From positions 1 to 64,000 of the forward strand of contig CASDRB010000012.1 of the NCBI GenBank assembly GCA_949283025.1: DNA of 64,000 bases. The letters run 5' to 3'. Source of the DNA: an uncultured bacterium (GTDB lineage Bacteria > Bacillota_I > Bacilli_A > RFN20 > CAG-826). The notes under the pieces were generated by a model. The model saw nothing but the letters and a program-made list of their open reading frames with translations, searched no databases and was not told the origin of the DNA. Numbering within the stretch: position 1 is the stretch's first letter; the number at the start of each line of letters is the position of its first letter. This document shows, in pieces, positions 1 to 64,000 of this stretch. A program made the translations under genes and the position numbers.

Positions 1-57
1 CCTCCTGTTAAATTAATTTGGTTGCCGAACCGAATTAATTCTAACACGGAGGTTTTT
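1..57 (+). terminator. Intrinsic terminator, long hairpin
   Basis: A long imperfect inverted repeat (left arm starting CCTCCTGTTA, right arm ending TAACACGGAGG) is followed by a run of six T on the plus strand. It should end plus-strand transcription coming from outside the window. Confidence 0.75.
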
Positions 58-108
58 TCATTACTAACCTATAAGGTTTTCAATTCTCTCGCGCATAGCG
101 TGTGGTTT

Positions 109-207
109 TTATCTCGCGATACTCGCTTCGATAATAAAAAACACAGTTACGATGATTAAAACAATAAAAATTATAATTACTAATAATCTTGATAAAATAT
201 TTTTCAT
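109..207 (-). CDS. Possible 32-residue hydrophobic membrane peptide
   Basis: A 33-codon frame starts with ATG at 207. It encodes MKNILSRLL, then an almost unbroken Ile/Val/Leu/Phe stretch of about 18 residues and a short polar tail ending IEASIAR. That is one transmembrane helix with a basic N-terminus, the general form of type I toxin peptides or phage membrane peptides. No convincing Shine-Dalgarno site is visible. It lies downstream of the small-gene run of the integrated element, on the same strand. Hydrophobicity can arise by chance in AT-rich DNA, so this is tentative. Confidence 0.3.
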   Translation of the reverse strand: MKNILSRLLVIIIFIVLIIVTVFFIIEASIAR

Positions 208-235
208 TTGCAAAATGTTATGAATTGAATATAAT
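208..235 (+). promoter_or_regulatory. Sigma-A-like promoter facing a terminator hairpin
   Basis: TTGCAA at 208-213 and TATAAT at 230-235 are 16 bp apart. The predicted start near 242 is the first base of the hairpin at 242-287, so the unit would make an RNA of about 50 nt consisting of one stem-loop. Confidence 0.5.
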
Positions 236-240
236 ATAGA

Positions 241-293
241 CAAGAGGTAACTTTGATTAACCCTCGTTTGGTGGTAAGTTGCCTCTTTTTTTA
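241..293 (+). terminator. Intrinsic terminator or hairpin small RNA
   Basis: AGAGGTAACTT near 243 pairs with AAGTTGCCTCT near 276 (one G-U/A-C difference) around a loop of about 22 nt. A T7 run follows on the plus strand. It sits just past the stop codon of the minus-strand gene ending at 291, so it may also fold in that transcript. Confidence 0.6.
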
Positions 294-602
294 TTTCTTC
301 TTTTTGGAAATAGCTCTAATTCTTGCTTTGTCCTCAACATCTTTGACTTTACAGCTAATTATTTCTTTTCCAAAAGATTCGCGTTTCGCATATCGCGGAT
401 TTTTTAAAACATAACAATCTTTGTTTGATTTAGAATCTATATTTTTATTTAGTTTAATTCTTCTTGGTCCTTTTGAGCTTGTAAAACAAACAATGTTATA
501 TCTATTCTTTTTATCATTTTTCTTGTACACATAAGATGGATGCAATCCTTTAATAGAATTATCTTTGTGCCAATAATATTTGCCTTTTTTAATAATCTTC
601 AA
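291..602 (-). CDS. Small basic protein of mobile-element type, paralogue of 1171-1491
   Basis: 103 residues, very Lys/Arg rich, starting with TTG (AAGGAG lies about 10 nt upstream). It begins MKIIKKGKYYWHKDN and carries HPSYVY, then a hydrophobic patch NIVCFTS and a conserved-looking KLNKN...KNPRYAKRES segment. The protein at 1171-1491 has the same plan: K-x-WWH near the N-terminus, a hydrophobic strand, LxKPxNKKADKSYV, and a basic C-terminus. I cannot assign a function. Similar small WWH proteins are, as far as I recall, common in Firmicutes conjugative elements and prophages. It is the last gene of the minus-strand run 1802 to 291. Confidence 0.55.
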   Translation of the reverse strand: MKIIKKGKYYWHKDNSIKGLHPSYVYKKNDKKNRYNIVCFTSSKGPRRIKLNKNIDSKSNKDCYVLKNPRYAKRESFGKEIISCKVKDVEDKARIRAISKKKK

Positions 603-604
603 TT

Positions 605-874
605 CTATTTTTCTCCTTTCTTGTCTTTACTTTTATTCACTTTTTCTAAAGCTTTAACTTGCTTATTAATAGCTTTAGTTTGCTTATTTATTTTTCTTGT
701 ATTAGCACTTGCTGAAATACTTGTAAAAATAGGTGCGACATACGGATAAATTAAAGCTAATAAAACAATAAGAATGATAAGGCCTATAATTCCTAAAACA
801 GCTCCAAAAATATTTCTATTTGTCCAATCAATATAAGGCGGAATACCATCTGGTATAATATTGATAGGATCCAT
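605..874 (-). CDS. Single-pass membrane protein of the integrated element, possibly the 3' part of a frameshifted gene
   Basis: 89 residues: an N-terminal DPINIIPDGIPPYIDW segment, one long transmembrane helix (about residues 24-50), then a Lys-rich amphipathic tail with KxIxKQxKAIxKQVKALEK heptad-like repeats (probable coiled coil). The ATG at 874 has no ribosome site, and the frame is open further upstream. It overlaps the preceding gene (828-1058) by 47 bp, far more than normal coupling. I suspect the two frames were one gene: signal anchor, Thr-rich linker, then this helix and coiled coil. It ends 3 bp before the next gene. Confidence 0.5.
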   Translation of the reverse strand: MDPINIIPDGIPPYIDWTNRNIFGAVLGIIGLIILIVLLALIYPYVAPIFTSISASANTRKINKQTKAINKQVKALEKVNKSKDKKGEK

Positions 875-1058
875 AAGAACAGGAATAATAGTTAGAAGTA
901 TCTTCAGTAGTTGTTTCTGAAGTTGTTGGAGGTGTTAAATTCTCCTTGGTTTTATCAAAATTCGTAAACCAATCTGTTGAAGCGCCAAAAGCGATTACGC
1001 CTCCAGCAGCGATAAGCGTCATTAAGACCGCTAAAAATGTTGTAAATTTTTTTGCCAT
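828..1058 (-). CDS. Signal-anchored small protein with Thr-rich linker, element gene
   Basis: 76 residues with a good ribosome site (AAGGAG 8 nt before ATG). MAKKFTTFLAVLMTLIAAGGVIAFG is a signal peptide or signal anchor. A polar region follows with a TPPTTSETTTEDTSN linker. The last 20 residues (YYSCSYGSYQYYTRWYSALY) look unlike coding sequence and overlap the next frame, so the natural product is probably a +1-frame fusion with the protein encoded at 605-874. Function unknown; a phage or conjugative-element envelope protein is plausible from context only. Confidence 0.5.
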   Translation of the reverse strand: MAKKFTTFLAVLMTLIAAGGVIAFGASTDWFTNFDKTKENLTPPTTSETTTEDTSNYYSCSYGSYQYYTRWYSALY

Positions 1059-1170
1059 ATTTATAATCTCCTTTTCTTGACAATGTTTTTAAAATTAATA
1101 TAATGAACTTGTCTAAATCCTGTTTTCGATTTAACCCTTTAAATAGGGTTTTACAGGAAATAGACTTTTT

Positions 1171-1491
1171 TTATTTTTTGTTTTTTAAATAATCCTCAAT
1201 TATATCCATATCTTCATCGCTAATTTGATATTTCATAATCCATCTAGAAAAGATTTTTTTCTTTTGCTTACCAACATATTTTCGAACATATGATTTATCA
1301 GCTTTCTTATTTATCGGTTTTTTTAAAAGAATATAAGATTCATGTTTAGCAGGATGAGTTGTTATATCCATATACGTTATATCCATATACGAATATTTAC
1401 CAGATTTTAAAGGACTATCTTCATCAACAATTAATGCTGCATGTTTAGTTTTATTATTATTTCTAATATGCCACCAAGAACGTTTTTTCAT
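1171..1491 (-). CDS. Small basic protein of mobile-element type, paralogue of 291-602
   Basis: 106 residues: KKRSWWHIRNNNKTKHAALIVDED at the N-terminus, then a short in-frame tandem duplication giving YMDITYMDIT (a 15-bp direct repeat near 1365-1394), LKKPINKKADKSYVRKYVG, and an acidic and then Lys-rich C-terminus. It shares its overall plan with the protein at 291-602, which suggests diverged paralogues in one element. Function not recognised. It lies 14 bp after the upstream gene in the same minus-strand run. Confidence 0.55.
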   Translation of the reverse strand: MKKRSWWHIRNNNKTKHAALIVDEDSPLKSGKYSYMDITYMDITTHPAKHESYILLKKPINKKADKSYVRKYVGKQKKKIFSRWIMKYQISDEDMDIIEDYLKNKK

Positions 1492-1505
1492 CCTTTGTTT
1501 TCTTC

Positions 1506-1802
1506 CTATTCATCAATAGCTAGACGATTATTTAAAATTTCAGTAAATTCAATTTTTTTAGATAAAGTGTCATAAGTATCTCTTTTAATATGAAATTTAT
1601 CTTGGATATTAAAATTACCGTGAATGTAATATTGAATACGTGTTTTAATAACACTTTGTTCATCCACGATTGATTCATATGTATGAATGACTTTAGTAAT
1701 CTCTAAATCGTTGTATGAAACAGTTTCATAAACATCGATTATTTCATCTTTATTAATCATATATTGTGAAATCATGACATCAAAATATGCTTCAGTACAC
1801 AT
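1506..1802 (-). CDS. Unrecognised element protein, possibly 5'-truncated
   Basis: 98 residues from the ATG at 1802, mixed alpha/beta in composition and acidic, with no motif I recognise. The frame stays open and coding-like upstream of that ATG (DASYLTKAEHDEALASLNSD) until it meets the truncated recombinase at about 1861-1880, and the chosen ATG has no clear ribosome site. An ATG near 1874 would fit if one T of a T4 run were absent. The gene may therefore have lost its true start at the same junction that truncates the recombinase. It heads the run of small minus-strand genes. Confidence 0.45.
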   Translation of the reverse strand: MCTEAYFDVMISQYMINKDEIIDVYETVSYNDLEITKVIHTYESIVDEQSVIKTRIQYYIHGNFNIQDKFHIKRDTYDTLSKKIEFTEILNNRLAIDE

Positions 1803-1860
1803 ATCTTTATCTGAATTTAAAGACGCTAGAGCTTCATCGTGTTCTGCTTTAGTTAAATAA

Positions 1861-3189
1861 GATGCATCAAAACATCTTTTCGATATTATTGTCGTATATC
1901 AATTAGATCGTTTTGGAAGAAATGTATCAGAATCAATGATTGAAGAACAAAAATTAAAAAGACTTGGCATTAAATTATTATCAGCAACTGAACTTATCAC
2001 AAGTGAGAACGAGGAGCTAAACGACGATTTATTTTTACCTCGCGGTTTAGTTCGCCTTTTTGCTGAAAATTATTCTCGCGATTTATCAAAAAAAGTAAAA
2101 CGAGGATTAAAAGAAAGTTATTATAAGCGTAATAGTGTTGGTGGTATTTTACCAATAGGATATAAAAGCATAAATAAAAAAATTGTTATTGATCAAATAG
2201 AAGCCGATATTGTTAAAGAAGCTTTTAAAAGAAGACTCCAAGGCCAAACAATAACTGAAATATATAATTATTTTAAAAACAACGGATTTGCTAGAAAAAA
2301 TGGCTCTTTGATTTCTCGCGCATCAATTCACAAAATGCTTTCAATGACTAAATATATCGGTAAATTTGTCAATCCATATGATTCAGCGGATATTATCACT
2401 GATATGTTTCCTCCTATTATTGATGAAAACACATTTATGTTAGTAAATTCTATCGAAAATAATCCACATAAATATCGCAAAAAAACAGATATGCAAAATT
2501 ATGTTTTAATTGGTAAGTTATTCGATGCCGAAACCGGAACACCATATAAAGCATATTCAGGAACTTCATGCACAAAACGTTTGTATAGATATTACAAACT
2601 CAATTCTATAAAATTGCCAAAAGCAAAATTTGAAAAAATGGTTTACGATGCAGTTTGTTCATTTTTAAACAACCCTAAAAGAAAAGAACAAATTGCGGAT
2701 TTGCTTTATAGAGAATTGGATAAAAGAAAAGATACAACTATTATTGATAACTTAAAAAGAGAATTAAAAGAGCTTAAAACACAGCAAAAAGAAATTGCTA
2801 AAAAGTTTATTTTTTGTGACGAGTCTATGGAAACGTCCTTAAATGAAATAGCAAAAGAAACTCAAGATCGTATCAATCATTTAGAAAATAGAATAAATGT
2901 TGAAATTTCTAAGTTATCTAGCATTGCACTTGGCAAAGATGGGATTAAATATTTGATCACAAATTTATTTTCTAAAAAAATTACTGATCCAACAAAAATA
3001 TCAAAAAGTTTAGACTTAACAATCAATGCAATTTATCGTTCAAAAGATACGATGGTTATTTATCTTAAATTGAATAATGATAAGTTTGTAACTTATCAAG
3101 AATACTTAAAAGATTTGGAAGAAATAAAAAAGAACTCTTCCTCATTTTATGAGGCAAAAGTTCATTTAGCGTTTGCTCTGGCGGAGTAG
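1861..3189 (+). pseudogene. Large serine recombinase, 5'-truncated
   Basis: The frame is open from 1861 (TAA at 1858), and the first ATG is at 1936. The opening residues DASKHLFDIIVVYQLDRFGRN match the end of the resolvase catalytic domain (consensus vxYxxDRxxRN). The first 55-60 residues, including the catalytic serine, are missing, and no other frame upstream supplies them. The recombinase domain follows (GGILPIGYK to SMTKYIGKFVNP). The next domain lacks the zinc-ribbon cysteines, as in the subgroup with FDxxTGxPY...YRYYK. A coiled coil sits near residues 265-310 counted from the 1936 ATG. The frame ends inside the tRNA-Ser gene. Without the catalytic serine it cannot recombine DNA by the known mechanism. 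Confidence 0.85.
3125..3163 (-). terminator. Terminator of tRNA-Ser, inside the recombinase frame
   Basis: On the minus strand GAACT/AGTTC and CCTCAT/ATGAGG form a two-part stem (3132-3163) followed by T6. It lies 16 nt beyond the tRNA CCA end, where a tRNA terminator belongs, yet it is also coding sequence for the recombinase C-terminus. Confidence 0.75.
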
Positions 3190-3269
3190 GAGAGACTCGA
3201 ACTCTCGCGCCAGTTGCCCGACCTACGTCCTTAGCAGGGACGCCCCTTCACCAACTTGGGTACTACTCC
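3179..3269 (-). tRNA. tRNA-Ser (GCU anticodon)
   Basis: Acceptor GGAGTAG pairs with CTACTCC, G is the discriminator base and CCA is encoded (3179-3181). The anticodon loop CTGCTAA reads GCT, there is a long type II variable arm, and the T-loop is TTCGAGT. The 3' end overlaps the last codons of the truncated recombinase, a common arrangement for elements integrated at tRNA genes. proS lies just upstream on the same strand. Confidence 0.95.
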
Positions 3270-3321
3270 AACGACGCCTAATTATGTTATCAAACTAGGC
3301 GCAAAAATACAATAATATATT

Positions 3322-4758
3322 TTAATATGCTTTTGCAAATAAAACTACTTTATGAGCTTTTTTACCGCATATTGGACATACATCATCAAATTCAATTTGA
3401 TTAAAAGGCATGCATCTTGCAGTCGCATTAGTTAATTCTTTAATCTTATCTTCACAAGCTTGATCGCCACACCACATCATCTTGGCGTATCCACCTTGAT
3501 CAACCACCGCTTTTAATTCTTCTATAGAACGAACCTCTTTGATGTGATCCAATAAAAAACGATGCGCTTTTTCATACATTTCATGATGAATGGTTTTTAA
3601 CAAATTGTTAATAGTTTCCACCAAACCATCTTGAGATACACTGATTTTTTCACCAGTATTGCGTTTGGCTAAAACGCAAACATTGTTTTCAATATCGCGA
3701 GGTCCGATTTCTAATCTAACCGGTACACCTTTCATTTCCCAATCAGCAAATTTATATCCTGGAGTTTTCTCGCTTTCATCAATTTTTACTCTCAAACCAG
3801 CTTGTTTTAATGCCTCACAAACTTTTCTTGCTGCAGGGATAACTCCAGGTTTTTGTTGAGCGATAGGAATAACAATCACTTGGATAGGAGCAACATATGG
3901 TGGCAAAACTAATCCATTATCGTCTCCATGAACCATAATAATAGATCCAATTAAACGTGTAGAAACACCCCAAGAAGTTTGATATGGATGTTCCAATTTT
4001 CCCTCTTTAGATTGATATGATATATCAAAAGCTTTGCAAAATCCTTGACCAAAATAATGAGTTGTTCCACTTTGTAGGGCTTTTCCATCATGCATCAATG
4101 CTTCAATTGAATACGTTTCTTCTGCACCAGAAAATTTTTCTTTGTCGGTTTTTCTTCCTTTAACAAAAGGAATAGCTAATAAATCTTTTCCTAGCTCATC
4201 ATATATTTCAAGCATAGCCAAAGTTTCATGGCGCGCTTCAACTTCGCTTTCGTGCATAGTGTGTCCTTCTTGCCATAAAAATTCAGATCCTCTTAAAAAT
4301 GGTCTTGTTGTTTTTTCCCAACGAACAACCGAACACCACTGATTGTATAATTTAGGTAAATCGCGATAAGAAGAGATAATTTTAGCATAATGTTCACAAA
4401 ACAAAACTTCTGAAGTTGGGCGAATAATTAAAGGGTCTTCAATTTTATTTTTGCCGCCGATTGTTGCAATCAAAGTTTCTGGAGCAAAACCTTCGACGTG
4501 TTCTTTTTCTTTATTGAATAAAGACTCAGGAATGACCATTGGCATGTAAACATTTTCATGACCAGTCTTTTGAAAACGATCATTTAAATAAGATTGAATT
4601 CTTTCCCAAATAGCATATCCATATGGACGATAAATAATAAAACCTTTTACCGAAGAATAATCCATCAATTCTGCCTTCAAGCATACATCGGTATACCATT
4701 GAGCAAAATCATCTTCTAATCTTGTAATTGATTCGTTTTTAACCGTATTGTTTTTCAT
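3322..4758 (-). CDS. proS: Prolyl-tRNA synthetase, archaeal/eukaryotic-type
   Basis: 478 residues. Charges tRNA-Pro with proline in the cytoplasm. Class II motifs are visible: motif 2 RWEKTTRPFLRGSEFLWQEGH and motif 3 near LIGSIIMVHGDDNG. The short length, the WCGDQAC...CPICG metal-binding C-terminal domain (residues about 429-465) and the terminal tyrosine (AKAY) mark the short type found in some Firmicutes and Mollicutes, without the editing insertion of the long bacterial form. ATG at 4758 follows GAGGAG. It is followed on the same strand by tRNA-Ser(GCU) after a 50-bp gap holding a GC-rich hairpin without a T tract, so the two may be co-transcribed. Confidence 0.97.
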   Translation of the reverse strand: MKNNTVKNESITRLEDDFAQWYTDVCLKAELMDYSSVKGFIIYRPYGYAIWERIQSYLNDRFQKTGHENVYMPMVIPESLFNKEKEHVEGFAPETLIATIGGKNKIEDPLIIRPTSEVLFCEHYAKIISSYRDLPKLYNQWCSVVRWEKTTRPFLRGSEFLWQEGHTMHESEVEARHETLAMLEIYDELGKDLLAIPFVKGRKTDKEKFSGAEETYSIEALMHDGKALQSGTTHYFGQGFCKAFDISYQSKEGKLEHPYQTSWGVSTRLIGSIIMVHGDDNGLVLPPYVAPIQVIVIPIAQQKPGVIPAARKVCEALKQAGLRVKIDESEKTPGYKFADWEMKGVPVRLEIGPRDIENNVCVLAKRNTGEKISVSQDGLVETINNLLKTIHHEMYEKAHRFLLDHIKEVRSIEELKAVVDQGGYAKMMWCGDQACEDKIKELTNATARCMPFNQIEFDDVCPICGKKAHKVVLFAKAY

Positions 4759-4795
4759 AATATCTCCTCATGCATACAATATAATATGCTTGTTT

Positions 4796-6583
4796 TTAAA
4801 TAAATTCAGCAAGTTTATCAAATTTTTTGGCGCTGACAGGTAAAACCATTTCGCTCGATGGTGAAATTGCTTCACTGGATACATAATTGACACCAGATTT
4901 AACCATTAATTCTACCGATGCCCAACCTTCTAATCCGGTCGCGATAATTGGCTTTTTAAATTTTAGCAGCGATTCAATCAATGTTCTTAACGCAATTTGA
5001 GTCGATGAATTTTTCTTTAATTCGCCTGTCATCGCTGTGCCAGCGATAAAATAATCAAAAATCTTATAAAAGTTGACATCTAATAATAAGTTTTTATCCA
5101 TCAAGGTCAAACAAAGCTCATAGCCAATGATTTTTAAAGTTGAAAGAGAATTAATCAATTCTTTTAAATGCGATGAATTTTGAGAAATTTCTTGCTCATC
5201 AAACACTAAAACCAAGTGCGTTTTTTCTATTCTTGTAATTTGTGGTAATACTTTTTCAATATTTTCAAAATCAAGAATAGAAACAGGATAAAATAATGGC
5301 GTTTTTGCTTTAGGGACTTGATCTGCAAATCTTGGAATGACGCTTTTAGCGACCGAAGAAAACAATTCATGAGCCTTGCCGCAAGAATGTGCATAGCGCA
5401 TCATTTCATTATACGACGAAAAAGATTGTCCATATGTTTTTACAGATTGCAAATATCCCAAAACCTTTTTTTCTTTAACATTAACAATCGGTCTAAAAAG
5501 ATAACGTAATTTATTGCCTTTAATCAATGAGTCAATAATATCTTTGTTTTTATCTTCGGTCAGTTCAATATTAATCGTCTTTTCATAAAATGAAATATGG
5601 CGATTCTCTTGAGAGGCAATAAATGAGGTTTCTTGAGCATGTTTACAAATTGAAGCAAAATCACGGAAAAACAATTTATTCTCAACTATGCCAATATTTA
5701 ATCTAATGAATTTATCATAAGCATTTAACAACATCTCTTTGTGAACGATGGAAGCAATGGACGCTGCTAATTGATACGCTTGCTTGCGATTATCAATTTT
5801 TAAATCGCTGATCAATAATTCGTGGTCATTAATTTCGACCAAGTATCTAAATCGATCCTTGTTTGAAACAAAAGGATAAATCTTATCTTTAATCCTTAAT
5901 ACCATCAACCTCTCTTCTTCGGTTTCAGAAAACACTAATTGATTGACATATGTAAATCTAATTGAAAAGGTATAACCTCTCGTGCTTCTTGAACGATTGA
6001 CAAGATTTGTCAATGTTCCCATTGTTACTGCGCCACTACTAGATAAACTTTTATTAACTTTATGTTTTTTATCATCATTTTTTGGCGCTAAATACTTTAA
6101 TACTTGCATCTCAAGATGAACAATAGCTACCTCGGGATTATAAGCAATTAATCGAAGCAATGCAAATCGAGAATGATGTGTACCTTTAGCAATTGTATCA
6201 GCTTCTAAATATGGCGATATATCATCTTGTGTAGAAATAATCGCCAATATCCAATTTTTAACTCTTTCGGCATCATTTTCATGAAACAAAGAGTAAAAAT
6301 CATTTAGATTCATTTGACGTTTGTTTGAAATATCACTTCTTTTAAAATATGAAACAATATTATTTTTAACGTCTATAGAAAAAATGCGCAAAGAATTAGA
6401 TTCTTGAGAAACGCTAGAAAAATATTTTTTTTCTCTAGTATTTAAAGTAACATAAGTTGTAATCAAAATAACAAGTATGACAATGACACATAAAAAAACA
6501 ACAAATAACGCAATAAATGTAGAATTTTTAAAATCCCACCAAATGATTTCGCTAACTAATATTTTTAAAAAACTATTAATCAT
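4796..6583 (-). CDS. Membrane-anchored degenerate GGDEF-EAL protein
   Basis: 595 residues. One transmembrane helix (about 22-45) is followed by a long middle region ending in a GGDEF-like fold (LNIGIVENKLFF...FASICKHAQETS), but no GGDEF signature occurs. Residues about 345-595 resemble an EAL domain (LRYLFRPIVNVKEKKVLGYLQSV, then LKIIGYELCLTLMD, FDYFIAGTAM and KKPIIATGLE). The EAL glutamate is replaced (GYLQSV), and other metal ligands also seem absent. It is therefore unlikely to make or break cyclic di-GMP and may be a sensor or scaffold. A TTGAAA-17-TAAAAT promoter lies only 9 nt from the ATG. Single gene between proS and tRNA-Ser(CGA). Confidence 0.75.
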   Translation of the reverse strand: MINSFLKILVSEIIWWDFKNSTFIALFVVFLCVIVILVILITTYVTLNTREKKYFSSVSQESNSLRIFSIDVKNNIVSYFKRSDISNKRQMNLNDFYSLFHENDAERVKNWILAIISTQDDISPYLEADTIAKGTHHSRFALLRLIAYNPEVAIVHLEMQVLKYLAPKNDDKKHKVNKSLSSSGAVTMGTLTNLVNRSRSTRGYTFSIRFTYVNQLVFSETEEERLMVLRIKDKIYPFVSNKDRFRYLVEINDHELLISDLKIDNRKQAYQLAASIASIVHKEMLLNAYDKFIRLNIGIVENKLFFRDFASICKHAQETSFIASQENRHISFYEKTINIELTEDKNKDIIDSLIKGNKLRYLFRPIVNVKEKKVLGYLQSVKTYGQSFSSYNEMMRYAHSCGKAHELFSSVAKSVIPRFADQVPKAKTPLFYPVSILDFENIEKVLPQITRIEKTHLVLVFDEQEISQNSSHLKELINSLSTLKIIGYELCLTLMDKNLLLDVNFYKIFDYFIAGTAMTGELKKNSSTQIALRTLIESLLKFKKPIIATGLEGWASVELMVKSGVNYVSSEAISPSSEMVLPVSAKKFDKLAEFI

Positions 6584-6592
6584 AACTATATT

Positions 6593-6621
6593 ATTTTACA
6601 AATAATTTGTTATTATTTCAA
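6593..6621 (-). promoter_or_regulatory. Promoter of the degenerate GGDEF-EAL gene
   Basis: On the minus strand TTGAAA (6621-6616) and TAAAAT (6598-6593) are 17 bp apart. The ATG lies 9 nt after the -10 box, so the leader should be only a few nucleotides with no ribosome site. Confidence 0.6.
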
Positions 6622-6660
6622 AGAATATAATACCGTCTAATTAAAATTCGCCTATTTTAT

Positions 6661-6693
6661 AAAAAAGCCTGATGAACTTATTTATACATCAGG
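6661..6693 (-). terminator. Terminator of tRNA-Ser(CGA)
   Basis: CCTGATG and CATCAGG flank a 12-nt loop, followed on the minus strand by a T6 run. It lies 10 bp beyond the tRNA CCA end. Confidence 0.85.
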
Positions 6694-6702
6694 AATATTT
6701 TT

Positions 6703-6793
6703 TGGCGGAGGAAAAGGGATTCGAACCCTTGCAAGACTTGCGCCTTCTATCAGTTTTCGAAACTGACCCCTTCAACCGCTTGGGTATTCCTCC
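6703..6793 (-). tRNA. tRNA-Ser (CGA anticodon)
   Basis: Acceptor GGAGGAA pairs with TTCCTCC, G is the discriminator and CCA is encoded. Stem TCAGT/ACTGA presents loop TTCGAAA, anticodon CGA. There is a long variable arm and T-loop TTCGAAT. It sits 40 bp downstream of the YitT gene on the same strand. Confidence 0.96.
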
Positions 6794-6832
6794 AGCGTGT
6801 TAAATAATATAACATTTTATTAAAAAAATCAT

Positions 6833-7879
6833 CTATTTTATTGGATTAATGAAAAACTTACCATACACCTGATTTAATGATGCAACTTGTACAAACGCCA
6901 TCGAATCAGCAAGTCTAACTACTCTGACCACTTTTTTTACTTCAAAAGATGAGACTACCATCATCAAAATATATTTTTCCTTATGAGAATATCCACCAAT
7001 AGCTTTTGTAATAGTGACGCTATGAGGGAAATTAGCGATTAAAGCATCGCTTAAATGTAGATGATTAGTGACGATTTGAATTTGAACTTTTTTGTTTCTG
7101 ACATTAATTAAATCAACAACCAAAACAACAACGGCTAAATACACAAAACCATAAAGCAAAGAAATAATAGCGTCGATCCATGCTCCATCACTTCCATAAT
7201 AGGAAGGGAAAGTTAAAATATTCCATACAAATAATAAAGTGTAAACAATAACATTAACTACATTTAAAACGCCAGTGTATTTACCAGTGCTTGATGATTT
7301 TCTTAACGACATATAATAGCCAACGATGTCTAAACCACCAGTAGAAAACAGTCCTTTAAAAGCGATTGCAGAAGACAGCCCAGTGCAAAATCCTGCAAAC
7401 AAAGTGCGGACCAATGGTTGTTGAAAAATCATAGAATGGGTCGCGATTTTATTGCATAAATCCCATTCATTAAAATACGGCATTAATAAAGATGATAAAC
7501 CAACATTAATGCAAGTGAATAACGCGAATCGAATTCCAATCTTTCTAAAAGCAAAAATAATTAGTGGCACATTAACCACACTATAAAATATCGCTTCTAT
7601 TAATATTCCATGCAAAAACTCATTTTCTGGTCCTACTGCTAATTGTATTATCAAACGTATACATTGAGAAACGCCAGATGCTCCACCAGTAATAATGGAG
7701 ATTGTCTCTGTGCCATCAAAAATACGGCCTTTTGCAAAAACTGCAAAACCAAAAGAAAATATAGCCGCGCTTATCGTGCAAATAACTAATGAATATAAAT
7801 ACTCGATAACCAATTTAAATTTTGGATGATCGAAGAAGTAGTTAAATACTTTTTTCTTAAGACGTTGAACTTTTGACAT
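6833..7879 (-). CDS. YitT family membrane protein (DUF161/DUF2179)
   Basis: 348 residues. Five to six hydrophobic segments in the first 250 residues, including the family pattern SFGFAVFAKGRIFDGTETISIITGGASGVSQ and FKGLFSTGGLDIVGYYMSLRKSSSTGKYTG. A C-terminal cytoplasmic DUF2179-like domain follows (VQIQIVTNHLHLSDALIANFPHSVT...YSHKEKYILMMVVS). The family is widespread in Firmicutes; its transported substrate is not settled. A TTGAGT-16-TACAAT promoter lies upstream and leaves a leader of about 7 nt without a ribosome site. It is divergent from the gene at 8005. Confidence 0.9.
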   Translation of the reverse strand: MSKVQRLKKKVFNYFFDHPKFKLVIEYLYSLVICTISAAIFSFGFAVFAKGRIFDGTETISIITGGASGVSQCIRLIIQLAVGPENEFLHGILIEAIFYSVVNVPLIIFAFRKIGIRFALFTCINVGLSSLLMPYFNEWDLCNKIATHSMIFQQPLVRTLFAGFCTGLSSAIAFKGLFSTGGLDIVGYYMSLRKSSSTGKYTGVLNVVNVIVYTLLFVWNILTFPSYYGSDGAWIDAIISLLYGFVYLAVVVLVVDLINVRNKKVQIQIVTNHLHLSDALIANFPHSVTITKAIGGYSHKEKYILMMVVSSFEVKKVVRVVRLADSMAFVQVASLNQVYGKFFINPIK

Positions 7880-7940
7880 AATGTACGTATATTATTGTAG
7901 CGTTAAGTTTAAAAAACTCAAACAGGAAAAGAAATTATTA

Positions 7941-7969
7941 TTGAAAACATTTTTTTACAATGATAAGAT
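7941..7969 (+). promoter_or_regulatory. Promoter of the thioredoxin-like gene
   Basis: TTGAAA (7941-7946) and TAAGAT (7964-7969) with a 17-bp spacer, followed by AGGAGG 8 nt before the ATG at 8005. Confidence 0.6.
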
Positions 7970-8004
7970 TATAACGCTATATGTAAATATAGGAGGATTT
8001 TTTA

Positions 8005-8835
8005 ATGAAAATACTTAGAGCAATCGGTGGATTCTTTGCTAAAATCGGTCGCTGGATTAGAGATACCGCTTGGGTTCAACCTCTATTAATCGTCGGTGGC
8101 ATTTTTGCAATCATTTTTTCCATCCCATATATTGTTAACGGCGTTAAATCATGGTTTGATAGCGGAAATGCATCAGAAACATATTATTTAAGTTTCAAAA
8201 AATCAATGGAAGGCGCCGAACATAAAGATAGCGAAGCTGACAAGTTATTAGATTATGTTGAAAATCGTGAACACGGCACTGCTAGCCAAGCTGATATCGA
8301 TAAATATGGCGATCAATTCTTTATTAGTTTTGTTCAAAAAAGTTGTGCTGGTTGCGAAACTGTTCAACCAGGATATGAAACTTTACAAAAAAACTGGAAC
8401 AAAAATGAATTCGTGCCAGATGTTTCTAATGGAATTTCATCCACCTATAGTTTGTATACCATTTTTATCGATGAAATTACCGATGACGAATTAAGCGGCA
8501 CCGAAACAACTTTCACTCGTTATTTTTGGATGAATCATTCTTCATTTTTTGAAAATGCCGTCACTGCTGTCGAAGATCGTCCATATTATGCTTATATGGG
8601 TGGTGTCTCATCCGATTATGCCAATTTAGTTAATTCAATTGGTGAAGTCGAAAGTTTCCAAACCCCCACTACATTTATGATTGACTTTGGTTCTCCTGAA
8701 CACGGTCCTTATGGAATTATGGATATTATCTTTAATTTCGATGGTAAAGATGGCGGAACTTCTAGTTATGCTTTAGCTAGAACATTGATTGATTGCTGGA
8801 ATCATAGTGGCGTCTTCAATGGCGAGACAAAATAA
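8005..8835 (+). CDS. Membrane-anchored thioredoxin-like protein
   Basis: 276 residues with an N-terminal amphipathic segment and one transmembrane helix (about residues 26-46). The outside domain contains FISFVQKSCAGCETVQPGYETL, a CxxC active-site-like motif on a thioredoxin-type strand, and a later TPTTFMIDFG that fits the cis-Pro loop and the following strand. It may reduce or isomerise disulfides outside the membrane, but no partner gene is adjacent. Strong ribosome site AGGAGG. It is followed by an intrinsic terminator, so it is probably monocistronic. Confidence 0.65.
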   Translation: MKILRAIGGFFAKIGRWIRDTAWVQPLLIVGGIFAIIFSIPYIVNGVKSWFDSGNASETYYLSFKKSMEGAEHKDSEADKLLDYVENREHGTASQADIDKYGDQFFISFVQKSCAGCETVQPGYETLQKNWNKNEFVPDVSNGISSTYSLYTIFIDEITDDELSGTETTFTRYFWMNHSSFFENAVTAVEDRPYYAYMGGVSSDYANLVNSIGEVESFQTPTTFMIDFGSPEHGPYGIMDIIFNFDGKDGGTSSYALARTLIDCWNHSGVFNGETK

Positions 8836-8856
8836 TTAGTTCGTTATAAAATTTAT

Positions 8857-8883
8857 AAGCATGCCTTGTGCATGCTTTTTTAT
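8857..8883 (+). terminator. Intrinsic terminator
   Basis: AAGCATGC and GCATGCTT form the stem around CTTGT, followed by T6. It ends the thioredoxin-like gene. Confidence 0.85.
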
Positions 8884-8913
8884 TTAATTTATAATGTGTT
8901 TACGAGGGAAATT

Positions 8914-9636
8914 ATGAAATATATTTACTGGTCTGATTTTAATAAGCAAATTACAGCATTTACAACGACATGTGAAATTGGTAATGTCGCTTTTCAAGTT
9001 AGTAACAACAATCAACAAGTTATCGACAATCGTAAACAAATTATCAAAGATTTAAATATTACTTCAAAGCAATTGGTTTTTGTGTACCAAAGTCATTCGG
9101 ATCGAATTATTAAAGTTGATAAAAACGATTTAGGCAAAGGTGAATTTAGTTTTGAGTCAGGTTTAGATTGTGATGCTTTATACACTACCACTCCTAATTT
9201 AGCGTTGGGAATTTTTCATGCTGATTGTGTGCCGGTTTTCTTTTTTGCTCCTAAGCACAATCTAATCGGAATTATTCACGCGGGATTTAAAGGTACGCTT
9301 AAAGAAATTACTTATAAATCTATTTCCTATATAATTAAACAAGAAAAAATTAATCCGCAAGATTTATATTTTTATTTAGGCCCTAGTTTAAGTTATAAAT
9401 ATTATCATTTAAATGACGAAGACAAAAATAAAATAATTGAATTAGGATATCAAAAAGCCATTATAGAAGATGGGGTTGATGTTCCATTGATAAATTGTTT
9501 GCAATTGCATAAATTAGGAGTTTCCAACAATCAAATCAAAATTTCTAATTATGATACAGGCGAAGACTTGAATTTGTTTTCCGCATATCGAAATTATCCA
9601 ATTGGTCGGATGGCTTCGATTATCATGTTAAAATAA
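8914..9636 (+). CDS. pgeF: Multicopper polyphenol oxidase-like protein (YfiH/LACC1 family, PgeF)
   Basis: 240 residues from the ATG at 8914, chosen over an in-frame ATG at 8866 because GAGGG lies just upstream and the family starts here. Family residues are visible: VYQSHSDRI, the metal/catalytic FHADCVPVFFF and IIHAGFKGTLKEI (HAGWxG in most members). Members act as purine nucleoside phosphorylase/adenosine deaminase, and the E. coli protein edits peptidoglycan precursors; which applies here is not visible. It converges on coaD with 5 bp between stop codons. Confidence 0.88.
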   Translation: MKYIYWSDFNKQITAFTTTCEIGNVAFQVSNNNQQVIDNRKQIIKDLNITSKQLVFVYQSHSDRIIKVDKNDLGKGEFSFESGLDCDALYTTTPNLALGIFHADCVPVFFFAPKHNLIGIIHAGFKGTLKEITYKSISYIIKQEKINPQDLYFYLGPSLSYKYYHLNDEDKNKIIELGYQKAIIEDGVDVPLINCLQLHKLGVSNNQIKISNYDTGEDLNLFSAYRNYPIGRMASIIMLK

Positions 9637-9641
9637 ATAAA

Positions 9642-10118
9642 TTATTTCTTATTATTAGTTATAAATTCATAGACTGGTTTAGGGACTAGTTTTTTAACAT
9701 CGATACCATTTTCTAATAATTCCATAACATTAGATGATGATATGAATGATGTGTCGCTTCGACTCATAAAAAATATCATATCAATTTCATTATCTACAAA
9801 AGCATTTGCGGCAGCTAATTGAAATTCATATTCAAAATCCATAACCGCTCGCAAACCACGAATTAAATGAGTGGCATGAACCTTTTTTGCATATCCAATT
9901 GTTAAACCAGAAGTAAAATCAACTTCGACATTTGGATATTCTTTTAAAGATTGTTTAATCATTTCTAAACGCTGCTGAATGGTAAAATGAGATTGCTTTT
10001 TTGGATTGTGAGCTATTAAAACAATGACCTTATCAAAAACTTGTAAAGATCTTTTTAATATATCGATATGACCATTTGTTAATGGATCAAAGCTGCCAGG
10101 ATAAACACCAATTTTCAT
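9642..10118 (-). CDS. coaD: Phosphopantetheine adenylyltransferase
   Basis: 158 residues, the usual length. It catalyses the fourth step of coenzyme A synthesis, ATP plus 4'-phosphopantetheine to dephospho-CoA. The nucleotidyltransferase signature is intact: GVYPGSFDPLTNGHIDI with the TxGH motif, then RGLRAVMDFEYEFQLA and SSSNVMEL (ISST-like). It overlaps rsmD by 4 bp (ATGA), in the conserved order ylbF-rsmD-coaD. Confidence 0.98.
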   Translation of the reverse strand: MKIGVYPGSFDPLTNGHIDILKRSLQVFDKVIVLIAHNPKKQSHFTIQQRLEMIKQSLKEYPNVEVDFTSGLTIGYAKKVHATHLIRGLRAVMDFEYEFQLAAANAFVDNEIDMIFFMSRSDTSFISSSNVMELLENGIDVKKLVPKPVYEFITNNKK

Positions 10119-10663
10119 TTCTTTCTCCTTAATATATAAACTATTGTATCTGCATAAGAATATCTTTTAATCATAAAATGTTCGTTTTGTTTTATTATTA
10201 AATCGCGATTAGATTCTAAAACAAAAATACCATCATCACTAATTATTTTGTTTATCAAACAATATTCAATGACATCATTATAAATATCAAATTTATATGG
10301 TGGGTCAACAAAGATAAGGTCAAAAGTAACATTTTCGTCTTTTAATTTTTGCAACGCCATTAAATAATCGCAATAAAGTATTTGATAATTGAGTATTTTT
10401 AACGATGAAAGATTCTTATTAATAATTTTTATTGATTCTTTAAAATTATCAACAAAGACAACGCTCTTTGCACCATTAGAGATGGCTTCTAATCCATAAG
10501 CTCCACTTCCAGCAAATAAATCTAAAACTAATTTATCCTTAATATCATCTCTAATCGCATTAAAAATACCTTCTCTTACTCGATCCATCGTTGGGCGAAC
10601 TTTGTTAGGAAAGCAAGGATATTCAATCAATCTAGATCTAAAAATCCCGGAAATAATACGCAT
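10115..10663 (-). CDS. rsmD: 16S rRNA (guanine966-N2)-methyltransferase
   Basis: 182 residues. SAM-dependent N2 methylation of 16S rRNA G966. Signature sequences: MRIISGIFRSRLI, RPTMDRVREGIFN, the SAM-binding LDLFAGSGAYGLEAISNGA and the catalytic DPPY (IFVDPPYKF). It starts 3 bp after ylbF and overlaps coaD by 4 bp, so the three genes should be translated from one message. Confidence 0.97.
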   Translation of the reverse strand: MRIISGIFRSRLIEYPCFPNKVRPTMDRVREGIFNAIRDDIKDKLVLDLFAGSGAYGLEAISNGAKSVVFVDNFKESIKIINKNLSSLKILNYQILYCDYLMALQKLKDENVTFDLIFVDPPYKFDIYNDVIEYCLINKIISDDGIFVLESNRDLIIKQNEHFMIKRYSYADTIVYILRRKK

Positions 10664-10666
10664 CGT

Positions 10667-11026
10667 TTACTCCTTTTTTCCTATTGACAAATTTAAATCT
10701 TTAAAAACAATAGAATTAATTTCATCATACAATTTTCTAACTTGACGGAATGATTCATAATATTGTTTAACAATATTTAAACCATCCAATTCAATTTTTG
10801 CTTGATTAATTTTATCATGATAAGTTTTTAAAATAGGATTATCAATGTCATATATTTTTAATGCGTCAGAATACTGGATGCAAGCACAATCAAGACGATA
10901 GGCATGCGCTTTAACAATATCATCATTTTCCATTTTTAGTTCAATATCATTTAACTTTTTTACAATATCTTCATTGTCTAGTGCTTTTTTTAAATCTAAT
11001 ATTTTATCCAATAAACCTTGTTCCAT
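10667..11026 (-). CDS. ylbF: YlbF/RicF family regulator of RNase Y
   Basis: 119 residues from the ATG at 11026. A TTG at 11062 would add 12 residues but has no ribosome site. All-helical Com_YlbF family protein (KALDNEDIVKKLNDIELKMENDD...IKTYHDKINQAKIELDGLNIVKQYYESFRQVRKLYDEI). In Bacillus subtilis YlbF, YmcA and YaaT form the Y-complex that steers RNase Y. The neighbours rsmD and coaD match the Bacillus ylbF locus, which supports naming it ylbF over ymcA. No cysteine lies near the C-terminus. Divergent from def. Confidence 0.85.
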   Translation of the reverse strand: MEQGLLDKILDLKKALDNEDIVKKLNDIELKMENDDIVKAHAYRLDCACIQYSDALKIYDIDNPILKTYHDKINQAKIELDGLNIVKQYYESFRQVRKLYDEINSIVFKDLNLSIGKKE

Positions 11027-11067
11027 ATTTTTCACTTTAACAAATTCACTACTAGTATTCAATAATA

Positions 11068-11095
11068 TTGAATTTTTAATGCTTTTTGTTAAAAT
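11068..11095 (+). promoter_or_regulatory. Promoter of def (leaderless)
   Basis: TTGAAT (11068-11073), a 16-bp spacer and TAAAAT (11090-11095). The def ATG begins 6 nt later, so the transcript should start at or beside the ATG. Confidence 0.6.
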
Positions 11096-11101
11096 AAAGC
11101 C

Positions 11102-11644
11102 ATGAAATTGCGAATTGTTAAAGACAACAAACCATCATTAAGAAAAAAATCAAGCGATGTTAAAATGCCAGTTTCCTCAAATGACATGGAATTGTTATAC
11201 GCGATGAATGAATATTTAATTAAGTCGCAAGACGAGGAATATGCAACAAAACACCACATAAGAGCTGGCGTTGGATTGGCTGCTCCACAAGTTGGTGTAA
11301 ATAAAAGAATGTTTGTTGTTTACATTAATGATGGTAATTCGATTTTTAATTGGATTTTAATTAATCCAAAAATAATAGAAACTTCTGCTCGCATGGTTGC
11401 TTTAAAAGATGGAGAAGGTTGCTTATCAGTCGACCAAGATCATCAAGGACTAGTTCACCGCCATTATAAAATAAAAATGAGCGCTTTTAATTTATTGTCA
11501 ATGAAAGAAGAAATTATTGTAGCAGAAGGATATCACGCAATTGTTTTGCAACATGAATATGATCATTTGGATGGCATATTGTATTATGATCGAATCGATC
11601 CATTTAACCCTTATTCGCCACGTCCAAATGAGACTATTTTGTAG
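11102..11644 (+). CDS. def: Peptide deformylase
   Basis: 180 residues. Removes the N-formyl group from nascent proteins. All three motifs are present: GVGLAAPQVG, EGCLS (metal-binding Cys) and QHEYDHLDG (HExxH). The length is typical of Gram-positive type 2 enzymes. No ribosome site precedes the ATG, and the -10 box is 6 nt away. Followed by rnjA on the same strand after 92 bp with its own -10-like TATAAT. Confidence 0.97.
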   Translation: MKLRIVKDNKPSLRKKSSDVKMPVSSNDMELLYAMNEYLIKSQDEEYATKHHIRAGVGLAAPQVGVNKRMFVVYINDGNSIFNWILINPKIIETSARMVALKDGEGCLSVDQDHQGLVHRHYKIKMSAFNLLSMKEEIIVAEGYHAIVLQHEYDHLDGILYYDRIDPFNPYSPRPNETIL

Positions 11645-11736
11645 TTTGCATCTTTTTAATTTATTTATTAAAACAAATAATGTATAATGTTTTCGAAATT
11701 AAAAACATAATTTAATCACCATTGGAAGGAGAGATT

Positions 11737-13407
11737 ATGCCTAGCAAGATTTCATCGCCTGTTTCTATCTATGCTTTAGGCGGGCTACAAGAAGTTGGAA
11801 AAAATACATACTGCATTGAAAATGCAGATACATTAATTATTATAGACGCCGGTGTCTTATTTCCCGGCAATGAATATCCTGGAATTGATTATTTAGTGCC
11901 TGATTATACACATTTAAAGAACAATCGCTCTAAAATTAAGGCTTTGTTTATTACTCATGGTCATGAAGATCATATTGGCGGTATTCCATATTTAATTCAA
12001 AACGTCAACATTCCAGTTATCTATGCCCCACGTTTAGCTATCGCATTGATAAAGCATCGCCTTGAGGATATGAGGTTAATCGATAGAGTTAAATTGGTAG
12101 AATATAGTGAAGATTCCATCATTCCTATCGATGATTTTAACATCTCGTTTTTCCGAGTCACACACTCTATACCAGATTCTTTTGGCATCGTAGTCGATAC
12201 TCCTGAAGGAAGAATCGTAACTACTGGTGATTTTAAAATTGATTTGACACCGATAGGACCCGATATTCAACTTAACAAAATCGCTAAATTAGGATCAGAA
12301 GGTGTCGATTTATTATTGAGTGATTCTACAAATACAGAAAACGACGGATATACGCCAAGTGAAAGGAACGTCTTTGATTCAATTAACGACATTTTTGTTA
12401 AAGCTCAGGGCAGATTAATTGTTTCAACATTTTCTAGCAATATTTCTAGAATTCAACAAATTTGCGAATGTGCTTTAAATAATAATCGTAAAATCGCTAT
12501 TGTCGGTCGCTCAATGGAAAACGCTGTTCAAATTGCTAGAAGTTATGGCTATATTAAAATTCCTGATTCGATTGTAATTGATGTTTCAAATGTTAAACAA
12601 TATAAAAATAATGAAGTTGTTGTTTTATGCACCGGTTCACAAGGAGAACCAATGGCGGCTCTTTCACGAATTGCTAATGGCGACCATAAAGACATCAAAA
12701 TTATTCCAGGTGATACGGTCGTATTTTCTTCTAGCGCCATTCCTGGAAATGGGGTATCGATTGATAATGTTGTCAACCAATTAGCAAAATGTGGCGCAGA
12801 TGTAATTACCAATTCGATTTTAAGCGATATTCACTCCTCTGGACATCCAGCCAAACAAGAATTGCGCTTAATGTTTAAACTTCTTAAACCCAAATATTTT
12901 ATGCCTGTTCATGGCGAATATCGAATGTTATCAATTCATGGTCAATTAGCCGCATCATTAGGTATGAAAAAAGAAAATATTTTTGTATTAAATAATGGTG
13001 ATACGGTCGTGCTAACTAGACATAAATGCGAAAGAGGATATCAAGTTCCTTCAGGTATCACATTTATTGATGGAACCGATATTGCTGGTTTGACTTTAAA
13101 CGTTATCAAAGATCGAAAAGTATTATCAGAAGATGGAATGGTCTCTATTACTATAGGAATTGACACCAAAACAAACCAATTAATTGTGCCACCAAAAATT
13201 ACATGCCGCGGATTTGTATATGGCGAAAAGCATCGCATTATCGGTGAAATCGAAAAAGAAATTGAATATGCTTTATTAAAATTATTGCAGGGCAAAACTT
13301 CATATGCTGAATTAAAAACAGCAATGAAAACAATTGCTTCACGCAAAATTATGCAAGTCATTAATCGTGAACCAATGATCATACCTTTAATTATGACGGT
13401 TTATTAA
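11737..13407 (+). CDS. rnjA: Ribonuclease J
   Basis: 556 residues from the ATG at 11737, 6 nt after GGAAGGAGAG; an in-frame TTG at 11722 lies upstream of that site. Metallo-beta-lactamase/beta-CASP RNase with the zinc motif THGHEDHIGG, VTTGDFKID, beta-CASP DIHSSGHPAKQELRLM and FMPVHGEYRML. It performs 5'-3' exo- and endonucleolytic mRNA decay and rRNA maturation with RNase Y. maf starts 1 bp after the stop codon and must be translationally coupled. Confidence 0.96.
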   Translation: MPSKISSPVSIYALGGLQEVGKNTYCIENADTLIIIDAGVLFPGNEYPGIDYLVPDYTHLKNNRSKIKALFITHGHEDHIGGIPYLIQNVNIPVIYAPRLAIALIKHRLEDMRLIDRVKLVEYSEDSIIPIDDFNISFFRVTHSIPDSFGIVVDTPEGRIVTTGDFKIDLTPIGPDIQLNKIAKLGSEGVDLLLSDSTNTENDGYTPSERNVFDSINDIFVKAQGRLIVSTFSSNISRIQQICECALNNNRKIAIVGRSMENAVQIARSYGYIKIPDSIVIDVSNVKQYKNNEVVVLCTGSQGEPMAALSRIANGDHKDIKIIPGDTVVFSSSAIPGNGVSIDNVVNQLAKCGADVITNSILSDIHSSGHPAKQELRLMFKLLKPKYFMPVHGEYRMLSIHGQLAASLGMKKENIFVLNNGDTVVLTRHKCERGYQVPSGITFIDGTDIAGLTLNVIKDRKVLSEDGMVSITIGIDTKTNQLIVPPKITCRGFVYGEKHRIIGEIEKEIEYALLKLLQGKTSYAELKTAMKTIASRKIMQVINREPMIIPLIMTVY

Positions 13408-13408
13408 T

Positions 13409-13963
13409 ATGTTAATTCTTGCTTCTGCTTCTCCACGCCGAAAAGAAATATTGTCTAAATATTTTGACAATTTCATTATTGATGTTGCTAACATAGATGA
13501 GCGAAATTTGAATTTACCTCCAAACTTAATGAGCGCTGATCTTTCAAAGCGAAAAGCCTACGCTATTTTTAATCGTCATCCAAAAGATATTGTTATCGCA
13601 TGCGATACAATCGTTGTTTTTAAAGGCCAAATTTTTAATAAACCTAAAAACGAACAAGATGCAAAAAGAATGTTATTATCATTATCTAATAATCATCATG
13701 TCGTTTTAACAAGCTATACAATTATTGCGCCTGATATCGAAATATCAAATACGGTAAGAAGCGATGTCTATTTTAATAAGCTAAGTGACGAATTAATTGA
13801 TGACTACATTAAAACCGGCTCACCAATGGATAAAGCCGGTGCGTATGGTGTGCAAGATCAAAATTTCAATTTAATTAAAAGAATTGATGGTTCTTTTTAC
13901 AATGTAAAAGGAATGCCAATTGAACAAATAATTAAAGATTTGAAAAGATTTAAATTAATTTAG
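13409..13963 (+). CDS. maf: Maf family nucleoside triphosphate pyrophosphatase
   Basis: 184 residues. Hydrolyses non-canonical or m5U/pseudouridine NTPs to monophosphates. Family motifs: LILASASPRRKEILSKYF, ACDTIVVFKG, KPKNEQDAKRML, KAGAYGVQD and SFYNVKGMPI. No ribosome site of its own; it starts 1 bp after the rnjA stop. The last 9 bp overlap the 3' end of the convergent EIIB-like gene. Confidence 0.95.
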   Translation: MLILASASPRRKEILSKYFDNFIIDVANIDERNLNLPPNLMSADLSKRKAYAIFNRHPKDIVIACDTIVVFKGQIFNKPKNEQDAKRMLLSLSNNHHVVLTSYTIIAPDIEISNTVRSDVYFNKLSDELIDDYIKTGSPMDKAGAYGVQDQNFNLIKRIDGSFYNVKGMPIEQIIKDLKRFKLI

Positions 13964-14338
13964 CGATATTTTTTCAAATTTCTCAATACTTTTTTTATTT
14001 ATAACTAATACAATCTTATCACTCATAATTATAATATTATCAACGCCGATTTGTTTCAGTTCATTTTGTTTAATTAATGTATTATCTTTTACTTGAATAG
14101 TAAATCGAGAACCTTTCATAGATTTTGAAATAATATTATCGCTTCCACCCATCAATTGAACAAAATTATCTTGAAGTTTGTTTTCATCGCCGGACTTTTT
14201 CTTTTTTTTAGCAATGACTGATAAATAATAAATTCCTAAAATAATAATAATTAAGCATATAAAACCTAAAGCGATGTATGGAGCCCAAAATTTTAAACCA
14301 TCGTTTAAATCTTGGCTAGCTAAAATAATAAAACTCAT
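13955..14338 (-). CDS. Membrane-anchored PTS EIIB-like domain lacking the active-site Cys
   Basis: 127 residues from the ATG at 14338, whose ATGA overlaps the nadK stop. One transmembrane helix (about 19-44), a KKKKK stop-transfer, then a domain with the glucose-type EIIB pattern: FVQLMGGSDNIISKSMKGSRFTIQVKD, KQNELKQIGVDNIIIMSDKIVLVI. Active EIIB domains have a phosphocysteine before TRLR; here that stretch is SMKGSRF with no Cys. It cannot carry phosphate the usual way and may be a structural or regulatory relic. No PTS genes are nearby. Confidence 0.7.
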   Translation of the reverse strand: MSFIILASQDLNDGLKFWAPYIALGFICLIIIILGIYYLSVIAKKKKKSGDENKLQDNFVQLMGGSDNIISKSMKGSRFTIQVKDNTLIKQNELKQIGVDNIIIMSDKIVLVINKKSIEKFEKISLN

Positions 14339-15111
14339 TTGATAAAACACCCTTTCACATTTTCTATAAAACTTTTTTCAGGTTTAAACAAAACATTAAC
14401 GAACAAATTAGATTTATAAATATCTAAATTATATACATCATCATCTAAAGAAATATAATCGAAGGATAATCTAGCTTCTTTTACATAGTTTTTAATATGT
14501 ATTTTGCTTGATGCAGGCACAATCAAGGGACTATTTAATGTCGAATATACTTTTGAATTTAAAGGAGCAATTGGTGTAATTTGATAAACATCTAAACGTG
14601 GGTCTATTATCGCCCCGCCAATTGAACGATTTAATCCAGTTGAACCACAACTAGTCGAAATAACAACCTCATTGCCAACAAAAGTTTCTAAATGTTGTTC
14701 ATCAATGTAAATATCACATTTTAAAATGTTTGTCATAGAAGCCAATCTAACTTCGTTAAAAACATAAAATTCAAGTTGTTCTACACCGCTATCTAAAACG
14801 CCTTGCATTAGATTTATACGTCTAGTTTTTAACAATCCAGCATCTAGCATTTCAAACATCTCGTCAATTTCATCGACACAAAAATCATAAAAAAATCCTA
14901 ATGACCCATTATTAACTCCTAAAAAAGTTACATCATCAAGACGGTCAATATTGTTTTGGATGGCATTTAAAAATGTGCCGTCTCCACCAACATAAATGAT
15001 TATATCAGGATTATAATCATCTATTTCAAAATCAAAACGCATCGCTTCTTGTTTTATTGTTTCGACGATGTTTTGGTTATTTGAATATTTAGAAAAAATA
15101 CTAATTTTCAT
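14335..15111 (-). CDS. nadK: NAD kinase
   Basis: 258 residues. Phosphorylates NAD to NADP. Signature IIYVGGDGTFLNAIQ, NNGSLGFFYDF, the conserved NEV region, and STSCGSTGLNRSIGGAI with DPRLDVYQITPIAP. It overlaps spx upstream by 11 bp and the EIIB-like gene downstream by 4 bp (ATGA), giving a three-gene unit spx-nadK-EIIB-like. Confidence 0.97.
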   Translation of the reverse strand: MKISIFSKYSNNQNIVETIKQEAMRFDFEIDDYNPDIIIYVGGDGTFLNAIQNNIDRLDDVTFLGVNNGSLGFFYDFCVDEIDEMFEMLDAGLLKTRRINLMQGVLDSGVEQLEFYVFNEVRLASMTNILKCDIYIDEQHLETFVGNEVVISTSCGSTGLNRSIGGAIIDPRLDVYQITPIAPLNSKVYSTLNSPLIVPASSKIHIKNYVKEARLSFDYISLDDDVYNLDIYKSNLFVNVLFKPEKSFIENVKGCFIK

Positions 15112-15553
15112 CTTTAACCTTATTTAAACAATCCTGAGCATGTTCACAATTTTTAAAATTTTCACATTGTTCAGGGCAACAATTTAATTCGGCAATTCTC
15201 CTTGCACGAGGAATAAATGTGGTTATATCTTCTTCGTTATATCCGACTTGTATGCGGCGATCATCAACCATTATTGGCCTTTTTAAAACCGAAGGATTTT
15301 TTCGAATGAAATCAATTAAATCATTAACGCTCATATCGTCTAATACCAAGCCATTATCTTTAACTATTTTAGAACGAGAAGAAATGATATCATCCGTTCC
15401 GTTTTCGCTTTTAATTAATATTTCTTTAAGTTCATTTTCGTCTAAAGTAATGGAAAAAATATTTTTTTCAACATAGGGTATTTTTTGCTCTTCAAACCAT
15501 TTTTTAACTTTTCGACAACTTGAACAACTTGGGGATGTATAAATCTTAATCAT
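15101..15553 (-). CDS. spx: Spx-type transcription regulator with extra Cys-rich tail
   Basis: 150 residues; Bacillus Spx has 131. Residues 1-131 follow Spx closely: IYTSPSCSSCRKVKKWFEEQ (CxxC redox switch near residues 10-13), EKNIFS, GTDDIISSRSKI, KRPIMVDDRRIQVGYNEEDI. Spx binds the RNA polymerase alpha C-terminal domain and redirects transcription under thiol stress. The last 25 residues are unusual, with CCPEQCENFKNCEHAQDC holding five Cys and one His. A -35/-10 pair lies upstream. It is divergent from trpS with a shared dyad. Confidence 0.92.
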   Translation of the reverse strand: MIKIYTSPSCSSCRKVKKWFEEQKIPYVEKNIFSITLDENELKEILIKSENGTDDIISSRSKIVKDNGLVLDDMSVNDLIDFIRKNPSVLKRPIMVDDRRIQVGYNEEDITTFIPRARRIAELNCCPEQCENFKNCEHAQDCLNKVKDEN

Positions 15554-15601
15554 ATTTTTTCCTCTGGTATCATATTAATTTATTTTTATGCGAATAGCAA
15601 A

Positions 15602-15620
15602 TAACACTTGTTTAGTGTTA
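15602..15620. promoter_or_regulatory. 19-bp dyad between divergent spx and trpS promoters
   Basis: TAACACT and AGTGTTA are perfect 7-bp arms around TGTTT. It lies upstream of the trpS -35 (15629) and close to the likely spx -35 on the other strand, the place for a shared operator. Confidence 0.45.
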
Positions 15621-15628
15621 AAGATTTA

Positions 15629-15656
15629 TTGAAAACATTTTATTTTATATTAAAAT
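15629..15656 (+). promoter_or_regulatory. Promoter of trpS
   Basis: TTGAAA (15629-15634), 16-bp spacer, TAAAAT (15651-15656). The leader is about 20 nt, holds GGAGG and leaves no room for a T-box. Confidence 0.65.
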
Positions 15657-15681
15657 ATTTAACTGATAAGCGGAGGTCAAT

Positions 15682-16674
15682 ATGGCACATCGTATTTTAA
15701 CTGGCATAAAACCAACCGGGCAATTGACGCTTGGAAATTATTTGGGAGTTTTAAAACATTTACCTAAGATTCAAAATGATGGAGAATCTTTCATTTTTAT
15801 TGCGGATTTGCACGCTTTAACTTTGCCAATTGAACCCAATGATTTAAAACAAAATTCCATCGACATCGCCGCTTTTTATTTAGCGGCAGGTTTAGATCCA
15901 AACAAAGCGACATTATTTTTGCAAAGTTCAGTCAGCACTCATGCTGAATTAAACGCTATCATGCAAAATTATTTATATATGGGCGAATTATCAAGAATGA
16001 CTCAATTTAAAGATAAATCATCAAAAATGAATCAAAATTCAATCGGGCTAGGTTTGTTTGCATATCCTGTTTTAATGGCTTGTGACATCATTTTATATGA
16101 TGCTGATATAGTTCCAGTAGGCGAAGATCAAGTTCAACATGTTGAGTTAACCCGCGATTTAGTCAATCGTTTTAATAATCGTTATGGCGAAACATTGGTG
16201 CTTCCAAAGGCAGTCATGCAAAAAGTAGGAGCAAGAATTATGTCGTTGAGCGATCCAAATAAAAAAATGTCAAAATCCGATCCAAAGGGAGATATATATT
16301 TAAAAGACGACTTAAAAACCATTCGTAAAAAAATCATGTCGGCAGTCACTGATATGGGTGATGAAATCAAATACGACCAAGTTAATAAACCAGGGATTTC
16401 GAATTTATTAACTATTTATGCTTGTTGTAAAGATTTGACTATTCAAGAAGCTGAAAACCAATTTAAAGAATGCCACCGCTATGGCGACTTTAAAAAAGCA
16501 GTTGCAGACGCTGTTTGCGATGAATTAGAGCCATTCCAAAAAAGATATCAAGAAATAATTGAAAACAAATCTTATATTGATGTTTTAAAACAAGGTGCTA
16601 TCAAAGCAAAAAAAGTTGCGGATGCTACCCTAATTAAAGTGAAAAAGAAAGTTGGATTATTAGATGTCGAATAA
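15682..16674 (+). CDS. trpS: Tryptophanyl-tRNA synthetase
   Basis: 330 residues, normal length. Class I aminoacyl-tRNA synthetase: HIGH-like motif PTGQLTLGNYLG and KMSKSDP. Also DIVPVGEDQVQHVELTRDLVNRFN. GGAGG 7-8 nt before the ATG. The stop lies 11 bp inside the next gene, so the HAD gene is coupled to it. Confidence 0.98.
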   Translation: MAHRILTGIKPTGQLTLGNYLGVLKHLPKIQNDGESFIFIADLHALTLPIEPNDLKQNSIDIAAFYLAAGLDPNKATLFLQSSVSTHAELNAIMQNYLYMGELSRMTQFKDKSSKMNQNSIGLGLFAYPVLMACDIILYDADIVPVGEDQVQHVELTRDLVNRFNNRYGETLVLPKAVMQKVGARIMSLSDPNKKMSKSDPKGDIYLKDDLKTIRKKIMSAVTDMGDEIKYDQVNKPGISNLLTIYACCKDLTIQEAENQFKECHRYGDFKKAVADAVCDELEPFQKRYQEIIENKSYIDVLKQGAIKAKKVADATLIKVKKKVGLLDVE

Positions 16675-17488
16675 GAAGTTTTTAATTGCTTTTGATATGG
16701 ATGGCACTTTATTAGAAGACAAACAAAAAACAATAATGCCAAAAACAAAAGAATATTTAAAACATCTAAGCGAGCAAGGTCATTTTATTGTTTTAGCTTC
16801 TGGTCGTCCTGAAAGTGAATTAACTCCTTATTATGAAGAATTAGGTTTAAATTCTCCAATGATTTGTTTTTCTGGAATATATTGTTTTAACCCTAAAGAT
16901 AGTAATTTTCCTAAAATTGAAAGAACCTTCCCAAAGCAATGGGCCATCGATTTGTCAAAAGATTTTTTAAAAAATAAGGTGGCCGAAAATGTCTTTATTG
17001 AAAACAATGAAGAAATCTGGATGGACCATGATAATCCTAAATTAATTCAATTGATGTGGCAACATGGCATAAAACGCTCAATGACTTTTGGCAGCATTGA
17101 AAAAACATTAAATAAAGATCCAATGACTATCATCTTTTTTGATGCAAATGGCTGCAATGTTAAATACATCCAAGACAAATTATCTGCTTATCCTAAATCT
17201 CATGTTCGTTTTTGGTTTGATAACCGATTTGCCGATATTTCTTTTGGCAATCCCTCTAAAGCTTTAGCGCTTCAACATATATGCAACCACTATGGAATTG
17301 ATGAAAATCATACCATCTGTTTTGGAGATTATTTAAATGATGTTGAAATGGTAAAATGGGCAAAATATGGTGTTGCTATGAAAAATGCCTGTGACGAATT
17401 AAAAAAAGTTGCCAATATAATCACTGATGAAGACAATAATCACGAGGGTATATACGCAACTTTAAAAAATATTATTGAAAACGATTAA
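16664..17488 (+). CDS. HAD superfamily phosphatase, Cof type
   Basis: 274 residues. HAD motif I FDMDGTLLED, motif II LASGRP, Lys motif and motif IV FGDYLNDVEMVKWA with GVAMKNACDELKKVANIITDEDNNHEG, all as in Cof-type sugar or flavin phosphate phosphatases. A C2 cap lies between motifs II and IV. Substrate not predictable. Overlaps trpS by 11 bp and converges on pgcA with 1 bp between. Confidence 0.93.
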   Translation: MSNKKFLIAFDMDGTLLEDKQKTIMPKTKEYLKHLSEQGHFIVLASGRPESELTPYYEELGLNSPMICFSGIYCFNPKDSNFPKIERTFPKQWAIDLSKDFLKNKVAENVFIENNEEIWMDHDNPKLIQLMWQHGIKRSMTFGSIEKTLNKDPMTIIFFDANGCNVKYIQDKLSAYPKSHVRFWFDNRFADISFGNPSKALALQHICNHYGIDENHTICFGDYLNDVEMVKWAKYGVAMKNACDELKKVANIITDEDNNHEGIYATLKNIIEND

Positions 17489-17489
17489 T

Positions 17490-19196
17490 TTATAAAGACA
17501 ATAATTTTTTTAGATCTAAATAAATTTCCTCGGCGTTAGCCTTGGAATTTTTTTCATTTACCCCTAAAGCACCAACATAAAATTTACATTTAGGCTCAGT
17601 GCCAGATGGCCTAATTGTAATAGTAGATTTATCATCTAAAAATAGTTTAACAACATCAGAAGTTGGCAAGTTGATTCTTGTGGTTATTGAAGTATTTAAA
17701 TCAATGCATTTAGAAACTAAATAATCTTCAACTTTATCAACCTTCCTTTTACCAATAAATTTTGGATAATTTGAATGAAGACCTTCCATTAATTTATCCA
17801 TTTGAGTTTGTCCAGTAGGCCCTTCAAATGCCTTTGAATAAGTCACATCATAATGATAGCCAAAACGTTTTTGCAAATCATCGTAAACTTCTAATAAATT
17901 TTTGCCTGATAAATCATAATACAAAGCCATTTCACAATATAATAGTATGGCCTGTAAACCATCTTTATCTCTAACGAAAGGTTTGACAAGGCATCCGTAA
18001 GATTCTTCATACCCAAACTCAAAATCAGGTCCACCATTAACTTCATAATAATGGATTTGTTCACCAATGAATTTAAATCCAGTCAAAAATTCTTCAGTTT
18101 TAACACCATATGATTCAGCAATCTTTTTGCCCAAGGCAGAAGAAACGATTGTAGAATACATTACTCCGTTTTTAGAAAGCATGTTTTTAGCTTTCCTTTG
18201 CGAAAATAAATAATCAATCAACATGGCTGCGGACTGGTTGCCACTAATCAACACATATTCTCCATCTTTATTTAAAGCGGCTAATCCAACACGATCTCCA
18301 TCTGGATCGGTCATACAAATTAATTTAGCACCGATTTCTTTAGCGTATTTAATCGGCTCAATATAAGCCGCTTTTTCTTCTGGATTAGGCGACAATGTCT
18401 CACTAAAATCTGGATCTGGACTACATTGTTTTAATAAAGGATAGACTTCATATCCTAAATCATTGAAAATGCGCATCGCATTGACATAAGACGTGCCATG
18501 TTGAGGGGTATAAACTATTTTAAATCCCTTTTTAGTTAATTGGGGATTAACTTGCGTTTGTTTAACTAATTCGACATATGTATCATCAACATCTTTGCCT
18601 AAAATAATCGTTTCGCCTTTATTTTGACAAGGAATGACATCAACGTCTAATTCGCATGGCAATCCATCAAGTATTTCTAATAATCGCGCGATTTTATGTG
18701 GCACCAATTGGCATCCTTGCTCGTCGTAAACTTTATAACCATTGTATTGTTTGGGATTATGAGAGGCAGTTATCATTATACCGCCACAAGCTTTCATATA
18801 TCTAACTGCGTAAGATAATTCTGGAGTCGGACGCAAAGAATCAAAAATATAAGTTTTAATACCAAAATCATTAAAAGTTTTGGCGCTAAGCAAAGTGAAT
18901 TCACGCGAAAAATGACGATTATCATGAGAAATAACAATCCCATCTTTTTTTGCATTTGGATATTTTTCTAAAACATATTTAGCAAAGGCAACACTGGCTT
19001 TTCTCACACTAAATTCATTTAATCTATTTGTGCCAGGACCTAATACACCACGCATTCCTGCTGTTCCAAATTCAACATCCTTAAAGAAGGCGTCGGCAAT
19101 CTGTTCATCGCTCATCGACTTTAAAATTTGTTTATCCTCACTAGAAACTTTGTCGCTATTGAGCCATTTTTGATAAGTTTTTTTGATGTCGTTCAT
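17490..19196 (-). CDS. pgcA: Phosphoglucomutase/phosphomannomutase (PgcA type)
   Basis: 568 residues from the ATG at 19196, 8 nt after AGGAG. Interconverts glucose 1- and 6-phosphate. The phosphoserine loop ITASHNPKQYNGYKVY, metal loop MTDPDGDRVG, sugar loop GYEESYG and the C-terminal RPSGTEPKCKFY phosphate-binding loop are intact. N-terminal GTAGMRGVLGPGTNRLN is typical of the Bacillus enzyme. Downstream of the RluD-type gene on the same strand (gap 11 bp). Confidence 0.96.
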   Translation of the reverse strand: MNDIKKTYQKWLNSDKVSSEDKQILKSMSDEQIADAFFKDVEFGTAGMRGVLGPGTNRLNEFSVRKASVAFAKYVLEKYPNAKKDGIVISHDNRHFSREFTLLSAKTFNDFGIKTYIFDSLRPTPELSYAVRYMKACGGIMITASHNPKQYNGYKVYDEQGCQLVPHKIARLLEILDGLPCELDVDVIPCQNKGETIILGKDVDDTYVELVKQTQVNPQLTKKGFKIVYTPQHGTSYVNAMRIFNDLGYEVYPLLKQCSPDPDFSETLSPNPEEKAAYIEPIKYAKEIGAKLICMTDPDGDRVGLAALNKDGEYVLISGNQSAAMLIDYLFSQRKAKNMLSKNGVMYSTIVSSALGKKIAESYGVKTEEFLTGFKFIGEQIHYYEVNGGPDFEFGYEESYGCLVKPFVRDKDGLQAILLYCEMALYYDLSGKNLLEVYDDLQKRFGYHYDVTYSKAFEGPTGQTQMDKLMEGLHSNYPKFIGKRKVDKVEDYLVSKCIDLNTSITTRINLPTSDVVKLFLDDKSTITIRPSGTEPKCKFYVGALGVNEKNSKANAEEIYLDLKKLLSL

Positions 19197-19207
19197 AATC
19201 AAAACTC

Positions 19208-20179
19208 CTATAGTTTTATATTTTTTAACTGTTCGATTTTTTCAATTAATTTTAAATCTAATGGACATTTAATAACTAAATCATTTAAATAAGTTAAATT
19301 TCCTTCTTTAATTTTAAATTGAATTTGATAAGAATGCAAAATCTGGTGTTCAATTCCAATTAATTCTTTAATTTTCTTATTAAGAGTAAAGTCACCATAT
19401 TTTGGATCGCCAACAATTGGATGATTAATGGCTTTCATGTGAGCGCGAATTTGATGTGTCCTGCCAGTTATCAAATTTACATTTAACATTGTAAAATCCC
19501 CATATGATTGAACTGGAGTATAATCTGTAATAGCAATTTTAGCGCCATCTTTTAATTCTGCTACACTAACCAATGATGTCTTTTCGTTTTTCTTTAATGG
19601 TTTATCAATACGACCACCATTATTAATTTTGCCTTTAACGATAGTTAAATAATGCTTTTCAATTTCCTTGTGGTCTTTTAAAATTTTCATCAATTGCTGC
19701 ATTACGCTGACGCTTTTTCCAAAGATAATTAATCCAGATGTATTTCTATCCAAACGATGAGCAGGCGCAATTGTAAAACTGCTTTTGTCGCAATTTGGAT
19801 GCGTATAAAAATAATATGATTTAACGAGTTGATCCAAACTTTTAGAATTGTTAATATCTTTTTGCACTAACATCCCGGCCGGTTTATTAATAATCAAAAT
19901 ATTTTCATCTTCATAAACGATATATTTTTTAATTTGATTTGAAGCCGGCATCGTATCGATGTTTTGAAAATCATCATATTGTTGATCACTAATATATATA
20001 CTTACAATATCTTGACTATGCAATTTTGTTTTTAAATCAGATTTAACATTATTGACTCTAACATCTTTTTTTCTAAACAACTTATAAATAAATGACAATG
20101 GAGCGTGTTTTAAAACACGTCTTACATATTTTTCTAAAGTAATACCTTCATCTTGTAAAGAAACGACATATTGTTTCAT
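19208..20179 (-). CDS. rluD: RluD/RluC-type 23S rRNA pseudouridine synthase
   Basis: 323 residues from the ATG at 20179. The frame continues upstream but there it is only the antisense of tRNA-Ser(GGA). An N-terminal S4-like domain (ITLEKYVRRVLKHAPLSFIYKLFRKKDVRVNN) precedes the synthase domain with the catalytic AHRLDRNTSGLIIFGKS, LITGRTHQIRAHM and HPIVGDPKYGD. It should modify uridines of 23S rRNA. The exact paralogue (RluC, RluD or a YlyB/YjbO type) is not decided by sequence alone. Confidence 0.9.
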   Translation of the reverse strand: MKQYVVSLQDEGITLEKYVRRVLKHAPLSFIYKLFRKKDVRVNNVKSDLKTKLHSQDIVSIYISDQQYDDFQNIDTMPASNQIKKYIVYEDENILIINKPAGMLVQKDINNSKSLDQLVKSYYFYTHPNCDKSSFTIAPAHRLDRNTSGLIIFGKSVSVMQQLMKILKDHKEIEKHYLTIVKGKINNGGRIDKPLKKNEKTSLVSVAELKDGAKIAITDYTPVQSYGDFTMLNVNLITGRTHQIRAHMKAINHPIVGDPKYGDFTLNKKIKELIGIEHQILHSYQIQFKIKEGNLTYLNDLVIKCPLDLKLIEKIEQLKNIKL

Positions 20180-20288
20180 AACAATTATTATAAAATAGTA
20201 TATTTTAAAGTAAAAACGATATTTGATATTTTTTTGTTTATTTACAATTATTACTTTGCTATAATCATAATCGGCTATCAAGCCAAAT

Positions 20289-20379
20289 GGAGGAATACCC
20301 AAGTGGTTGAAGGGGCGGGCTTGGAAAGCTCGTAGACCTGTAACAGGGTGCAAGGGTTCGAATCCCTTTTCCTCCGCCA
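20289..20379 (+). tRNA. tRNA-Ser (GGA anticodon)
   Basis: Acceptor GGAGGAA/TTCCTCC, discriminator G and encoded CCA. Anticodon loop reads GGA (GCTTGGAAAGC), with a long variable arm and T-loop TTCGAAT. Its acceptor and T-arm are the same as in tRNA-Ser(CGA) at 6703. Followed by its own terminator; accessory DNA begins downstream. Confidence 0.97.
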
Positions 20380-20393
20380 TCTGATATGTCGAG

Positions 20394-20421
20394 ACACGTA
20401 CGCAAAAATACGTGTTTTTTA
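20394..20421 (+). terminator. Terminator of tRNA-Ser(GGA)
   Basis: ACACGTA and TACGTGT around CGCAAAAA, followed by T6, 14 bp beyond CCA. Confidence 0.85.
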
Positions 20422-20439
20422 TTACTTTTTTTAACATTG

Positions 20440-20560
20440 ACTATTTCTAAGACACCTGGTTGAAAGTCATATAGGGTTACTCTTTAAACCCCTTATAAAA
20501 ACTGGACGGACACGAGAGTTAAATCCTCTCACACAGTTTGAAAGGCTATTTTAGTGATTT
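20440..20560. other. Structured spacer with several hairpins
   Basis: Two stem-loops lie side by side: GGGTT/AACCC (20474-20491) and a larger one with AAACTG/CAGTTT closing a GAGAG/CTCTC hairpin (20498-20539). On the minus strand the second is followed by T5 and could be the terminator of the DUF4143 ATPase gene. The rest is unexplained; a transposon end or small RNA is possible. Confidence 0.35.
20494..20539 (-). terminator. Probable terminator of the DUF4143 ATPase gene
   Basis: Minus-strand AAACTG...GAGAGG-ATTTAA-CTCTC...CAGTTTTT ends in five T, 59 bp after the stop codon at 20598. Confidence 0.5.
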
Positions 20561-20597
20561 TTTCTGTTTTCTTAAAACCTTGACCATCGCTAATTAA

Positions 20598-21905
20598 TTA
20601 CTTAATGTACTCAAGCAAAAAATCCGTTAAACCAATTATTATATAATTGCGTTCGTCCTTCATGAGCGGTATTGGACGATTTACAACCAACACTTTCCTT
20701 GTTCCATCATTGATTTTAGTAAATGGTTTTATTTCTCGATTTTTAGTTTCTAAATTATTTATATCTGCGGATACTTGGAAGTAAAAAGCATCATTACCTC
20801 TAATAGCATAAAAATCCACTTCATAATTGACTCTAATTGTCTTCCCTTCTTTATTCTTTTCAAAAGATTCAAACGCACCTACAGTTACACTAAAATTATT
20901 ATAAATTAATTCATTATAAATGATGTTTTCAATAACTTTTCCTTCGTCAAAAAATGTAAAATTTTCTTTGGCGTTTCTAAGGCCAATATCAGTAAAATAA
21001 TACTTTCTTGTCGACCCAATAACGTTTCTTCCTTTTAAATCAAACCTTTCAACTTCGTCAATCAACATTGCATCTTTAAAGAAACCAATATATTTGGTAA
21101 CCGTTTCTTTATCTATTTTTTTGTGTTTTACATTTTTGTAAGTATTAGCGATTCTTTTAGAATTAAGTAAATCTCCCGTGCAGCTACTTAAGATTTTACA
21201 TAGTTCATCTAATGATTCTGTTTTTGTTATTTTGTTATGTTCAATAATGTCTTTAAAATATGTTTTATTAAAAAGCTTTTTAAGATATTGTTCCTTTTCT
21301 TTTTTAGGAGAAAGCACCGCAAGAGGCATGCCCCCATGCATCATGTATTCCATTAGAGCATCACTTTTTGAACCACCAACATAATTAAAATATTCATAAA
21401 AAGACAAAGGCCTCATATGTATCTCTATCGCTTTATCCCTAAATTCAGACGCAACATCTTTAGAAAGCATTTTTGAATTGCTGCCTGTAACATACAAATC
21501 AATGTTTGGCTCTCGTGATAGCCCAAGTATCACTTCAACGAAAGAAATTGTATTTTCATCCCCCTCTTTCGCAATCACTATTTTACCATTGGTTAAAATC
21601 GGATTGATGATCCTGAAAACTCTTTGTATTTCGTCCAAAAACACATAACAATTATCTTTTTCTTTGCACCAGTTGCGAACGAATGCACCGAGTTTAAGGG
21701 GATTCAATAAATCCGAGTTTCTGTCATCATCTAGTTCGATAGTTAGAATATCATCTTTCTCAACACCATTATTTAGCAAATAATTTTTATAAATTTCTGT
21801 TAACAAGTATGATTTTCCACATCTTCTTACACCTGTAATTACTTTTGGAAATCCATTGTCTTTAGCTTTTATGAGTTGATCGAGGTATTTATCTCTGTTA
21901 ATCAT
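20598..21905 (-). CDS. AAA ATPase of the DUF4143 family
   Basis: 435 residues. Walker A GVRRCGKSYL (near residue 21), Walker B YVFLDEIQ (near 107), sensor-like YVTGSNSKML, then the DUF4143 half: a winged-helix-like stretch and a C-terminal PD-(D/E)xK-like region (ENIIYNEL, VNYEVDFYAIRGNDAFYFQVSADI). These proteins abound in gut Firmicutes and archaea in variable numbers; their role is unknown, with nucleic-acid action suggested by the nuclease-like fold. The promoter TTGAAG-17-TATTAT and a 14-bp palindrome precede the ATG. First gene of the accessory region next to tRNA-Ser(GGA). Confidence 0.88.
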   Translation of the reverse strand: MINRDKYLDQLIKAKDNGFPKVITGVRRCGKSYLLTEIYKNYLLNNGVEKDDILTIELDDDRNSDLLNPLKLGAFVRNWCKEKDNCYVFLDEIQRVFRIINPILTNGKIVIAKEGDENTISFVEVILGLSREPNIDLYVTGSNSKMLSKDVASEFRDKAIEIHMRPLSFYEYFNYVGGSKSDALMEYMMHGGMPLAVLSPKKEKEQYLKKLFNKTYFKDIIEHNKITKTESLDELCKILSSCTGDLLNSKRIANTYKNVKHKKIDKETVTKYIGFFKDAMLIDEVERFDLKGRNVIGSTRKYYFTDIGLRNAKENFTFFDEGKVIENIIYNELIYNNFSVTVGAFESFEKNKEGKTIRVNYEVDFYAIRGNDAFYFQVSADINNLETKNREIKPFTKINDGTRKVLVVNRPIPLMKDERNYIIIGLTDFLLEYIK

Positions 21906-21919
21906 ACTATCTCCTTTTT

Positions 21920-21933
21920 TGTGTAATTACACA
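21920..21933. promoter_or_regulatory. 14-bp perfect palindrome upstream of the DUF4143 gene
   Basis: TGTGTAATTACACA lies between the predicted transcription start (about 21941) and the ribosome site. It is suited to be a repressor operator. No cognate regulator is identified. Confidence 0.45.
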
Positions 21934-21947
21934 TTTTTTGCGATTTC

Positions 21948-21976
21948 ATAATATCATATATTCCTTTCCTCTTCAA
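21948..21976 (-). promoter_or_regulatory. Promoter of the DUF4143 ATPase gene
   Basis: TTGAAG (21976-21971) and TATTAT (21953-21948) with a 17-bp spacer, followed by a leader containing the palindrome and AAGGAG. Confidence 0.5.
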
Positions 21977-22042
21977 TCACTATAGAGGTGAATTTGTGTA
22001 TCTTTTAAATGCGAAGAACAAGGGAATTTTTTAGAAGCTCAA

Positions 22043-22259
22043 ATGAGGCCTCTGCCGAGTGCTACCTCCGATACTAATAAAACCGACCAAGCAACTGTTT
22101 ATAAAACTCCAATCGGTTCTTCAATAATCGATTGTATTAGATGAAGCCGTTAATATATCCGCCATCAAGACCATAGACGATGACATTCTGGTTCAACAAG
22201 AAATATACTATGTAAGAAAAACGAAGCATAAGCTCCGTTATGGTATTTACATCAATTAG
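22043..22259 (+). pseudogene. Decayed coding remnant in two frames
   Basis: The only gap above 300 bp (21906-22376) holds two short plus-strand frames that read like coding sequence and overlap: 22043-22144 (MRPLPSATSDTNKTDQATVY...) and, in another frame, about 22122-22259 (DDDILVQQEIYYVRKTKHKL, ending RYGIYIN). A terminator follows directly. This suggests the end of a gene broken by a frameshift. No family is recognised. Confidence 0.35.
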
Positions 22260-22281
22260 AGGATTTTATTCCTCTTTTTTT
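22258..22281 (+). terminator. Intrinsic terminator
   Basis: AGAGGA and TCCTCT around TTTTAT, followed by T7. It lies at the stop codon of the decayed remnant. Confidence 0.75.
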
Positions 22282-22289
22282 ATGATTTT

Positions 22290-22318
22290 ATGTCCGTGTA
22301 TCGACATTTAAGGGCAAA
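22290..22318. repeat. Direct repeat copy 1 (16-bp core TGTCCGTGTATCGACA)
   Basis: A 29-bp sequence whose core is TGTCCGTGTATCGACA, followed by TTTAAGGGCAAA, recurs identically at 25550-25578. A further core copy is at 25519. The three copies enclose the toxin-like, DUF4417 and PIN/ImmA genes. The core has inverted TGTC/GACA ends. Confidence 0.85.
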
Positions 22319-22375
22319 AAAATCAAAAAACGGATAGTTCAATAGTGATTACCCGTTTTATTTTTATGTATTTAA

Positions 22376-22654
22376 TTATCCTTCAAGCCATTCGATTTTG
22401 TCTAAAATATCTTTTAGTGCTTCGCCATCAAACAATGGTTCGTTCATTAGTTTGTTATAAGCATCATCGTTTGAATTGCCTACCACTTCTATCCATTCTT
22501 TTATTTTGTATTCTTTTTTTTCGAATATACCAACAACATATTTTTTGTTATATCCCTCGATGTGATATCTTTGGCCTTTATACCCAATGACTACTTCGAC
22601 ATAGCGAAGACGCCATATCCAATCTTCAAATTGTTCTTTAGTTAATCCACTCAT
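22376..22654 (-). CDS. Small acidic protein, possible immunity partner
   Basis: 92 residues, Trp/Tyr and Glu rich (FEDWIWRLRYVEVVIGYKG, EYKIKEWIEVVGNSNDDAYNKLM, ALKDILDKIEWLEG), with no motif recognised. It overlaps the preceding toxin-like gene by 17 bp and follows it directly, the order usual for toxin and immunity genes of polymorphic toxin systems. The role is inferred from position, size and acidity only. Confidence 0.5.
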   Translation of the reverse strand: MSGLTKEQFEDWIWRLRYVEVVIGYKGQRYHIEGYNKKYVVGIFEKKEYKIKEWIEVVGNSNDDAYNKLMNEPLFDGEALKDILDKIEWLEG

Positions 22655-23036
22655 CTTTAATAAGTCCTTTCAAATACTTTCCGTATTTCTTGTGATCTTT
22701 TCTTGTATACAAATGCGTGTTCTCGCCATGTATCTTAGATCCTTTCCATTTATGAACGTGAAGTGTCTTATTGTGTCCAAATGGTGTATGCACTCCATAA
22801 TCAATATCCACCACTGGATGGCCTGCATAATCATAGATTCTTAATTGATAAAAATTGCTATTTTTGTCTAAGGAAATGTATTTTGTACCCTTTGTATGAG
22901 ACACAGCAGGCAATGAAGGGTGCGTTGGGTTTTCAGCGCTTTTAAGCACTTTAATCCCATTCTTGATGTCAACACAATCGTATTGATCCGGCATGCTCCA
23001 ATGTGTTTGCCCTAACATTCTACCACGGCTACCCAT
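22638..23036 (-). CDS. Small basic His-rich protein resembling a polymorphic-toxin C-terminal domain
   Basis: 132 residues from the ATG at 23036, with GAGAGG 10 nt upstream; an ATG at 23054 lacks a ribosome site. Gly/Ser-rich start (GSRGRMLGQTHWSMP), then YQLRIYDYAGHPVVDIDYG, HTPFGHNKTLHVHKWKG and a Lys-rich tail. The pattern of a strand with DIDYG followed by HVHxW recalls toxin-like C-terminal domains on phage head-morphogenesis and polymorphic-toxin proteins. I cannot name the family with certainty. It overlaps the DUF4417 stop by 8 bp and the small acidic gene by 17 bp. Confidence 0.55.
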   Translation of the reverse strand: MGSRGRMLGQTHWSMPDQYDCVDIKNGIKVLKSAENPTHPSLPAVSHTKGTKYISLDKNSNFYQLRIYDYAGHPVVDIDYGVHTPFGHNKTLHVHKWKGSKIHGENTHLYTRKDHKKYGKYLKGLIKDEWIN

Positions 23037-23802
23037 TGTTTTGTAACCTCTCATAGAGTCTTTGCGAAAAGCTCTTGTAGTAATGAATGTTTGAAAGTGA
23101 ATCTAATTCCTTAATGTGAGGACCACAAATAAGAATCGTAACAGGAGATTTTCTCTTATTTAACTCAAAGACTCCTTTTATAAATGTCTCTTTGGCAGAT
23201 TTGCATTCGCCTTTAAGACATCCATTAGATGAAACCGCAATAACAGAATGATGTGGCAGACCGTCAAAACACCACTCAAATGACTCTTCATCTGTCCAGC
23301 TAGCAACAGGGATGGCGAGTATTTTTTCTCTTTCCATCATGTAAACCGAGATGCGGTTTCTTTGAACGTTATAGATGTTATCCGTCAATAGCAAGCCGTT
23401 CATTACAGAATAATCAGCGGCAATAACGCCTTTGGCTTGTTTTAAAAGCGGAAGATATTTTTCTGGGTTCTTCCAAAACCTTTCAATCACAACATCGTTA
23501 TTAAACATATCTATCCAATAATTGGATAATTTGTCGCGATATTTAGATGAAAGCATCTCAGAAAAGGAAATAATTTCATCTTCTTTTGGTAAGTTTTTTA
23601 CTACCACCGTTTTTAATTTGAGAAACTGAAATTTACCAATGAATTCAGCGCCATACCAATAATGTGCTTTAAAATGGTCTATTACTGGATCGCCAGTTTT
23701 TAACTTCTCAAGCTCTAGTGTAGGTTTACGCCCTACAACGCCAACTTTTCCAATGTCGTCGCATTGCTCGGAAATTGGTTCCTCATAAATATTATTTGTC
23801 AT
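23029..23802 (-). CDS. DUF4417 family protein
   Basis: 257 residues from the ATG at 23802, 7 nt after GAGGT; an ATG at 23808 is also possible. Middle-region features match DUF4417 as I know it: VIDHFKAHYWYGAEFIGKFQFLKL, KGVIAADYSVMNGLLLTDNIYNVQRNRISVYMM, IPVASWTDEESFEWCFDGLPHHSVIAVSSNGC. The family is frequent in Firmicutes prophages and integrative elements; its function is unknown. It is followed with overlap by the toxin-like gene, and about 80 bp upstream lies a 23-codon mini-gene. Confidence 0.7.
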   Translation of the reverse strand: MTNNIYEEPISEQCDDIGKVGVVGRKPTLELEKLKTGDPVIDHFKAHYWYGAEFIGKFQFLKLKTVVVKNLPKEDEIISFSEMLSSKYRDKLSNYWIDMFNNDVVIERFWKNPEKYLPLLKQAKGVIAADYSVMNGLLLTDNIYNVQRNRISVYMMEREKILAIPVASWTDEESFEWCFDGLPHHSVIAVSSNGCLKGECKSAKETFIKGVFELNKRKSPVTILICGPHIKELDSLSNIHYYKSFSQRLYERLQNNG

Positions 23803-23883
23803 TAACATGACCTCAACTTTCTCCTACAGAAAAGATGTAGGCACTTTGTTTTGGACATGCTAATATATATTTGTCTACGTGCT

Positions 23884-23955
23884 TCAGGCATGTCCACAAT
23901 CGTAACCAGTTCCAGTGGTTGCGATTTTTTTAGCGTTTACTTTTTTCCTTTTCAT
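23884..23955 (-). CDS. 23-residue mini-protein with strong ribosome site
   Basis: ATG at 23955 is 6 nt after AAAGGAGG, the best ribosome site in the island. The product begins MKRKKVNAKKIATTG and ends GYDCGHA: a Lys-rich N-terminus and a Cys/His C-terminus. It could be a leader peptide for the DUF4417 gene or a short functional protein. Too short for homology judgement. Confidence 0.4.
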   Translation of the reverse strand: MKRKKVNAKKIATTGTGYDCGHA

Positions 23956-23974
23956 GTGTCCTCCTTTATCTTAT

Positions 23975-24391
23975 TTATATCTTCATATTGGCATAGTCAT
24001 CACCTCCATTTAAAAATTCTTCAACAATATCTTTAGAAGTTTTTACTTCAATATTGTTCATAACGCATTTCTTTTTTAATGTTTTATCATCAGTGATGAG
24101 GCAATATCCGTCGATAAAAGCATATGCCATACATAAACAATCATAAGTAGATAAAGATTCGTATTTTAGAGCAAATTCGCTTGTTTTGACTATTATCTCA
24201 TCTTTATCATTTGTAATTACACTTACTGATTTTCTGACAATTTCAGCCAATTCATCTGGTTTAATTAATTCACCTATTATTTGAGTTTCAGAAATATAAA
24301 ATTGGTCTTTATATTGCAATAAAGAATCAAGTTTGCCATCTTGGTAAAAAGTTATTAGAAAACATGAGTCGCAATATAAAAATTTCTTCAT
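23975..24391 (-). CDS. PIN-domain protein, probable toxin partner of the ImmA/IrrE regulator
   Basis: 138 residues. PIN-like acidic residues are placed as expected: YCDSCFLITF near the N-terminus, ESLSTYDCLCMAYAFIDG (D near residue 84) and LITDDKTLKKKC (DD near 102). PIN domains are metal-dependent RNases, often VapC-type toxins. The ATG follows the stop of the HTH-ImmA gene by 1 nt, so the two are made together with the regulator first, the usual order for antitoxin then toxin. Confidence 0.75.
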   Translation of the reverse strand: MKKFLYCDSCFLITFYQDGKLDSLLQYKDQFYISETQIIGELIKPDELAEIVRKSVSVITNDKDEIIVKTSEFALKYESLSTYDCLCMAYAFIDGYCLITDDKTLKKKCVMNNIEVKTSKDIVEEFLNGGDDYANMKI

Positions 24392-24392
24392 A

Positions 24393-25442
24393 TTATTCTG
24401 TCCTCATATTTTGCATTACATCATAAAGCGGAATATGCAAAAATTCTGCCGCTCTAGAAATTGTTATTAATTCTTCAGATAAAGCTAAATATACTTGTTG
24501 GGTAAAAATTGTTGGCTTTTCAGAGTCCTTAACAGAATCTAAAAGTGTTTTTTCCATTTTTCTACCACCATTTCTATTTAAGAAAATAAAGTAGTTTTTG
24601 TGGTACATTTCTGTAATAACACCTGTTTCTAAAAGTCTATTTAATAAACAAGAAGGAGCAATTTTATATTGCTTAGCAATTTCATTTCTAAGATATGTTG
24701 TTATATTTCTATTTGTTTTACCAAATATAGAATAAATATCTTCATCGGGAATTAAAACATTACCTGCAACTTGGCTGATATATTTTTCAACATCTTTTTC
24801 CGACATGTTTTCTTCAGAATTATTAAAGAATAAATGACACGTTTCGTGAATTAAGGTGAATCTTTGTCTTTCAATTGTTCTAATTTTGGAATTGAAGAAT
24901 ATATAAGGAATGCCGTTTACCAATCCATTAATTCCGTCAATTTCATCAGAGCACTCAAAAGAAAGAACGATGATACCTGCATGTTCTAATACATTAGTAA
25001 CAGAATAAATTGGTCCAGAAGATGGGAGACCCAGAACAGATCTTATTATTTTTGCGTTATTAGAAGCACTATTATTAAAAGATAGTTTTTTAGCCTTAAA
25101 AATTTTAAAATTCAGCAAGCCAACAATATTCATCAAAGCAATACGCTCAAAACATTTATTTTCAATTTCACTTTTTAAAAGTTCGATATCATTTTTTGAG
25201 GCTTTTTGTTTTTTTCTAAAACTGACATGATTAAAAACCAAATTACTATTATTTCTAGAAAGTAATTCAGTCCATGGAATATCTAAAGCATTAGCGATAT
25301 TTTTGCAAATATCAATGCTTGGCTCCCTTTCTTCATTTTCATATAAAGAAATAGCAGCTTTAGTGCATCCAATTGCTTTAGCAAGCTCTTCAGTTGTCAT
25401 TCCTTTTTTTAAACGGTAATACTTGATTTTTTTGCCAATCAT
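24393..25442 (-). CDS. HTH (Xre) plus ImmA/IrrE metallopeptidase-like regulator
   Basis: 349 residues from the ATG at 25442, after GAGGTG. Residues 1-62 are an Xre helix-turn-helix (IKYYRLKKGMTTEELAKAIGCTKAAISLYENEEREPS). The ImmA/IrrE (DUF955) peptidase domain has the zinc motif FTLIHETCHLFF (HExxH). The last 35 residues (VYLALSEELITISRAAEFLHIPLYDVMQNM) look like a UPF0175-type helical segment that often accompanies PIN toxins. It probably represses its own operon through the paired TGTNNACA sites upstream. Confidence 0.85.
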   Translation of the reverse strand: MIGKKIKYYRLKKGMTTEELAKAIGCTKAAISLYENEEREPSIDICKNIANALDIPWTELLSRNNSNLVFNHVSFRKKQKASKNDIELLKSEIENKCFERIALMNIVGLLNFKIFKAKKLSFNNSASNNAKIIRSVLGLPSSGPIYSVTNVLEHAGIIVLSFECSDEIDGINGLVNGIPYIFFNSKIRTIERQRFTLIHETCHLFFNNSEENMSEKDVEKYISQVAGNVLIPDEDIYSIFGKTNRNITTYLRNEIAKQYKIAPSCLLNRLLETGVITEMYHKNYFIFLNRNGGRKMEKTLLDSVKDSEKPTIFTQQVYLALSEELITISRAAEFLHIPLYDVMQNMRTE

Positions 25443-25454
25443 ATTCTTCACCTC

Positions 25455-25491
25455 TGTAAACATTTTATCATATTTTTTTATTTTGTTAACA
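25455..25491. promoter_or_regulatory. Paired operator-like sites around the ImmA/PIN promoter
   Basis: TGTAAACA (25455-25462) and TGTTAACA (25484-25491) are 29 bp apart and flank the minus-strand -10 box TAAAAT. The arrangement suits autoregulation by the Xre-type protein. Confidence 0.45.
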
Positions 25492-25518
25492 GTTAATTAT
25501 TGTGAGTGAAGAAAAGAT

Positions 25519-25578
25519 TGTCCGTGTATCGACAATTGACCTTAAAACCATGTCCGTGTATCGACATTTAAGGGCAAA
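25519..25578. repeat. Direct repeat copies 2 and 3 in tandem
   Basis: TGTCCGTGTATCGACA at 25519-25534 and again at 25551-25566 (32-bp period). The second copy extends to the full 29-bp unit found at 22290. Tandem internal copies at one end resemble the ends of some transposons (IS21-like in style), but no transposase is present. Confidence 0.8.
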
Positions 25579-25673
25579 CAAATGCTAGATTGAATTTTTA
25601 TTCAATTTAGATTTTTTTATTTTTATAATTAAACGTGTTTAGTTTAAAATTATCGTAAATATTTTATTTTCAA

Positions 25674-28331
25674 TTAAAGGTAAGTTTTTAATAAAATTTT
25701 TGAACCAATATCATCTTTTTGAACTTCTAGACCATCAGGAATATATTCTTTTAATTTTTCGACATGAGAAATAATGGCAATTGTTTTATTGTCATCTTTT
25801 AATGTTTCTAAAGCTTTCATAGCCATATCTAAATAATTTTCATCCAACGTTCCAAAGCCCTCATCGATAAATATTGATTCAATTTGGATTAAAGCATGAT
25901 TTGTTTCAATAATATCACTCAACCCAAGGGCGAGAGACAAAGCAGAAACAAATTTTTCTCCACCGCTTAAAGAAGAAGCTGGTCTTTCTTTTCCGGTTTC
26001 AATATCATAAACATCTAAATCGAGACCTTGCTGGGCGTTGCCTTTACCTAGTGAATCTCGTCTAATCAATTTGTATCTTCCATTCGTGATTTTAAAAAGG
26101 CGTCTATTAGCTTGAATGATGATTTTATCAAAATATTCCGCTAACACATACATTTTAAAACTCAATTTCATATGATTAAAACCATTTGCAGTATTGCTTA
26201 ATTCATTCAATGATGCAAATTTTTGAATAATGTCTTTGCAGTTTTCATAAGATTGTTTTATTGATTCGATATCTTTTTTTAAATTAGATATTCTATTGAT
26301 TAAAACATTCTCTTGCTTATTTAAATCAACATATATATTTTTTTTCGTATTAACATCCTCGATAGCACTTGTTTCATCGATATATCCTTGTTTGATAATT
26401 TCTTTTGGAGTGTTGCTGATAATTGTGTTTGTAGTTATTGTTTGATTTGAGTATTCATCTAACTCTTTTTTTATTTTTTCAATTTTTACATTTAAATGGC
26501 ATTTATCGCCATCTAGATTAATCCATTTTTCATAATCATCCAAGCTGCATATAAAAGCGTTAGACTTTAATTTAATATTAATCTCATTATTAGTTTTTAA
26601 TAGATTATTTTTAGCTTCATTAATACCATCGTTTGCAATTTCTATGATTTGATTATATCTCATCTCATCAGTTACAACTTGTTTTTCCTTTGTTTGATAA
26701 TCATTAATAAATGTTTCAAATTCTTTCAATTTGTCATTGATTGCCGCGATGCGATTATTAATGACGTCTGAATAAATAAATTTGTTATCAGCGTCTTTAA
26801 ATCCGTTATTTTTCAATGTTTCAATAAACGCGTTTTCTTTTGTTTCAAAAGTTGATTTTGTAATATCTAAAGTTGATTTTTGTTTTAAGATAGCGTTGGT
26901 TAATAAAGTATATTTATTTTCAGCATCTTTAAAATCTTTTTCGCTGACAGGATTAATAGCACGAGCAAGATTAGGATGTTCAGTTGAACCACATACAGGA
27001 CATGGCTTCCCATTTTCTAATAATTGAGCAAGATTAAAAGAGGAAGATGCAAAAAACCGATCTTTAATATCAATAAATTCATTTTCTTTTTTCTTATATT
27101 TTTGAAATTCAATGTTATAAGCATCATCAAGTTTTTTTAAATTTGTTTTTTGCGCTTCTAAATCTTTTTTATTGTTTAACAAGTCATTCAAATTAGAACA
27201 AATCTTATTTAGCTCAATTTGCTGTAGTTTGCATGACTCGTATTTATTTTTATTGTCTAATAAATACAATTTGACATTTTTAATTATGTCGAGTTTCTTT
27301 TTTGAATCATCAATTTTACTTTGATTTTCAGCGATACTTTTTTTAAATGCTTTTATTTGTTCCACTAAAGGCTTTAAACTATCGATTTCTAATTGAGTGT
27401 CCATCAATTTTTTAGAAGCCTTAATTAAAGGTTCTTTTTTTATTAATTCTTCGCGCCTGTTTAAAGCGTCTTCATAAGCTTTAATTTGTTTATTATTAGT
27501 TTGCAAATTAGCCAATCTTGCTGAAGACTCATTAAATTCTTTTTGAGCTTTTTCGCTCAATACATGTTTTTCTTTTGCATCTTTTTTTAAATTTTCGATT
27601 AATTCACTCAAATTATTAATAAATAAAGGTACATTAGAAGAATCTTGCACTGATTCGTTATAACCAATTATTTCATCTCCTCGATCAACATTTTTAATCA
27701 ATGTAATTAAAGAGGCAATTGAAGTATTTTTTTCCTCTTCCGCCAATTTAGATAAATCTTTGACCTTTTTTTGAAAATCATCATATACTTCTTTTTGAAA
27801 AATGTGCTGTAAAATAGCCGCTCTATCTCTAGATGATGCTGTAATTAATTCGCTAAATTCACCTTGTGCCAATAATGCGACACTTTTAAACTGATTGATG
27901 TCGATAAACAAAATATCATTTACTATTTTTTCATCAACTTCCTTTGGCTTGGAAATGACAGTATTGTTAGGCAAATATAGTTCAGCTTTGGCAGATTCTT
28001 GCGTAAAACCTTCGCCTTTTTTTGCTTTTCTCATATAGGCTGGCTGTCTATAAATTCTGTAAACATATCCGTTAGCCTCAAATTTAAGATCGACGAATGT
28101 AATTTGATCGTCTTTAGCAAAATCGCTTCGTAATGATTTTCCATCATCCCTATCTTTGCCGCTTCCTTTACCATACAATGCAAAAACAATCGCATCAAAA
28201 ATAGATGTTTTACCAGATCCGGTTGGACCATTTATTAAAAACATTCCTTTATCATTTAATTTTTGGAAATCGATGTATTGCCTTTTAAAAAATGGACCAA
28301 ATGCTTGCAATGTCAACTCTAAAATTTTCAT
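25674..28331 (-). CDS. sbcC: Exonuclease SbcC, Rad50-like ATPase
   Basis: 885 residues. N-terminal AFGPFFKRQYIDF and Walker A INGPTGSGKTSIFDAI, VALLAQGEF Q-loop, long coiled coils interrupted by the zinc hook CPVCGSTEHP (near residue 440), and C-terminal signature LSGGEKFVSALSLALGLSD, Walker B IESIFIDEGFGTLDE and H-loop ISHVEKL. With SbcD it opens hairpins and processes DNA ends. Starts 2 bp after the sbcD stop. Confidence 0.96.
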   Translation of the reverse strand: MKILELTLQAFGPFFKRQYIDFQKLNDKGMFLINGPTGSGKTSIFDAIVFALYGKGSGKDRDDGKSLRSDFAKDDQITFVDLKFEANGYVYRIYRQPAYMRKAKKGEGFTQESAKAELYLPNNTVISKPKEVDEKIVNDILFIDINQFKSVALLAQGEFSELITASSRDRAAILQHIFQKEVYDDFQKKVKDLSKLAEEEKNTSIASLITLIKNVDRGDEIIGYNESVQDSSNVPLFINNLSELIENLKKDAKEKHVLSEKAQKEFNESSARLANLQTNNKQIKAYEDALNRREELIKKEPLIKASKKLMDTQLEIDSLKPLVEQIKAFKKSIAENQSKIDDSKKKLDIIKNVKLYLLDNKNKYESCKLQQIELNKICSNLNDLLNNKKDLEAQKTNLKKLDDAYNIEFQKYKKKENEFIDIKDRFFASSSFNLAQLLENGKPCPVCGSTEHPNLARAINPVSEKDFKDAENKYTLLTNAILKQKSTLDITKSTFETKENAFIETLKNNGFKDADNKFIYSDVINNRIAAINDKLKEFETFINDYQTKEKQVVTDEMRYNQIIEIANDGINEAKNNLLKTNNEINIKLKSNAFICSLDDYEKWINLDGDKCHLNVKIEKIKKELDEYSNQTITTNTIISNTPKEIIKQGYIDETSAIEDVNTKKNIYVDLNKQENVLINRISNLKKDIESIKQSYENCKDIIQKFASLNELSNTANGFNHMKLSFKMYVLAEYFDKIIIQANRRLFKITNGRYKLIRRDSLGKGNAQQGLDLDVYDIETGKERPASSLSGGEKFVSALSLALGLSDIIETNHALIQIESIFIDEGFGTLDENYLDMAMKALETLKDDNKTIAIISHVEKLKEYIPDGLEVQKDDIGSKILLKTYL

Positions 28332-28333
28332 AA

Positions 28334-29491
28334 TTATTTATTGTCTTTCTCAATAGCGGTTGCAACTTGATTTATCGTTTCATCTTGAATTTGATCTAAA
28401 TCTTTTTTTAAAACAAAATGAAAAAAATTATCAAATTGTTGTTTTAATGTTAGTTGTTCAAAACCCTGTTCTTTTTTTATTGGCGAATCGTTATTATTAA
28501 TATCATTAATGATATTAATATAAGTTAGTCCTACATAAAAAGGATATTTAATTTTTAATCTAGTTGCGGCATTTAAAACTGGCGTTTTGTCTAGCAATTT
28601 AAAAAAGACAATTCTTTCATCTTTGATTTCACTGTTTTTTGTAAGTTCATCGACAAAACCTTCAAGGCAGACAAAATCACGAAATGGGATGATAGGGATT
28701 TTTTGAATAGAAATATCGTTTTTAGATTTTATATCAACAATGGTAAACATTTTATTTTGTTTTATTTCATCGACGCTGTATTTTAATAAAGATCCACCAT
28801 ATCTAACTGTATCTCTTTCGATGTGTTGGGGGCAATGCAAATGGCCTAATGCCACATAATCAAATCCATCAAAAACGCGATATGAAATTTGTTCTATCGC
28901 TCCAACGCTAGTTTTGGTTTCGCTATCGCTTCTAATTGGTTCTTTGTTTCCTATGACAAAATAATGAGTGTTTAAAATATTAATTTCATCACTATTTAAT
29001 TTATTGTTTTTTATGACTTTGCTTACCGCGGATTCAAAATCTTTAATTGAATCATCACCACTTAATAACCTAATTTCTCCAGGAAACATATAGGGTAATG
29101 AATAAATGTTGATTGATAGACCATCCTCATTAATTTGATGCATATTCATCGTTAAATCTTTATTTATACTGCTATCAATAAACAGCCCCTGCTTTTCTAA
29201 TATACCATTAAAACAAGCCAACCTTTCCTTTGAGTCATGATTGCCAGGAATTATATAGACCTTGATTTTATTTTCTAATATGACGTTTGAAAGAAACTTA
29301 TTTAAAACCGATACAGCTTCTTCGTTTGGGATAGAACGATCATAAACATCACCCGAAATGATAATATGCTTAATGTTTTGTTTTTTACATAATATCAAAG
29401 CCTGATTTAAAGCATATTCTTGGTCTTTAATCATCGATAAACCTAAAACATTTTTTCCAAGGTGCAAATCGCTTAAATGTAATAATTTCAT
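28334..29491 (-). CDS. sbcD: Exonuclease SbcD, Mre11-like nuclease
   Basis: 385 residues from the ATG at 29491. Metallophosphoesterase motifs: HLSDLHLGKN, IIISGDVYDRS, IIPGNHDSKERL, NTHYFVIG and VALGHLHCPQH. The C-terminal part is the capping domain. No ribosome site is present, and a TATAAT lies 6 nt before the ATG, so the message is probably leaderless. Forms one operon with sbcC. Confidence 0.95.
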   Translation of the reverse strand: MKLLHLSDLHLGKNVLGLSMIKDQEYALNQALILCKKQNIKHIIISGDVYDRSIPNEEAVSVLNKFLSNVILENKIKVYIIPGNHDSKERLACFNGILEKQGLFIDSSINKDLTMNMHQINEDGLSINIYSLPYMFPGEIRLLSGDDSIKDFESAVSKVIKNNKLNSDEINILNTHYFVIGNKEPIRSDSETKTSVGAIEQISYRVFDGFDYVALGHLHCPQHIERDTVRYGGSLLKYSVDEIKQNKMFTIVDIKSKNDISIQKIPIIPFRDFVCLEGFVDELTKNSEIKDERIVFFKLLDKTPVLNAATRLKIKYPFYVGLTYINIINDINNNDSPIKKEQGFEQLTLKQQFDNFFHFVLKKDLDQIQDETINQVATAIEKDNK

Positions 29492-29497
29492 ATTTAA

Positions 29498-29503
29498 ATT
29501 ATA
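29498..29503 (-). promoter_or_regulatory. -10 box of sbcD (leaderless)
   Basis: TATAAT on the minus strand, 6 nt from the sbcD ATG and just after the T tract of the upstream terminator. TTGGCT lies 18 bp further upstream. Confidence 0.55.
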
Positions 29504-29513
29504 TCGATAAAAA

Positions 29514-29540
29514 AATAAAAAAGCCAACCTTTTGGTTGGC
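29514..29540 (-). terminator. Intrinsic terminator
   Basis: AGCCAACC and GGTTGGCT around AAAA, then T6 on the minus strand. Ends the small membrane protein gene at 29563. Confidence 0.88.
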
Positions 29541-29562
29541 TATTTTGACATATTAATGATTA

Positions 29563-29931
29563 TTATTTAACCTCAGCATCAACAACTGGCGTTTCACCAA
29601 CTGGGTTATTGTGAGATAAACGAGCAGCGCGGCGAGTTGCTTTTTCACTTTCACGATCATAGCGGTTAGCAAAAACGCATAAAGTTACCACACCAATAAC
29701 AACACCAATAGCCATTAAAATCAAGCCCCAATTCATAAAGGACAATCCGAATAATTCAATATATTTAGTTTGAGCTTGGTATAAAGGCATATTTGAAACA
29801 AGTGTATTAGAAAATTCAATAATTAAACCGCATATAATTTCGGCGATACCCCATGCAGCAAAAACGCAAGCGATAATATACCAAACATACTCTTTTGCAG
29901 ATATTTTTGCCTTTGTTTTAACTTTGCTCAT
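29563..29931 (-). CDS. Small two-helix membrane protein, unknown
   Basis: 122 residues with a basic start, transmembrane helices at about residues 16-38 and 66-88, and a charged tail (RYDRESEKATRRAARLSHNNP). A perfect ribosome site (AAAGGAGG) precedes the ATG, and a terminator follows, so it is expressed alone and perhaps strongly. No family recognised. Confidence 0.75.
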   Translation of the reverse strand: MSKVKTKAKISAKEYVWYIIACVFAAWGIAEIICGLIIEFSNTLVSNMPLYQAQTKYIELFGLSFMNWGLILMAIGVVIGVVTLCVFANRYDRESEKATRRAARLSHNNPVGETPVVDAEVK

Positions 29932-29989
29932 ATTTATACCTCCTTTAAAGTCTTAATTAATATAACATATTTTAATTAATTGACAAATA

Positions 29990-30850
29990 TTAACTTTCAG
30001 TTGGCACTTCTTTTGACATTTTTGATTTAGCAGCTTCTGCTTGAGCTTTCATGTCCTCTAAAACTGGTTGGAAAGCTTTGATAAAAGTTTGATCAGCTTC
30101 ATTGATATACGCCGTCAATTTGTTTTGGTTTTCAGTAATGATTTGATTCATCGGCTTGTTGTCGCGTCTTTCGCGGCGCCCTTCCATCATTTCACATATT
30201 TGGACGCATTCATCAAATAAATCTAGAGATTTATTGTCAATAATTCTTGTGCCGCCACGAACTGATCTTACTAATTTTAGATAAACAGCCATTTCATTTT
30301 GAGCAATAAAATTGCTTTGAGGAGTAGGTTTGCCTTTTGATTCTTGCATAACTTTATTAAATTCAAAGAAAGAATTGGCTAAATCTCCCATCAAAAATTT
30401 TAAACATACAGCACGATATAAAGAATCATCGGCTTTCATTAAATCAATAATGACTGGTTCTTCTTCGTTTTTAGTTTTAGCATGGCGCAAATAAAATCCA
30501 ATCATGTCTTTCATTTGTTCGACAACTGGAATGACAGCTTGATAAATGCGAAGATGTTGAGTATGATCAATTCTTACTTCTTCTCCAACAGCATGGACAA
30601 CAGCATCTTCACCACCATATACATCTTCTAACAATGTGCGCATAGCTGGTTCAAAAACTTTAGCAACTTCTGGATTGCTATCTAAAAGATTTCTTAATCC
30701 ATGATGAGGTTCCATTGATTCTTGCAACACTTGCTTGCGAGCATTGTAAAACTTGACATTGTGGTCTCTTTTTAAACAAAATTCTAAAGTGTTTCTTGCT
30801 TGTAACATCACATAATATAAATTAGCGATATAACGACTTGTATTATTCAT
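29990..30850 (-). CDS. Conserved-looking soluble helical protein, unknown
   Basis: 286 residues from the ATG at 30850, 6-7 nt after AAAGGAG. Predicted all-helical and soluble with no signal, no membrane segment and no motif I recognise. Notable stretches are NLYYVMLQARNTLEFCLKRDHN, LRNLLDSNPEVAKVFEPAMRTLLEDVYGG and RSVRGGTRIID. It directly follows the HAD gene (ATG 2 bp downstream of the stop end) and is probably co-transcribed with it. Normal core-like codon use. Confidence 0.75.
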   Translation of the reverse strand: MNNTSRYIANLYYVMLQARNTLEFCLKRDHNVKFYNARKQVLQESMEPHHGLRNLLDSNPEVAKVFEPAMRTLLEDVYGGEDAVVHAVGEEVRIDHTQHLRIYQAVIPVVEQMKDMIGFYLRHAKTKNEEEPVIIDLMKADDSLYRAVCLKFLMGDLANSFFEFNKVMQESKGKPTPQSNFIAQNEMAVYLKLVRSVRGGTRIIDNKSLDLFDECVQICEMMEGRRERRDNKPMNQIITENQNKLTAYINEADQTFIKAFQPVLEDMKAQAEAAKSKMSKEVPTES

Positions 30851-30851
30851 T

Positions 30852-31697
30852 TTAACTCCTTTCGAATAAATACTTTTCAACTTTATAGACGCGCGATATT
30901 TTATGTTTAGCATATTTCTTCACGCTCGGATAGGAATGTGCCATTACAAATGAATTATTATAGTATTGATTAAACATAGATATATCATTTCCACTATCGC
31001 CAATAACATAAACATTATCTTGATTTATGCCTATATAATCTGCATAAAATTTAACGGCGGCACCTTTGTTGCAACCTTTAGGAGAAAATTCTAAAGCTAA
31101 TCCCATCCATGATGATTCAATCTGAGGATATTTTTCGCGGATAATTTTGTTTAATTCCTTATTAGCTTTCTTTGCTTTTTTTCCTAATCCAAAAAAGGCA
31201 TTAACAGAATATATCTTGCCATCAAAAAGTTGCTTTTTAAAAGCTCCCTCATCAATTATAAACTTTTCGCGATATATTCCAAATGTTAATTTATACCATG
31301 TTTTATACAATATTTCCAACAATCGGCGAGATTTAACATGAACAGATAAGATCCATGGCAAGTTTTTGCAAGACATAACATAGGCAAGAGGCGCATAGTC
31401 TTCCTTTATTTTTTTTAAAATATAGGAAATGCTTTCATTATCCATAGATATATCTTGAACAATTTGATTATCGATACACATGATTGCCCCAGTCGATGCT
31501 AAATAGTCTAATGGGCGATTAATTTCTTTGACGACTCTTTTAATAATATCTTCGCCTCTAGACGAAACTAAAACAACACGATTGCCACCATCGATAAAGC
31601 GACGAAGAAATTCGGTATTTTTTTTCGATACCAAACGATGGTGACCTTTTGGATAAAATAAAGTTCCATCCAAATCGATTGCTAACACTTTTGCCAT
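30852..31697 (-). CDS. HAD superfamily phosphatase, Cof-like
   Basis: 281 residues from the ATG at 31697. Motif I AIDLDGTLFYPKG, motif II VLVSSRGED, motif III/IV region NKGAAVKFYADYIGI and YVIGDSGNDISMF, followed by SFVMAHSYPSVKKYA. Substrate unknown. A TATAAT box lies 7 nt from this ATG and overlaps the alternative ATG at 31706, which favours the shorter start and a leaderless message. Confidence 0.9.
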   Translation of the reverse strand: MAKVLAIDLDGTLFYPKGHHRLVSKKNTEFLRRFIDGGNRVVLVSSRGEDIIKRVVKEINRPLDYLASTGAIMCIDNQIVQDISMDNESISYILKKIKEDYAPLAYVMSCKNLPWILSVHVKSRRLLEILYKTWYKLTFGIYREKFIIDEGAFKKQLFDGKIYSVNAFFGLGKKAKKANKELNKIIREKYPQIESSWMGLALEFSPKGCNKGAAVKFYADYIGINQDNVYVIGDSGNDISMFNQYYNNSFVMAHSYPSVKKYAKHKISRVYKVEKYLFERS

Positions 31698-31738
31698 ACA
31701 AGCCATTATACACGAATTAAACTAATAAAAACATAGTT

Positions 31739-34315
31739 TTATTCAATTGATTTTAACGACTCCACCATTTTTATTTTTTTAATTTTATTAGTTAAAAACA
31801 AATTGACAATAAAAGCGGTTCCAATAGTTAAAATAAAAGACAAGACATAAGATAAAGGATAAACGACATATAAAAATTCCACAAGTGGTGTCAAATTGAC
31901 GATGAGCACCAAAATTTCCATTGGCAATCCAAAAAATAATCCGACCACTACTCCAACTAAAGTTAAAGTCATACTTTCTATAATTAATGATTCAGCTATT
32001 TCTAATAAAGAAAATCCCAATACTTTCAGTGTCGCTATGTCTCTTAACCTTTCATAATAATTCAAAAGTGATAAATTATACAAAACAACAATTGCTAATA
32101 AAATCGCAAACACCCTGACTGCCAACGTCATCAAAGTGATAGATGACATATATGAATTAATTAAATCAATTCCTTCTTGTTTGCTTCTTACCGATGAGAT
32201 ACCAACAATATCATTAATAGATGATAATACTTCATTTTGATTAGCTTGAGGAGAAATAAAAACCCACGCGCTAGTTTTGACATCAGTTAATAAATTGTAG
32301 TTATGATAAGCTGAATTTAAAAATATGCCATGCATATAAAACGATTCTAAAACAAAGCCAATTTCACCTTCAAAAGTCATGCCTAAACTAGTAAAAGTAA
32401 TTTTGTCTCCAATTTTTAAATTCAATGCATTCGCGATTTTGTTAGAAACTACTACTTTATCTTTTATTTCATATCCGATATTAACAAATTGAGAATCATC
32501 AACGTAAGCATTAACATATGTTTGATAAGAACTATCTTGATATATGATAGTGGTTGGCAAAGATGTATATTCTTCTGCATATGTAACCCCTTCTATCCCC
32601 ATTATCTCTTCATATTTTGATTCTGTTGATGAATATGTAACATAACCATCAGCTTCAAAAAAATGTTTAATGTCAGTATCAATACCATTATTGAGCGTAT
32701 CTTCAATACCAAATCCGCAAACTAATAAAGCCGTACAGCCAGCCACACCAATTACCACCATCAAAGATTTTGACCATGTTAATTTAATATTTCGATAAGC
32801 CATTTTGAATGGCAATATTTTTGGATTAGTCAGTCTATCGCGTTTTGATGTTTTTATTTTTTTGATTTGCTTTGGCCTCATTCCTTCGCTTGGCAGCAAT
32901 TTTGCTTCCTTAAATGTAACACTAAAAGTAACAAGAGCGGTCATAGCTAAAACGACGAGAGTAGAAACTATAGCCTCAACATAAGCAATGGTATACTGCA
33001 TAGGTGGCAAAGAATATAAAATTGCATATTTTTGATTCATTATAAAAGGCAGAACAAATGGACCGATAATGATACCTAATACTATCCCAATTAGCACTAT
33101 ATAAATGGCTAGCATCATATAATGCAATACGATTCTTGATGTAGATATTCCCAAAGCTTTTAATGTTCCAATTTGAATGCGATCTTTGATAATAATTTGG
33201 GAGATAGTAGTCAAAACAACTAAAATTGCAACCAAAAAAAAGATAATTGGGAATATATAAGCTAATTGGCTAGCTTGAACGATATCACTTTGTACAGTCA
33301 TATTAGAGGCCAAAGTCTCTAATGTATTGCACATTAGTAAGTTATTGTTTACTTTGTCTTGAAAATATAGTTCGATTGCATTTCTAACTTTATCAGCATC
33401 ATAATCACTATCAATTTTTGCTACATATTGATTCGGTTGAGTAAAACTAGTAATGTATATTCCACCTAATGTCAACAAATCATTTTTTGCTAAAAATACT
33501 TTGAGTTCATAATCAGGATCGCTCGGAGAAATAGTATCGAGATTTGGACTAGCATAACAAGTTTGATATGCCTTTAAAACTTCGCTAATAAATAAATCAT
33601 TGTCTAATAAAAATGAGGAAGAATTAATTTGCGAAGATTGAATGTTTTCGCCAAAATCCATCACTCCGGTTACTTGAAATGTTAAAGTTAAATAAGGTTG
33701 CCTAATAATGTTTTCTTGGCCCTTTATTAAACAGGCATCAAAAACATCCAAAATGGTACGTTGTTTTCCATCAAATTCTCCAATAATTATTTCATTTAAT
33801 GAAGAAATATAACTTGATATGGCAACTTGAACTTCTTGTTTTAAATAATTGCCATTTTCATCGACCCATTCAATAGTAGAATTGGATGAACGATTTTTTA
33901 AAAGTGCTGAATCAATGATAAAAAAATCTTTTTCGGCCGTGTTATCGGTATTGGCAGGAGCACAAATAGTAGGCAATTCTTCACTTAACAATGCTGTAGC
34001 AGAATAAGATTGCAATTTAGCAGGCAAGGCAAATCGACTTTCCACTTTCCCATTAATCCCTACCAAATCTTTGATTTCGTAATAATCGTTTCCATCAAAA
34101 TTTGAAGTCGTCACCCAAATATCAGCCATGTTGCTTTCTTGGTAAAGCTCATTGACGCGATTTTGAATAGACTTAGCATTTGAGGTTAAACCGACATATA
34201 AAGTCATCGCGATGGCCGTAATAAAAATAACAGCAACAAATTGCAATTTTGATTTTAAGATTGTTCTTAGATTCATTTTTGTCATCAAACGTGACAACTT
34301 ATTATTTTTTACCAT
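31739..34315 (-). CDS. ABC transporter permease, FtsX/MacB type
   Basis: 858 residues. An N-terminal transmembrane helix, a large extracellular domain, three helices near residues 345-470, then a second helix/domain/three-helix unit (about 505-850): two fused FtsX modules. The C-terminal block LLNYYERLRDIATLKVLGFSLLEI is typical of FtsX permeases. It overlaps the ATPase gene by 7 bp. MacB-like exporters act on lipids, lipoproteins or peptides; the substrate here is unknown. Confidence 0.9.
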   Translation of the reverse strand: MVKNNKLSRLMTKMNLRTILKSKLQFVAVIFITAIAMTLYVGLTSNAKSIQNRVNELYQESNMADIWVTTSNFDGNDYYEIKDLVGINGKVESRFALPAKLQSYSATALLSEELPTICAPANTDNTAEKDFFIIDSALLKNRSSNSTIEWVDENGNYLKQEVQVAISSYISSLNEIIIGEFDGKQRTILDVFDACLIKGQENIIRQPYLTLTFQVTGVMDFGENIQSSQINSSSFLLDNDLFISEVLKAYQTCYASPNLDTISPSDPDYELKVFLAKNDLLTLGGIYITSFTQPNQYVAKIDSDYDADKVRNAIELYFQDKVNNNLLMCNTLETLASNMTVQSDIVQASQLAYIFPIIFFLVAILVVLTTISQIIIKDRIQIGTLKALGISTSRIVLHYMMLAIYIVLIGIVLGIIIGPFVLPFIMNQKYAILYSLPPMQYTIAYVEAIVSTLVVLAMTALVTFSVTFKEAKLLPSEGMRPKQIKKIKTSKRDRLTNPKILPFKMAYRNIKLTWSKSLMVVIGVAGCTALLVCGFGIEDTLNNGIDTDIKHFFEADGYVTYSSTESKYEEIMGIEGVTYAEEYTSLPTTIIYQDSSYQTYVNAYVDDSQFVNIGYEIKDKVVVSNKIANALNLKIGDKITFTSLGMTFEGEIGFVLESFYMHGIFLNSAYHNYNLLTDVKTSAWVFISPQANQNEVLSSINDIVGISSVRSKQEGIDLINSYMSSITLMTLAVRVFAILLAIVVLYNLSLLNYYERLRDIATLKVLGFSLLEIAESLIIESMTLTLVGVVVGLFFGLPMEILVLIVNLTPLVEFLYVVYPLSYVLSFILTIGTAFIVNLFLTNKIKKIKMVESLKSIE

Positions 34316-35013
34316 ACAATTTTTTCAGGATCATGAATATTGTCATTCATTTTATCATCGATAATTTTGCCATCTTGAATTTTCAAAATTCGATCAGCAA
34401 TCAAGGCAATTTTTGAATTGTGAGTCACAATAATAACTGTTTTATTATAATTTTTAGAAATATCTTTTAATAATTTAATAATTTTCCCACCTGTTTTTGA
34501 ATCAAGAGCACCAGTAGGTTCATCACAAAGCAACAATTCAGGGTTTTTAACAACAGCACGAGCAATCGAAATTCGTTGCTGTTCACCCCCAGATAATTGA
34601 GAAGGAAAATTTTTTTCTCGACCTTTTAATCCGACCATATCAATTACATCTTCACTTTTTAAAGGGTTTTTTGCGATAGATTCGGCCAGTCTAATATTTT
34701 CAAGTGCCGTCAAATTGGGCATTAAATTATAAAACTGAAATACAAATCCTACTTCAGTCCTTCTAAATTTTCCTAATTGTTTATCGTTAAGTTTAGTAAT
34801 ATCTTGGCCAGCGACAAAATAATTGCCAATAGTAGCAATATCCATCCCACCTAAAATATTAAGCATTGTTGATTTTCCTGCTCCTGAGGCACCTAAAATT
34901 ACAACAAGTTGACCCTGAGGAATTTCAAAAGAAACATCATCTAGCGCTATAACTTCATTATCGCTATTTTGATTATAAATTTTAGAAATATTTTTAAAAA
35001 TAACTTGATTCAT
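34309..35013 (-). CDS. ABC transporter ATP-binding protein, LolD/MacB type
   Basis: 234 residues from the ATG at 35013 after AGGTGA. Walker [13 protein letters not shown], signature [14 protein letters not shown], Walker [18 protein letters not shown]-loop IIVTHN. It energises the permease encoded immediately downstream (7-bp overlap). Confidence 0.95.
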
Positions 35014-35061
35014 ATAATCACCTATCTTAATTATATACATATAACAATGTTTATTTCTAAT

Positions 35062-35087
35062 AAAAAAAGCAGGTCTTGAACCTGCTT
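35062..35087 (-). terminator. Terminator of hpf
   Basis: AAGCAGGT and ACCTGCTT around TCAAG, followed by T7 on the minus strand. Confidence 0.88.
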
Positions 35088-35107
35088 TAAATTAAATTTG
35101 TTGTTGG

Positions 35108-35671
35108 CTATTTGATGGGATTTTCAGCTTGAATAACGCCATATCCTCCATCATTTCTAACATACACGACCGAGATTCGATCATCATCTTCATCTAAATA
35201 TAAGAAGAAATTATGTCCAAGAGCATCCATTCTAGTAATAGCTTCATCAATAGACATAGATTCTAAATAATAAGACTTTGCTCTAACGACAACATCATCA
35301 TTTTTAAAAGTGTCTTTTTCTTCTTTTTCAGCCTCAAAATTTTCAAAAGCAATCGCTTTGCCCAATGATATTTTGGAGTTTGTGCGATCCATGCGCGTTT
35401 TTAATTTGCGCATTTGACCTTGCAATTTATCAATTGCTAAATCGACAGCAGCATATAAATCTTCATGTTCCACTTCAGCGCGAAGAGTCATCGCTGGAAT
35501 AAAAATGGTAATTTCCACCTTAGCTCTTGCTTTTTTTGCAGAACAAACTGCACGACAAGTCACATCTTCGTTAATCAAAAAGTATTTGTCCATACGAGAA
35601 AGTTTTTTTCTAATCTGGGAGTCAATACCTTCTGTTATCGTGATTTGTTTTCCAATAATTTGGTATTTCAT
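35108..35671 (-). CDS. hpf: Ribosome hibernation promoting factor, long form
   Basis: 187 residues from the ATG at 35671, 8 nt after AAAGGAGTG. N-terminal HPF/RaiA fold (YQIIGKQITITEGIDSQIRKKLSRMDKYF) and the C-terminal dimerisation domain of long HPF (VVRAKSYYLESMSIDEAITRMDALGHNFFLYLDEDDDRISVVYVRNDGGYGVIQ). Dimerises 70S ribosomes to 100S in stationary phase. Own terminator; monocistronic. Confidence 0.96.
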   Translation of the reverse strand: MKYQIIGKQITITEGIDSQIRKKLSRMDKYFLINEDVTCRAVCSAKKARAKVEITIFIPAMTLRAEVEHEDLYAAVDLAIDKLQGQMRKLKTRMDRTNSKISLGKAIAFENFEAEKEEKDTFKNDDVVVRAKSYYLESMSIDEAITRMDALGHNFFLYLDEDDDRISVVYVRNDGGYGVIQAENPIK

Positions 35672-35782
35672 ATCTTTCACTCCTTTCTTTATTATGATAT
35701 GAAGGAAGCTTACACTTTTATTATAAAAATATTTTTCCTTATACACAATAAAATGTCATAAAAACAAAGGAATGATACTAAA

Positions 35783-36949
35783 TTATTTTAATAAAGATTT
35801 TATTTTTTCAACTTGGTCTAATTTTTCCCAAGGCAAATCTAAATCTGGCCTTCCAAAATGTCCATAATTTGATAAATCAGCATATTTAAAAGTTGGATTA
35901 GTCAGTTTAAATTTATAAGCGATGACACCCGGTCTACAATCGAAAACTTTTTTAATAATTTCCAATATTTTTTCATCGCTAAAATGAGCAGTATGAAATG
36001 TTTTGATTCCTATAGAAATAGGGTCGGCAAGACCAATTCCATATGCCAATTGAATTTGAATGCGATCAGCAGCTCCAGCAGCAACTAAATTTTTAGCGAT
36101 GTAGCGAGCCATATAAGCTGCTGTTCGATCAACTTTAGTTGGGTCTTTCCCTGAAAAAGCACCGCCGCCATGTTCGGCGGTTCCGCCATAAGTATCGACG
36201 ATGATTTTTCTGCCCGTCAAGCCTGTATCGCCTTTTGGACCTCCAATTTCAAATCGGCCAGTTGGATTAATGTAATATTTAAAATCAGTATTCAAACCAA
36301 AAGATTTAGCAACATCAACCATTATTTGGTCGTGAATAAATTGTTTAAATTGATTCAAATCAACATCACTATTATGTGAACAAGACATCAAAATAGTATC
36401 AATACGAATGTTATCTTTATCAGTATAATCAATGGTTACTTGCGATTTCATATCTGGTCTTGAACCTTTAAATATTCCAGCTTTTCTTAAATTAGAAGCT
36501 TGTCTAACTAGTTTATGAGCAATCGAAATGGCTAAAGGCATATAACCTTTAGTTTCATTTGTAGCATAACCAAACATAATGCCCTGGTCGCCTGCTCCTT
36601 GATTTTCTATATTATCCTTTGCAATGCCCATAGAAATATCTAAAGATTGCTGTTTAACTAAATTAACAATATTGACATTATGATAATCGGTTCCTAATTC
36701 AAAACGGTCGTATCCAATATTTTTCAAAACCTTTTTAACGATAGCATTATAATCAATTGTTCCTTTGCATGTTATTTCTCCAGCAATAATAATCGTATTG
36801 TCGGTAGCTAGCACTTCACATGCCACTCTCGCTAAAGGATCTAGGCTAATTGCTTCATCTAAAATAGAATCAGCAATCTGATCAGCAATTTTATCGGGAT
36901 GTCCTTCTGATACGGATTCAGAAGTAAATAATATTTTTTCTTTTTCCAT
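35783..36949 (-). CDS. metK: S-adenosylmethionine synthetase
   Basis: 388 residues. Makes SAM from methionine and ATP. Motifs: SEGHPDKIADQIADSILDEA, GAGDQGIMFGYA, GGPKGDTGLTGRKIIVDTYGG, GGGAFSGKDPTKVDRTAAYMAR. Preceded by an S-box riboswitch with a terminator, so expression should fall when SAM is abundant. GGAGG before the ATG. Confidence 0.98.
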   Translation of the reverse strand: MEKEKILFTSESVSEGHPDKIADQIADSILDEAISLDPLARVACEVLATDNTIIIAGEITCKGTIDYNAIVKKVLKNIGYDRFELGTDYHNVNIVNLVKQQSLDISMGIAKDNIENQGAGDQGIMFGYATNETKGYMPLAISIAHKLVRQASNLRKAGIFKGSRPDMKSQVTIDYTDKDNIRIDTILMSCSHNSDVDLNQFKQFIHDQIMVDVAKSFGLNTDFKYYINPTGRFEIGGPKGDTGLTGRKIIVDTYGGTAEHGGGAFSGKDPTKVDRTAAYMARYIAKNLVAAGAADRIQIQLAYGIGLADPISIGIKTFHTAHFSDEKILEIIKKVFDCRPGVIAYKFKLTNPTFKYADLSNYGHFGRPDLDLPWEKLDQVEKIKSLLK

Positions 36950-36963
36950 ACTGGCCTCCTTTT

Positions 36964-36990
36964 TAAAAAAGCCTCCGATAAAGGAGGCTT
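36964..36990 (-). terminator. Riboswitch-controlled terminator of metK
   Basis: AAGCCTCC and GGAGGCTT with a short TTTATC loop, then T6 on the minus strand, directly between the SAM aptamer and the metK ribosome site. Confidence 0.88.
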
Positions 36991-36996
36991 AAATTC

Positions 36997-37095
36997 CTTT
37001 CATCGTTCAGATAAATCTGCTAGGAAGAGCACTTACTTTTTTAAAGAGTTGCTACCGCACTTTTTCATTCCTTAATTGCGGTTCTTGATGAAACT
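36997..37095 (-). ncRNA. SAM riboswitch (S-box, SAM-I type or SAM-I/IV variant)
   Basis: On the minus strand P1 TTTCATC/GATGAAA closes the element. CAAGAACCGC and GCGGTAGCAAC form P2 with the conserved GCAAC. AAGTGCT and CTTCCTAGCAG match the conserved P3/P4 block, and CAGAT/ATCTG forms P4. The P2 loop region is shorter than in classic SAM-I, so it may belong to the SAM-I/IV group. It lies between the TSCPD gene and metK and ends in an intrinsic terminator. Confidence 0.85.
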
Positions 37096-37107
37096 TTTAT
37101 TATGATA

Positions 37108-37362
37108 CTAGATTATTGTTTTTAATGCTAGTGAAATTTGATCAGGGCACGATGTTGTTTTTGTTCTTGAACCAGGACATTTAATTCCTTGCAATTTGCT
37201 GATTGCATCGTCAATATTCATCCCAACCAATAAAGATGATATAGCTTGCAAATTGCCAGGACATCCACCAATTATAACAACGTTTGTTATAATTTTGTTC
37301 TCGTGGGAAATTCTAAATTCCCTTGAACAAACATTTTGTGGCTTAAAAATGATTGTTTCCAT
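37108..37362 (-). CDS. TSCPD domain protein
   Basis: 84 residues. Carries the family name motif region (KTTSCPDQISLAL) and GGCPGNLQAISSLLVGM, with conserved Cys residues. Small proteins of this type (TIGR03905-like) occur in Firmicutes; the domain is related to a C-terminal part of B12-dependent ribonucleotide reductases, and its own role is unknown. Start codon adjoins the pduL stop, so it is coupled to pduL. Confidence 0.85.
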   Translation of the reverse strand: METIIFKPQNVCSREFRISHENKIITNVVIIGGCPGNLQAISSLLVGMNIDDAISKLQGIKCPGSRTKTTSCPDQISLALKTII

Positions 37363-37934
37363 TATTTAACGATTGTTCCAAATACGGTGCCACTGCATCC
37401 AGCAGCATTCGATTCGTCAGTATCAATATGCATCGCCAAAGCAAAACGATTTTTAATTCTAACAACAACATCATCAAAAATTAAACTTCGATCATTATTT
37501 TGAATTGCTACTTTGACAATATCACCATTTTTGACGCCAAACTCTTTAGCGTCTTCTTCATTCATATGGATGTGTCTTTTTGCAACAATGAGCCCTTCTT
37601 TTAATTCCAACTCGCCGTTAGGACCGACTAATTTAATTGGGGCGCTACCTTTTAAATCTCCCGATTCTCTAACCGGAGCGCTGACCCCTAATGTTCGACA
37701 ATCAGTCAAAGACATTTCGACTTGTCCAGCATCGCGATATGGACCCAAAATTGATACATTAGGTATAGTTTTTTTAGGGCCAACAACATCAACTCTAGAA
37801 GTTGAAACATATTGACCGGGTTGGGATAGCATTGAACGTATCTCAATATTTGCTTCGTTCCCAAATAAAATCTTAAATTGTTCTTCGCTCACATGAATAT
37901 GGCGAGCACTTGTTTCGACTAATATTTTTTTCAT
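37362..37934 (-). CDS. pduL: PduL-type phosphotransacylase
   Basis: 190 residues. Exchanges acyl-CoA and acyl phosphate (acetyl or propionyl). Zinc-binding His motifs are intact: SARHIHVSEEQF, AKRHIHMNEEDA and AMHIDTDESNAA. No microcompartment genes are nearby and no N-terminal encapsulation helix is evident, so it probably works as a housekeeping phosphotransacetylase. Divergent from gtrA. Confidence 0.95.
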   Translation of the reverse strand: MKKILVETSARHIHVSEEQFKILFGNEANIEIRSMLSQPGQYVSTSRVDVVGPKKTIPNVSILGPYRDAGQVEMSLTDCRTLGVSAPVRESGDLKGSAPIKLVGPNGELELKEGLIVAKRHIHMNEEDAKEFGVKNGDIVKVAIQNNDRSLIFDDVVVRIKNRFALAMHIDTDESNAAGCSGTVFGTIVK

Positions 37935-38025
37935 AACCCACCTCTTGCGGTTATATCATACACTTTAATAAATAAAAAATCATTAACTTTGTCTATAAAA
38001 AAGTTATACTAATAAAGCAAGAATT

Positions 38026-38574
38026 ATGGAAAAAACTGAGAAAAAACGAAATATTTGGTTAGAACTATTAAGATTTGCCATTACAGGCGCTGTTGCAGCT
38101 CTGTTTGATTATTTAGTCTGCCAATTAATTATTTTAGCTTTTGGCGGCACAAATTTACACGAAGCAATCATCACAACTTTATCTACTGCTGGAGGATTTG
38201 TGATTGGTGTTACTATAAATTATTTTTTATCAACCTTTTGGGTTTATCAAAATGTAGAAGATAATGCAAAAAGCAAAACACCGAAATTTATCATATATTT
38301 TGTTTTATTGTCTATAGGTGGATTAATTGTTTCAATTATTGCAATGTTATTGTGTGATTTAGTTGTTAAAGCAAGCTTTGGATATTCAATCTCTGATACT
38401 TCTTTGATGGAACTAATCAAAAAAGATGGCATCAATTTTTTAAAACAAGGTATATTTTGGTCATATTTTATTTCGTTTTGCATTAAAACATTGGCAGGTC
38501 TTGTTTTTAATTATTTGACAAGAAAATTTATTTTATATAAAGCTCCAAAACAAGAAAAACCAAAAAATCAATAA
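38026..38574 (+). CDS. GtrA family membrane protein
   Basis: 182 residues, four transmembrane helices (about 15-38, 46-72, 83-110 and 140-165). LLRFAITGAVAALFDYLVCQLI and TINYFLSTFWVY match the GtrA family, thought to move polyprenyl-linked sugars across the membrane. A 10-20 residue polar tail (APKQEKPKNQ) ends it. No Shine-Dalgarno site; TATACT lies 18 bp before the ATG. Confidence 0.88.
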   Translation: MEKTEKKRNIWLELLRFAITGAVAALFDYLVCQLIILAFGGTNLHEAIITTLSTAGGFVIGVTINYFLSTFWVYQNVEDNAKSKTPKFIIYFVLLSIGGLIVSIIAMLLCDLVVKASFGYSISDTSLMELIKKDGINFLKQGIFWSYFISFCIKTLAGLVFNYLTRKFILYKAPKQEKPKNQ

Positions 38575-38622
38575 TTAAAAACTGTTGTTTTTTATTTTCA
38601 GTTTGATAAAATAACAAAGCAT

Positions 38623-38707
38623 GCACGAGTGGCGGAACTGGTAGACGCGTACGTTTGAGGGGCGTATAAGGCAACTTGTGTGAGTTCGATTCTCATCTCG
38701 TGCACCA
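38623..38707 (+). tRNA. tRNA-Leu (GAG anticodon)
   Basis: Acceptor GCACGAG/CTCGTGC, discriminator A and encoded CCA. Anticodon GAG in GTTTGAGGGGC, long variable arm, T-loop TTCGATT. Stand-alone with its own terminator. Confidence 0.96.
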
Positions 38708-38711
38708 AAAT

Positions 38712-38737
38712 ACTAGGAAATTCCTAGTTTTTATTTT
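38712..38737 (+). terminator. Terminator of tRNA-Leu(GAG)
   Basis: ACTAGG and CCTAGT around AAATT, then T5. Confidence 0.8.
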
Positions 38738-38873
38738 AATTAAAACATATAAGAATGATGCTAAATTATTTTTTATTTTTTGGACATATGTAAAAATATA
38801 GTATAGTTCTTTTTAATTTTTGCTTTATCTATGTTTTTATTATCGTTATAATATCACTAAAGGAGAATAGGAA

Positions 38874-39395
38874 ATGAAGATTTCATTGAAAAGTATTTTG
38901 TTTGGTGTTGCTGGCATTTTAGGAATCGTTGCTTTTTGCATGATGTTTTTAACTCCACTCACTGTGAAAGTAGATAGCTTTTTGGGAGGCGGAAACACAG
39001 ATTATGAATGGCAAATTGTCTATTTTGGCCAACAAGATCCAGAAGTAAAAGGTGCTGTTTTGGCCGGTATCGGTTACATCGCTATGGGTGTCGGCGGATT
39101 ATTAGCTTTAATAATGGCGGCTGTCAGCGGACAAAAAAGAGGTTTGTTAGGTATAATTTTAACTCTTGTCACTTTAGTTTTATTGGCTGGAGGCGCTGTT
39201 ATTGCTTTCTGCACTAAAACCATTTATATGGACGTTCAAGGACTAACAAGCGATTCAATTGATCTAGGTATTGTAAAAGGCGAACTAGTCTTAGGCGTTG
39301 GGCCTATTCTTGGTGGAATTATCGGTTTAGTAGCTGCTGTATCTAGTCTATTAGCTTTATTTGTTCCTGCACCAAAAGCTAAAAAAAGAAAATAA
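38874..39395 (+). CDS. Four-helix small membrane protein, unknown
   Basis: 173 residues with four transmembrane helices and a KKRK tail. A 30-residue loop after helix 1 (VKVDSFLGGGNTDYEWQIVYFGQQD) should face outside. Ribosome site AAAGGAGAA and -10 TATAAT (38847-38852). Similar in size and layout to the protein at 41002-41481 (first helix, outer loop, paired helices, last helix), so the two may be paralogues. Followed by a terminator. Confidence 0.75.
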   Translation: MKISLKSILFGVAGILGIVAFCMMFLTPLTVKVDSFLGGGNTDYEWQIVYFGQQDPEVKGAVLAGIGYIAMGVGGLLALIMAAVSGQKRGLLGIILTLVTLVLLAGGAVIAFCTKTIYMDVQGLTSDSIDLGIVKGELVLGVGPILGGIIGLVAAVSSLLALFVPAPKAKKRK

Positions 39396-39415
39396 TAAGC
39401 TTAATTAATTTAATT

Positions 39416-39449
39416 AAAAATGCCCGAGTTTAAATTCGGGCATTTTTTA
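39416..39449 (+). terminator. Intrinsic terminator
   Basis: TGCCCGA and TTCGGGCA with a short loop, flanked by A5 and T6, so it could work in both directions. Confidence 0.88.
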
Positions 39450-39503
39450 TAACTAAACATGTATTTAATTTTAATCTTACATAAAAAAAGTTATTATTTA
39501 TAT

Positions 39504-40795
39504 ATGAAAAAGATTGCTTTACTATTTGTTACTCCGCTTTTGCTATTTGGATGCACAAAAGAAAATTATGTTTTAATCAAAAAAACCTATCCATATGATA
39601 TCCCCACAATTAGTTTTATTACTGACGGGATAAAGATACCTAGTAAGGACGATGAAGAATATGATGATTATGCAAAAATTAAAGTTCAAGCAGAATTAAA
39701 AAATGATAATGAGTATGGTTTTGAATTTGAAGAGGCAAAAGTGCGGATAAGAGGTACTTCATCACGATATTTTGATAAAAAAGGATACAAACTCAAATTT
39801 AATAATGCAAAAGCACTCATCGGAAAAGATGATCATAAAACTTTTCATTTGTTGGCTAGTTTTCCCTCTCCAGACAAATTAAGAGATTACTTGCCCTTAA
39901 CTATTTCTTCAACGATGGCGCAAAATGATCGTTGGACGCCCAAATTAAGACCAGTAAATTTAATCATAGATAATGTTAAACAAGGATTATATTATTTGAT
40001 TGACGATATAAAAGATGAAAAAATAGAATTGAATTTGAGCATTTTTCTAATGAAGATGACGAGATTCCATTCATTGTCGAAATGGATACATACGCCTTTC
40101 ATGATTGTGTGGAAAACCAAGATTATTTTGCATTAGGCGAAACCGATGTTTTTGATTATGATGGAGATGGCAAAACTGACCTTTTATATAAAATAGATGA
40201 GCCAAAACGAGATGATGGATTAACCGATTCCCAATTTGATTATATCAAAAACTATATAACTAAATGCCGATTGGCTTTACAAAATAAAAATATAGAAGAG
40301 TTTAAAAAATACGTCGATTTAAATTCTTTTATTGATTTTTTTACTCTTTCAGAATTTTTTAGAAATACGGATCACGCTGGTAGATCTACATATATGTATC
40401 GTTTATCGACAAATTCCAAATTAATTTTTGGACCATCATGGGATTTTGATTACACATGTTCAAGAAAATGGTCTTTAGAGCCAAATCAAGATTACACATT
40501 AGACAATGTTAATGATCGTTTTTATAACTTTGATTGGTGGAAATTATTTTTAAATATTGATGGTGCTTTAGAACTGATAAACAAAAGATGGGAAAGAAAC
40601 CGTGACATTATTAATCACGAACTTAACGAAGTTAAAAATTATTTTATGACATATAAAAACTATATAATAGATGATTCTAGAATATGGTATACCAAATATT
40701 GTGATGATGTTGAAAAACTAGTATTGGATAACTATAATTGGTATATTTCTTACATAACAAAACGATTAGAGTTTTATGATAGCGTGTTTGCTTGA
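39504..40795 (+). pseudogene. CotH-like lipoprotein split by a frameshift at an A6 run
   Basis: Frame 1 from the ATG at 39504 (KKIALLFVTPLLLFGCTK, a lipobox) carries CotH-kinase-like VRIRGTSSRYFDKKGYKLKF, FHLLASFPSPDKLRDYL and GLYYLIDDIKDEK. The second frame supplies the rest: EIPFIVEMDTYAF, DLNSFIDFFTLSEFFRNTDHAGRSTYMYR, LIFGPSWDFDYT, FYNFDWWKLF. Both frames join if the A6 at 40018-40023 is read as A7. This is a mutation, a sequencing slip or transcriptional slippage. The whole would be a surface protein of about 430 residues with a spore-coat-kinase-like fold, here in an organism where sporulation is not evident. Confidence 0.82.
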
Positions 40796-40946
40796 TTTAT
40801 TTTAAAAAATCTTATGTTTTTATTAAAACACTAATTAAATAAAAATTTTGAAAATAGATTTTATAAACTATCTATTATTAATGTTTGAGAAATGCATTTT
40901 TATTTATCATAAAAACATTTTTTTGTTATTAAGATGTTAATAATTA

Positions 40947-40974
40947 TTGAAAATCAAAGCAAAAATATTACAAT
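40947..40974 (+). promoter_or_regulatory. Promoter of the small membrane protein at 41002
   Basis: TTGAAA (40947-40952), 16-bp spacer, TACAAT (40969-40974), then AAGGAGG before the ATG. Confidence 0.6.
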
Positions 40975-41001
40975 AAAATTACATTTTAAGGAGGTAAAAT
41001 A

Positions 41002-41481
41002 ATGTCAATAATATCTAAAATTAAAAACAAATTAAATAGCGTCGTTTTTATGTGGATTGGATTTGCTATTGGCATCCTCGCCGTTTTGATGATGTTTGCT
41101 CCTGGATTAAAAGCATTGGGCAGCGTATATAGCAGCAGCGATTTATTTTGGGGAAATAAGCCGGGACTTGCGATTGGCGTATGGCCAGTTTTTGTTGGCT
41201 ATATGTTAATACTTATTGGTTCATTAATTATGGCAATCGTCGCGATGCCTTTTGTTAGAATCAACATCAAATGTGAAGCAAGTTTATTAATCATTTCCAC
41301 TATTATTTTATTTATAGGAGCAGCTTTGGTTTATTGTTTAAAACCATTGCTTTTATCAATGAATGATTACAATTATGATATGTGGGTCAATTACGTCCAA
41401 TATCCTGGCCCGTATTTAGCTGGTAGCTTTGCTATATTGTCTGGAATTTGTTCAATAATTGCACTGAAGTTCGATTTGTAG
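41002..41481 (+). CDS. Four-helix small membrane protein, unknown
   Basis: 159 residues, four predicted helices (about 14-36, 52-76, 88-112 and 136-156), with extracellular-type loops containing SVYSSSDLFWGNKPG and NDYNYDMWVNYVQYPGP. Same general plan as 38874-39395. AAGGAGG 6-7 nt before the ATG and a clear promoter. No known family. Confidence 0.75.
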   Translation: MSIISKIKNKLNSVVFMWIGFAIGILAVLMMFAPGLKALGSVYSSSDLFWGNKPGLAIGVWPVFVGYMLILIGSLIMAIVAMPFVRINIKCEASLLIISTIILFIGAALVYCLKPLLLSMNDYNYDMWVNYVQYPGPYLAGSFAILSGICSIIALKFDL

Positions 41482-41510
41482 TTTAATATACCTTCTATTA
41501 ATTAGAAAAT

Positions 41511-41543
41511 AAAAGTCGTGATTATCATAACCACGACTTTTTT
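41511..41543. terminator. Bidirectional terminator between convergent genes
   Basis: AAAGTCGTG and CACGACTTT with a short loop, A-rich on the left and T6 on the right. Serves the membrane protein gene (plus) and pepF (minus). Confidence 0.88.
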
Positions 41544-41544
41544 C

Positions 41545-43236
41545 TTAAAATCCAATTTGATTTAATATTTTTACAACTGGTTTTATCGTTTTAGCAACAT
41601 TGCCATCAATAAATGGATTGCGGATGTGATTCTTTTCAAGCAACGCAACAAATGGGTATTTTCCACCACATTTACACAATTTAATATACTTTTTCCATGC
41701 TTTTTCTTTATTTTTTTGCATCTCAACTAAAAATTGTAAGGCGCATACTTGAGCTAACGTATAATCGATATAATAAAATGGCGTCCCAAAAATATGTGAC
41801 TGTCTCAACCAATAACCACCATGAGCAAAAGTCGGAGTGTCTTTCCAAATTTTATGAGGTGTATATTTAGATTCTATTTCATGGAATTTAGCGCATCTTT
41901 CATTATGAGTAGCATTAGGATTTTCATATACCCAGTGTTGGAATTCATCGATGGTAATACCATATGGCAAAAATTCTATTGCACTTTCTAAATGTGAATA
42001 TAAATATTTTTTCTCATCGTCTTTAAAAAAGTCTTTCATATACGGCCAAGCAAAAAATTCCATCGACATAGAATGAATTTCGCAAGCCTCTAATGTAGGA
42101 CTTCTAAATTCCGGTATTTTAATATCTTTAGCTAAATATCCTTGGAAGGCGTGCCCCACTTCATGAGTTAAAACATTGACATCGCCTTCAGTACCATTAA
42201 AGTTTGCAAAAATGAATGGCGCTTTATATCGTGGCATATAAGTCATATAACCACCTGGATATTTCCCTGGCTTTGCTAGAAGATCCATCAAATGATTTTT
42301 CAACATAAAATGGAAAAATTGCGAACTTTCACTTGACATATCATCATACATATTAGTCGCGGTGGCAACTAAATAATCAGCATCACCGGCTGGTTTTGGA
42401 TTTCCATCTAAAAACGAGCAATTGTAATCATAAGCAGCCATATCATTGAATTTGATATTTAACCTTTGAGCCTGTTTTTTGTATAGTTTCTGGCAAATAG
42501 GTACGACACATTCTGCGATTTGATGTCGATAGTTTTTTACCATTTCAGCATCATAATCGCATCTTCCTAATTTTAAATAACCTAATTCAATATAATTTTT
42601 ATAACCTAATTTAATAGCCATTTGGTGTCTTAATTTAACTAATTTATCATAAATGTCACCAATTGCTTGTTCGTGTTCTCCCATCCAAGCATCAATCGCT
42701 ACGTTTGCATCATGACGAATTTTGCGATCGCTTGATGTGGTATACTTACCCATTTGTGACAAATTTAAAACTTCACCATTAAAATTGATTTGTGCAGACC
42801 CCAAAATACGATCATATTCAGAAGATAATTTATTTTCTTCAATCATTTCTGGAATGATTTTTTCATCGAAAGCTTTTAAAGCATTATCAATCATTTGAAA
42901 ATAATATTTTCCTAATTTTTCTTCTAAATCGGAACGATATTTGCAAGTGGATAAAAGCTTATTCCATTCATTGACGACATTAGAAATCAATGGAGATATT
43001 TCATCCACTTTTTTCTGCGCTTTTTGATACACAGGATCGTTAGTGTTTAATGAATAACGAATTGAAATAATTACAAAATCGGTTTGCAAATTATCAGAAA
43101 ATTTATTAAATTTTTTTATTATTTTTAATGCTTCATCACTGCTTTTAGCGTCTTTGAAAGCTGAAATTAAGTCATTGACTTTTTTCTCAACTTTTTTTAA
43201 AGACGGAATATGCAATGGATACTCTTCAAAAGTCAT
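41545..43236 (-). CDS. pepF: M3 family oligoendopeptidase
   Basis: 563 residues. Zinc metallopeptidase of the thimet/PepF family: active site NVLTHEVGHAFQGYL (HExxH), with the third ligand Glu in EACEIHSMSMEFF. C-terminal AHGGYWLRQSHIFGTPFYYIDYTLAQVCALQF is conserved in family M3. Cytoplasmic peptide degradation. Slightly shorter than the PepF norm of about 600. Confidence 0.93.
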   Translation of the reverse strand: MTFEEYPLHIPSLKKVEKKVNDLISAFKDAKSSDEALKIIKKFNKFSDNLQTDFVIISIRYSLNTNDPVYQKAQKKVDEISPLISNVVNEWNKLLSTCKYRSDLEEKLGKYYFQMIDNALKAFDEKIIPEMIEENKLSSEYDRILGSAQINFNGEVLNLSQMGKYTTSSDRKIRHDANVAIDAWMGEHEQAIGDIYDKLVKLRHQMAIKLGYKNYIELGYLKLGRCDYDAEMVKNYRHQIAECVVPICQKLYKKQAQRLNIKFNDMAAYDYNCSFLDGNPKPAGDADYLVATATNMYDDMSSESSQFFHFMLKNHLMDLLAKPGKYPGGYMTYMPRYKAPFIFANFNGTEGDVNVLTHEVGHAFQGYLAKDIKIPEFRSPTLEACEIHSMSMEFFAWPYMKDFFKDDEKKYLYSHLESAIEFLPYGITIDEFQHWVYENPNATHNERCAKFHEIESKYTPHKIWKDTPTFAHGGYWLRQSHIFGTPFYYIDYTLAQVCALQFLVEMQKNKEKAWKKYIKLCKCGGKYPFVALLEKNHIRNPFIDGNVAKTIKPVVKILNQIGF

Positions 43237-43249
43237 ATTGTTACTCCTT

Positions 43250-44854
43250 TTATTTTTTTAAAATTAACGACTCTTCATCCATTTCTTTTGGTTTATCCAA
43301 ACCTAACAAATCTAAAATAGTGGGCGCAATATTTGCTAATTTGCCGCCCTCTTTGAGCAAATTTAGGCCCTTGATAGAAATGCAAAATGGCACCAAGTTA
43401 GTAGTATGGGCAGTAAATGGACGATTGAAATCGTCTAATATCTCTTCAGCATTGCCATGATCAGCAGTAACGATTAAGACTCCGCCATTGGTTTCAACCC
43501 ATTTAATGATTTTACCAACACATTCATCAACTGTTTCAACAGCTTTAACGCAAGCATCATGAACAGCAGTATGACCAACCATGTCACAATTGGCAAAATT
43601 AACAATTACAACGTCTAAATCTTTTTTATCTAGTTCTTTGATAAGCGCATCGCAAACTAAATAAGCTGACATTTCTGGTTTTAAATCATAAGTGGCTACT
43701 TTGGGAGAGTTTATTAGAACGCGCCTGCAACCATTTAGTTGCGGTCTTTCAACACCATCAAAATTCATTGTCCCATCAAAAAAGAAAGTGACATGAGCGT
43801 ATTTTTCCGTTTCAGCAATGCGAAGTTGCTTGTAACCATGATCAGCCAAATAAACACCTAAAATATTGTCTAATTTTGGTAATGCAAAAGCAATTTCGCC
43901 TTTGACTGAATCAGCATATTTCATCGTGCAAACAAAGAAAATATTATTGAGAATGTGCTGAGGAACATATGGTTTCCATGATAAAGTTCCATCATCTTTT
44001 TTGCTTGGATTTTCATAAAAATGAGGATTTGTGAAAATAGTAGAAATTTGAATAGCGCGATCAGGACGATAATTCATAAATATAATGGCATCGTTATCTT
44101 TGATTCGACCATCGACATTTTTATTATAGGCAGGAATTAAAAATTCATCGCTAGCATCTTTGCCCGTCGTTGGTAAAAACTGATATTGCTGTTTAAAATA
44201 ATCATGATAGTCATCAAAACTATTGCCAATATGATCAACCATCACTTTGTAAGCAACATCAACTCGGTCTAAATTTTTATCTCGATCCATCGCATAATAT
44301 CGACCACCAATATCAGCGATATGACCAAAATTTAGTTCGTTCATCAAACTTTGAATTTTATCAATATAAGTCACACCCGCTTGCGGATCTACATCACGGC
44401 CATCCATAAATGCGTGGAAATAAACATCATCAAGACCATGTTGCTTTGCCATTTTTATCATCGCTTCAATATGTGAAATATGTGAATGGACACCACCATC
44501 GCTTGTCAAGGCCATGATATGCAAATGCGAATGATTCTTTTTGACATGATTAATAGCATTTAAATAATGGCTATTTTCAAAAAAAGTTTTATCCTTTATT
44601 GCTTTGTTAATAAGTGTCAAAGATTGATAGACGATTCGTCCTGCTCCAATGTTCATGTGTCCCACTTCAGAATTGCCCATTTGGCCATCGGGAAGACCGA
44701 CATATTCGCCCGAAGCATTAATAGTCGTATAAGAATAGTTGTTGAAAAAATAATCAAGGTTAGGTTTTTTTGCGTCCTTGATTGCATTGCCATGAGATGA
44801 ATTTCTTAATCCAAATCCATCCATAATGCATAAAATAATCGGTTTATTGTTCAT
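43250..44854 (-). CDS. gpmI: Cofactor-independent phosphoglycerate mutase
   Basis: 534 residues; about 510 is usual. Interconverts 3- and 2-phosphoglycerate. Alkaline-phosphatase fold with MDGFG, the catalytic GNSEVGHMNIGAGR (Ser), FMDGRDVDP, DIGGRYYAMDRD, RIAETEKYAHVTFFFDG and TADHGNAEE. Next to pepF on the same strand, 13 bp apart. Confidence 0.97.
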   Translation of the reverse strand: MNNKPIILCIMDGFGLRNSSHGNAIKDAKKPNLDYFFNNYSYTTINASGEYVGLPDGQMGNSEVGHMNIGAGRIVYQSLTLINKAIKDKTFFENSHYLNAINHVKKNHSHLHIMALTSDGGVHSHISHIEAMIKMAKQHGLDDVYFHAFMDGRDVDPQAGVTYIDKIQSLMNELNFGHIADIGGRYYAMDRDKNLDRVDVAYKVMVDHIGNSFDDYHDYFKQQYQFLPTTGKDASDEFLIPAYNKNVDGRIKDNDAIIFMNYRPDRAIQISTIFTNPHFYENPSKKDDGTLSWKPYVPQHILNNIFFVCTMKYADSVKGEIAFALPKLDNILGVYLADHGYKQLRIAETEKYAHVTFFFDGTMNFDGVERPQLNGCRRVLINSPKVATYDLKPEMSAYLVCDALIKELDKKDLDVVIVNFANCDMVGHTAVHDACVKAVETVDECVGKIIKWVETNGGVLIVTADHGNAEEILDDFNRPFTAHTTNLVPFCISIKGLNLLKEGGKLANIAPTILDLLGLDKPKEMDEESLILKK

Positions 44855-44909
44855 ATTATGCCTCCGATTTATATATTATATAAAATGATATTGTTAAACA
44901 AGCAAAACG

Positions 44910-45437
44910 CTAAAAAAGTGATTGTTTTGGCAACACGTTATTGAAAACAAAAAAATATTTAAATGGTTTAAACCTAATCCAATAATTATACCCCGCCACA
45001 TCTGAATTATAAGAAGTGATTGCTACGCGAGTTTGATCATCGATGCTTGAAAACATCGTAATTAAATTTTTAAATTCTTGGTTTTTAAATATTTCTTCAT
45101 TATTTTTAACTAACGACATAATTTCTTGTTTTAATATTGACATAGTTTTTCGATCTTCGATGCATTTAATAGAATCTAAATTTTCAAATGATGACACATC
45201 TATAGATTCATATAACTGTAAAATGTTATCCGGCACCACAATTTTATTTTTTTCTAAAACATTAATCAAAACAGCTAACCCTTCATAACGTTGTGCCAAG
45301 ATGATAATAAAAGCATTTTTATGGCTTTTTAATCTTTTTGAAAACGCTCCGATAAAAATTAAGTTAACTAAAAACAAGAAAATAAAAAATCCAACAATGC
45401 AACCAAATGTAATAATAAATATAACCCAAGAATTCAT
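44910..45437 (-). CDS. LemA-like membrane protein, divergent
   Basis: 175 residues from the ATG at 45437. One N-terminal transmembrane helix (about 3-28), then a helical domain ending NQEFKNLITMFSSIDDQTRVAITSYNSDVAGYNYWIRFKPFKYFFVF, which matches the end of LemA proteins (aRxxYNxxVxxYNxxixxFP). The central part is far from typical LemA. Function of the family unknown. Confidence 0.65.
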   Translation of the reverse strand: MNSWVIFIITFGCIVGFFIFLFLVNLIFIGAFSKRLKSHKNAFIIILAQRYEGLAVLINVLEKNKIVVPDNILQLYESIDVSSFENLDSIKCIEDRKTMSILKQEIMSLVKNNEEIFKNQEFKNLITMFSSIDDQTRVAITSYNSDVAGYNYWIRFKPFKYFFVFNNVLPKQSLF

Positions 45438-45561
45438 AATGACAACCATATCTATTTTAAATTAGTCATTACGAAATTACACTATTTTTTAGATTTTTGA
45501 TTAATCCACATAATTTGACTACAAATTATTAATATGATAATCTTGTTAAGAGGTATGTATT

Positions 45562-46410
45562 ATGTCTAATTCCACTATTATGGCCATCATGTACGATTTT
45601 GATAAAACACTGTCAACTACAGATATGCAAAATTATGATTTTATTCCAAAACTTGGAATGACTCCACAACAATTTTGGTCTGAAACGACAAAGTTTAGCG
45701 AAAAAAGCGGAGTTGAAAGAATTTTATCATATATGTATATGATGGTTTATCAATCAAAAAAACAAGGTATTAAATTAACCAAAGAATATTTGAAAAGTTG
45801 TGGCACTAACATTAAGTTTTTTTCCGGTGTCAGCACATGGTTTAAAAGAATCAATGATTATGGCGCTTCTAAAAATATTAAAGTTGAACATTATTTAGTA
45901 TCAAGTGGAACCAAAGAAATAATTGACGGATGTTCAATCATCAATGAATTTAAAAAAGTGTATGGTTGTGAGTTTTATTATGATGATAATGGAGAAGCAG
46001 TTTGGCCAAAATTAGCGATAAATTATACGCAAAAAACACAATTCTTTTTTAGAATAGCTAAAGGAATTTTTGATACAACCGATGACCAAGGCGTAAACGA
46101 AAAAACAAAACAATTGCGAGTTCCCTATCATAACATTGTCTATATGGGGGATGGAATGACCGACATTGCCTGCATGACGTTGGTTAAAAAAAATGGCGGA
46201 ACATCTATTGCTTTATATCCTGAAAAAGAGATTGAAAAGGTAAAAGGAATATATGACGATGGCCGAGTAGACTTTTTATGCAAAGCTGACTATGGTGCAG
46301 GTTCGGATTTAGAAAAAGTAATGAAATTAATTATCGACAAAATATCAACAGGTCACGAATTAAATAAAAAAAGAGTGTCATTAGCTAATAAAGGCGAACA
46401 AAAAAATTAA
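45562..46410 (+). CDS. HAD superfamily phosphatase
   Basis: 282 residues. Motif I IMYDFDKTLSTTD, motif II YLVSSGTKEII, motif IV IVYMGDGMTDIACM. The large insert after motif I is a C1-type helical cap. Substrate unknown. Promoter TTGACT/TATGAT and AAGAGGT precede the ATG. Confidence 0.9.
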   Translation: MSNSTIMAIMYDFDKTLSTTDMQNYDFIPKLGMTPQQFWSETTKFSEKSGVERILSYMYMMVYQSKKQGIKLTKEYLKSCGTNIKFFSGVSTWFKRINDYGASKNIKVEHYLVSSGTKEIIDGCSIINEFKKVYGCEFYYDDNGEAVWPKLAINYTQKTQFFFRIAKGIFDTTDDQGVNEKTKQLRVPYHNIVYMGDGMTDIACMTLVKKNGGTSIALYPEKEIEKVKGIYDDGRVDFLCKADYGAGSDLEKVMKLIIDKISTGHELNKKRVSLANKGEQKN

Positions 46411-46451
46411 CAAAGCAAATGAATAGTGCTACTATTTCATAGGGGCATTAT

Positions 46452-46823
46452 ATGACAAATCAATATCAAGTAAATAATGTTGTACTAGCAAAAGTCAGTG
46501 AAGTTAAACCTTACGCGGCTTTTTTAATTTTTGAAAATGGAACAAAAGGAATGATACACATTTCAGAAATATCTGATACATATATTAAAGATATTGAAAA
46601 ATTTTTATCAAAAGGAGATGAAGTTAAAGTTTTAATTCTCCAAATTGATGAAAAAGACAATTTTATTCGGGCATCATATAAAAGGGTTCCTGAAAACGAA
46701 AAATTTTCCACCCACTCAAATATAAAAAAACCATTAATTAGCGACGAAGATGAATTTAAAACGTTAAAAGACAACTTGCCAACTTGGATTGCTGATTCAT
46801 TGTCTCGCCATCAGAAAGGATAA
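46452..46823 (+). CDS. S1 RNA-binding domain protein (YugI/GSP13-like)
   Basis: 123 residues. An S1 domain fills residues 4-75: VLAKVSEVKPYAAFLIFENGTKGMIHISEIS...FLSKGDEVKVLILQIDEKDNFIRASYKR. The C-terminus is polar (TLKDNLPTWIADSLSRHQ). Similar to general stress protein 13 of Bacillus. It is 5 bp upstream of pgi, a known neighbour in Firmicutes, and should be co-transcribed. Confidence 0.9.
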   Translation: MTNQYQVNNVVLAKVSEVKPYAAFLIFENGTKGMIHISEISDTYIKDIEKFLSKGDEVKVLILQIDEKDNFIRASYKRVPENEKFSTHSNIKKPLISDEDEFKTLKDNLPTWIADSLSRHQKG

Positions 46824-46828
46824 AAAAT

Positions 46829-48109
46829 ATGGATTTAAATTTAAAGTATGCCATTGATGAAAAATTATTAAATTCTTATCAAAATCAAGTTTCTGCAATC
46901 AATGAAATGATTGAGAATAAAACTGGTTTGGGTAATGATTTTTTAGGTTGGGTCGATTATCCCAATACATATGATAAAGAAGAGTTAGAACGAATTATTA
47001 AAGATGCTCAATACGTTCGAAATAATTTTGATATTTTAGTTGTTTGTGGTATTGGCGGATCATATTTGGGGGCGCGCGCTGCTATTGAAGCACTTGGTGG
47101 ATTATACCCAAATCGTAAGTTAGAGATTATATATATGGGAAATACTTTTTCCCCAACATACACCGCTCAAGTTTTAAATTATTTAGAAAATAAAAAATTT
47201 GCAATTAATGTCATTTCAAAAAGCGGAACCACTACTGAAACATCAATCGCCTTTCGATTGTTAAAAAATCTATTAGAAAAACAAATTGGTGTTGAGGCAT
47301 CAAAAAAAGCCATTTATGCAACAACCGATAAACAAAAAGGTGCCCTAAAAACATTATGCAATAAAATGGGCTATTCCACTTATGTTTTGCCAGATGATGT
47401 CGGCGGTAGATTTAGCGTTTTTACAGCAGTTGGTTTATTTCCTATTGCATGCGCTGGCTTTGACATTAAAGCATTATTAAATGGGGCTTTAGCGGCAAGA
47501 TTAAAATACAATAATCCTATCTTGAATACTAATGATTGTTATAAATACGCTTGTTTAAGAGATTATATGTTAAAACAAAACCACAAATCAGTAGAACTAT
47601 ATGTTCAATATGAACCACAATTTATTCAAATAAGTGAATGGTTAAAACAATTATTTGCAGAAAGCGAGGGAAAACAAAAGAAAGGCTTATTGCCAGATTC
47701 TGTTTCCTTTTCGACTGATTTACATTCTCTTGGACAATTTGTTCAAGACGGATCGCCTATTTTATTTGAAACCATCATTCGCATTCAACAACCATTAAAC
47801 GATGTTAGTGTTCCTCATGACAAAGATGACTTAGATGGTTTAAATTATTTAGAAAATAAAAAATTATCATTTATTAATGAAAAAGCATTTGAAGGAACGT
47901 TAAAAGCTCATGTCGAAGATGGCCTTGTTCCATGCGCAATTATCACATTTGAAAAATTAGATGAATATGAATTGGGTTATTTATTTTACTTTTTCATGAG
48001 AGCATGCGCAATGTCAGCATATTTATTAGAAATAAATCCATTCAATCAACCAGGCGTCGAAATATATAAGAAAAATATGTTTCATTTGCTCGGGAAAAAA
48101 GGCTATTAG
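46829..48109 (+). CDS. pgi: Glucose-6-phosphate isomerase
   Basis: 426 residues, slightly shorter than the 450 of Bacillus. Interconverts glucose 6-phosphate and fructose 6-phosphate. Motifs: VCGIGGSYLGARAAIEAL, VISKSGTTTETSIAFR, DDVGGRFSVFTAVGLFPIA, SFSTDLHSLGQFVQDG and NPFNQPGVEIYKK. Confidence 0.98.
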   Translation: MDLNLKYAIDEKLLNSYQNQVSAINEMIENKTGLGNDFLGWVDYPNTYDKEELERIIKDAQYVRNNFDILVVCGIGGSYLGARAAIEALGGLYPNRKLEIIYMGNTFSPTYTAQVLNYLENKKFAINVISKSGTTTETSIAFRLLKNLLEKQIGVEASKKAIYATTDKQKGALKTLCNKMGYSTYVLPDDVGGRFSVFTAVGLFPIACAGFDIKALLNGALAARLKYNNPILNTNDCYKYACLRDYMLKQNHKSVELYVQYEPQFIQISEWLKQLFAESEGKQKKGLLPDSVSFSTDLHSLGQFVQDGSPILFETIIRIQQPLNDVSVPHDKDDLDGLNYLENKKLSFINEKAFEGTLKAHVEDGLVPCAIITFEKLDEYELGYLFYFFMRACAMSAYLLEINPFNQPGVEIYKKNMFHLLGKKGY

Positions 48110-48160
48110 TGAGATTTTTACTCTTTAATTTAATTAAATTAATTGTCTAATAAAAAATAA

Positions 48161-48190
48161 TTGACTTTTATAATATGCGGGTGCTATATT
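48161..48190 (+). promoter_or_regulatory. Promoter of the tRNA cluster
   Basis: TTGACT (48161-48166), 18-bp spacer, and an extended -10 TG-C-TATATT ending at 48190. A GC-rich discriminator-like stretch follows, as expected for stable RNA promoters. Confidence 0.7.
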
Positions 48191-48216
48191 ATTAAAGCGC
48201 ATGACGTACCCAGCAG

Positions 48217-48292
48217 GGATGCTTAGCTCAGTTGGGAGAGCATCGCCTTTACACGGCGGAGGTCGGGGGTTCGAGCCCCTCAGCATCCACCA
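48217..48292 (+). tRNA. tRNA-Val (UAC anticodon)
   Basis: Acceptor GGATGCT/AGCATCC, discriminator A, CCA encoded. Anticodon loop TTTACAC reads TAC. First gene of the cluster. Confidence 0.96.
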
Positions 48293-48309
48293 AATAAAGC
48301 TTACAACTT

Positions 48310-48393
48310 GGAGGGGTAGCGAAGTGGCTAAACGCGGTTGACTGTAAATCAACTCCTACGGGTTCGGCGGTTCGAATCTGCCCCCCTCCACCA
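48310..48393 (+). tRNA. tRNA-Tyr (GUA anticodon)
   Basis: Acceptor GGAGGGG/CCCCTCC, discriminator A and CCA. Anticodon GTA in GACTGTAAATC, and a long variable arm as in bacterial tRNA-Tyr. Confidence 0.96.
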
Positions 48394-48410
48394 TCGTTAT
48401 TCCACTACAT

Positions 48411-48486
48411 TGGGGTGTAGCCAAGCGGTAAGGCAACAGACTTTGACTCTGTCATCTCGGTGGTTCGATCCCACCCACCCCAGCCA
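48411..48486 (+). tRNA. tRNA-Gln (UUG anticodon)
   Basis: Acceptor TGGGGTG/CACCCCA, discriminator G and CCA. Anticodon TTG in GACTTTGACTC. The first 27 bases are nearly the same as in tRNA-Gln(CUG) at 48705. Confidence 0.96.
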
Positions 48487-48493
48487 CTCATTT

Positions 48494-48569
48494 CTCCCGT
48501 TAGCTCAGTTGGTAGAGCACTTGACTTTTAATCACGGGGTCAGAAGTTCGAATCTTCTACGGGAGACCA
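48494..48569 (+). tRNA. tRNA-Lys (UUU anticodon)
   Basis: Acceptor CTCCCGT/ACGGGAG, discriminator A and CCA. Anticodon TTT in GACTTTTAATC. Confidence 0.96.
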
Positions 48570-48576
48570 TTTTGAA

Positions 48577-48665
48577 GCCCAGGTGGCGAAATAGGTAGAC
48601 GCACAGGACTTAAAATCCTGCGGGAGTAAAATCCCATGCCGGTTCGATTCCGGCCCCGGGCACCA
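48577..48665 (+). tRNA. tRNA-Leu (UAA anticodon)
   Basis: Acceptor GCCCAGG/CCCGGGC with one A-C mismatch, discriminator A and CCA. Anticodon TAA in GGACTTAAAATCC, long variable arm. Followed by a terminator. Confidence 0.95.
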
Positions 48666-48672
48666 AATTGAA

Positions 48673-48698
48673 AAAAACACCTGGTATAGGTGTTTTTA
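48673..48698 (+). terminator. Terminator between tRNA-Leu(UAA) and tRNA-Gln(CUG)
   Basis: AAACACC and GGTGTTT around TGGTATA, then T5. The next tRNA starts 6 bp later, so either read-through or a promoter inside the hairpin region is needed to express it. Confidence 0.78.
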
Positions 48699-48704
48699 TA
48701 TTAT

Positions 48705-48778
48705 TGGGGTGTAGCCAAGCGGTAAGGCAGCGGGCTCTGAACTCGCCAGCCCTGGTTCGAATCCAGGTACCCCAGCCA
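48705..48778 (+). tRNA. tRNA-Gln (CUG anticodon)
   Basis: Acceptor TGGGGTG/TACCCCA (one G-U pair), discriminator G and CCA. Anticodon CTG in GCTCTGAACTC. A near-duplicate of tRNA-Gln(UUG) in the 5' half; probably derived from it. Confidence 0.93.
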
Positions 48779-48802
48779 AAACATCTATGCTAGGTTTTTT
48801 AT

Positions 48803-49210
48803 TTACAATAAATCTGTTGTTTTTACTTTTTTAATTTCAATTGATACACCTTTAGATTTCAAATAGCGATACAATGTTTTATATTCGCCAATTTGCTCGG
48901 GAGTATAATAACAAAGAATTGAGGTAAGTCGCTGATCATCAAAAATAATTACCTTATGATATCCGTCGTATTTATATCCTTTAATTTTTTGATCGACAAG
49001 TATTACTTTACCTTCTAATGGTAAAATATAACGAGGTTTGTAAAAATATGTACCATTTTCAATAATGATGGGTTTTGTCACATCAAAAAACAATAAATCG
49101 GTTGCCGTCAACATTATTCTGGATGGCAAAAACATTTGACAATAATCATTATACAATAGTGCTGCGACACTATAGATTTCATATTTTTCGTATTGAAAAT
49201 TTTCTTTCAT
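48803..49210 (-). CDS. Unrecognised soluble protein
   Basis: 135 residues, Tyr/Lys rich, mostly beta-strand in appearance (ILPLEGKVILVDQKIKGYKYDGYHKVIIFDDQRLTSILCYYTPEQ), which could suit a PH-like or similar small beta fold. No catalytic motif. ATG at 49210 shows no strong ribosome site. Lies between the tRNA cluster and nfuA, divergent from nfuA. Confidence 0.65.
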   Translation of the reverse strand: MKENFQYEKYEIYSVAALLYNDYCQMFLPSRIMLTATDLLFFDVTKPIIIENGTYFYKPRYILPLEGKVILVDQKIKGYKYDGYHKVIIFDDQRLTSILCYYTPEQIGEYKTLYRYLKSKGVSIEIKKVKTTDLL

Positions 49211-49254
49211 ATCAATAATTTATCATAATATTATGTTTTTTTAAAAAACTTTGC

Positions 49255-49260
49255 TATAAT
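49255..49260 (+). promoter_or_regulatory. Extended -10 box of nfuA (near-leaderless)
   Basis: TTTGC-TATAAT: an extended TGN plus a perfect -10 box, with the ATG 10 nt downstream. The leader should be 3-5 nt. Confidence 0.55.
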
Positions 49261-49270
49261 CGTTTAGGTT

Positions 49271-49507
49271 ATGAACGAAACTGAAAAATTAATTATTGAG
49301 ACTTTGGATAAAATTAGGCCATTTTTACAAAGAGATGGCGGAGATATTGAATTTGTTAAATTTGATGAGGGTGTCGTCTACGTCAAAATGCACGGTGCTT
49401 GTCAAGGCTGCTCTTATATTGACTTGACAATTAAAGAGACAATAGAAGTCATTTTGCAAGAAGAAGTTCCTGGTGTTTCACAAGTAAAAGTCGCTGAAGA
49501 CTATTAA
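49271..49507 (+). CDS. nfuA: NifU C-terminal-like Fe-S scaffold/carrier protein
   Basis: 78 residues comprising only the Nfu domain: IRPFLQRDGGDIEFV and the cluster-binding CxxC in GACQGCSYIDLTIKETIE. Binds and delivers 4Fe-4S clusters, e.g. to MiaB-type enzymes. Same length as Bacillus YutI. Converges on cysQ with a 7-bp gap. Confidence 0.93.
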   Translation: MNETEKLIIETLDKIRPFLQRDGGDIEFVKFDEGVVYVKMHGACQGCSYIDLTIKETIEVILQEEVPGVSQVKVAEDY

Positions 49508-49514
49508 TAAATCA

Positions 49515-50294
49515 TCAAAGCAATATATTTTCTTTACGATTAGCAATTATATAACCATTTCGATTATATACATCTTTACGATTATATTTTAAACGTTCAC
49601 CACTTGGTTCAACAAATATTCCTCCTGCTTCTTCAACCACTAAATTAGAAGCGGCGGTATCCCATTCTTTGGTATTAGGAGAAACACGGTAAGAAATTTC
49701 CGCTTCCCCTTTAGCAATCAAACAAGCTTTCAAAGCAGAACCTTTTTTATAAACAGATGATATTTTATCTTTGTGTTTCTCAATTAATGCTTTTTCTTTA
49801 TCATTTAGGTGGAAAACAGATGTCAAGCAAGTTAATCCACTCAATTTATCGTTGACATGCAAGCGATATGATATTTCATTTTTTAAATAAAATGAACCAT
49901 TGCCTTTGCTGGCGTAATAAATATCGTCTAAAGCTGGAGCAACCACTACCCCTACGACAATTTCATGCTTATATGCCAAAGCGATATTCGTAGTAAATTC
50001 ATCATCTTTTGCAATAAAATCTTTTGTCCCATCAACAGGATCAATTATCCAAACATAATCATTTTTTAGTCTAGATAAATTATCTTCGCTTTCTTCTGTT
50101 AAAAAGGCATGGTTAGGAAAATGTTTAGATAAATATCTTTTAATGATTTTATCAGCTTTTTTATCCGCGATTGTAACAGGCGAATCATCGGATTTGATTT
50201 CAATTTTAAAATCGTGTTGACGATAAATATCCATAATTGCTTTTTTTGCTAAAATGCCGGCTTCTAATGCAACTTGCAATTCCTTTTCCCACAT
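49515..50294 (-). CDS. cysQ: 3'(2'),5'-bisphosphate nucleotidase, CysQ type (inositol monophosphatase family)
   Basis: 259 residues. Motifs: KSDDSPVTIADKKAD, TEESEDN, WIIDPVDGTKDFI and SPNTKEWDTAASNLVVEEAGG, including the metal-binding EE, DPVDGT and WD. The KDFI after DGT suits the CysQ branch over inositol phosphatase. Probably turns pAp into AMP. It lies 2 bp after nrnA, whose product also degrades pAp. Confidence 0.88.
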   Translation of the reverse strand: MWEKELQVALEAGILAKKAIMDIYRQHDFKIEIKSDDSPVTIADKKADKIIKRYLSKHFPNHAFLTEESEDNLSRLKNDYVWIIDPVDGTKDFIAKDDEFTTNIALAYKHEIVVGVVVAPALDDIYYASKGNGSFYLKNEISYRLHVNDKLSGLTCLTSVFHLNDKEKALIEKHKDKISSVYKKGSALKACLIAKGEAEISYRVSPNTKEWDTAASNLVVEEAGGIFVEPSGERLKYNRKDVYNRNGYIIANRKENILL

Positions 50295-50296
50295 AA

Positions 50297-51250
50297 TTAA
50301 GACTCTCTTTCTAAAGTATCTAGTATTTTATTTAATATATCATCAATTGTGCCATTATCAAAATTTAGGCTCATTCCACACGCCAAATCATGGCCACCTC
50401 CACCATAATTTTTTGCAACATCAACAATCTTTTTTTCTTTGCTTCGTAATTCGCAAATCAGTTTGTGATTGTTTGTTTCAACAAACAACGCCCATACTTC
50501 ATAATCATCCACATTAGCCAATAAATTAACATAGTGGCCTACGTAATCATCATAATGCAATTTATCTAATGTCTTTTTATCGACAAAACAATAAATAATT
50601 TTGTTTGAAAAAACTTTGTAATTTGAAAGAATATAACCTTTGATTTTTAAAGATTTTTCATCAGTGCTTTGCAAATAACCATATATTTTCGCGCAATCTA
50701 TGCCTTGCTTAATTAATTCTCCAGCAATATAAAAAGAGCGAAAGTCTTTTTCCAAATATAAAAAACGATTAGTATCTGAAGCGATTCCAAAAAATAAAGC
50801 CTCACATATTGATTTATTCAATTTAAAATTCCATTTTTTAAATAAATCAAATAACAAAGATGAACAACTAGAATAGTTTTTGTCAATTATATATGATGAA
50901 AAATATTTCATGGATTCCTCAACTTTATTGTGATGGTCAATAACAATAATTTGTTTGCAATTAACAATTCGTTCATCTTCGCTTCTTTTTATGTCATTAA
51001 AGTCTAATGCAATTCCTAATGAATCATTAATAGTTTTGTCGTCAACTTTATCATAATGACACAAAAAATCTGACATTTTTTCCATGCCAGACCCAACTAA
51101 AAAGACTTTTTTAAATGGATAATTAGCGTTGATAGCCAATTTCATCGCAACCTGTGCACCAAAACAATCACCATCTGGGCGTATGTGCCCAAACAAAACA
51201 ATTGAACTATATGACTCAATCGTTTTTAATAATTCATTTTTATCCATCAA
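50297..51250 (-). CDS. nrnA: DHH/DHHA1 phosphoesterase NrnA (nanoRNase/pAp phosphatase)
   Basis: 317 residues. DHH-family motifs: FGHIRPDGDCFGAQ, ALDFND, IIVIDHHNKVEES, FGIASDTNRF, and the DHHA1 motif KNYGGGGHDLACGMSL. Cleaves 2-5-mer RNA to mononucleotides and dephosphorylates pAp. Overlaps rpoE by 4 bp upstream. Confidence 0.95.
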   Translation of the reverse strand: MMDKNELLKTIESYSSIVLFGHIRPDGDCFGAQVAMKLAINANYPFKKVFLVGSGMEKMSDFLCHYDKVDDKTINDSLGIALDFNDIKRSEDERIVNCKQIIVIDHHNKVEESMKYFSSYIIDKNYSSCSSLLFDLFKKWNFKLNKSICEALFFGIASDTNRFLYLEKDFRSFYIAGELIKQGIDCAKIYGYLQSTDEKSLKIKGYILSNYKVFSNKIIYCFVDKKTLDKLHYDDYVGHYVNLLANVDDYEVWALFVETNNHKLICELRSKEKKIVDVAKNYGGGGHDLACGMSLNFDNGTIDDILNKILDTLERES

Positions 51251-51633
51251 TAATAATCTTCGTTACTATTTTTTTCTTCAGATTCGTCTTCATCTGAATC
51301 ATCGCTAGATTTATTTTCATCATTGGATGACATATCATCATCTTCATCATCTAAATCTGATTCGTTATCTTCTTCAATTGAATAGACATCGCCCATATCG
51401 CGATGCACTTCGTCAAACGTATGTTTAGATTTTAAATCCCACAAATCATCGCTTAAAATCACAAAGCGTCCATCAATTAAAAGATTAGTGTAAAATTTTG
51501 CTAATTTTTTATTAGCTTCTTCCTCACTAAGACTTAATTGCTGTTTGACATAGTCCCAAACATCACCAAAATGAACAACATCATTTTGGCTAACAAAATA
51601 ATCATAAGCGACATCTAACATTGATTTTGACAT
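51247..51633 (-). CDS. rpoE: RNA polymerase delta subunit
   Basis: 128 residues. N-terminal HARE-HTH domain (MLDVAYDYFVSQNDVVHFGDVWDYV...FYTNLLIDGRFVILSDDLWDLK), then an Asp/Glu/Ser-only tail of about 45 residues. Speeds RNA polymerase recycling and displaces RNA in Firmicutes. AGGAGG precedes the ATG. Between argS and nrnA in one run. Confidence 0.96.
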   Translation of the reverse strand: MSKSMLDVAYDYFVSQNDVVHFGDVWDYVKQQLSLSEEEANKKLAKFYTNLLIDGRFVILSDDLWDLKSKHTFDEVHRDMGDVYSIEEDNESDLDDEDDDMSSNDENKSSDDSDEDESEEKNSNEDYY

Positions 51634-51656
51634 AATATATATTTCCTCCTAATTAT

Positions 51657-53273
51657 TTACATTTCACAAGGAGCGTTAACTCCTATTAAATTTAAGCTAT
51701 TAGCAATGACTATTTGAGACGCCTTAGCTAAAGCTAAACGGCATTTTGTTAAAGGAATATTGCCATCATCAATTATACGGCATTCAGTATAAAAACCATG
51801 GATGGCAGATGCTAATTTTTGAATGTAATTGGTAATAATATATGGTTGTTTAGATTGGCTTGCAGATTTAACAACCTGTGGATAATCAATTAATATTTTT
51901 AATAAATTCATTTCTTTTTCAGCTTGCAAAAGATGACCGGTTTCATCCAAACCATATTGTCCAATCTTTTTTAGCACCGAGCATAATCTAGCATGAGCAT
52001 ATTGAGCGTAATAAACAGGATTAGATGAGTTTTGTTGTCTTGCTAAATCAATATCAAAATCTAAATGAGCGGCAGCGCTCCTGGCCACGAAAAAATAACG
52101 GACAGCGTCTACTCCTGCTTCTTCGCAAAGCTCCCTCAATGTTATAGTTTGTCCAGTGCGTTTAGAAAGTTTCATTTCGCTGCCATCTTTAAAAATACGG
52201 ACCATTTGAATCAATTCAATATCTAAAACATCCTGGCTGTAACCATGCATCATTAAAACTGATTTCATGCGGTTTATATAACCATGATGATCCGCTCCCA
52301 ATACATCAATTAAATAATCAAATCCACGACTTAATTTATTCAAATGATAAACGATATCGGGCAAAAAATATGTGTAATCGCCATTTGATTTAACAATGAC
52401 ACGATCCTTATCATCCAAAAATTGTGATGTTTTTAACAATAATGCACCATCAGATTGATAAACAAATCTTTCCAATTGTTTTAATTCGTTTTCAACAGCA
52501 TGTTCGCTTCTTATTTTTGTTTCATAAGAAAAAACATCAAATTTAACTCTAAACAAATCTAAATCATCTATAATTTGTTGCAAAAGCAATTCTTTCCCTT
52601 TTTCCATGCACATTTGCAAAGCGTTAGGTTCATTTAATAAATTTCCTTGATTAGTTTTTATCAATTTTGCAATTTCAATAATTTCATGACCGCGATACAT
52701 ATCATCATCAAATTCAATTTTTTGGCCTTCTAATTCTTGATATCTTGCTAAAATTGAACGACCTAAATTATTTATTTGATTACCAGCATCGTTAATATAA
52801 TATTCTTTAGTTACATCATATCCATCCTTGATTAAAATTCTAGATATGCTATCGCCAATAGCCGCATTTCGAGCATGTCCTAAATGCAAATATCCAGTCG
52901 GATTAGCAGAAACGAATTCAATATTAACCTTTAAATTCTTCTTTTGTCCATCGCCATAATGATGTCCCTCTTTAATAATTTTTGCAACGACATCACTTAA
53001 CGAATTATTGGAAATAAAAAAATTAATAAAACCAGGACCTGCAACTTCAATTTTATCAATCCCAGACTTATCGATAATTTCAATTATTGATTTAGCAATA
53101 TCAGAAGGAGATTTTTTTAATAAAGAAGCATATCTCATAGCAACATTGGTAGAATAATCACCGTGAACATTATCTTTGCATTTTAAAATAACGATATCTT
53201 TATCTTGATATTCGATGTTAAGTTTATCCAACGCATTGCTAATTTTTTGTTTTAAAAAATTTTCGATATCCAT
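51657..53273 (-). CDS. argS: Arginyl-tRNA synthetase
   Basis: 538 residues. Class I: HIGH as HLGH in NPTGYLHLGHARNAAIGD, the KMSK-like loop MKLSKRTG, N-terminal Add-1 domain (GDYSTNVAMRYA, GPGFINFF), and a DALR anticodon-binding C-terminus with NPVYYAQYAHARL. Lies upstream of rpoE with a gap of 23 bp; rpoE has its own ribosome site. Confidence 0.98.
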   Translation of the reverse strand: MDIENFLKQKISNALDKLNIEYQDKDIVILKCKDNVHGDYSTNVAMRYASLLKKSPSDIAKSIIEIIDKSGIDKIEVAGPGFINFFISNNSLSDVVAKIIKEGHHYGDGQKKNLKVNIEFVSANPTGYLHLGHARNAAIGDSISRILIKDGYDVTKEYYINDAGNQINNLGRSILARYQELEGQKIEFDDDMYRGHEIIEIAKLIKTNQGNLLNEPNALQMCMEKGKELLLQQIIDDLDLFRVKFDVFSYETKIRSEHAVENELKQLERFVYQSDGALLLKTSQFLDDKDRVIVKSNGDYTYFLPDIVYHLNKLSRGFDYLIDVLGADHHGYINRMKSVLMMHGYSQDVLDIELIQMVRIFKDGSEMKLSKRTGQTITLRELCEEAGVDAVRYFFVARSAAAHLDFDIDLARQQNSSNPVYYAQYAHARLCSVLKKIGQYGLDETGHLLQAEKEMNLLKILIDYPQVVKSASQSKQPYIITNYIQKLASAIHGFYTECRIIDDGNIPLTKCRLALAKASQIVIANSLNLIGVNAPCEM

Positions 53274-53312
53274 AATAGAAATTAATTATACTAACAATTA
53301 AGTTTAAATCAA

Positions 53313-53789
53313 CTATTTTATTGGTTCTACCAATACAATAGCACTAGCCTCAATAGCTAGTCCTTGGCCTATTTCACCAATTTTTTCATTGGTGCCTGCC
53401 TTTACTGAAATTCTACTAACATCACAATTGCATAATTTTGCAACATTTTGTCTAATTTTCAAAATATAAGGAGCAAGTTTTGGTTTTTCTAAAACAATTT
53501 GTATATCACAATTGACAAGTCGATATCCATTTGATTGAACTAAATCCATTATACGTTTCAACAATATGGATGAATCGATATTTCGATATTTTTCATCATT
53601 ATTAGGAAAATGATGTCCTAAATCTCCTAACGCTAATGATCCAAGAAGTGCTTCTCCTAAGGCATGAAAAACAACATCGCCATCACTGTGAGCCAAACAT
53701 CCTTTTTCAAAAGGAATTTCAATTCCGCCTATAATTAAACGGCGATGCTCAACTAAACGATGAATGTCTTTTGAAAATCCGATTCTCAT
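53313..53789 (-). CDS. ispF: 2-C-methyl-D-erythritol 2,4-cyclodiphosphate synthase
   Basis: 158 residues from the ATG at 53789, 1 bp after the ychF stop; an in-frame ATG at 53798 overlaps ychF. MEP-pathway enzyme for isoprenoid precursors. Motifs: MRIGFSKDIHRLV (D-x-H), LAHSDGDVVFHALGEALLG, DLGHHFP and KAGTNEKIGEIGQGLAIEASA. Its presence implies isoprenoids are made from pyruvate and glyceraldehyde 3-phosphate. Confidence 0.97.
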   Translation of the reverse strand: MRIGFSKDIHRLVEHRRLIIGGIEIPFEKGCLAHSDGDVVFHALGEALLGSLALGDLGHHFPNNDEKYRNIDSSILLKRIMDLVQSNGYRLVNCDIQIVLEKPKLAPYILKIRQNVAKLCNCDVSRISVKAGTNEKIGEIGQGLAIEASAIVLVEPIK

Positions 53790-53790
53790 A

Positions 53791-54897
53791 TTAAACATTA
53801 AACCTAAAAAACATTATATCTCCATCATTAGGAATATAATCTTTCCCTTCACTTCTTAATTTTCCAGCATCTTTTACAGCTGCTTCGCTACCATATTTTT
53901 CAATATCATAATAATGATAAACTTCAGCGCGGATAAAACCTTTCATAAAATCTGTATGGATAATTCCAGCGCATTGGTTGGCTTTCATGCCTTTGACAAA
54001 TGTCCAAGCGCGACATTCATCTTCTCCAACTGTAAAAAATGTTGACAAATTTAATAAATTATAAGTTGCTTTAATTACTTTATCTAACCCAGATTCATCA
54101 ACGTTTAATGAGTGCAAATATTCTTCTTTTTCATTTTGACTCAGTTCAGATAATTCGCTTTCAATTTGACATGATACAGGAATAACTTCGCTGTTTTGTC
54201 CACCAACATAAGATACCAGTTGTTGATAATGTTTGCATTCGTCTAAATTTAATAAATCGTCTTCTCCAACATTGGCAACATATAAAATTGATTTTGCAGT
54301 TAATAAAAAATAAACATTTTTAGCATAATCCAACTCTTCTTGATTAAGATTGGCTAACCTAGCAGGAATACCTTTATTTAAATCTTCTTGAAGCTTTTTT
54401 AATAAATTAACTTCAAAAACTGCAGTTTTATCTTTTGAAATTTTAGCTTTAGTTTCAACTTTCCCTAAGCGATTGTTAACCGTTTCTAAATCCGCCAAAC
54501 ACAATTCAACATTAATAATTTCTATATCCCTTATTGGATCAACTGTATTTTCTACATGAATAATATCTGGATTTTCAAAGCATCTTACAACTTCAACAAT
54601 AGCGTCGCATTGTCTAATGTTAGCTAAAAATTGATTTCCTAGTCCTTCGCCAGCACTTGCACCTTTAACTAAACCAGCTATGTCAATAAATTCACAAGTT
54701 GCAAAGATAGTCTTTTTAGGATGAAACAAATTAGATAAAAATGTTAATCGATAATCTGGAACATTCACAATTCCAGCATTAGGTTTAATAGTGGCAAAAG
54801 GATAATTGGCGGCCTCAACATGAGAATTTGTTATCGCATTAAAAAGAGTAGATTTACCGACATTTGGAAGACCGACAATTCCGGCTTTTAAAGACAT
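53791..54897 (-). CDS. ychF: YchF/Ola1-type GTPase/ATPase
   Basis: 368 residues. G1 GLPNVGKSTLFNAIT, G3 DIAGLVKGASAGEGLGNQFL (includes the Obg-like loop), an altered G4 which gives YchF its ATP preference, and a C-terminal TGS domain (ECRAWTFVKGMKANQCAGIIHTDF...FIRAEVY). Ribosome-associated stress-linked P-loop protein. AGAGGTGAT before the ATG and TATAAT about 30 bp upstream. Confidence 0.97.
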   Translation of the reverse strand: MSLKAGIVGLPNVGKSTLFNAITNSHVEAANYPFATIKPNAGIVNVPDYRLTFLSNLFHPKKTIFATCEFIDIAGLVKGASAGEGLGNQFLANIRQCDAIVEVVRCFENPDIIHVENTVDPIRDIEIINVELCLADLETVNNRLGKVETKAKISKDKTAVFEVNLLKKLQEDLNKGIPARLANLNQEELDYAKNVYFLLTAKSILYVANVGEDDLLNLDECKHYQQLVSYVGGQNSEVIPVSCQIESELSELSQNEKEEYLHSLNVDESGLDKVIKATYNLLNLSTFFTVGEDECRAWTFVKGMKANQCAGIIHTDFMKGFIRAEVYHYYDIEKYGSEAAVKDAGKLRSEGKDYIPNDGDIMFFRFNV

Positions 54898-54954
54898 ATC
54901 ATCACCTCTATTGTGTATTATATCAAACTAGATTTAGAAATACATTGGAAAAAT

Positions 54955-57759
54955 TTAATTTTTCAAAGCGTCAATCGGATTTAATTTTTTCATTTTAAAA
55001 CTAACAAAAAAAGCGGGCAAAATTCCAATAAATAAAGAAATAACAATAATCACTATATATGGCAATAAGTTGAATTTAAAATTCAAATTTAAACCAAAAA
55101 ACCGATTAATTCCTAATCTTGACAATAAATAAAAAACAAATAATTCTATGCAACTAGTGATAGCCCCCATCAAAGAAATAAATAAGGAATGGAAATACAA
55201 TATGTTTATACTTTCTTTTTTGTTTATGCCCAAGCATCTTATTAAACCAATATCTTTTTTGATTTCTAAAACATGCAAATAATTGCATATACTCATGATA
55301 CAAATTGCAATCAAAAAGGTAACCCCTGACAAAGCAAGTAAAATTATTTGTAAATAGTTGCATAACTGGTTAGCTTGATCAGAGATTTCTTTCATTGGAT
55401 TATCAAAATTATAATGTGGAAATTGTCTAGACAATTCTTTGACGACAATTTCTTGATCCATGTCGTTATTAATTTCAAAAGACATCCCCACTGGCAATAA
55501 TTCAAAAGCACTAATGCCCAATATAAATTGGAAAAATAAAATAGTCCAAAATTCATCATGATATAAAATATTTAAATCTTCATGTATTACACCAGTGATA
55601 ACCAATTCACACATGCTGAAAAACATATCATAAAAATGAGATTCGCTTTCATAGGTGTATGAAGTTGAAGCAATAAATATCTTTTGACCAATCGGGTTTT
55701 TATCTCCAAATAATGATTTGCTAATTTTTGATGAAATCACTATTTCTTTTAAAGAGCTTGGCCAAGTTCCTTTCAATGTTTCATTATTTATTCCTTTAAA
55801 AAATACTCCGTCTTTTGATGTTTTACTATAATGACCCTGCAAAATGTATTTTGGCATGTCTATAGAAGCCAAAGGATCATAGCCATTAGAAGCAAAAACA
55901 CCAGTTATTTCTTCTAGTGTTTCTATTTGGCTAGAAAAAAACATCACCTTATTAAAACCAGATAAAAGATTAGTACCATAAACCGCATATCCACCACTAG
56001 TTGAAAAAATCGGATTTCCAATATCATTAAAAATTTTTTTAAAATATTTCCAATCTGAAGTATCAATTAAATTTTCTACACCATTAAATACCAATATCCG
56101 ATTAATATCATAGCTCCTTGTTTCTGCATATAACCATGGATAATATTTTTCATTGGCTATTTCAAAAATATAAGATGACAAGATATCGTCTTGTTTTGTT
56201 TTATACAAAAATTCTTCTACATTGTTAATATGCAAATAAAAAATCTTTTTCATTACCCAAGGATAATATTCTGGTTGTGACACATTTAAATTTATTGGAA
56301 ATCGCATTTGAGTTTCATACATATACTCATTCCAAAGATGGTTGCTATGATATATCGTTGGCACATTAGAGATAGTAAAGCCGCGTATAGTCAATATTTG
56401 TTCATCGTGGTACTGCCAGTTTGGATTTGAAAATTCAAATACAACCTTTAAACCATTTTGATTAATATAATTTGATAATGATTCTATACTTTTTTCAATT
56501 CGCAAATTATAGCATAAATCGTTAATTTGAAATGGATCTAGCGAAACTATTATTTCATCGTTTTCAAGATTATCAATTATCGATGGGTAAAGTATTTCTT
56601 CACACAAATCTAACCATATAAACTCATTAATGCTTCTTGATGAATAACCATGCAAAATATAACGATACGTTGAATCAGCCAAAACTAATTCGTCACATTC
56701 TTTGAAAAACTCTTCAAAATTAGTTAAATAACACGCGCCAATATCATATGTGTATTGAGGATAGTTTGTAGCAATTTGTATAGCATCAATGTATTCAATT
56801 GATTTTATATCATTATTTGAATTTTGCCTCATTTGATTAGTGACGATTATTTGATTTTCTGACATTATATTTTCATACATGCCTATGACACTTTGATAAA
56901 TTGTATCGCTAATTATAAAAGAGAGCCCGACACCTAATAAGCCAAAAGAAACAATAAAATTTGTTATCAAACTGCGATATTTTCTTTCTTTAATCGCGTT
57001 TTTAGTGTGCTTAAATAAAAATTTAAATGGTAGCGACGGCTTTTTATAAATCATTTTTGTTTTAAAAATTGGTAAATAAGCCTTATTAAATTTATTTTCC
57101 TTATTTTCGATTTTGCTGATATGACCATCCTTAATATGGATAATAAAATCGCCAAATGCGTTTGCTAAATCTTGATCATGAGAAACGATTATAACAAGTT
57201 TTGAAGTTGATATCGTTTTTAATATTTTCATCACTTCTATTTTATTAAAAGTATCTAATGCTCCGGTTGGTTCATCACAAAGCAACACTTTAGGATCATT
57301 GATTATAGCTCTTGCAATCGCACATCTTTGTTTTTCCCCGCCGGAAAGACAATTAATTTTTTGATTTTTTAAATGATTTATGCCCACTAATTTAAGACAA
57401 TCTTCCGCTCTTTTATTCACATATATTTTGTCATCGCTTGTTAAACATAATAATGGGGTTATGATATTATTGAATACATCGTCATGAATAAATAATTTAA
57501 AATCTTGAAAAACAAAGCCAATGTTTTTTAAACGAAACGCATCTGCACTATTGCTGTTCATCAATTTTAAATCGGCATTATCATAAATAACACTCCCTTC
57601 ATAATCGCAAAGACCGCTCAAACAATTTAGTAAAGTAGTTTTCCCACATCCAGAGGGACCTAAAATAAAATATAAACCACTATTTTTGAACTCAAGATTG
57701 ATGTCTGATAGAACATTATCGTTTACATATTTTTTATTTAATCGTTTTATTTTTATCAT
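54955..57759 (-). CDS. Fused ABC ATPase-permease exporter, FtsX type
   Basis: 934 residues. ATPase in residues 1-225 (Walker A LGPSGCGKTTLLN, signature [36 protein letters not shown]), then helix 1, an extracellular domain of about 480 residues, and three C-terminal helices with LEIKKDIGLIRCLGINKKES. It overlaps the next upstream exporter gene by 4 bp (ATGA), so the two half-transporters likely form a pair. Substrate unknown: peptide or drug export, or a MacB-like mechanical role. Confidence 0.88.
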   Translation of the reverse strand: MIKIKRLNKKYVNDNVLSDINLEFKNSGLYFILGPSGCGKTTLLNCLSGLCDYEGSVIYDNADLKLMNSNSADAFRLKNIGFVFQDFKLFIHDDVFNNIITPLLCLTSDDKIYVNKRAEDCLKLVGINHLKNQKINCLSGGEKQRCAIARAIINDPKVLLCDEPTGALDTFNKIEVMKILKTISTSKLVIIVSHDQDLANAFGDFIIHIKDGHISKIENKENKFNKAYLPIFKTKMIYKKPSLPFKFLFKHTKNAIKERKYRSLITNFIVSFGLLGVGLSFIISDTIYQSVIGMYENIMSENQIIVTNQMRQNSNNDIKSIEYIDAIQIATNYPQYTYDIGACYLTNFEEFFKECDELVLADSTYRYILHGYSSRSINEFIWLDLCEEILYPSIIDNLENDEIIVSLDPFQINDLCYNLRIEKSIESLSNYINQNGLKVVFEFSNPNWQYHDEQILTIRGFTISNVPTIYHSNHLWNEYMYETQMRFPINLNVSQPEYYPWVMKKIFYLHINNVEEFLYKTKQDDILSSYIFEIANEKYYPWLYAETRSYDINRILVFNGVENLIDTSDWKYFKKIFNDIGNPIFSTSGGYAVYGTNLLSGFNKVMFFSSQIETLEEITGVFASNGYDPLASIDMPKYILQGHYSKTSKDGVFFKGINNETLKGTWPSSLKEIVISSKISKSLFGDKNPIGQKIFIASTSYTYESESHFYDMFFSMCELVITGVIHEDLNILYHDEFWTILFFQFILGISAFELLPVGMSFEINNDMDQEIVVKELSRQFPHYNFDNPMKEISDQANQLCNYLQIILLALSGVTFLIAICIMSICNYLHVLEIKKDIGLIRCLGINKKESINILYFHSLFISLMGAITSCIELFVFYLLSRLGINRFFGLNLNFKFNLLPYIVIIVISLFIGILPAFFVSFKMKKLNPIDALKN

Positions 57760-59852
57760 TCTTCACTCAATTCTTTTTTTAAATTTATTTTTTTTACAAA
57801 TTTCAATGGCAAATAAGTTGATAAAATAGCAATAAAGAAACAACCTAGCAAACTAATTAATGGTAAAAACAAAAATTTATTTTTATAACTAAAAAAAGGA
57901 ATACAAATAAGATTTTGTAAATTAAACTGTTTAAAAATAATAAAATTAACACATTTTTCAAATAATAATGATGCCGGTATCGAAAGACAAAAAGCTATTA
58001 AAGCCACAAGAATAGTTTCAATAATAAAAATTATAAATATTTGTTCCTTACTTACACCATTTGCCATATAAATAGCACTATTCTTTTTTTCAAATGTGTA
58101 AGATGAAAATGATGTTATTCCGATAATTAAAACCGTACCTATAATAGCTAAAGATGAAAATGCACTTAATCCAATCAAAACAGCATCCATCAATGTTTTG
58201 AAAGTTGATTTTAACAATACTCCATCACTTTCTAAAGATATAGATTTGTCAAATTTTATACTTTCAAAAGTTAATAAATTGTTTATGGGGCAAAAAACAC
58301 GATGTGAAAAAGATGTAATCTCATCATTATTAGAACAAGATTTTAAATAATCATACCAGTATATTTCTTGATTTTTATGTTGACTTAGCATTGGCATAAA
58401 AATAGATTTAGAATGTTCAATTATGCTTGAATAAGAATAATAAAATTTTGGAGTCGATAAAAAAGAAAATTCATTTACTACTCCATATATTTTTAAATTT
58501 TTATCATATTCATATGTTTCTATAAAGGCATCGTAATTATCGTCATAAAAAGAAATTTTATAAATCGAGGAAACTTTGATATCCAAACCAATAACAGATT
58601 TAACATCAAAACTTTTCTTAAGCCATTGTTCTCCATCTTTATTGACTAATAAACCATGAGATGGCGGTTTGCTGCCTTTGATAACTAATCTATCATTACA
58701 ATAATATGAATCAAAATTATACACTGGCGACAAATCAATTTCATTTATTAACATGCCATTATAAGAAACTTCGGCATTTTTAGAAAAAATAGCGTCGACA
58801 TTCAATTCAAACTTCAAATATTGATAGGTGTCATTTATGTTTAAAATCTCTTCGTCACTTAAACGTGTCATTTTGTTAAGTTTCATAGTTGAATTTGTGA
58901 GATTGATGCTTTCAATTTTATAAATTTTGCCACAGCCATAATCAAATCGCTCTAAGGTATGATTTTGAATTATTGAATTGACCCCCTGCGAAAATCCAAT
59001 ACTGATAAAAACAAAGACTAATCCAATCAAAATTGAAAATCCAGTCAAAATATTTTTACCTTTATTATTGATTAGTCTATTTAACCCTTTTCTAACCATC
59101 CAATTTTGATTTTTTCCAAATTTAAAACCACTATTTTCATAATTTGATTTATGGTTATGAAAATTATTTTGTTTTATAGATGTTACACCTTTTATAATGC
59201 CATCTTCTAAATGTATTATCTCGTCAGCAAATTTTTGCGCGAGTTTTATATTGTGCGTTATGACAATAATACATTTTTCTTTTGAAAACATCTTTAAAAT
59301 TTGCATGACTTTTAAAGAATTTTTTTCATCTAAAGCTCCAGTAGGTTCATCTGCAATTATGATTTTAGGATTATTTATTATCGCTCTTATTATCGCTATT
59401 CTTTGTGCTTCTCCACCTGATAACTCACTTGCTTTTTTCTTATAAAAGAGTTCATCAAAGCCAAACATTTTTAAATATCTTTTCCCATCTTTATAAGCCA
59501 TGCCAGGGTCTTGTTGTCTAGCATATCTAGGAATGCAAATATTATTTATGACGGTATCATTAAGATTTAAATTATAATGTTGAAAAATAAGTCCAATTTC
59601 CTGACTTCTATAGTTATTGATTTCTTTTTCGTTAAAGCAACTAATTTTTTTATTGTTAAAAAATATCTCGCCCTCACTTGGACTATCGATTAAAGATGCT
59701 AAATTAGCTATTGTGGATTTTCCTGATCCACTTTTTCCTAATATGCAATAAAAACCAACATCATTAAAAGAATAACTAAAATCGCGAAGTGCGAAAAAAT
59801 CTCTTTTATTCTTGGTTTGATATTTTTTACTAACTTTTTTAAAAATTAACAC
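57756..59852 (-). CDS. Fused ABC ATPase-permease exporter, FtsX type
   Basis: 698 residues, GTG start at 59852. ATPase 1-225 ([52 protein letters not shown]), one helix near 265-290, an extracellular domain, then three helices with EKKNSAIYMANGVSKEQIF. Its ribosome site GGAGG is in the 3' arm of a terminator-like hairpin, so both transcription and translation could be controlled. First gene of a two-gene exporter operon. Confidence 0.88.
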   Translation of the reverse strand: MLIFKKVSKKYQTKNKRDFFALRDFSYSFNDVGFYCILGKSGSGKSTIANLASLIDSPSEGEIFFNNKKISCFNEKEINNYRSQEIGLIFQHYNLNLNDTVINNICIPRYARQQDPGMAYKDGKRYLKMFGFDELFYKKKASELSGGEAQRIAIIRAIINNPKIIIADEPTGALDEKNSLKVMQILKMFSKEKCIIVITHNIKLAQKFADEIIHLEDGIIKGVTSIKQNNFHNHKSNYENSGFKFGKNQNWMVRKGLNRLINNKGKNILTGFSILIGLVFVFISIGFSQGVNSIIQNHTLERFDYGCGKIYKIESINLTNSTMKLNKMTRLSDEEILNINDTYQYLKFELNVDAIFSKNAEVSYNGMLINEIDLSPVYNFDSYYCNDRLVIKGSKPPSHGLLVNKDGEQWLKKSFDVKSVIGLDIKVSSIYKISFYDDNYDAFIETYEYDKNLKIYGVVNEFSFLSTPKFYYSYSSIIEHSKSIFMPMLSQHKNQEIYWYDYLKSCSNNDEITSFSHRVFCPINNLLTFESIKFDKSISLESDGVLLKSTFKTLMDAVLIGLSAFSSLAIIGTVLIIGITSFSSYTFEKKNSAIYMANGVSKEQIFIIFIIETILVALIAFCLSIPASLLFEKCVNFIIFKQFNLQNLICIPFFSYKNKFLFLPLISLLGCFFIAILSTYLPLKFVKKINLKKELSEE

Positions 59853-59879
59853 AAAAAGCCTCCAATATATATAGGAGGC
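59853..59879 (-). terminator. Terminator-like hairpin containing the exporter ribosome site
   Basis: GCCTCC and GGAGGC pair around TATATATATT, followed by T5 on the minus strand. GGAGG in the 3' arm lies 7 nt before the GTG of the ABC gene. It ends the fhs-DUF951 transcript or acts as an attenuator of the exporter genes. Confidence 0.75.
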
Positions 59880-59886
59880 ATAAAGC

Positions 59887-60108
59887 TTATTTGTCTATCT
59901 TTTCTATTTCATTTTTATGTGCGATAATTTTTCGAATCGCACGATTGAATTTATCACGATCAATTAAAATGACATTGCCACAACCTAGACACATAATTTT
60001 AATATCCGCTCCCAATCGCACAATTTGAAATTGTTTGCTTTGATGATTACAAGGATGAGGTTTTTTTAATTCAACAATATCAAATAAGTTATAATCAAAC
60101 ACTTTCAT
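59887..60108 (-). CDS. DUF951 protein
   Basis: 73 residues. Family pattern VFDYNLFDIVELKKPHPCNHQSKQFQIVRLGADIKIMCLGCGNVILIDRDKFNRAIRKI, with one Cys in HPC and a later CLGC pair that may bind metal. Unknown function, usually near ychF or rpsF in Firmicutes. Its ATG shares a base with the fhs stop (TAATG), so it is translationally coupled to fhs. Confidence 0.92.
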   Translation of the reverse strand: MKVFDYNLFDIVELKKPHPCNHQSKQFQIVRLGADIKIMCLGCGNVILIDRDKFNRAIRKIIAHKNEIEKIDK

Positions 60109-61730
60109 TATAGAGGCAAGTCCTCCATTTTAACCGCAGCTGGAACTTTTGGCAATCCAGGCATAGTCATTATTGAACCAGTCAAAGGAACAATAAAGTT
60201 TGCGCCGGCCGATAATCTTACTTCGCGAATGGTAATTTTAAATCCGCGCGGCGCCCCTAAAATTTTTGGATTATCGGTAAAAGATTGTGGAGTTTTGGCA
60301 ATACAAATAGGTGTTTTATCAAATCCTAATTTAATAAAATCAGCAATTTGTGCTTTGGCAATATCAGTATATTCTACATCATCAGCGCGATATATTTCTT
60401 TGCAAATTTTTTCTATTTTGTCGTAAATTGAGGCTTTTTCGTCATATAAATAATGGAAATGGCTCTCCTTTTCCTCTAATGTCTTGCAAACAAGTTTCGC
60501 TAAGTCAATGGCACCATCTCCGCCTTTTGAAAAAGCGTCACAGTATGCAACATCATAACCATTTGCCTTGCACCAATTATTTAATGTTTCTGTCTCTTTT
60601 TCACTATCAGACTCAAAATGATTGATACAGATAACGCAAGGCACTCCGTATTTATCAATATTTTCCATGTGTTGTTTTAAATTAGGCAATCCTTTTAATA
60701 AAGCGTCAACGTTTTCTTCGTTAACATTTTCAAAAGCTACACCGCCGTGCATTTTTAAAGCGCGTATCGTTGCGACCATGACAACACAATCAGGATGCAA
60801 ATTGCCAACGCGACATTTGATATCTAAAAATTTTTCAGCACCTAAATCAGCCGCAAAGCCAGCTTCGGTAATAACAATTGGTGATAATTTTAATCCTAAC
60901 CTTGTCGCAAATAAAGAATTGCATCCATGCGCAATATTTGCAAAAGGTCCGCCATGTACAATACACGGATTTCCCTCTAATGTTTGGACCAAATTTGGAT
61001 CAAAAGCATTTTTCATCAACTTATAAATAGCATGGGATATTTTTAAAGATTTAAGGTATACCGGATTATTATTATAATCATATGCCACCAAAATATTATT
61101 CACGCGATTTAAAAAATCTTGTTTAGAAGTTGCTAGACACAAAATCGCCATCATCTCGCTAGCCACAGTAATAACAAACTCATCATGTCGTGGATTTGCT
61201 TTTTTTTCATCTTGCAAGACAGTGACGCTTCTTAAGGCGCGATCATTCATATCCAAAGCACGCTTCCATAAAATACGGCTTGGGTCGATATTCAATTCAT
61301 TTCCCTGAAATATATGATTATCAATTACAGCAGAAATTAAATTGATTGAACTAGTCAAAGCATGCATATCACCAGTGAAATGTAAATTGATATCTTCGGC
61401 TGGTGTTAAAGAAGCTAAACCGCCGCCGGTGGCACCACCTTTGATTCCAAAGACAGGGCCCAATGATGGTTCTCTTAAACACAGCATTGCATCTTGCTTA
61501 ATTTTTGCCATCCCATCCGCTAAAGCAATTGAAGTGGTTGTTTTGCCTTCTCCAGCTTTAGAAGGCGTAATTGCAGTAACAAGAACTAACTTACCATCTT
61601 TTTTTGATTGCAAAGTATCCATGATAGATAAATCAATTTTAGCTTTGTCGTTGCCATATGGGATGACATATTCACTTGAAATATTACCTTTTTTAGCAAC
61701 ATCAAAAATATTTTTGCAAACACCTGACAT
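60108..61730 (-). CDS. fhs: Formate-tetrahydrofolate ligase
   Basis: 540 residues from the ATG at 61730 after AGGAGG; upstream in-frame ATGs lack a ribosome site. ATP-dependent formation of 10-formyl-THF for purines and fMet. Motifs: TPSKAGEGKTTTSIALADGM (P-loop), REPSLGPVFGIKGGATGGGLASLTPAEDINLHFTGD, TEAGFAADLGAEKF and LPKVPAA. Uses formate directly, so one-carbon units need not come from serine. Confidence 0.98.
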   Translation of the reverse strand: MSGVCKNIFDVAKKGNISSEYVIPYGNDKAKIDLSIMDTLQSKKDGKLVLVTAITPSKAGEGKTTTSIALADGMAKIKQDAMLCLREPSLGPVFGIKGGATGGGLASLTPAEDINLHFTGDMHALTSSINLISAVIDNHIFQGNELNIDPSRILWKRALDMNDRALRSVTVLQDEKKANPRHDEFVITVASEMMAILCLATSKQDFLNRVNNILVAYDYNNNPVYLKSLKISHAIYKLMKNAFDPNLVQTLEGNPCIVHGGPFANIAHGCNSLFATRLGLKLSPIVITEAGFAADLGAEKFLDIKCRVGNLHPDCVVMVATIRALKMHGGVAFENVNEENVDALLKGLPNLKQHMENIDKYGVPCVICINHFESDSEKETETLNNWCKANGYDVAYCDAFSKGGDGAIDLAKLVCKTLEEKESHFHYLYDEKASIYDKIEKICKEIYRADDVEYTDIAKAQIADFIKLGFDKTPICIAKTPQSFTDNPKILGAPRGFKITIREVRLSAGANFIVPLTGSIMTMPGLPKVPAAVKMEDLPL

Positions 61731-61758
61731 AATAAAATTCCTCCTAATAATGTGGCGA

Positions 61759-62478
61759 TTATTCTTTATCAATTAATTCATCCATAAAATATTTTACAAT
61801 ATAATAACAAATAAATAAACCAGCAGCTGAAGGAACCATGATCATCGAATATGGTGTTTCTGATTTTACAATTGGATGTTCCTTAGAATGAACAACCATG
61901 ACGCTAGAAATATCAATTCCTGCTTCGCGGCATTGATGTCTTAATGCTCTTGCAAGACCATCATCGCTAGTTTTATCAAGCGGCAAAATTTCGATTAAGG
62001 TTGGATCAAGACGATTTCCCATACCACCCGAAACTACGATAGGAATATTTTTTGATTTAGCATATTTAATCAACGCTACTTTTCCCTTAACATCATCAAT
62101 CGCATCAACAATAAAATCTAGGTGGTATTTTCCTAATATGTCTTCTATATTTTCGGCAGTAATTTTAACAGCATGTGAAGATACTTCAATACCATCAGTC
62201 AAGATACCAAGATGGGAAGCAGCACAATCAACTTTTCTCAATTCAACATCATCAGCGCTAAATAGAATTTGGCGATTCAAATTACTGTATTCAACACGAT
62301 CGCAATCTGCCAAAACAAATTTAGTAAATCCGCTTCTGACTAATGCTTCTAAAGCGGTTCCGCCAACACCACCGAGTCCCAAAACTGCGATGCGTTTAGT
62401 TGCAAAATTATCTACGTTATTTTCACCAATTAATTTACATGTTCTTTCTTGAATAAATTTGTTTATGCCTTTTCTCAT
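61759..62478 (-). CDS. tcdA: tRNA threonylcarbamoyladenosine dehydratase (TcdA, ThiF/E1 family)
   Basis: 239 residues. Nucleotide-binding GLGGVGGTALEALVRSG, DCDRVEYSNLNRQILF, DAIDDVKGKVALI, SGGMGNRLDPTLIEILPLDKTSDDGLARALRHQCREAGI and TPYSMIMVPSAAGL identify TcdA (YgdL). It cyclises t6A at position 37 of ANN-decoding tRNAs. Overlaps miaA by 4 bp (ATGA) in a tRNA-modification run. Confidence 0.93.
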   Translation of the reverse strand: MRKGINKFIQERTCKLIGENNVDNFATKRIAVLGLGGVGGTALEALVRSGFTKFVLADCDRVEYSNLNRQILFSADDVELRKVDCAASHLGILTDGIEVSSHAVKITAENIEDILGKYHLDFIVDAIDDVKGKVALIKYAKSKNIPIVVSGGMGNRLDPTLIEILPLDKTSDDGLARALRHQCREAGIDISSVMVVHSKEHPIVKSETPYSMIMVPSAAGLFICYYIVKYFMDELIDKE

Positions 62479-63368
62479 AATAGTGCCTCCTGAATATAAT
62501 TTAAAAAATCATCAATGTTATTATACATAATAATACTATCAAATTGATGCTTAAAAAAAGTAATTTGTCGTTTTGCATAATTTCTTGTCTTTTTTTTGAT
62601 GAGCTCAATAGCTTCCTTAAGACTCAATTTATTTTCTAAAAAAGAAATGATTTCACTATAACCTATCGCTTTTTGGGCGGTCATAGAAAGATGATATTTT
62701 GAGACAAGATTTTTAACTTCATCAATTAACCCATCTTTAATCATTGCATCGACGCGTTTGTTTATTATTTGATATAATTTTTCTCTTGGTGGATTAATAA
62801 AAAATATTTTAACATCTTTATAAATCATTTGGTGTTGTTGCTTTTTTAATAAATTTGTTTTGCTTTCTCCATTTGCTTTAATAATAGATATAGCTCTCAT
62901 AACTCTTTTTCGATTATTGGGATGTATTTTATTGGCTTCAACTGGATCTAGTTGCTTTAATAAACAATGTAAATCATCGTTATTAAATGTGTCAAAAAAA
63001 GATAAATCAATATCTTCAGTCTCAACATTAAATTGATAGTCATACAAAGTTGCGCGTATATATAATCCAGTTCCACCGACTAAAATAACATCACGATTTT
63101 GCTTAATAGCGTTATCTATTTCTTTTCTTGCCAATTTTTGAAATTCCATCACAGAAAAATTTTGGCAAGGTTTTATAATATCCAAAAGTTTGTATTCACT
63201 ATATAAAGGATCATCAACACTAATTTTTGCCGTTCCAATGTTCATGTCTTGGTATACTTGAAATGCATCAGCGTTAATTAAAACCGGACGATTATTTAAA
63301 AAATCATACAACATTTTTGCTAAATGAGTTTTGCCACAACCAGTCGGGCCGACAATTACATAAATCAT
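62475..63368 (-). CDS. miaA: tRNA dimethylallyltransferase
   Basis: 297 residues. Adds dimethylallyl to N6 of A37. Walker A VGPTGCGKTHLAK, INADAFQVYQDMNIGTAK, VGGTGLYIRATLYDY, RKRVMRAISI and RNYAKRQITFFKHQ. It overlaps ymcA and tcdA by 4 bp each. With MiaB it yields ms2i6A37. Confidence 0.97.
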   Translation of the reverse strand: MIYVIVGPTGCGKTHLAKMLYDFLNNRPVLINADAFQVYQDMNIGTAKISVDDPLYSEYKLLDIIKPCQNFSVMEFQKLARKEIDNAIKQNRDVILVGGTGLYIRATLYDYQFNVETEDIDLSFFDTFNNDDLHCLLKQLDPVEANKIHPNNRKRVMRAISIIKANGESKTNLLKKQQHQMIYKDVKIFFINPPREKLYQIINKRVDAMIKDGLIDEVKNLVSKYHLSMTAQKAIGYSEIISFLENKLSLKEAIELIKKKTRNYAKRQITFFKHQFDSIIMYNNIDDFLNYIQEALL

Positions 63369-63655
63369 TGTTTTGACTCCAATATTTCTTTTATTTCAAA
63401 AAGCAAATCTTCAACTTGTTCTTTCAAGTTATAAAAATTTATAATAAGCGGGTGATTATGGTATTTATTTTTTGCCAAAATATATTCATCAAGATGTTTT
63501 TCATCGTGGCAAAATGTTTTAATTGTTTTATACAGTTGATTTAATTCATCGTTGTTATCAATTTGCTTTTTTAACGCCAAAAAATTTAAAATAATTGGAC
63601 TTTCGTGCAATTTATCATGCAATTCATTGGCTTTTTTAATTAAATCATTATTCAT
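63365..63655 (-). CDS. ymcA: YmcA/RicA-like YlbF-family protein
   Basis: 96 residues from the ATG at 63655; upstream ATG at 63712 lies inside miaB. Com_YlbF family (KKANELHDKLHESPIILNFLALKKQIDNNDELNQLYKTIK...HHPLIINFYNLKEQVEDLLFEIKEIL). Placed directly after miaB as in Bacillus, where YmcA works with YlbF and YaaT to guide RNase Y. Shorter than the 143-residue Bacillus protein, and without a Cys near the C-terminus. Overlaps miaB by 8 bp and miaA by 4 bp. Confidence 0.85.
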   Translation of the reverse strand: MNNDLIKKANELHDKLHESPIILNFLALKKQIDNNDELNQLYKTIKTFCHDEKHLDEYILAKNKYHNHPLIINFYNLKEQVEDLLFEIKEILESKQ

Positions 63656-64000
63656 TATACAATTCTCCAATAAGTGAATATGTATGAGATTCAATGATTT
63701 TAATTTTGACAATTTTACCGATTAAAGATTGGTCTCCAGCAAAATGAACAATTTTATTTGACTCGGTATATCCAGACAAAATGTTTGGATTGTTTTTAGA
63801 TGGGCCATCTACTAAAACGTCATAAACGTGCCCGACCATTTTACTAGATGATGCCGAAATATATTTTTCACATGTTTTTACTAATTCGTTAAAACGACGA
63901 TGCTTTTCTTGCAAAGAGACATCATCATTTTTTTTAGCAGCAGGAGTTCCTTGCCGTGGAGAATAAATAAAAGTAAAAGCAGAATCATATTGAACATAGT
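63648..64000 (-). CDS. miaB: tRNA-i6A37 methylthiotransferase MiaB, C-terminal part (runs off the window)
   Basis: The frame is open to the last base of the window, so only about 117 C-terminal residues are seen. FIYSPRQGTPAAKKNDD matches the conserved end of the radical-SAM domain (YSxRxGTPAA). The rest is the TRAM RNA-binding domain (SSKMVGHVYDVLVDGPSK...GYTESNKIVHFAG...GKIVKIKI...SYTLIGEL type). Adds the methylthio group to i6A37. Confidence 0.95.
   Translation of the reverse strand, partial: YVQYDSAFTFIYSPRQGTPAAKKNDDVSLQEKHRRFNELVKTCEKYISASSSKMVGHVYDVLVDGPSKNNPNILSGYTESNKIVHFAGDQSLIGKIVKIKIIESHTYSLIGELYNE

Follow-up and report, generated by a model that had tools for sequence, protein, structure and literature searches.

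A large serine recombinase remnant overlapping a tRNA-Ser(GCT) gene and its terminator: a probable integrative element boundary in a CAG-826 bacterium

In the genome of a CAG-826 (RFN20) bacterium, the truncated gene of a large serine recombinase (LSR) runs into the 3' end of a convergent tRNA-Ser(GCT) gene, with the terminator of the tRNA lying on the opposite strand of its last codons. The stretch of DNA analyzed, called here the window, comprises positions 1 to 64,000 of the forward strand of contig CASDRB010000012.1 (GenBank assembly GCA_949283025.1). We consider it probable (about 0.74) that this feature is attL, the integrase end, of a decayed integrative element, whose LSR belongs to a group that uses tRNA gene 3' ends as integration sites. 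The coordinates are given in Table 1.

Table 1. Features at the tRNA-proximal end of the window, with strand and basis of assignment
Feature	Position	Strand	Basis
Small ORFs, remaining element or its neighbour	291..1802	-	No family
Breakpoint removing the LSR N-terminus	1858..1864	.	Six-frame translation of 1500-2000
LSR, C-terminal ~442 codons	1861..3189	+	Pfam, PHROG, alignment to relatives
T-run of the tRNA terminator, TTTTTTAT	3124..3131	-	Sequence
LSR tail codons past the homologous core	3127..3178	+	Best relative L068 aligns to residue 422-424
tRNA-Ser(GCT) terminator hairpin, 32 nt	3132..3163	-	Fold z = -3.8; hairpin -14.1 kcal/mol
Presumed attachment segment (CCA to T-loop)	3179..3197	-	Analogy with the 18-19-bp repeats of relatives
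tRNA-Ser(GCT), encoded CCA	3179..3269	-	ARAGORN, Rfam tRNA, DNA search of own genome
LSR stop codon TAG, within the tRNA acceptor stem (3' strand)	3187..3189	+	Sequence
Prolyl-tRNA synthetase (proS), chromosomal flank	3322..4758	-	Beside tRNA-Ser(GCT) in 4/4 other genus genomes

The recombinase remnant and the tRNA gene in the window

The tRNA-Ser(GCT) gene is the target gene of the element, and a DNA search of the assembly found no further copy of it. The Rfam scan of the window returned tRNAs only. The genus relatives keep the proS-tRNA-Ser(GCT) arrangement and are free of the element, the sequence after the CCA being unrelated in each of them, and the GC content of the window rises stepwise near 3.0-3.2 kb. 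Both observations bear out the preliminary description, which had placed one boundary of the element at the tRNA-Ser 3' end. A boundary at the 3' end of a tRNA gene that is itself intact, as found at this locus, is one of the marks of a tRNA-targeting integrative element.

The LSR frame follows a TAA codon at 1858-1860 and stays open from 1861 up to its TAG. No stop codon interrupts it, against about 38 expected from composition shuffles, and its GC content by codon position (0.36/0.29/0.18) is of the coding type; it is therefore not a chance ORF and was a real gene until recently. The translated sequence scores over the Pfam cut-off for the Recombinase domain (PF07508, E = 5e-12) and matches the PHROG 95 integrase at 1e-49.

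Residues 424-434 of the LSR are encoded by the DNA of the hairpin, read on the opposite strand, and residues 440-442 by the 3' end of tRNA-Ser(GCT). The stop codon in the acceptor stem and the overlap of the tail with the antisense terminator had been described before and are confirmed here. The extent given for the overlap, the last 20 or so codons, was too large, since the LSR homology ends about 20 codons ahead of the stop and the hairpin itself takes up about 11. On the tRNA strand, the 64-nt stretch 3' of the CCA folds at -17.3 kcal/mol (z = -3.8), with 0/200 shuffles as good, and the hairpin and T-run directly behind the CCA have the layout of an intrinsic terminator, as predicted from sequence.

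The window LSR is a fragment of a member of the LSR family, a decayed remnant without the first ~60 residues and the catalytic serine among them; its alignment to intact relatives begins at their residue ~62. The preliminary description makes no mention of this truncation. PF00239 is matched over profile positions 55/60-138 of 145 only, with the N-terminal part absent, so that no resolvase catalytic domain with a catalytic serine is found. The zinc ribbon cysteines, which the relatives have, are replaced. Because the N-terminus and the zinc cysteines are lost, the protein probably no longer integrates. A separate N-terminal piece was sought elsewhere in the genome, where only its two other complete LSRs matched. 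The same genome also has two overlapping serine recombinase genes at L018 (G000:C16, 16093-18635), the outer one being cut off where the contig ends.

The minus-strand frame at 1506-1860 likewise spans the breakpoint, and the junction near 1861 is therefore a rearrangement or an assembly join. The junction at 1858-1864 is head-to-head, both the LSR frame and the minus-strand frame being without their 5' parts. Four of the small minus-strand ORFs to its left (828-1058 left out) gave no match in Pfam, and PHROG gave weak matches only. Searches found no phage relatives for the ORFs at 1171-1491 and 1506-1886, and the small minus-strand ORFs had no relatives. Base 1 of the window is also the start of the contig, 3.2 kb from the tRNA, and the far end of the element lies beyond this start. 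At positions 1-60, the contig start falls within a long inverted repeat with a T-run after it, a possible cause of the assembly break.

Relatives of the recombinase and the origin of the terminator

Single-protein searches of genome and viral collections found no close relatives of the window LSR. An alignment of eight family members, used as the scan query, gave 160 further loci, 15 of which have the LSR stop in or beyond a convergent tRNA. The three best LSR matches within the order (G173, G174, and G272) end in or read through a convergent tRNA-Ser, the anticodons of the three being TGA, GGA, and GGA. The best matches in the order are 31-34% identical, with about 33% for the best match of the window LSR. 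By E-value, G017, which has no tRNA, ranks between G173/G174 and, just behind it, G272.

Our tally comprises 26 loci, the window and 25 relatives, including second copies within the same genomes. In every case, the LSR frame ends within a convergent tRNA gene or past it, and seven kinds of tRNA are represented (Ser 16, Glu 3, Lys 2, Leu 2, Met 1, Ala 1, and Asn 1). With 25 relatives sharing the layout, the overlap of LSR and tRNA cannot be put down to chance, and the copy in the window is a decayed example of a recurrent arrangement. Mapped on a 121-LSR tree, the tRNA label changes 7 times, compared to 22 times in shuffles, and one clade is tRNA-adjacent throughout (16/16, SH-aLRT 84); the window LSR sits on a very long branch of uncertain placement. 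The frame enters the tRNA mainly in phases 1 and 2, among loci that are related to each other, and the sole phase-0 locus (L111) moves to phase 1 after a one-base correction of its 3' end. A GSD/CSD motif is frequent near LSR C-termini (e.g., L121, L129, L060, and L063) and stems, where a tRNA adjoins, from TTCGGAT of the hairpin; it may reflect a DNA or RNA function rather than a protein function.

We counted as a terminator a tRNA-strand structure that folds at -10 kcal/mol or better and lies no more than 80 nt from the CCA. Such a structure lies inside the C-terminal LSR codons at 24/26 tRNA loci (window included), compared to 17/260 shuffles and 24/120 (20%) of the family LSRs without a nearby tRNA. 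L069, from the order of the window, was compared with L109, from a Clostridia metagenome-assembled genome (MAG). Their tRNAs differ, being Ser(GGA) and Ser(TGA), and 149/150 of the last bases before the tRNA 3' end are identical; past this boundary, identity falls to 25/31 over the first 31 tRNA bases, 13/58 further into the tRNA, and 74/300 beyond it. Other pairs beside different tRNAs share 78-90% of their last 40 bases.

Since these pairs share the hairpin beside different tRNAs, it is element DNA in the relatives, and the sequence past the first few tRNA bases is target DNA. By analogy, the terminator of the window is probably element DNA as well, as is the segment that encodes the LSR tail before the tRNA. 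The last few codons of the LSR are tRNA sequence and vary with the target tRNA. The earlier proposal that the recombinase tail is encoded by target-site DNA thus holds for these last codons, and the terminator part travels with the element in relatives. Homologues carrying the same C-terminal residues at other loci had been named as evidence against that proposal. Such homologues exist for the residues that the hairpin encodes, but not for those encoded by the tRNA. The genus relatives each have a terminator of their own after tRNA-Ser(GCT), unrelated in sequence to that of the window. The exact terminator sequence of the window was not found in viral contigs.

The second boundary and the position of the crossover

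The preliminary description had suggested looking for the tRNA end a second time at the other side of the element, and two relatives do have such a copy. At L121, the 18-bp 3' end of a tRNA-Leu, TGGTGCGGGAGATGGGAG, recurs at a distance of 4.1 kb, following a displaced terminator. On G280:C4, the 3' end of tRNA-Ser(GCT) has a 19-bp copy at a distance of 9.7 kb; an island with restriction-modification-like genes (named from sequence) lies between the two. Both repeats presumably mark the second element boundary. No such copy was found in G202:C86, G279:C46, G281:C35, G280:C1, G180:C10, or G173:C15 at <=3 mismatches in 16 within the sequence available around these loci, nor within the window's own 1.2-Mb assembly, searched with up to 3 mismatches, where the contig starts 3.2 kb off. 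A 16-bp match on contig C16 was judged to be due to chance. The lipid-kinase gene, which lies downstream in relatives, was considered as a route to the empty site; it is on C6, in a rearranged context, and so does not provide that site.

Two mini-elements of about 105-130 bp (L296 and L305), located at tRNA-Leu(aag) in the genus of L121, are flanked by 18-bp copies of the tRNA 3' end, one base being off in one copy. Their element end, CCCTAAAAATCTTACGATTTTCAGGG, recurs in the L121 LSR element with one base changed. At the loci L295-L305, a dispersed repeat of ~140 bp with a terminator hairpin adjoins numerous tRNA genes of different kinds (Leu, Met, Arg, and Glu) at their 3' ends. It occurs in several MAGs from a single Clostridia genus and resembles a non-autonomous element that sits beside tRNAs. 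The candidate empty site for L121 in its genus was not clean, the left flank being part of a dispersed repeat, and was set aside. An OLE RNA (Rfam ID RF01071, 363 bits) lies near the island of L121, at 17705-18292.

From the presumed attachment sites, we computed the LSR ends of the circular forms. For L121, the protein would end in ...REMGALALKI, compared to ...REMGVEPTWYCYHKHLK... in the integrated form, and for G280:C4 the end would be longer than that of the integrated form. In pairs of close relatives, the first difference falls at tRNA base 4-13, in favour of a crossover near the CCA end, while the repeats of L121 and G280:C4 extend to the T-loop. In L257 (opposite strand), at the reverse-complement positions 5038 and 5799 near the presumed attR, terminator hairpins precede TGGCGGAG and a similar 25-base stretch (..CATTGAACTCTT). 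Similar modules occur in G281:C35 and G280:C1; Rfam gave no match.

Interpretation and known systems

The proposed integration would proceed as follows. The LSR gene faces the tRNA gene across an element boundary at the tRNA 3' end, its last codons carry the hairpin and T-run on the other strand directly behind the CCA, and its frame runs on into the tRNA, so that the last residues depend on the tRNA that is hit; these features are seen in the relatives. Integration would cut the tRNA off from its original terminator. The element would supply a substitute, written in the 3' end of the LSR gene, so that production of the essential tRNA with its proper end would continue. The LSR end of the circular form would differ whenever the frame passes the shared tRNA segment. 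At its far boundary, the window element would be expected to show TGGCGGAGTAGGAGAGACT again, or at the minimum TGG. A broader reading, which we put forward tentatively and at somewhat less than even odds, is that the LSR clade is a general system for integration at tRNA genes, which knows the shared CCA end and T-arm and carries a substitute terminator, its C-terminus being rewritten from the target. The use of Ser, Met, Leu, and other tRNAs by close relatives would then follow from the CCA end and T-arm being common to all tRNA genes. If this is true, the rewritten C-terminus could mark the integrated state.

The breakpoint near 1861 and the contig end at position 1 might be artificial, an intact LSR being present in the real genome. 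The contig of this MAG does begin at position 1 and both frames are broken at one point, but the other contigs hold no N-terminal LSR piece and the tRNA-proximal half would be unaffected; we regard such an assembly chimera as unlikely. Somewhat less credible still is that the terminator and the tRNA end are both old target DNA, into which the LSR frame reads by chance after an integration just upstream of the terminator. A good terminator adjoining the tRNA, as in the window, would fit this, and so would the finding that every genus relative has a terminator of its own there. Against it, the genus terminators are unrelated in sequence to that of the window, the relatives keep the terminator segment with the element beside different tRNAs, and L121 has a displaced terminator at its other boundary.

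An ordinary overlap of convergent genes, with an LSR remnant that lost its stop codon and drifted against the tRNA and with no attachment site involved, would agree with the truncated LSR and its lost zinc cysteines and with the missing second boundary in the window assembly (up to 3 mismatches). We consider it very improbable, as the same overlap occurs in 25 relatives at seven tRNA kinds and clusters on the tree, with terminators in 24/26 loci. Integration of a now decayed element at the tRNA 3' end is the reading we prefer.

If confirmed, these elements would provide serine integrases with universal, well-defined bacterial landing sites, useful in genome engineering. One DNA segment would serve at once as integrase C-terminus, tRNA terminator, and attachment site, which is an unusual case, and the overlap makes it testable whether integration alters the integrase.

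The LSRs of gut phages such as Faecalibacterium phage FP_Epona and Dulem virus 37 belong to the same protein family (about 24-30% identical), but no tRNA is nearby in the records examined. The separate parts of the arrangement are known; as far as we found in the portions of the literature available to us, the combination at tRNA genes with an element-borne terminator has not been described, and an earlier notice is possible. The TIGER resources treat both integrase families and, in the parts we could consult, report no serine integrases at tRNA genes. In the myxophage Mx8 (cited in PMC4701971), integration also replaces the integrase C-terminus, attP being inside int, but this integrase is of the tyrosine family and the passage citing it reports no tRNA terminator function. 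The streptococcal rumA ICEs (Ambroset et al. 2016, PMC4701971) likewise have one attachment site inside a single serine integrase gene, and integration alters the length and sequence of the integrase C-terminus; these ICEs enter a protein gene and exchange its 3' part, whereas the tRNA gene here stays intact.

According to the Islander paper (Hudson et al. 2015, PMC4383910), integrases of the tyrosine family are the only ones known to target tRNA genes. Tools of this type pair tRNA targets with tyrosine integrases only and would therefore miss such LSR elements. The Islander tRNA islands resemble the elements described here in the boundary at the 3' end of an intact tRNA gene and in the tRNA 3'-end fragment at the other boundary, here found in two relatives, but differ in that the integrase here is of the unrelated serine family and that the terminator lies within its coding end.
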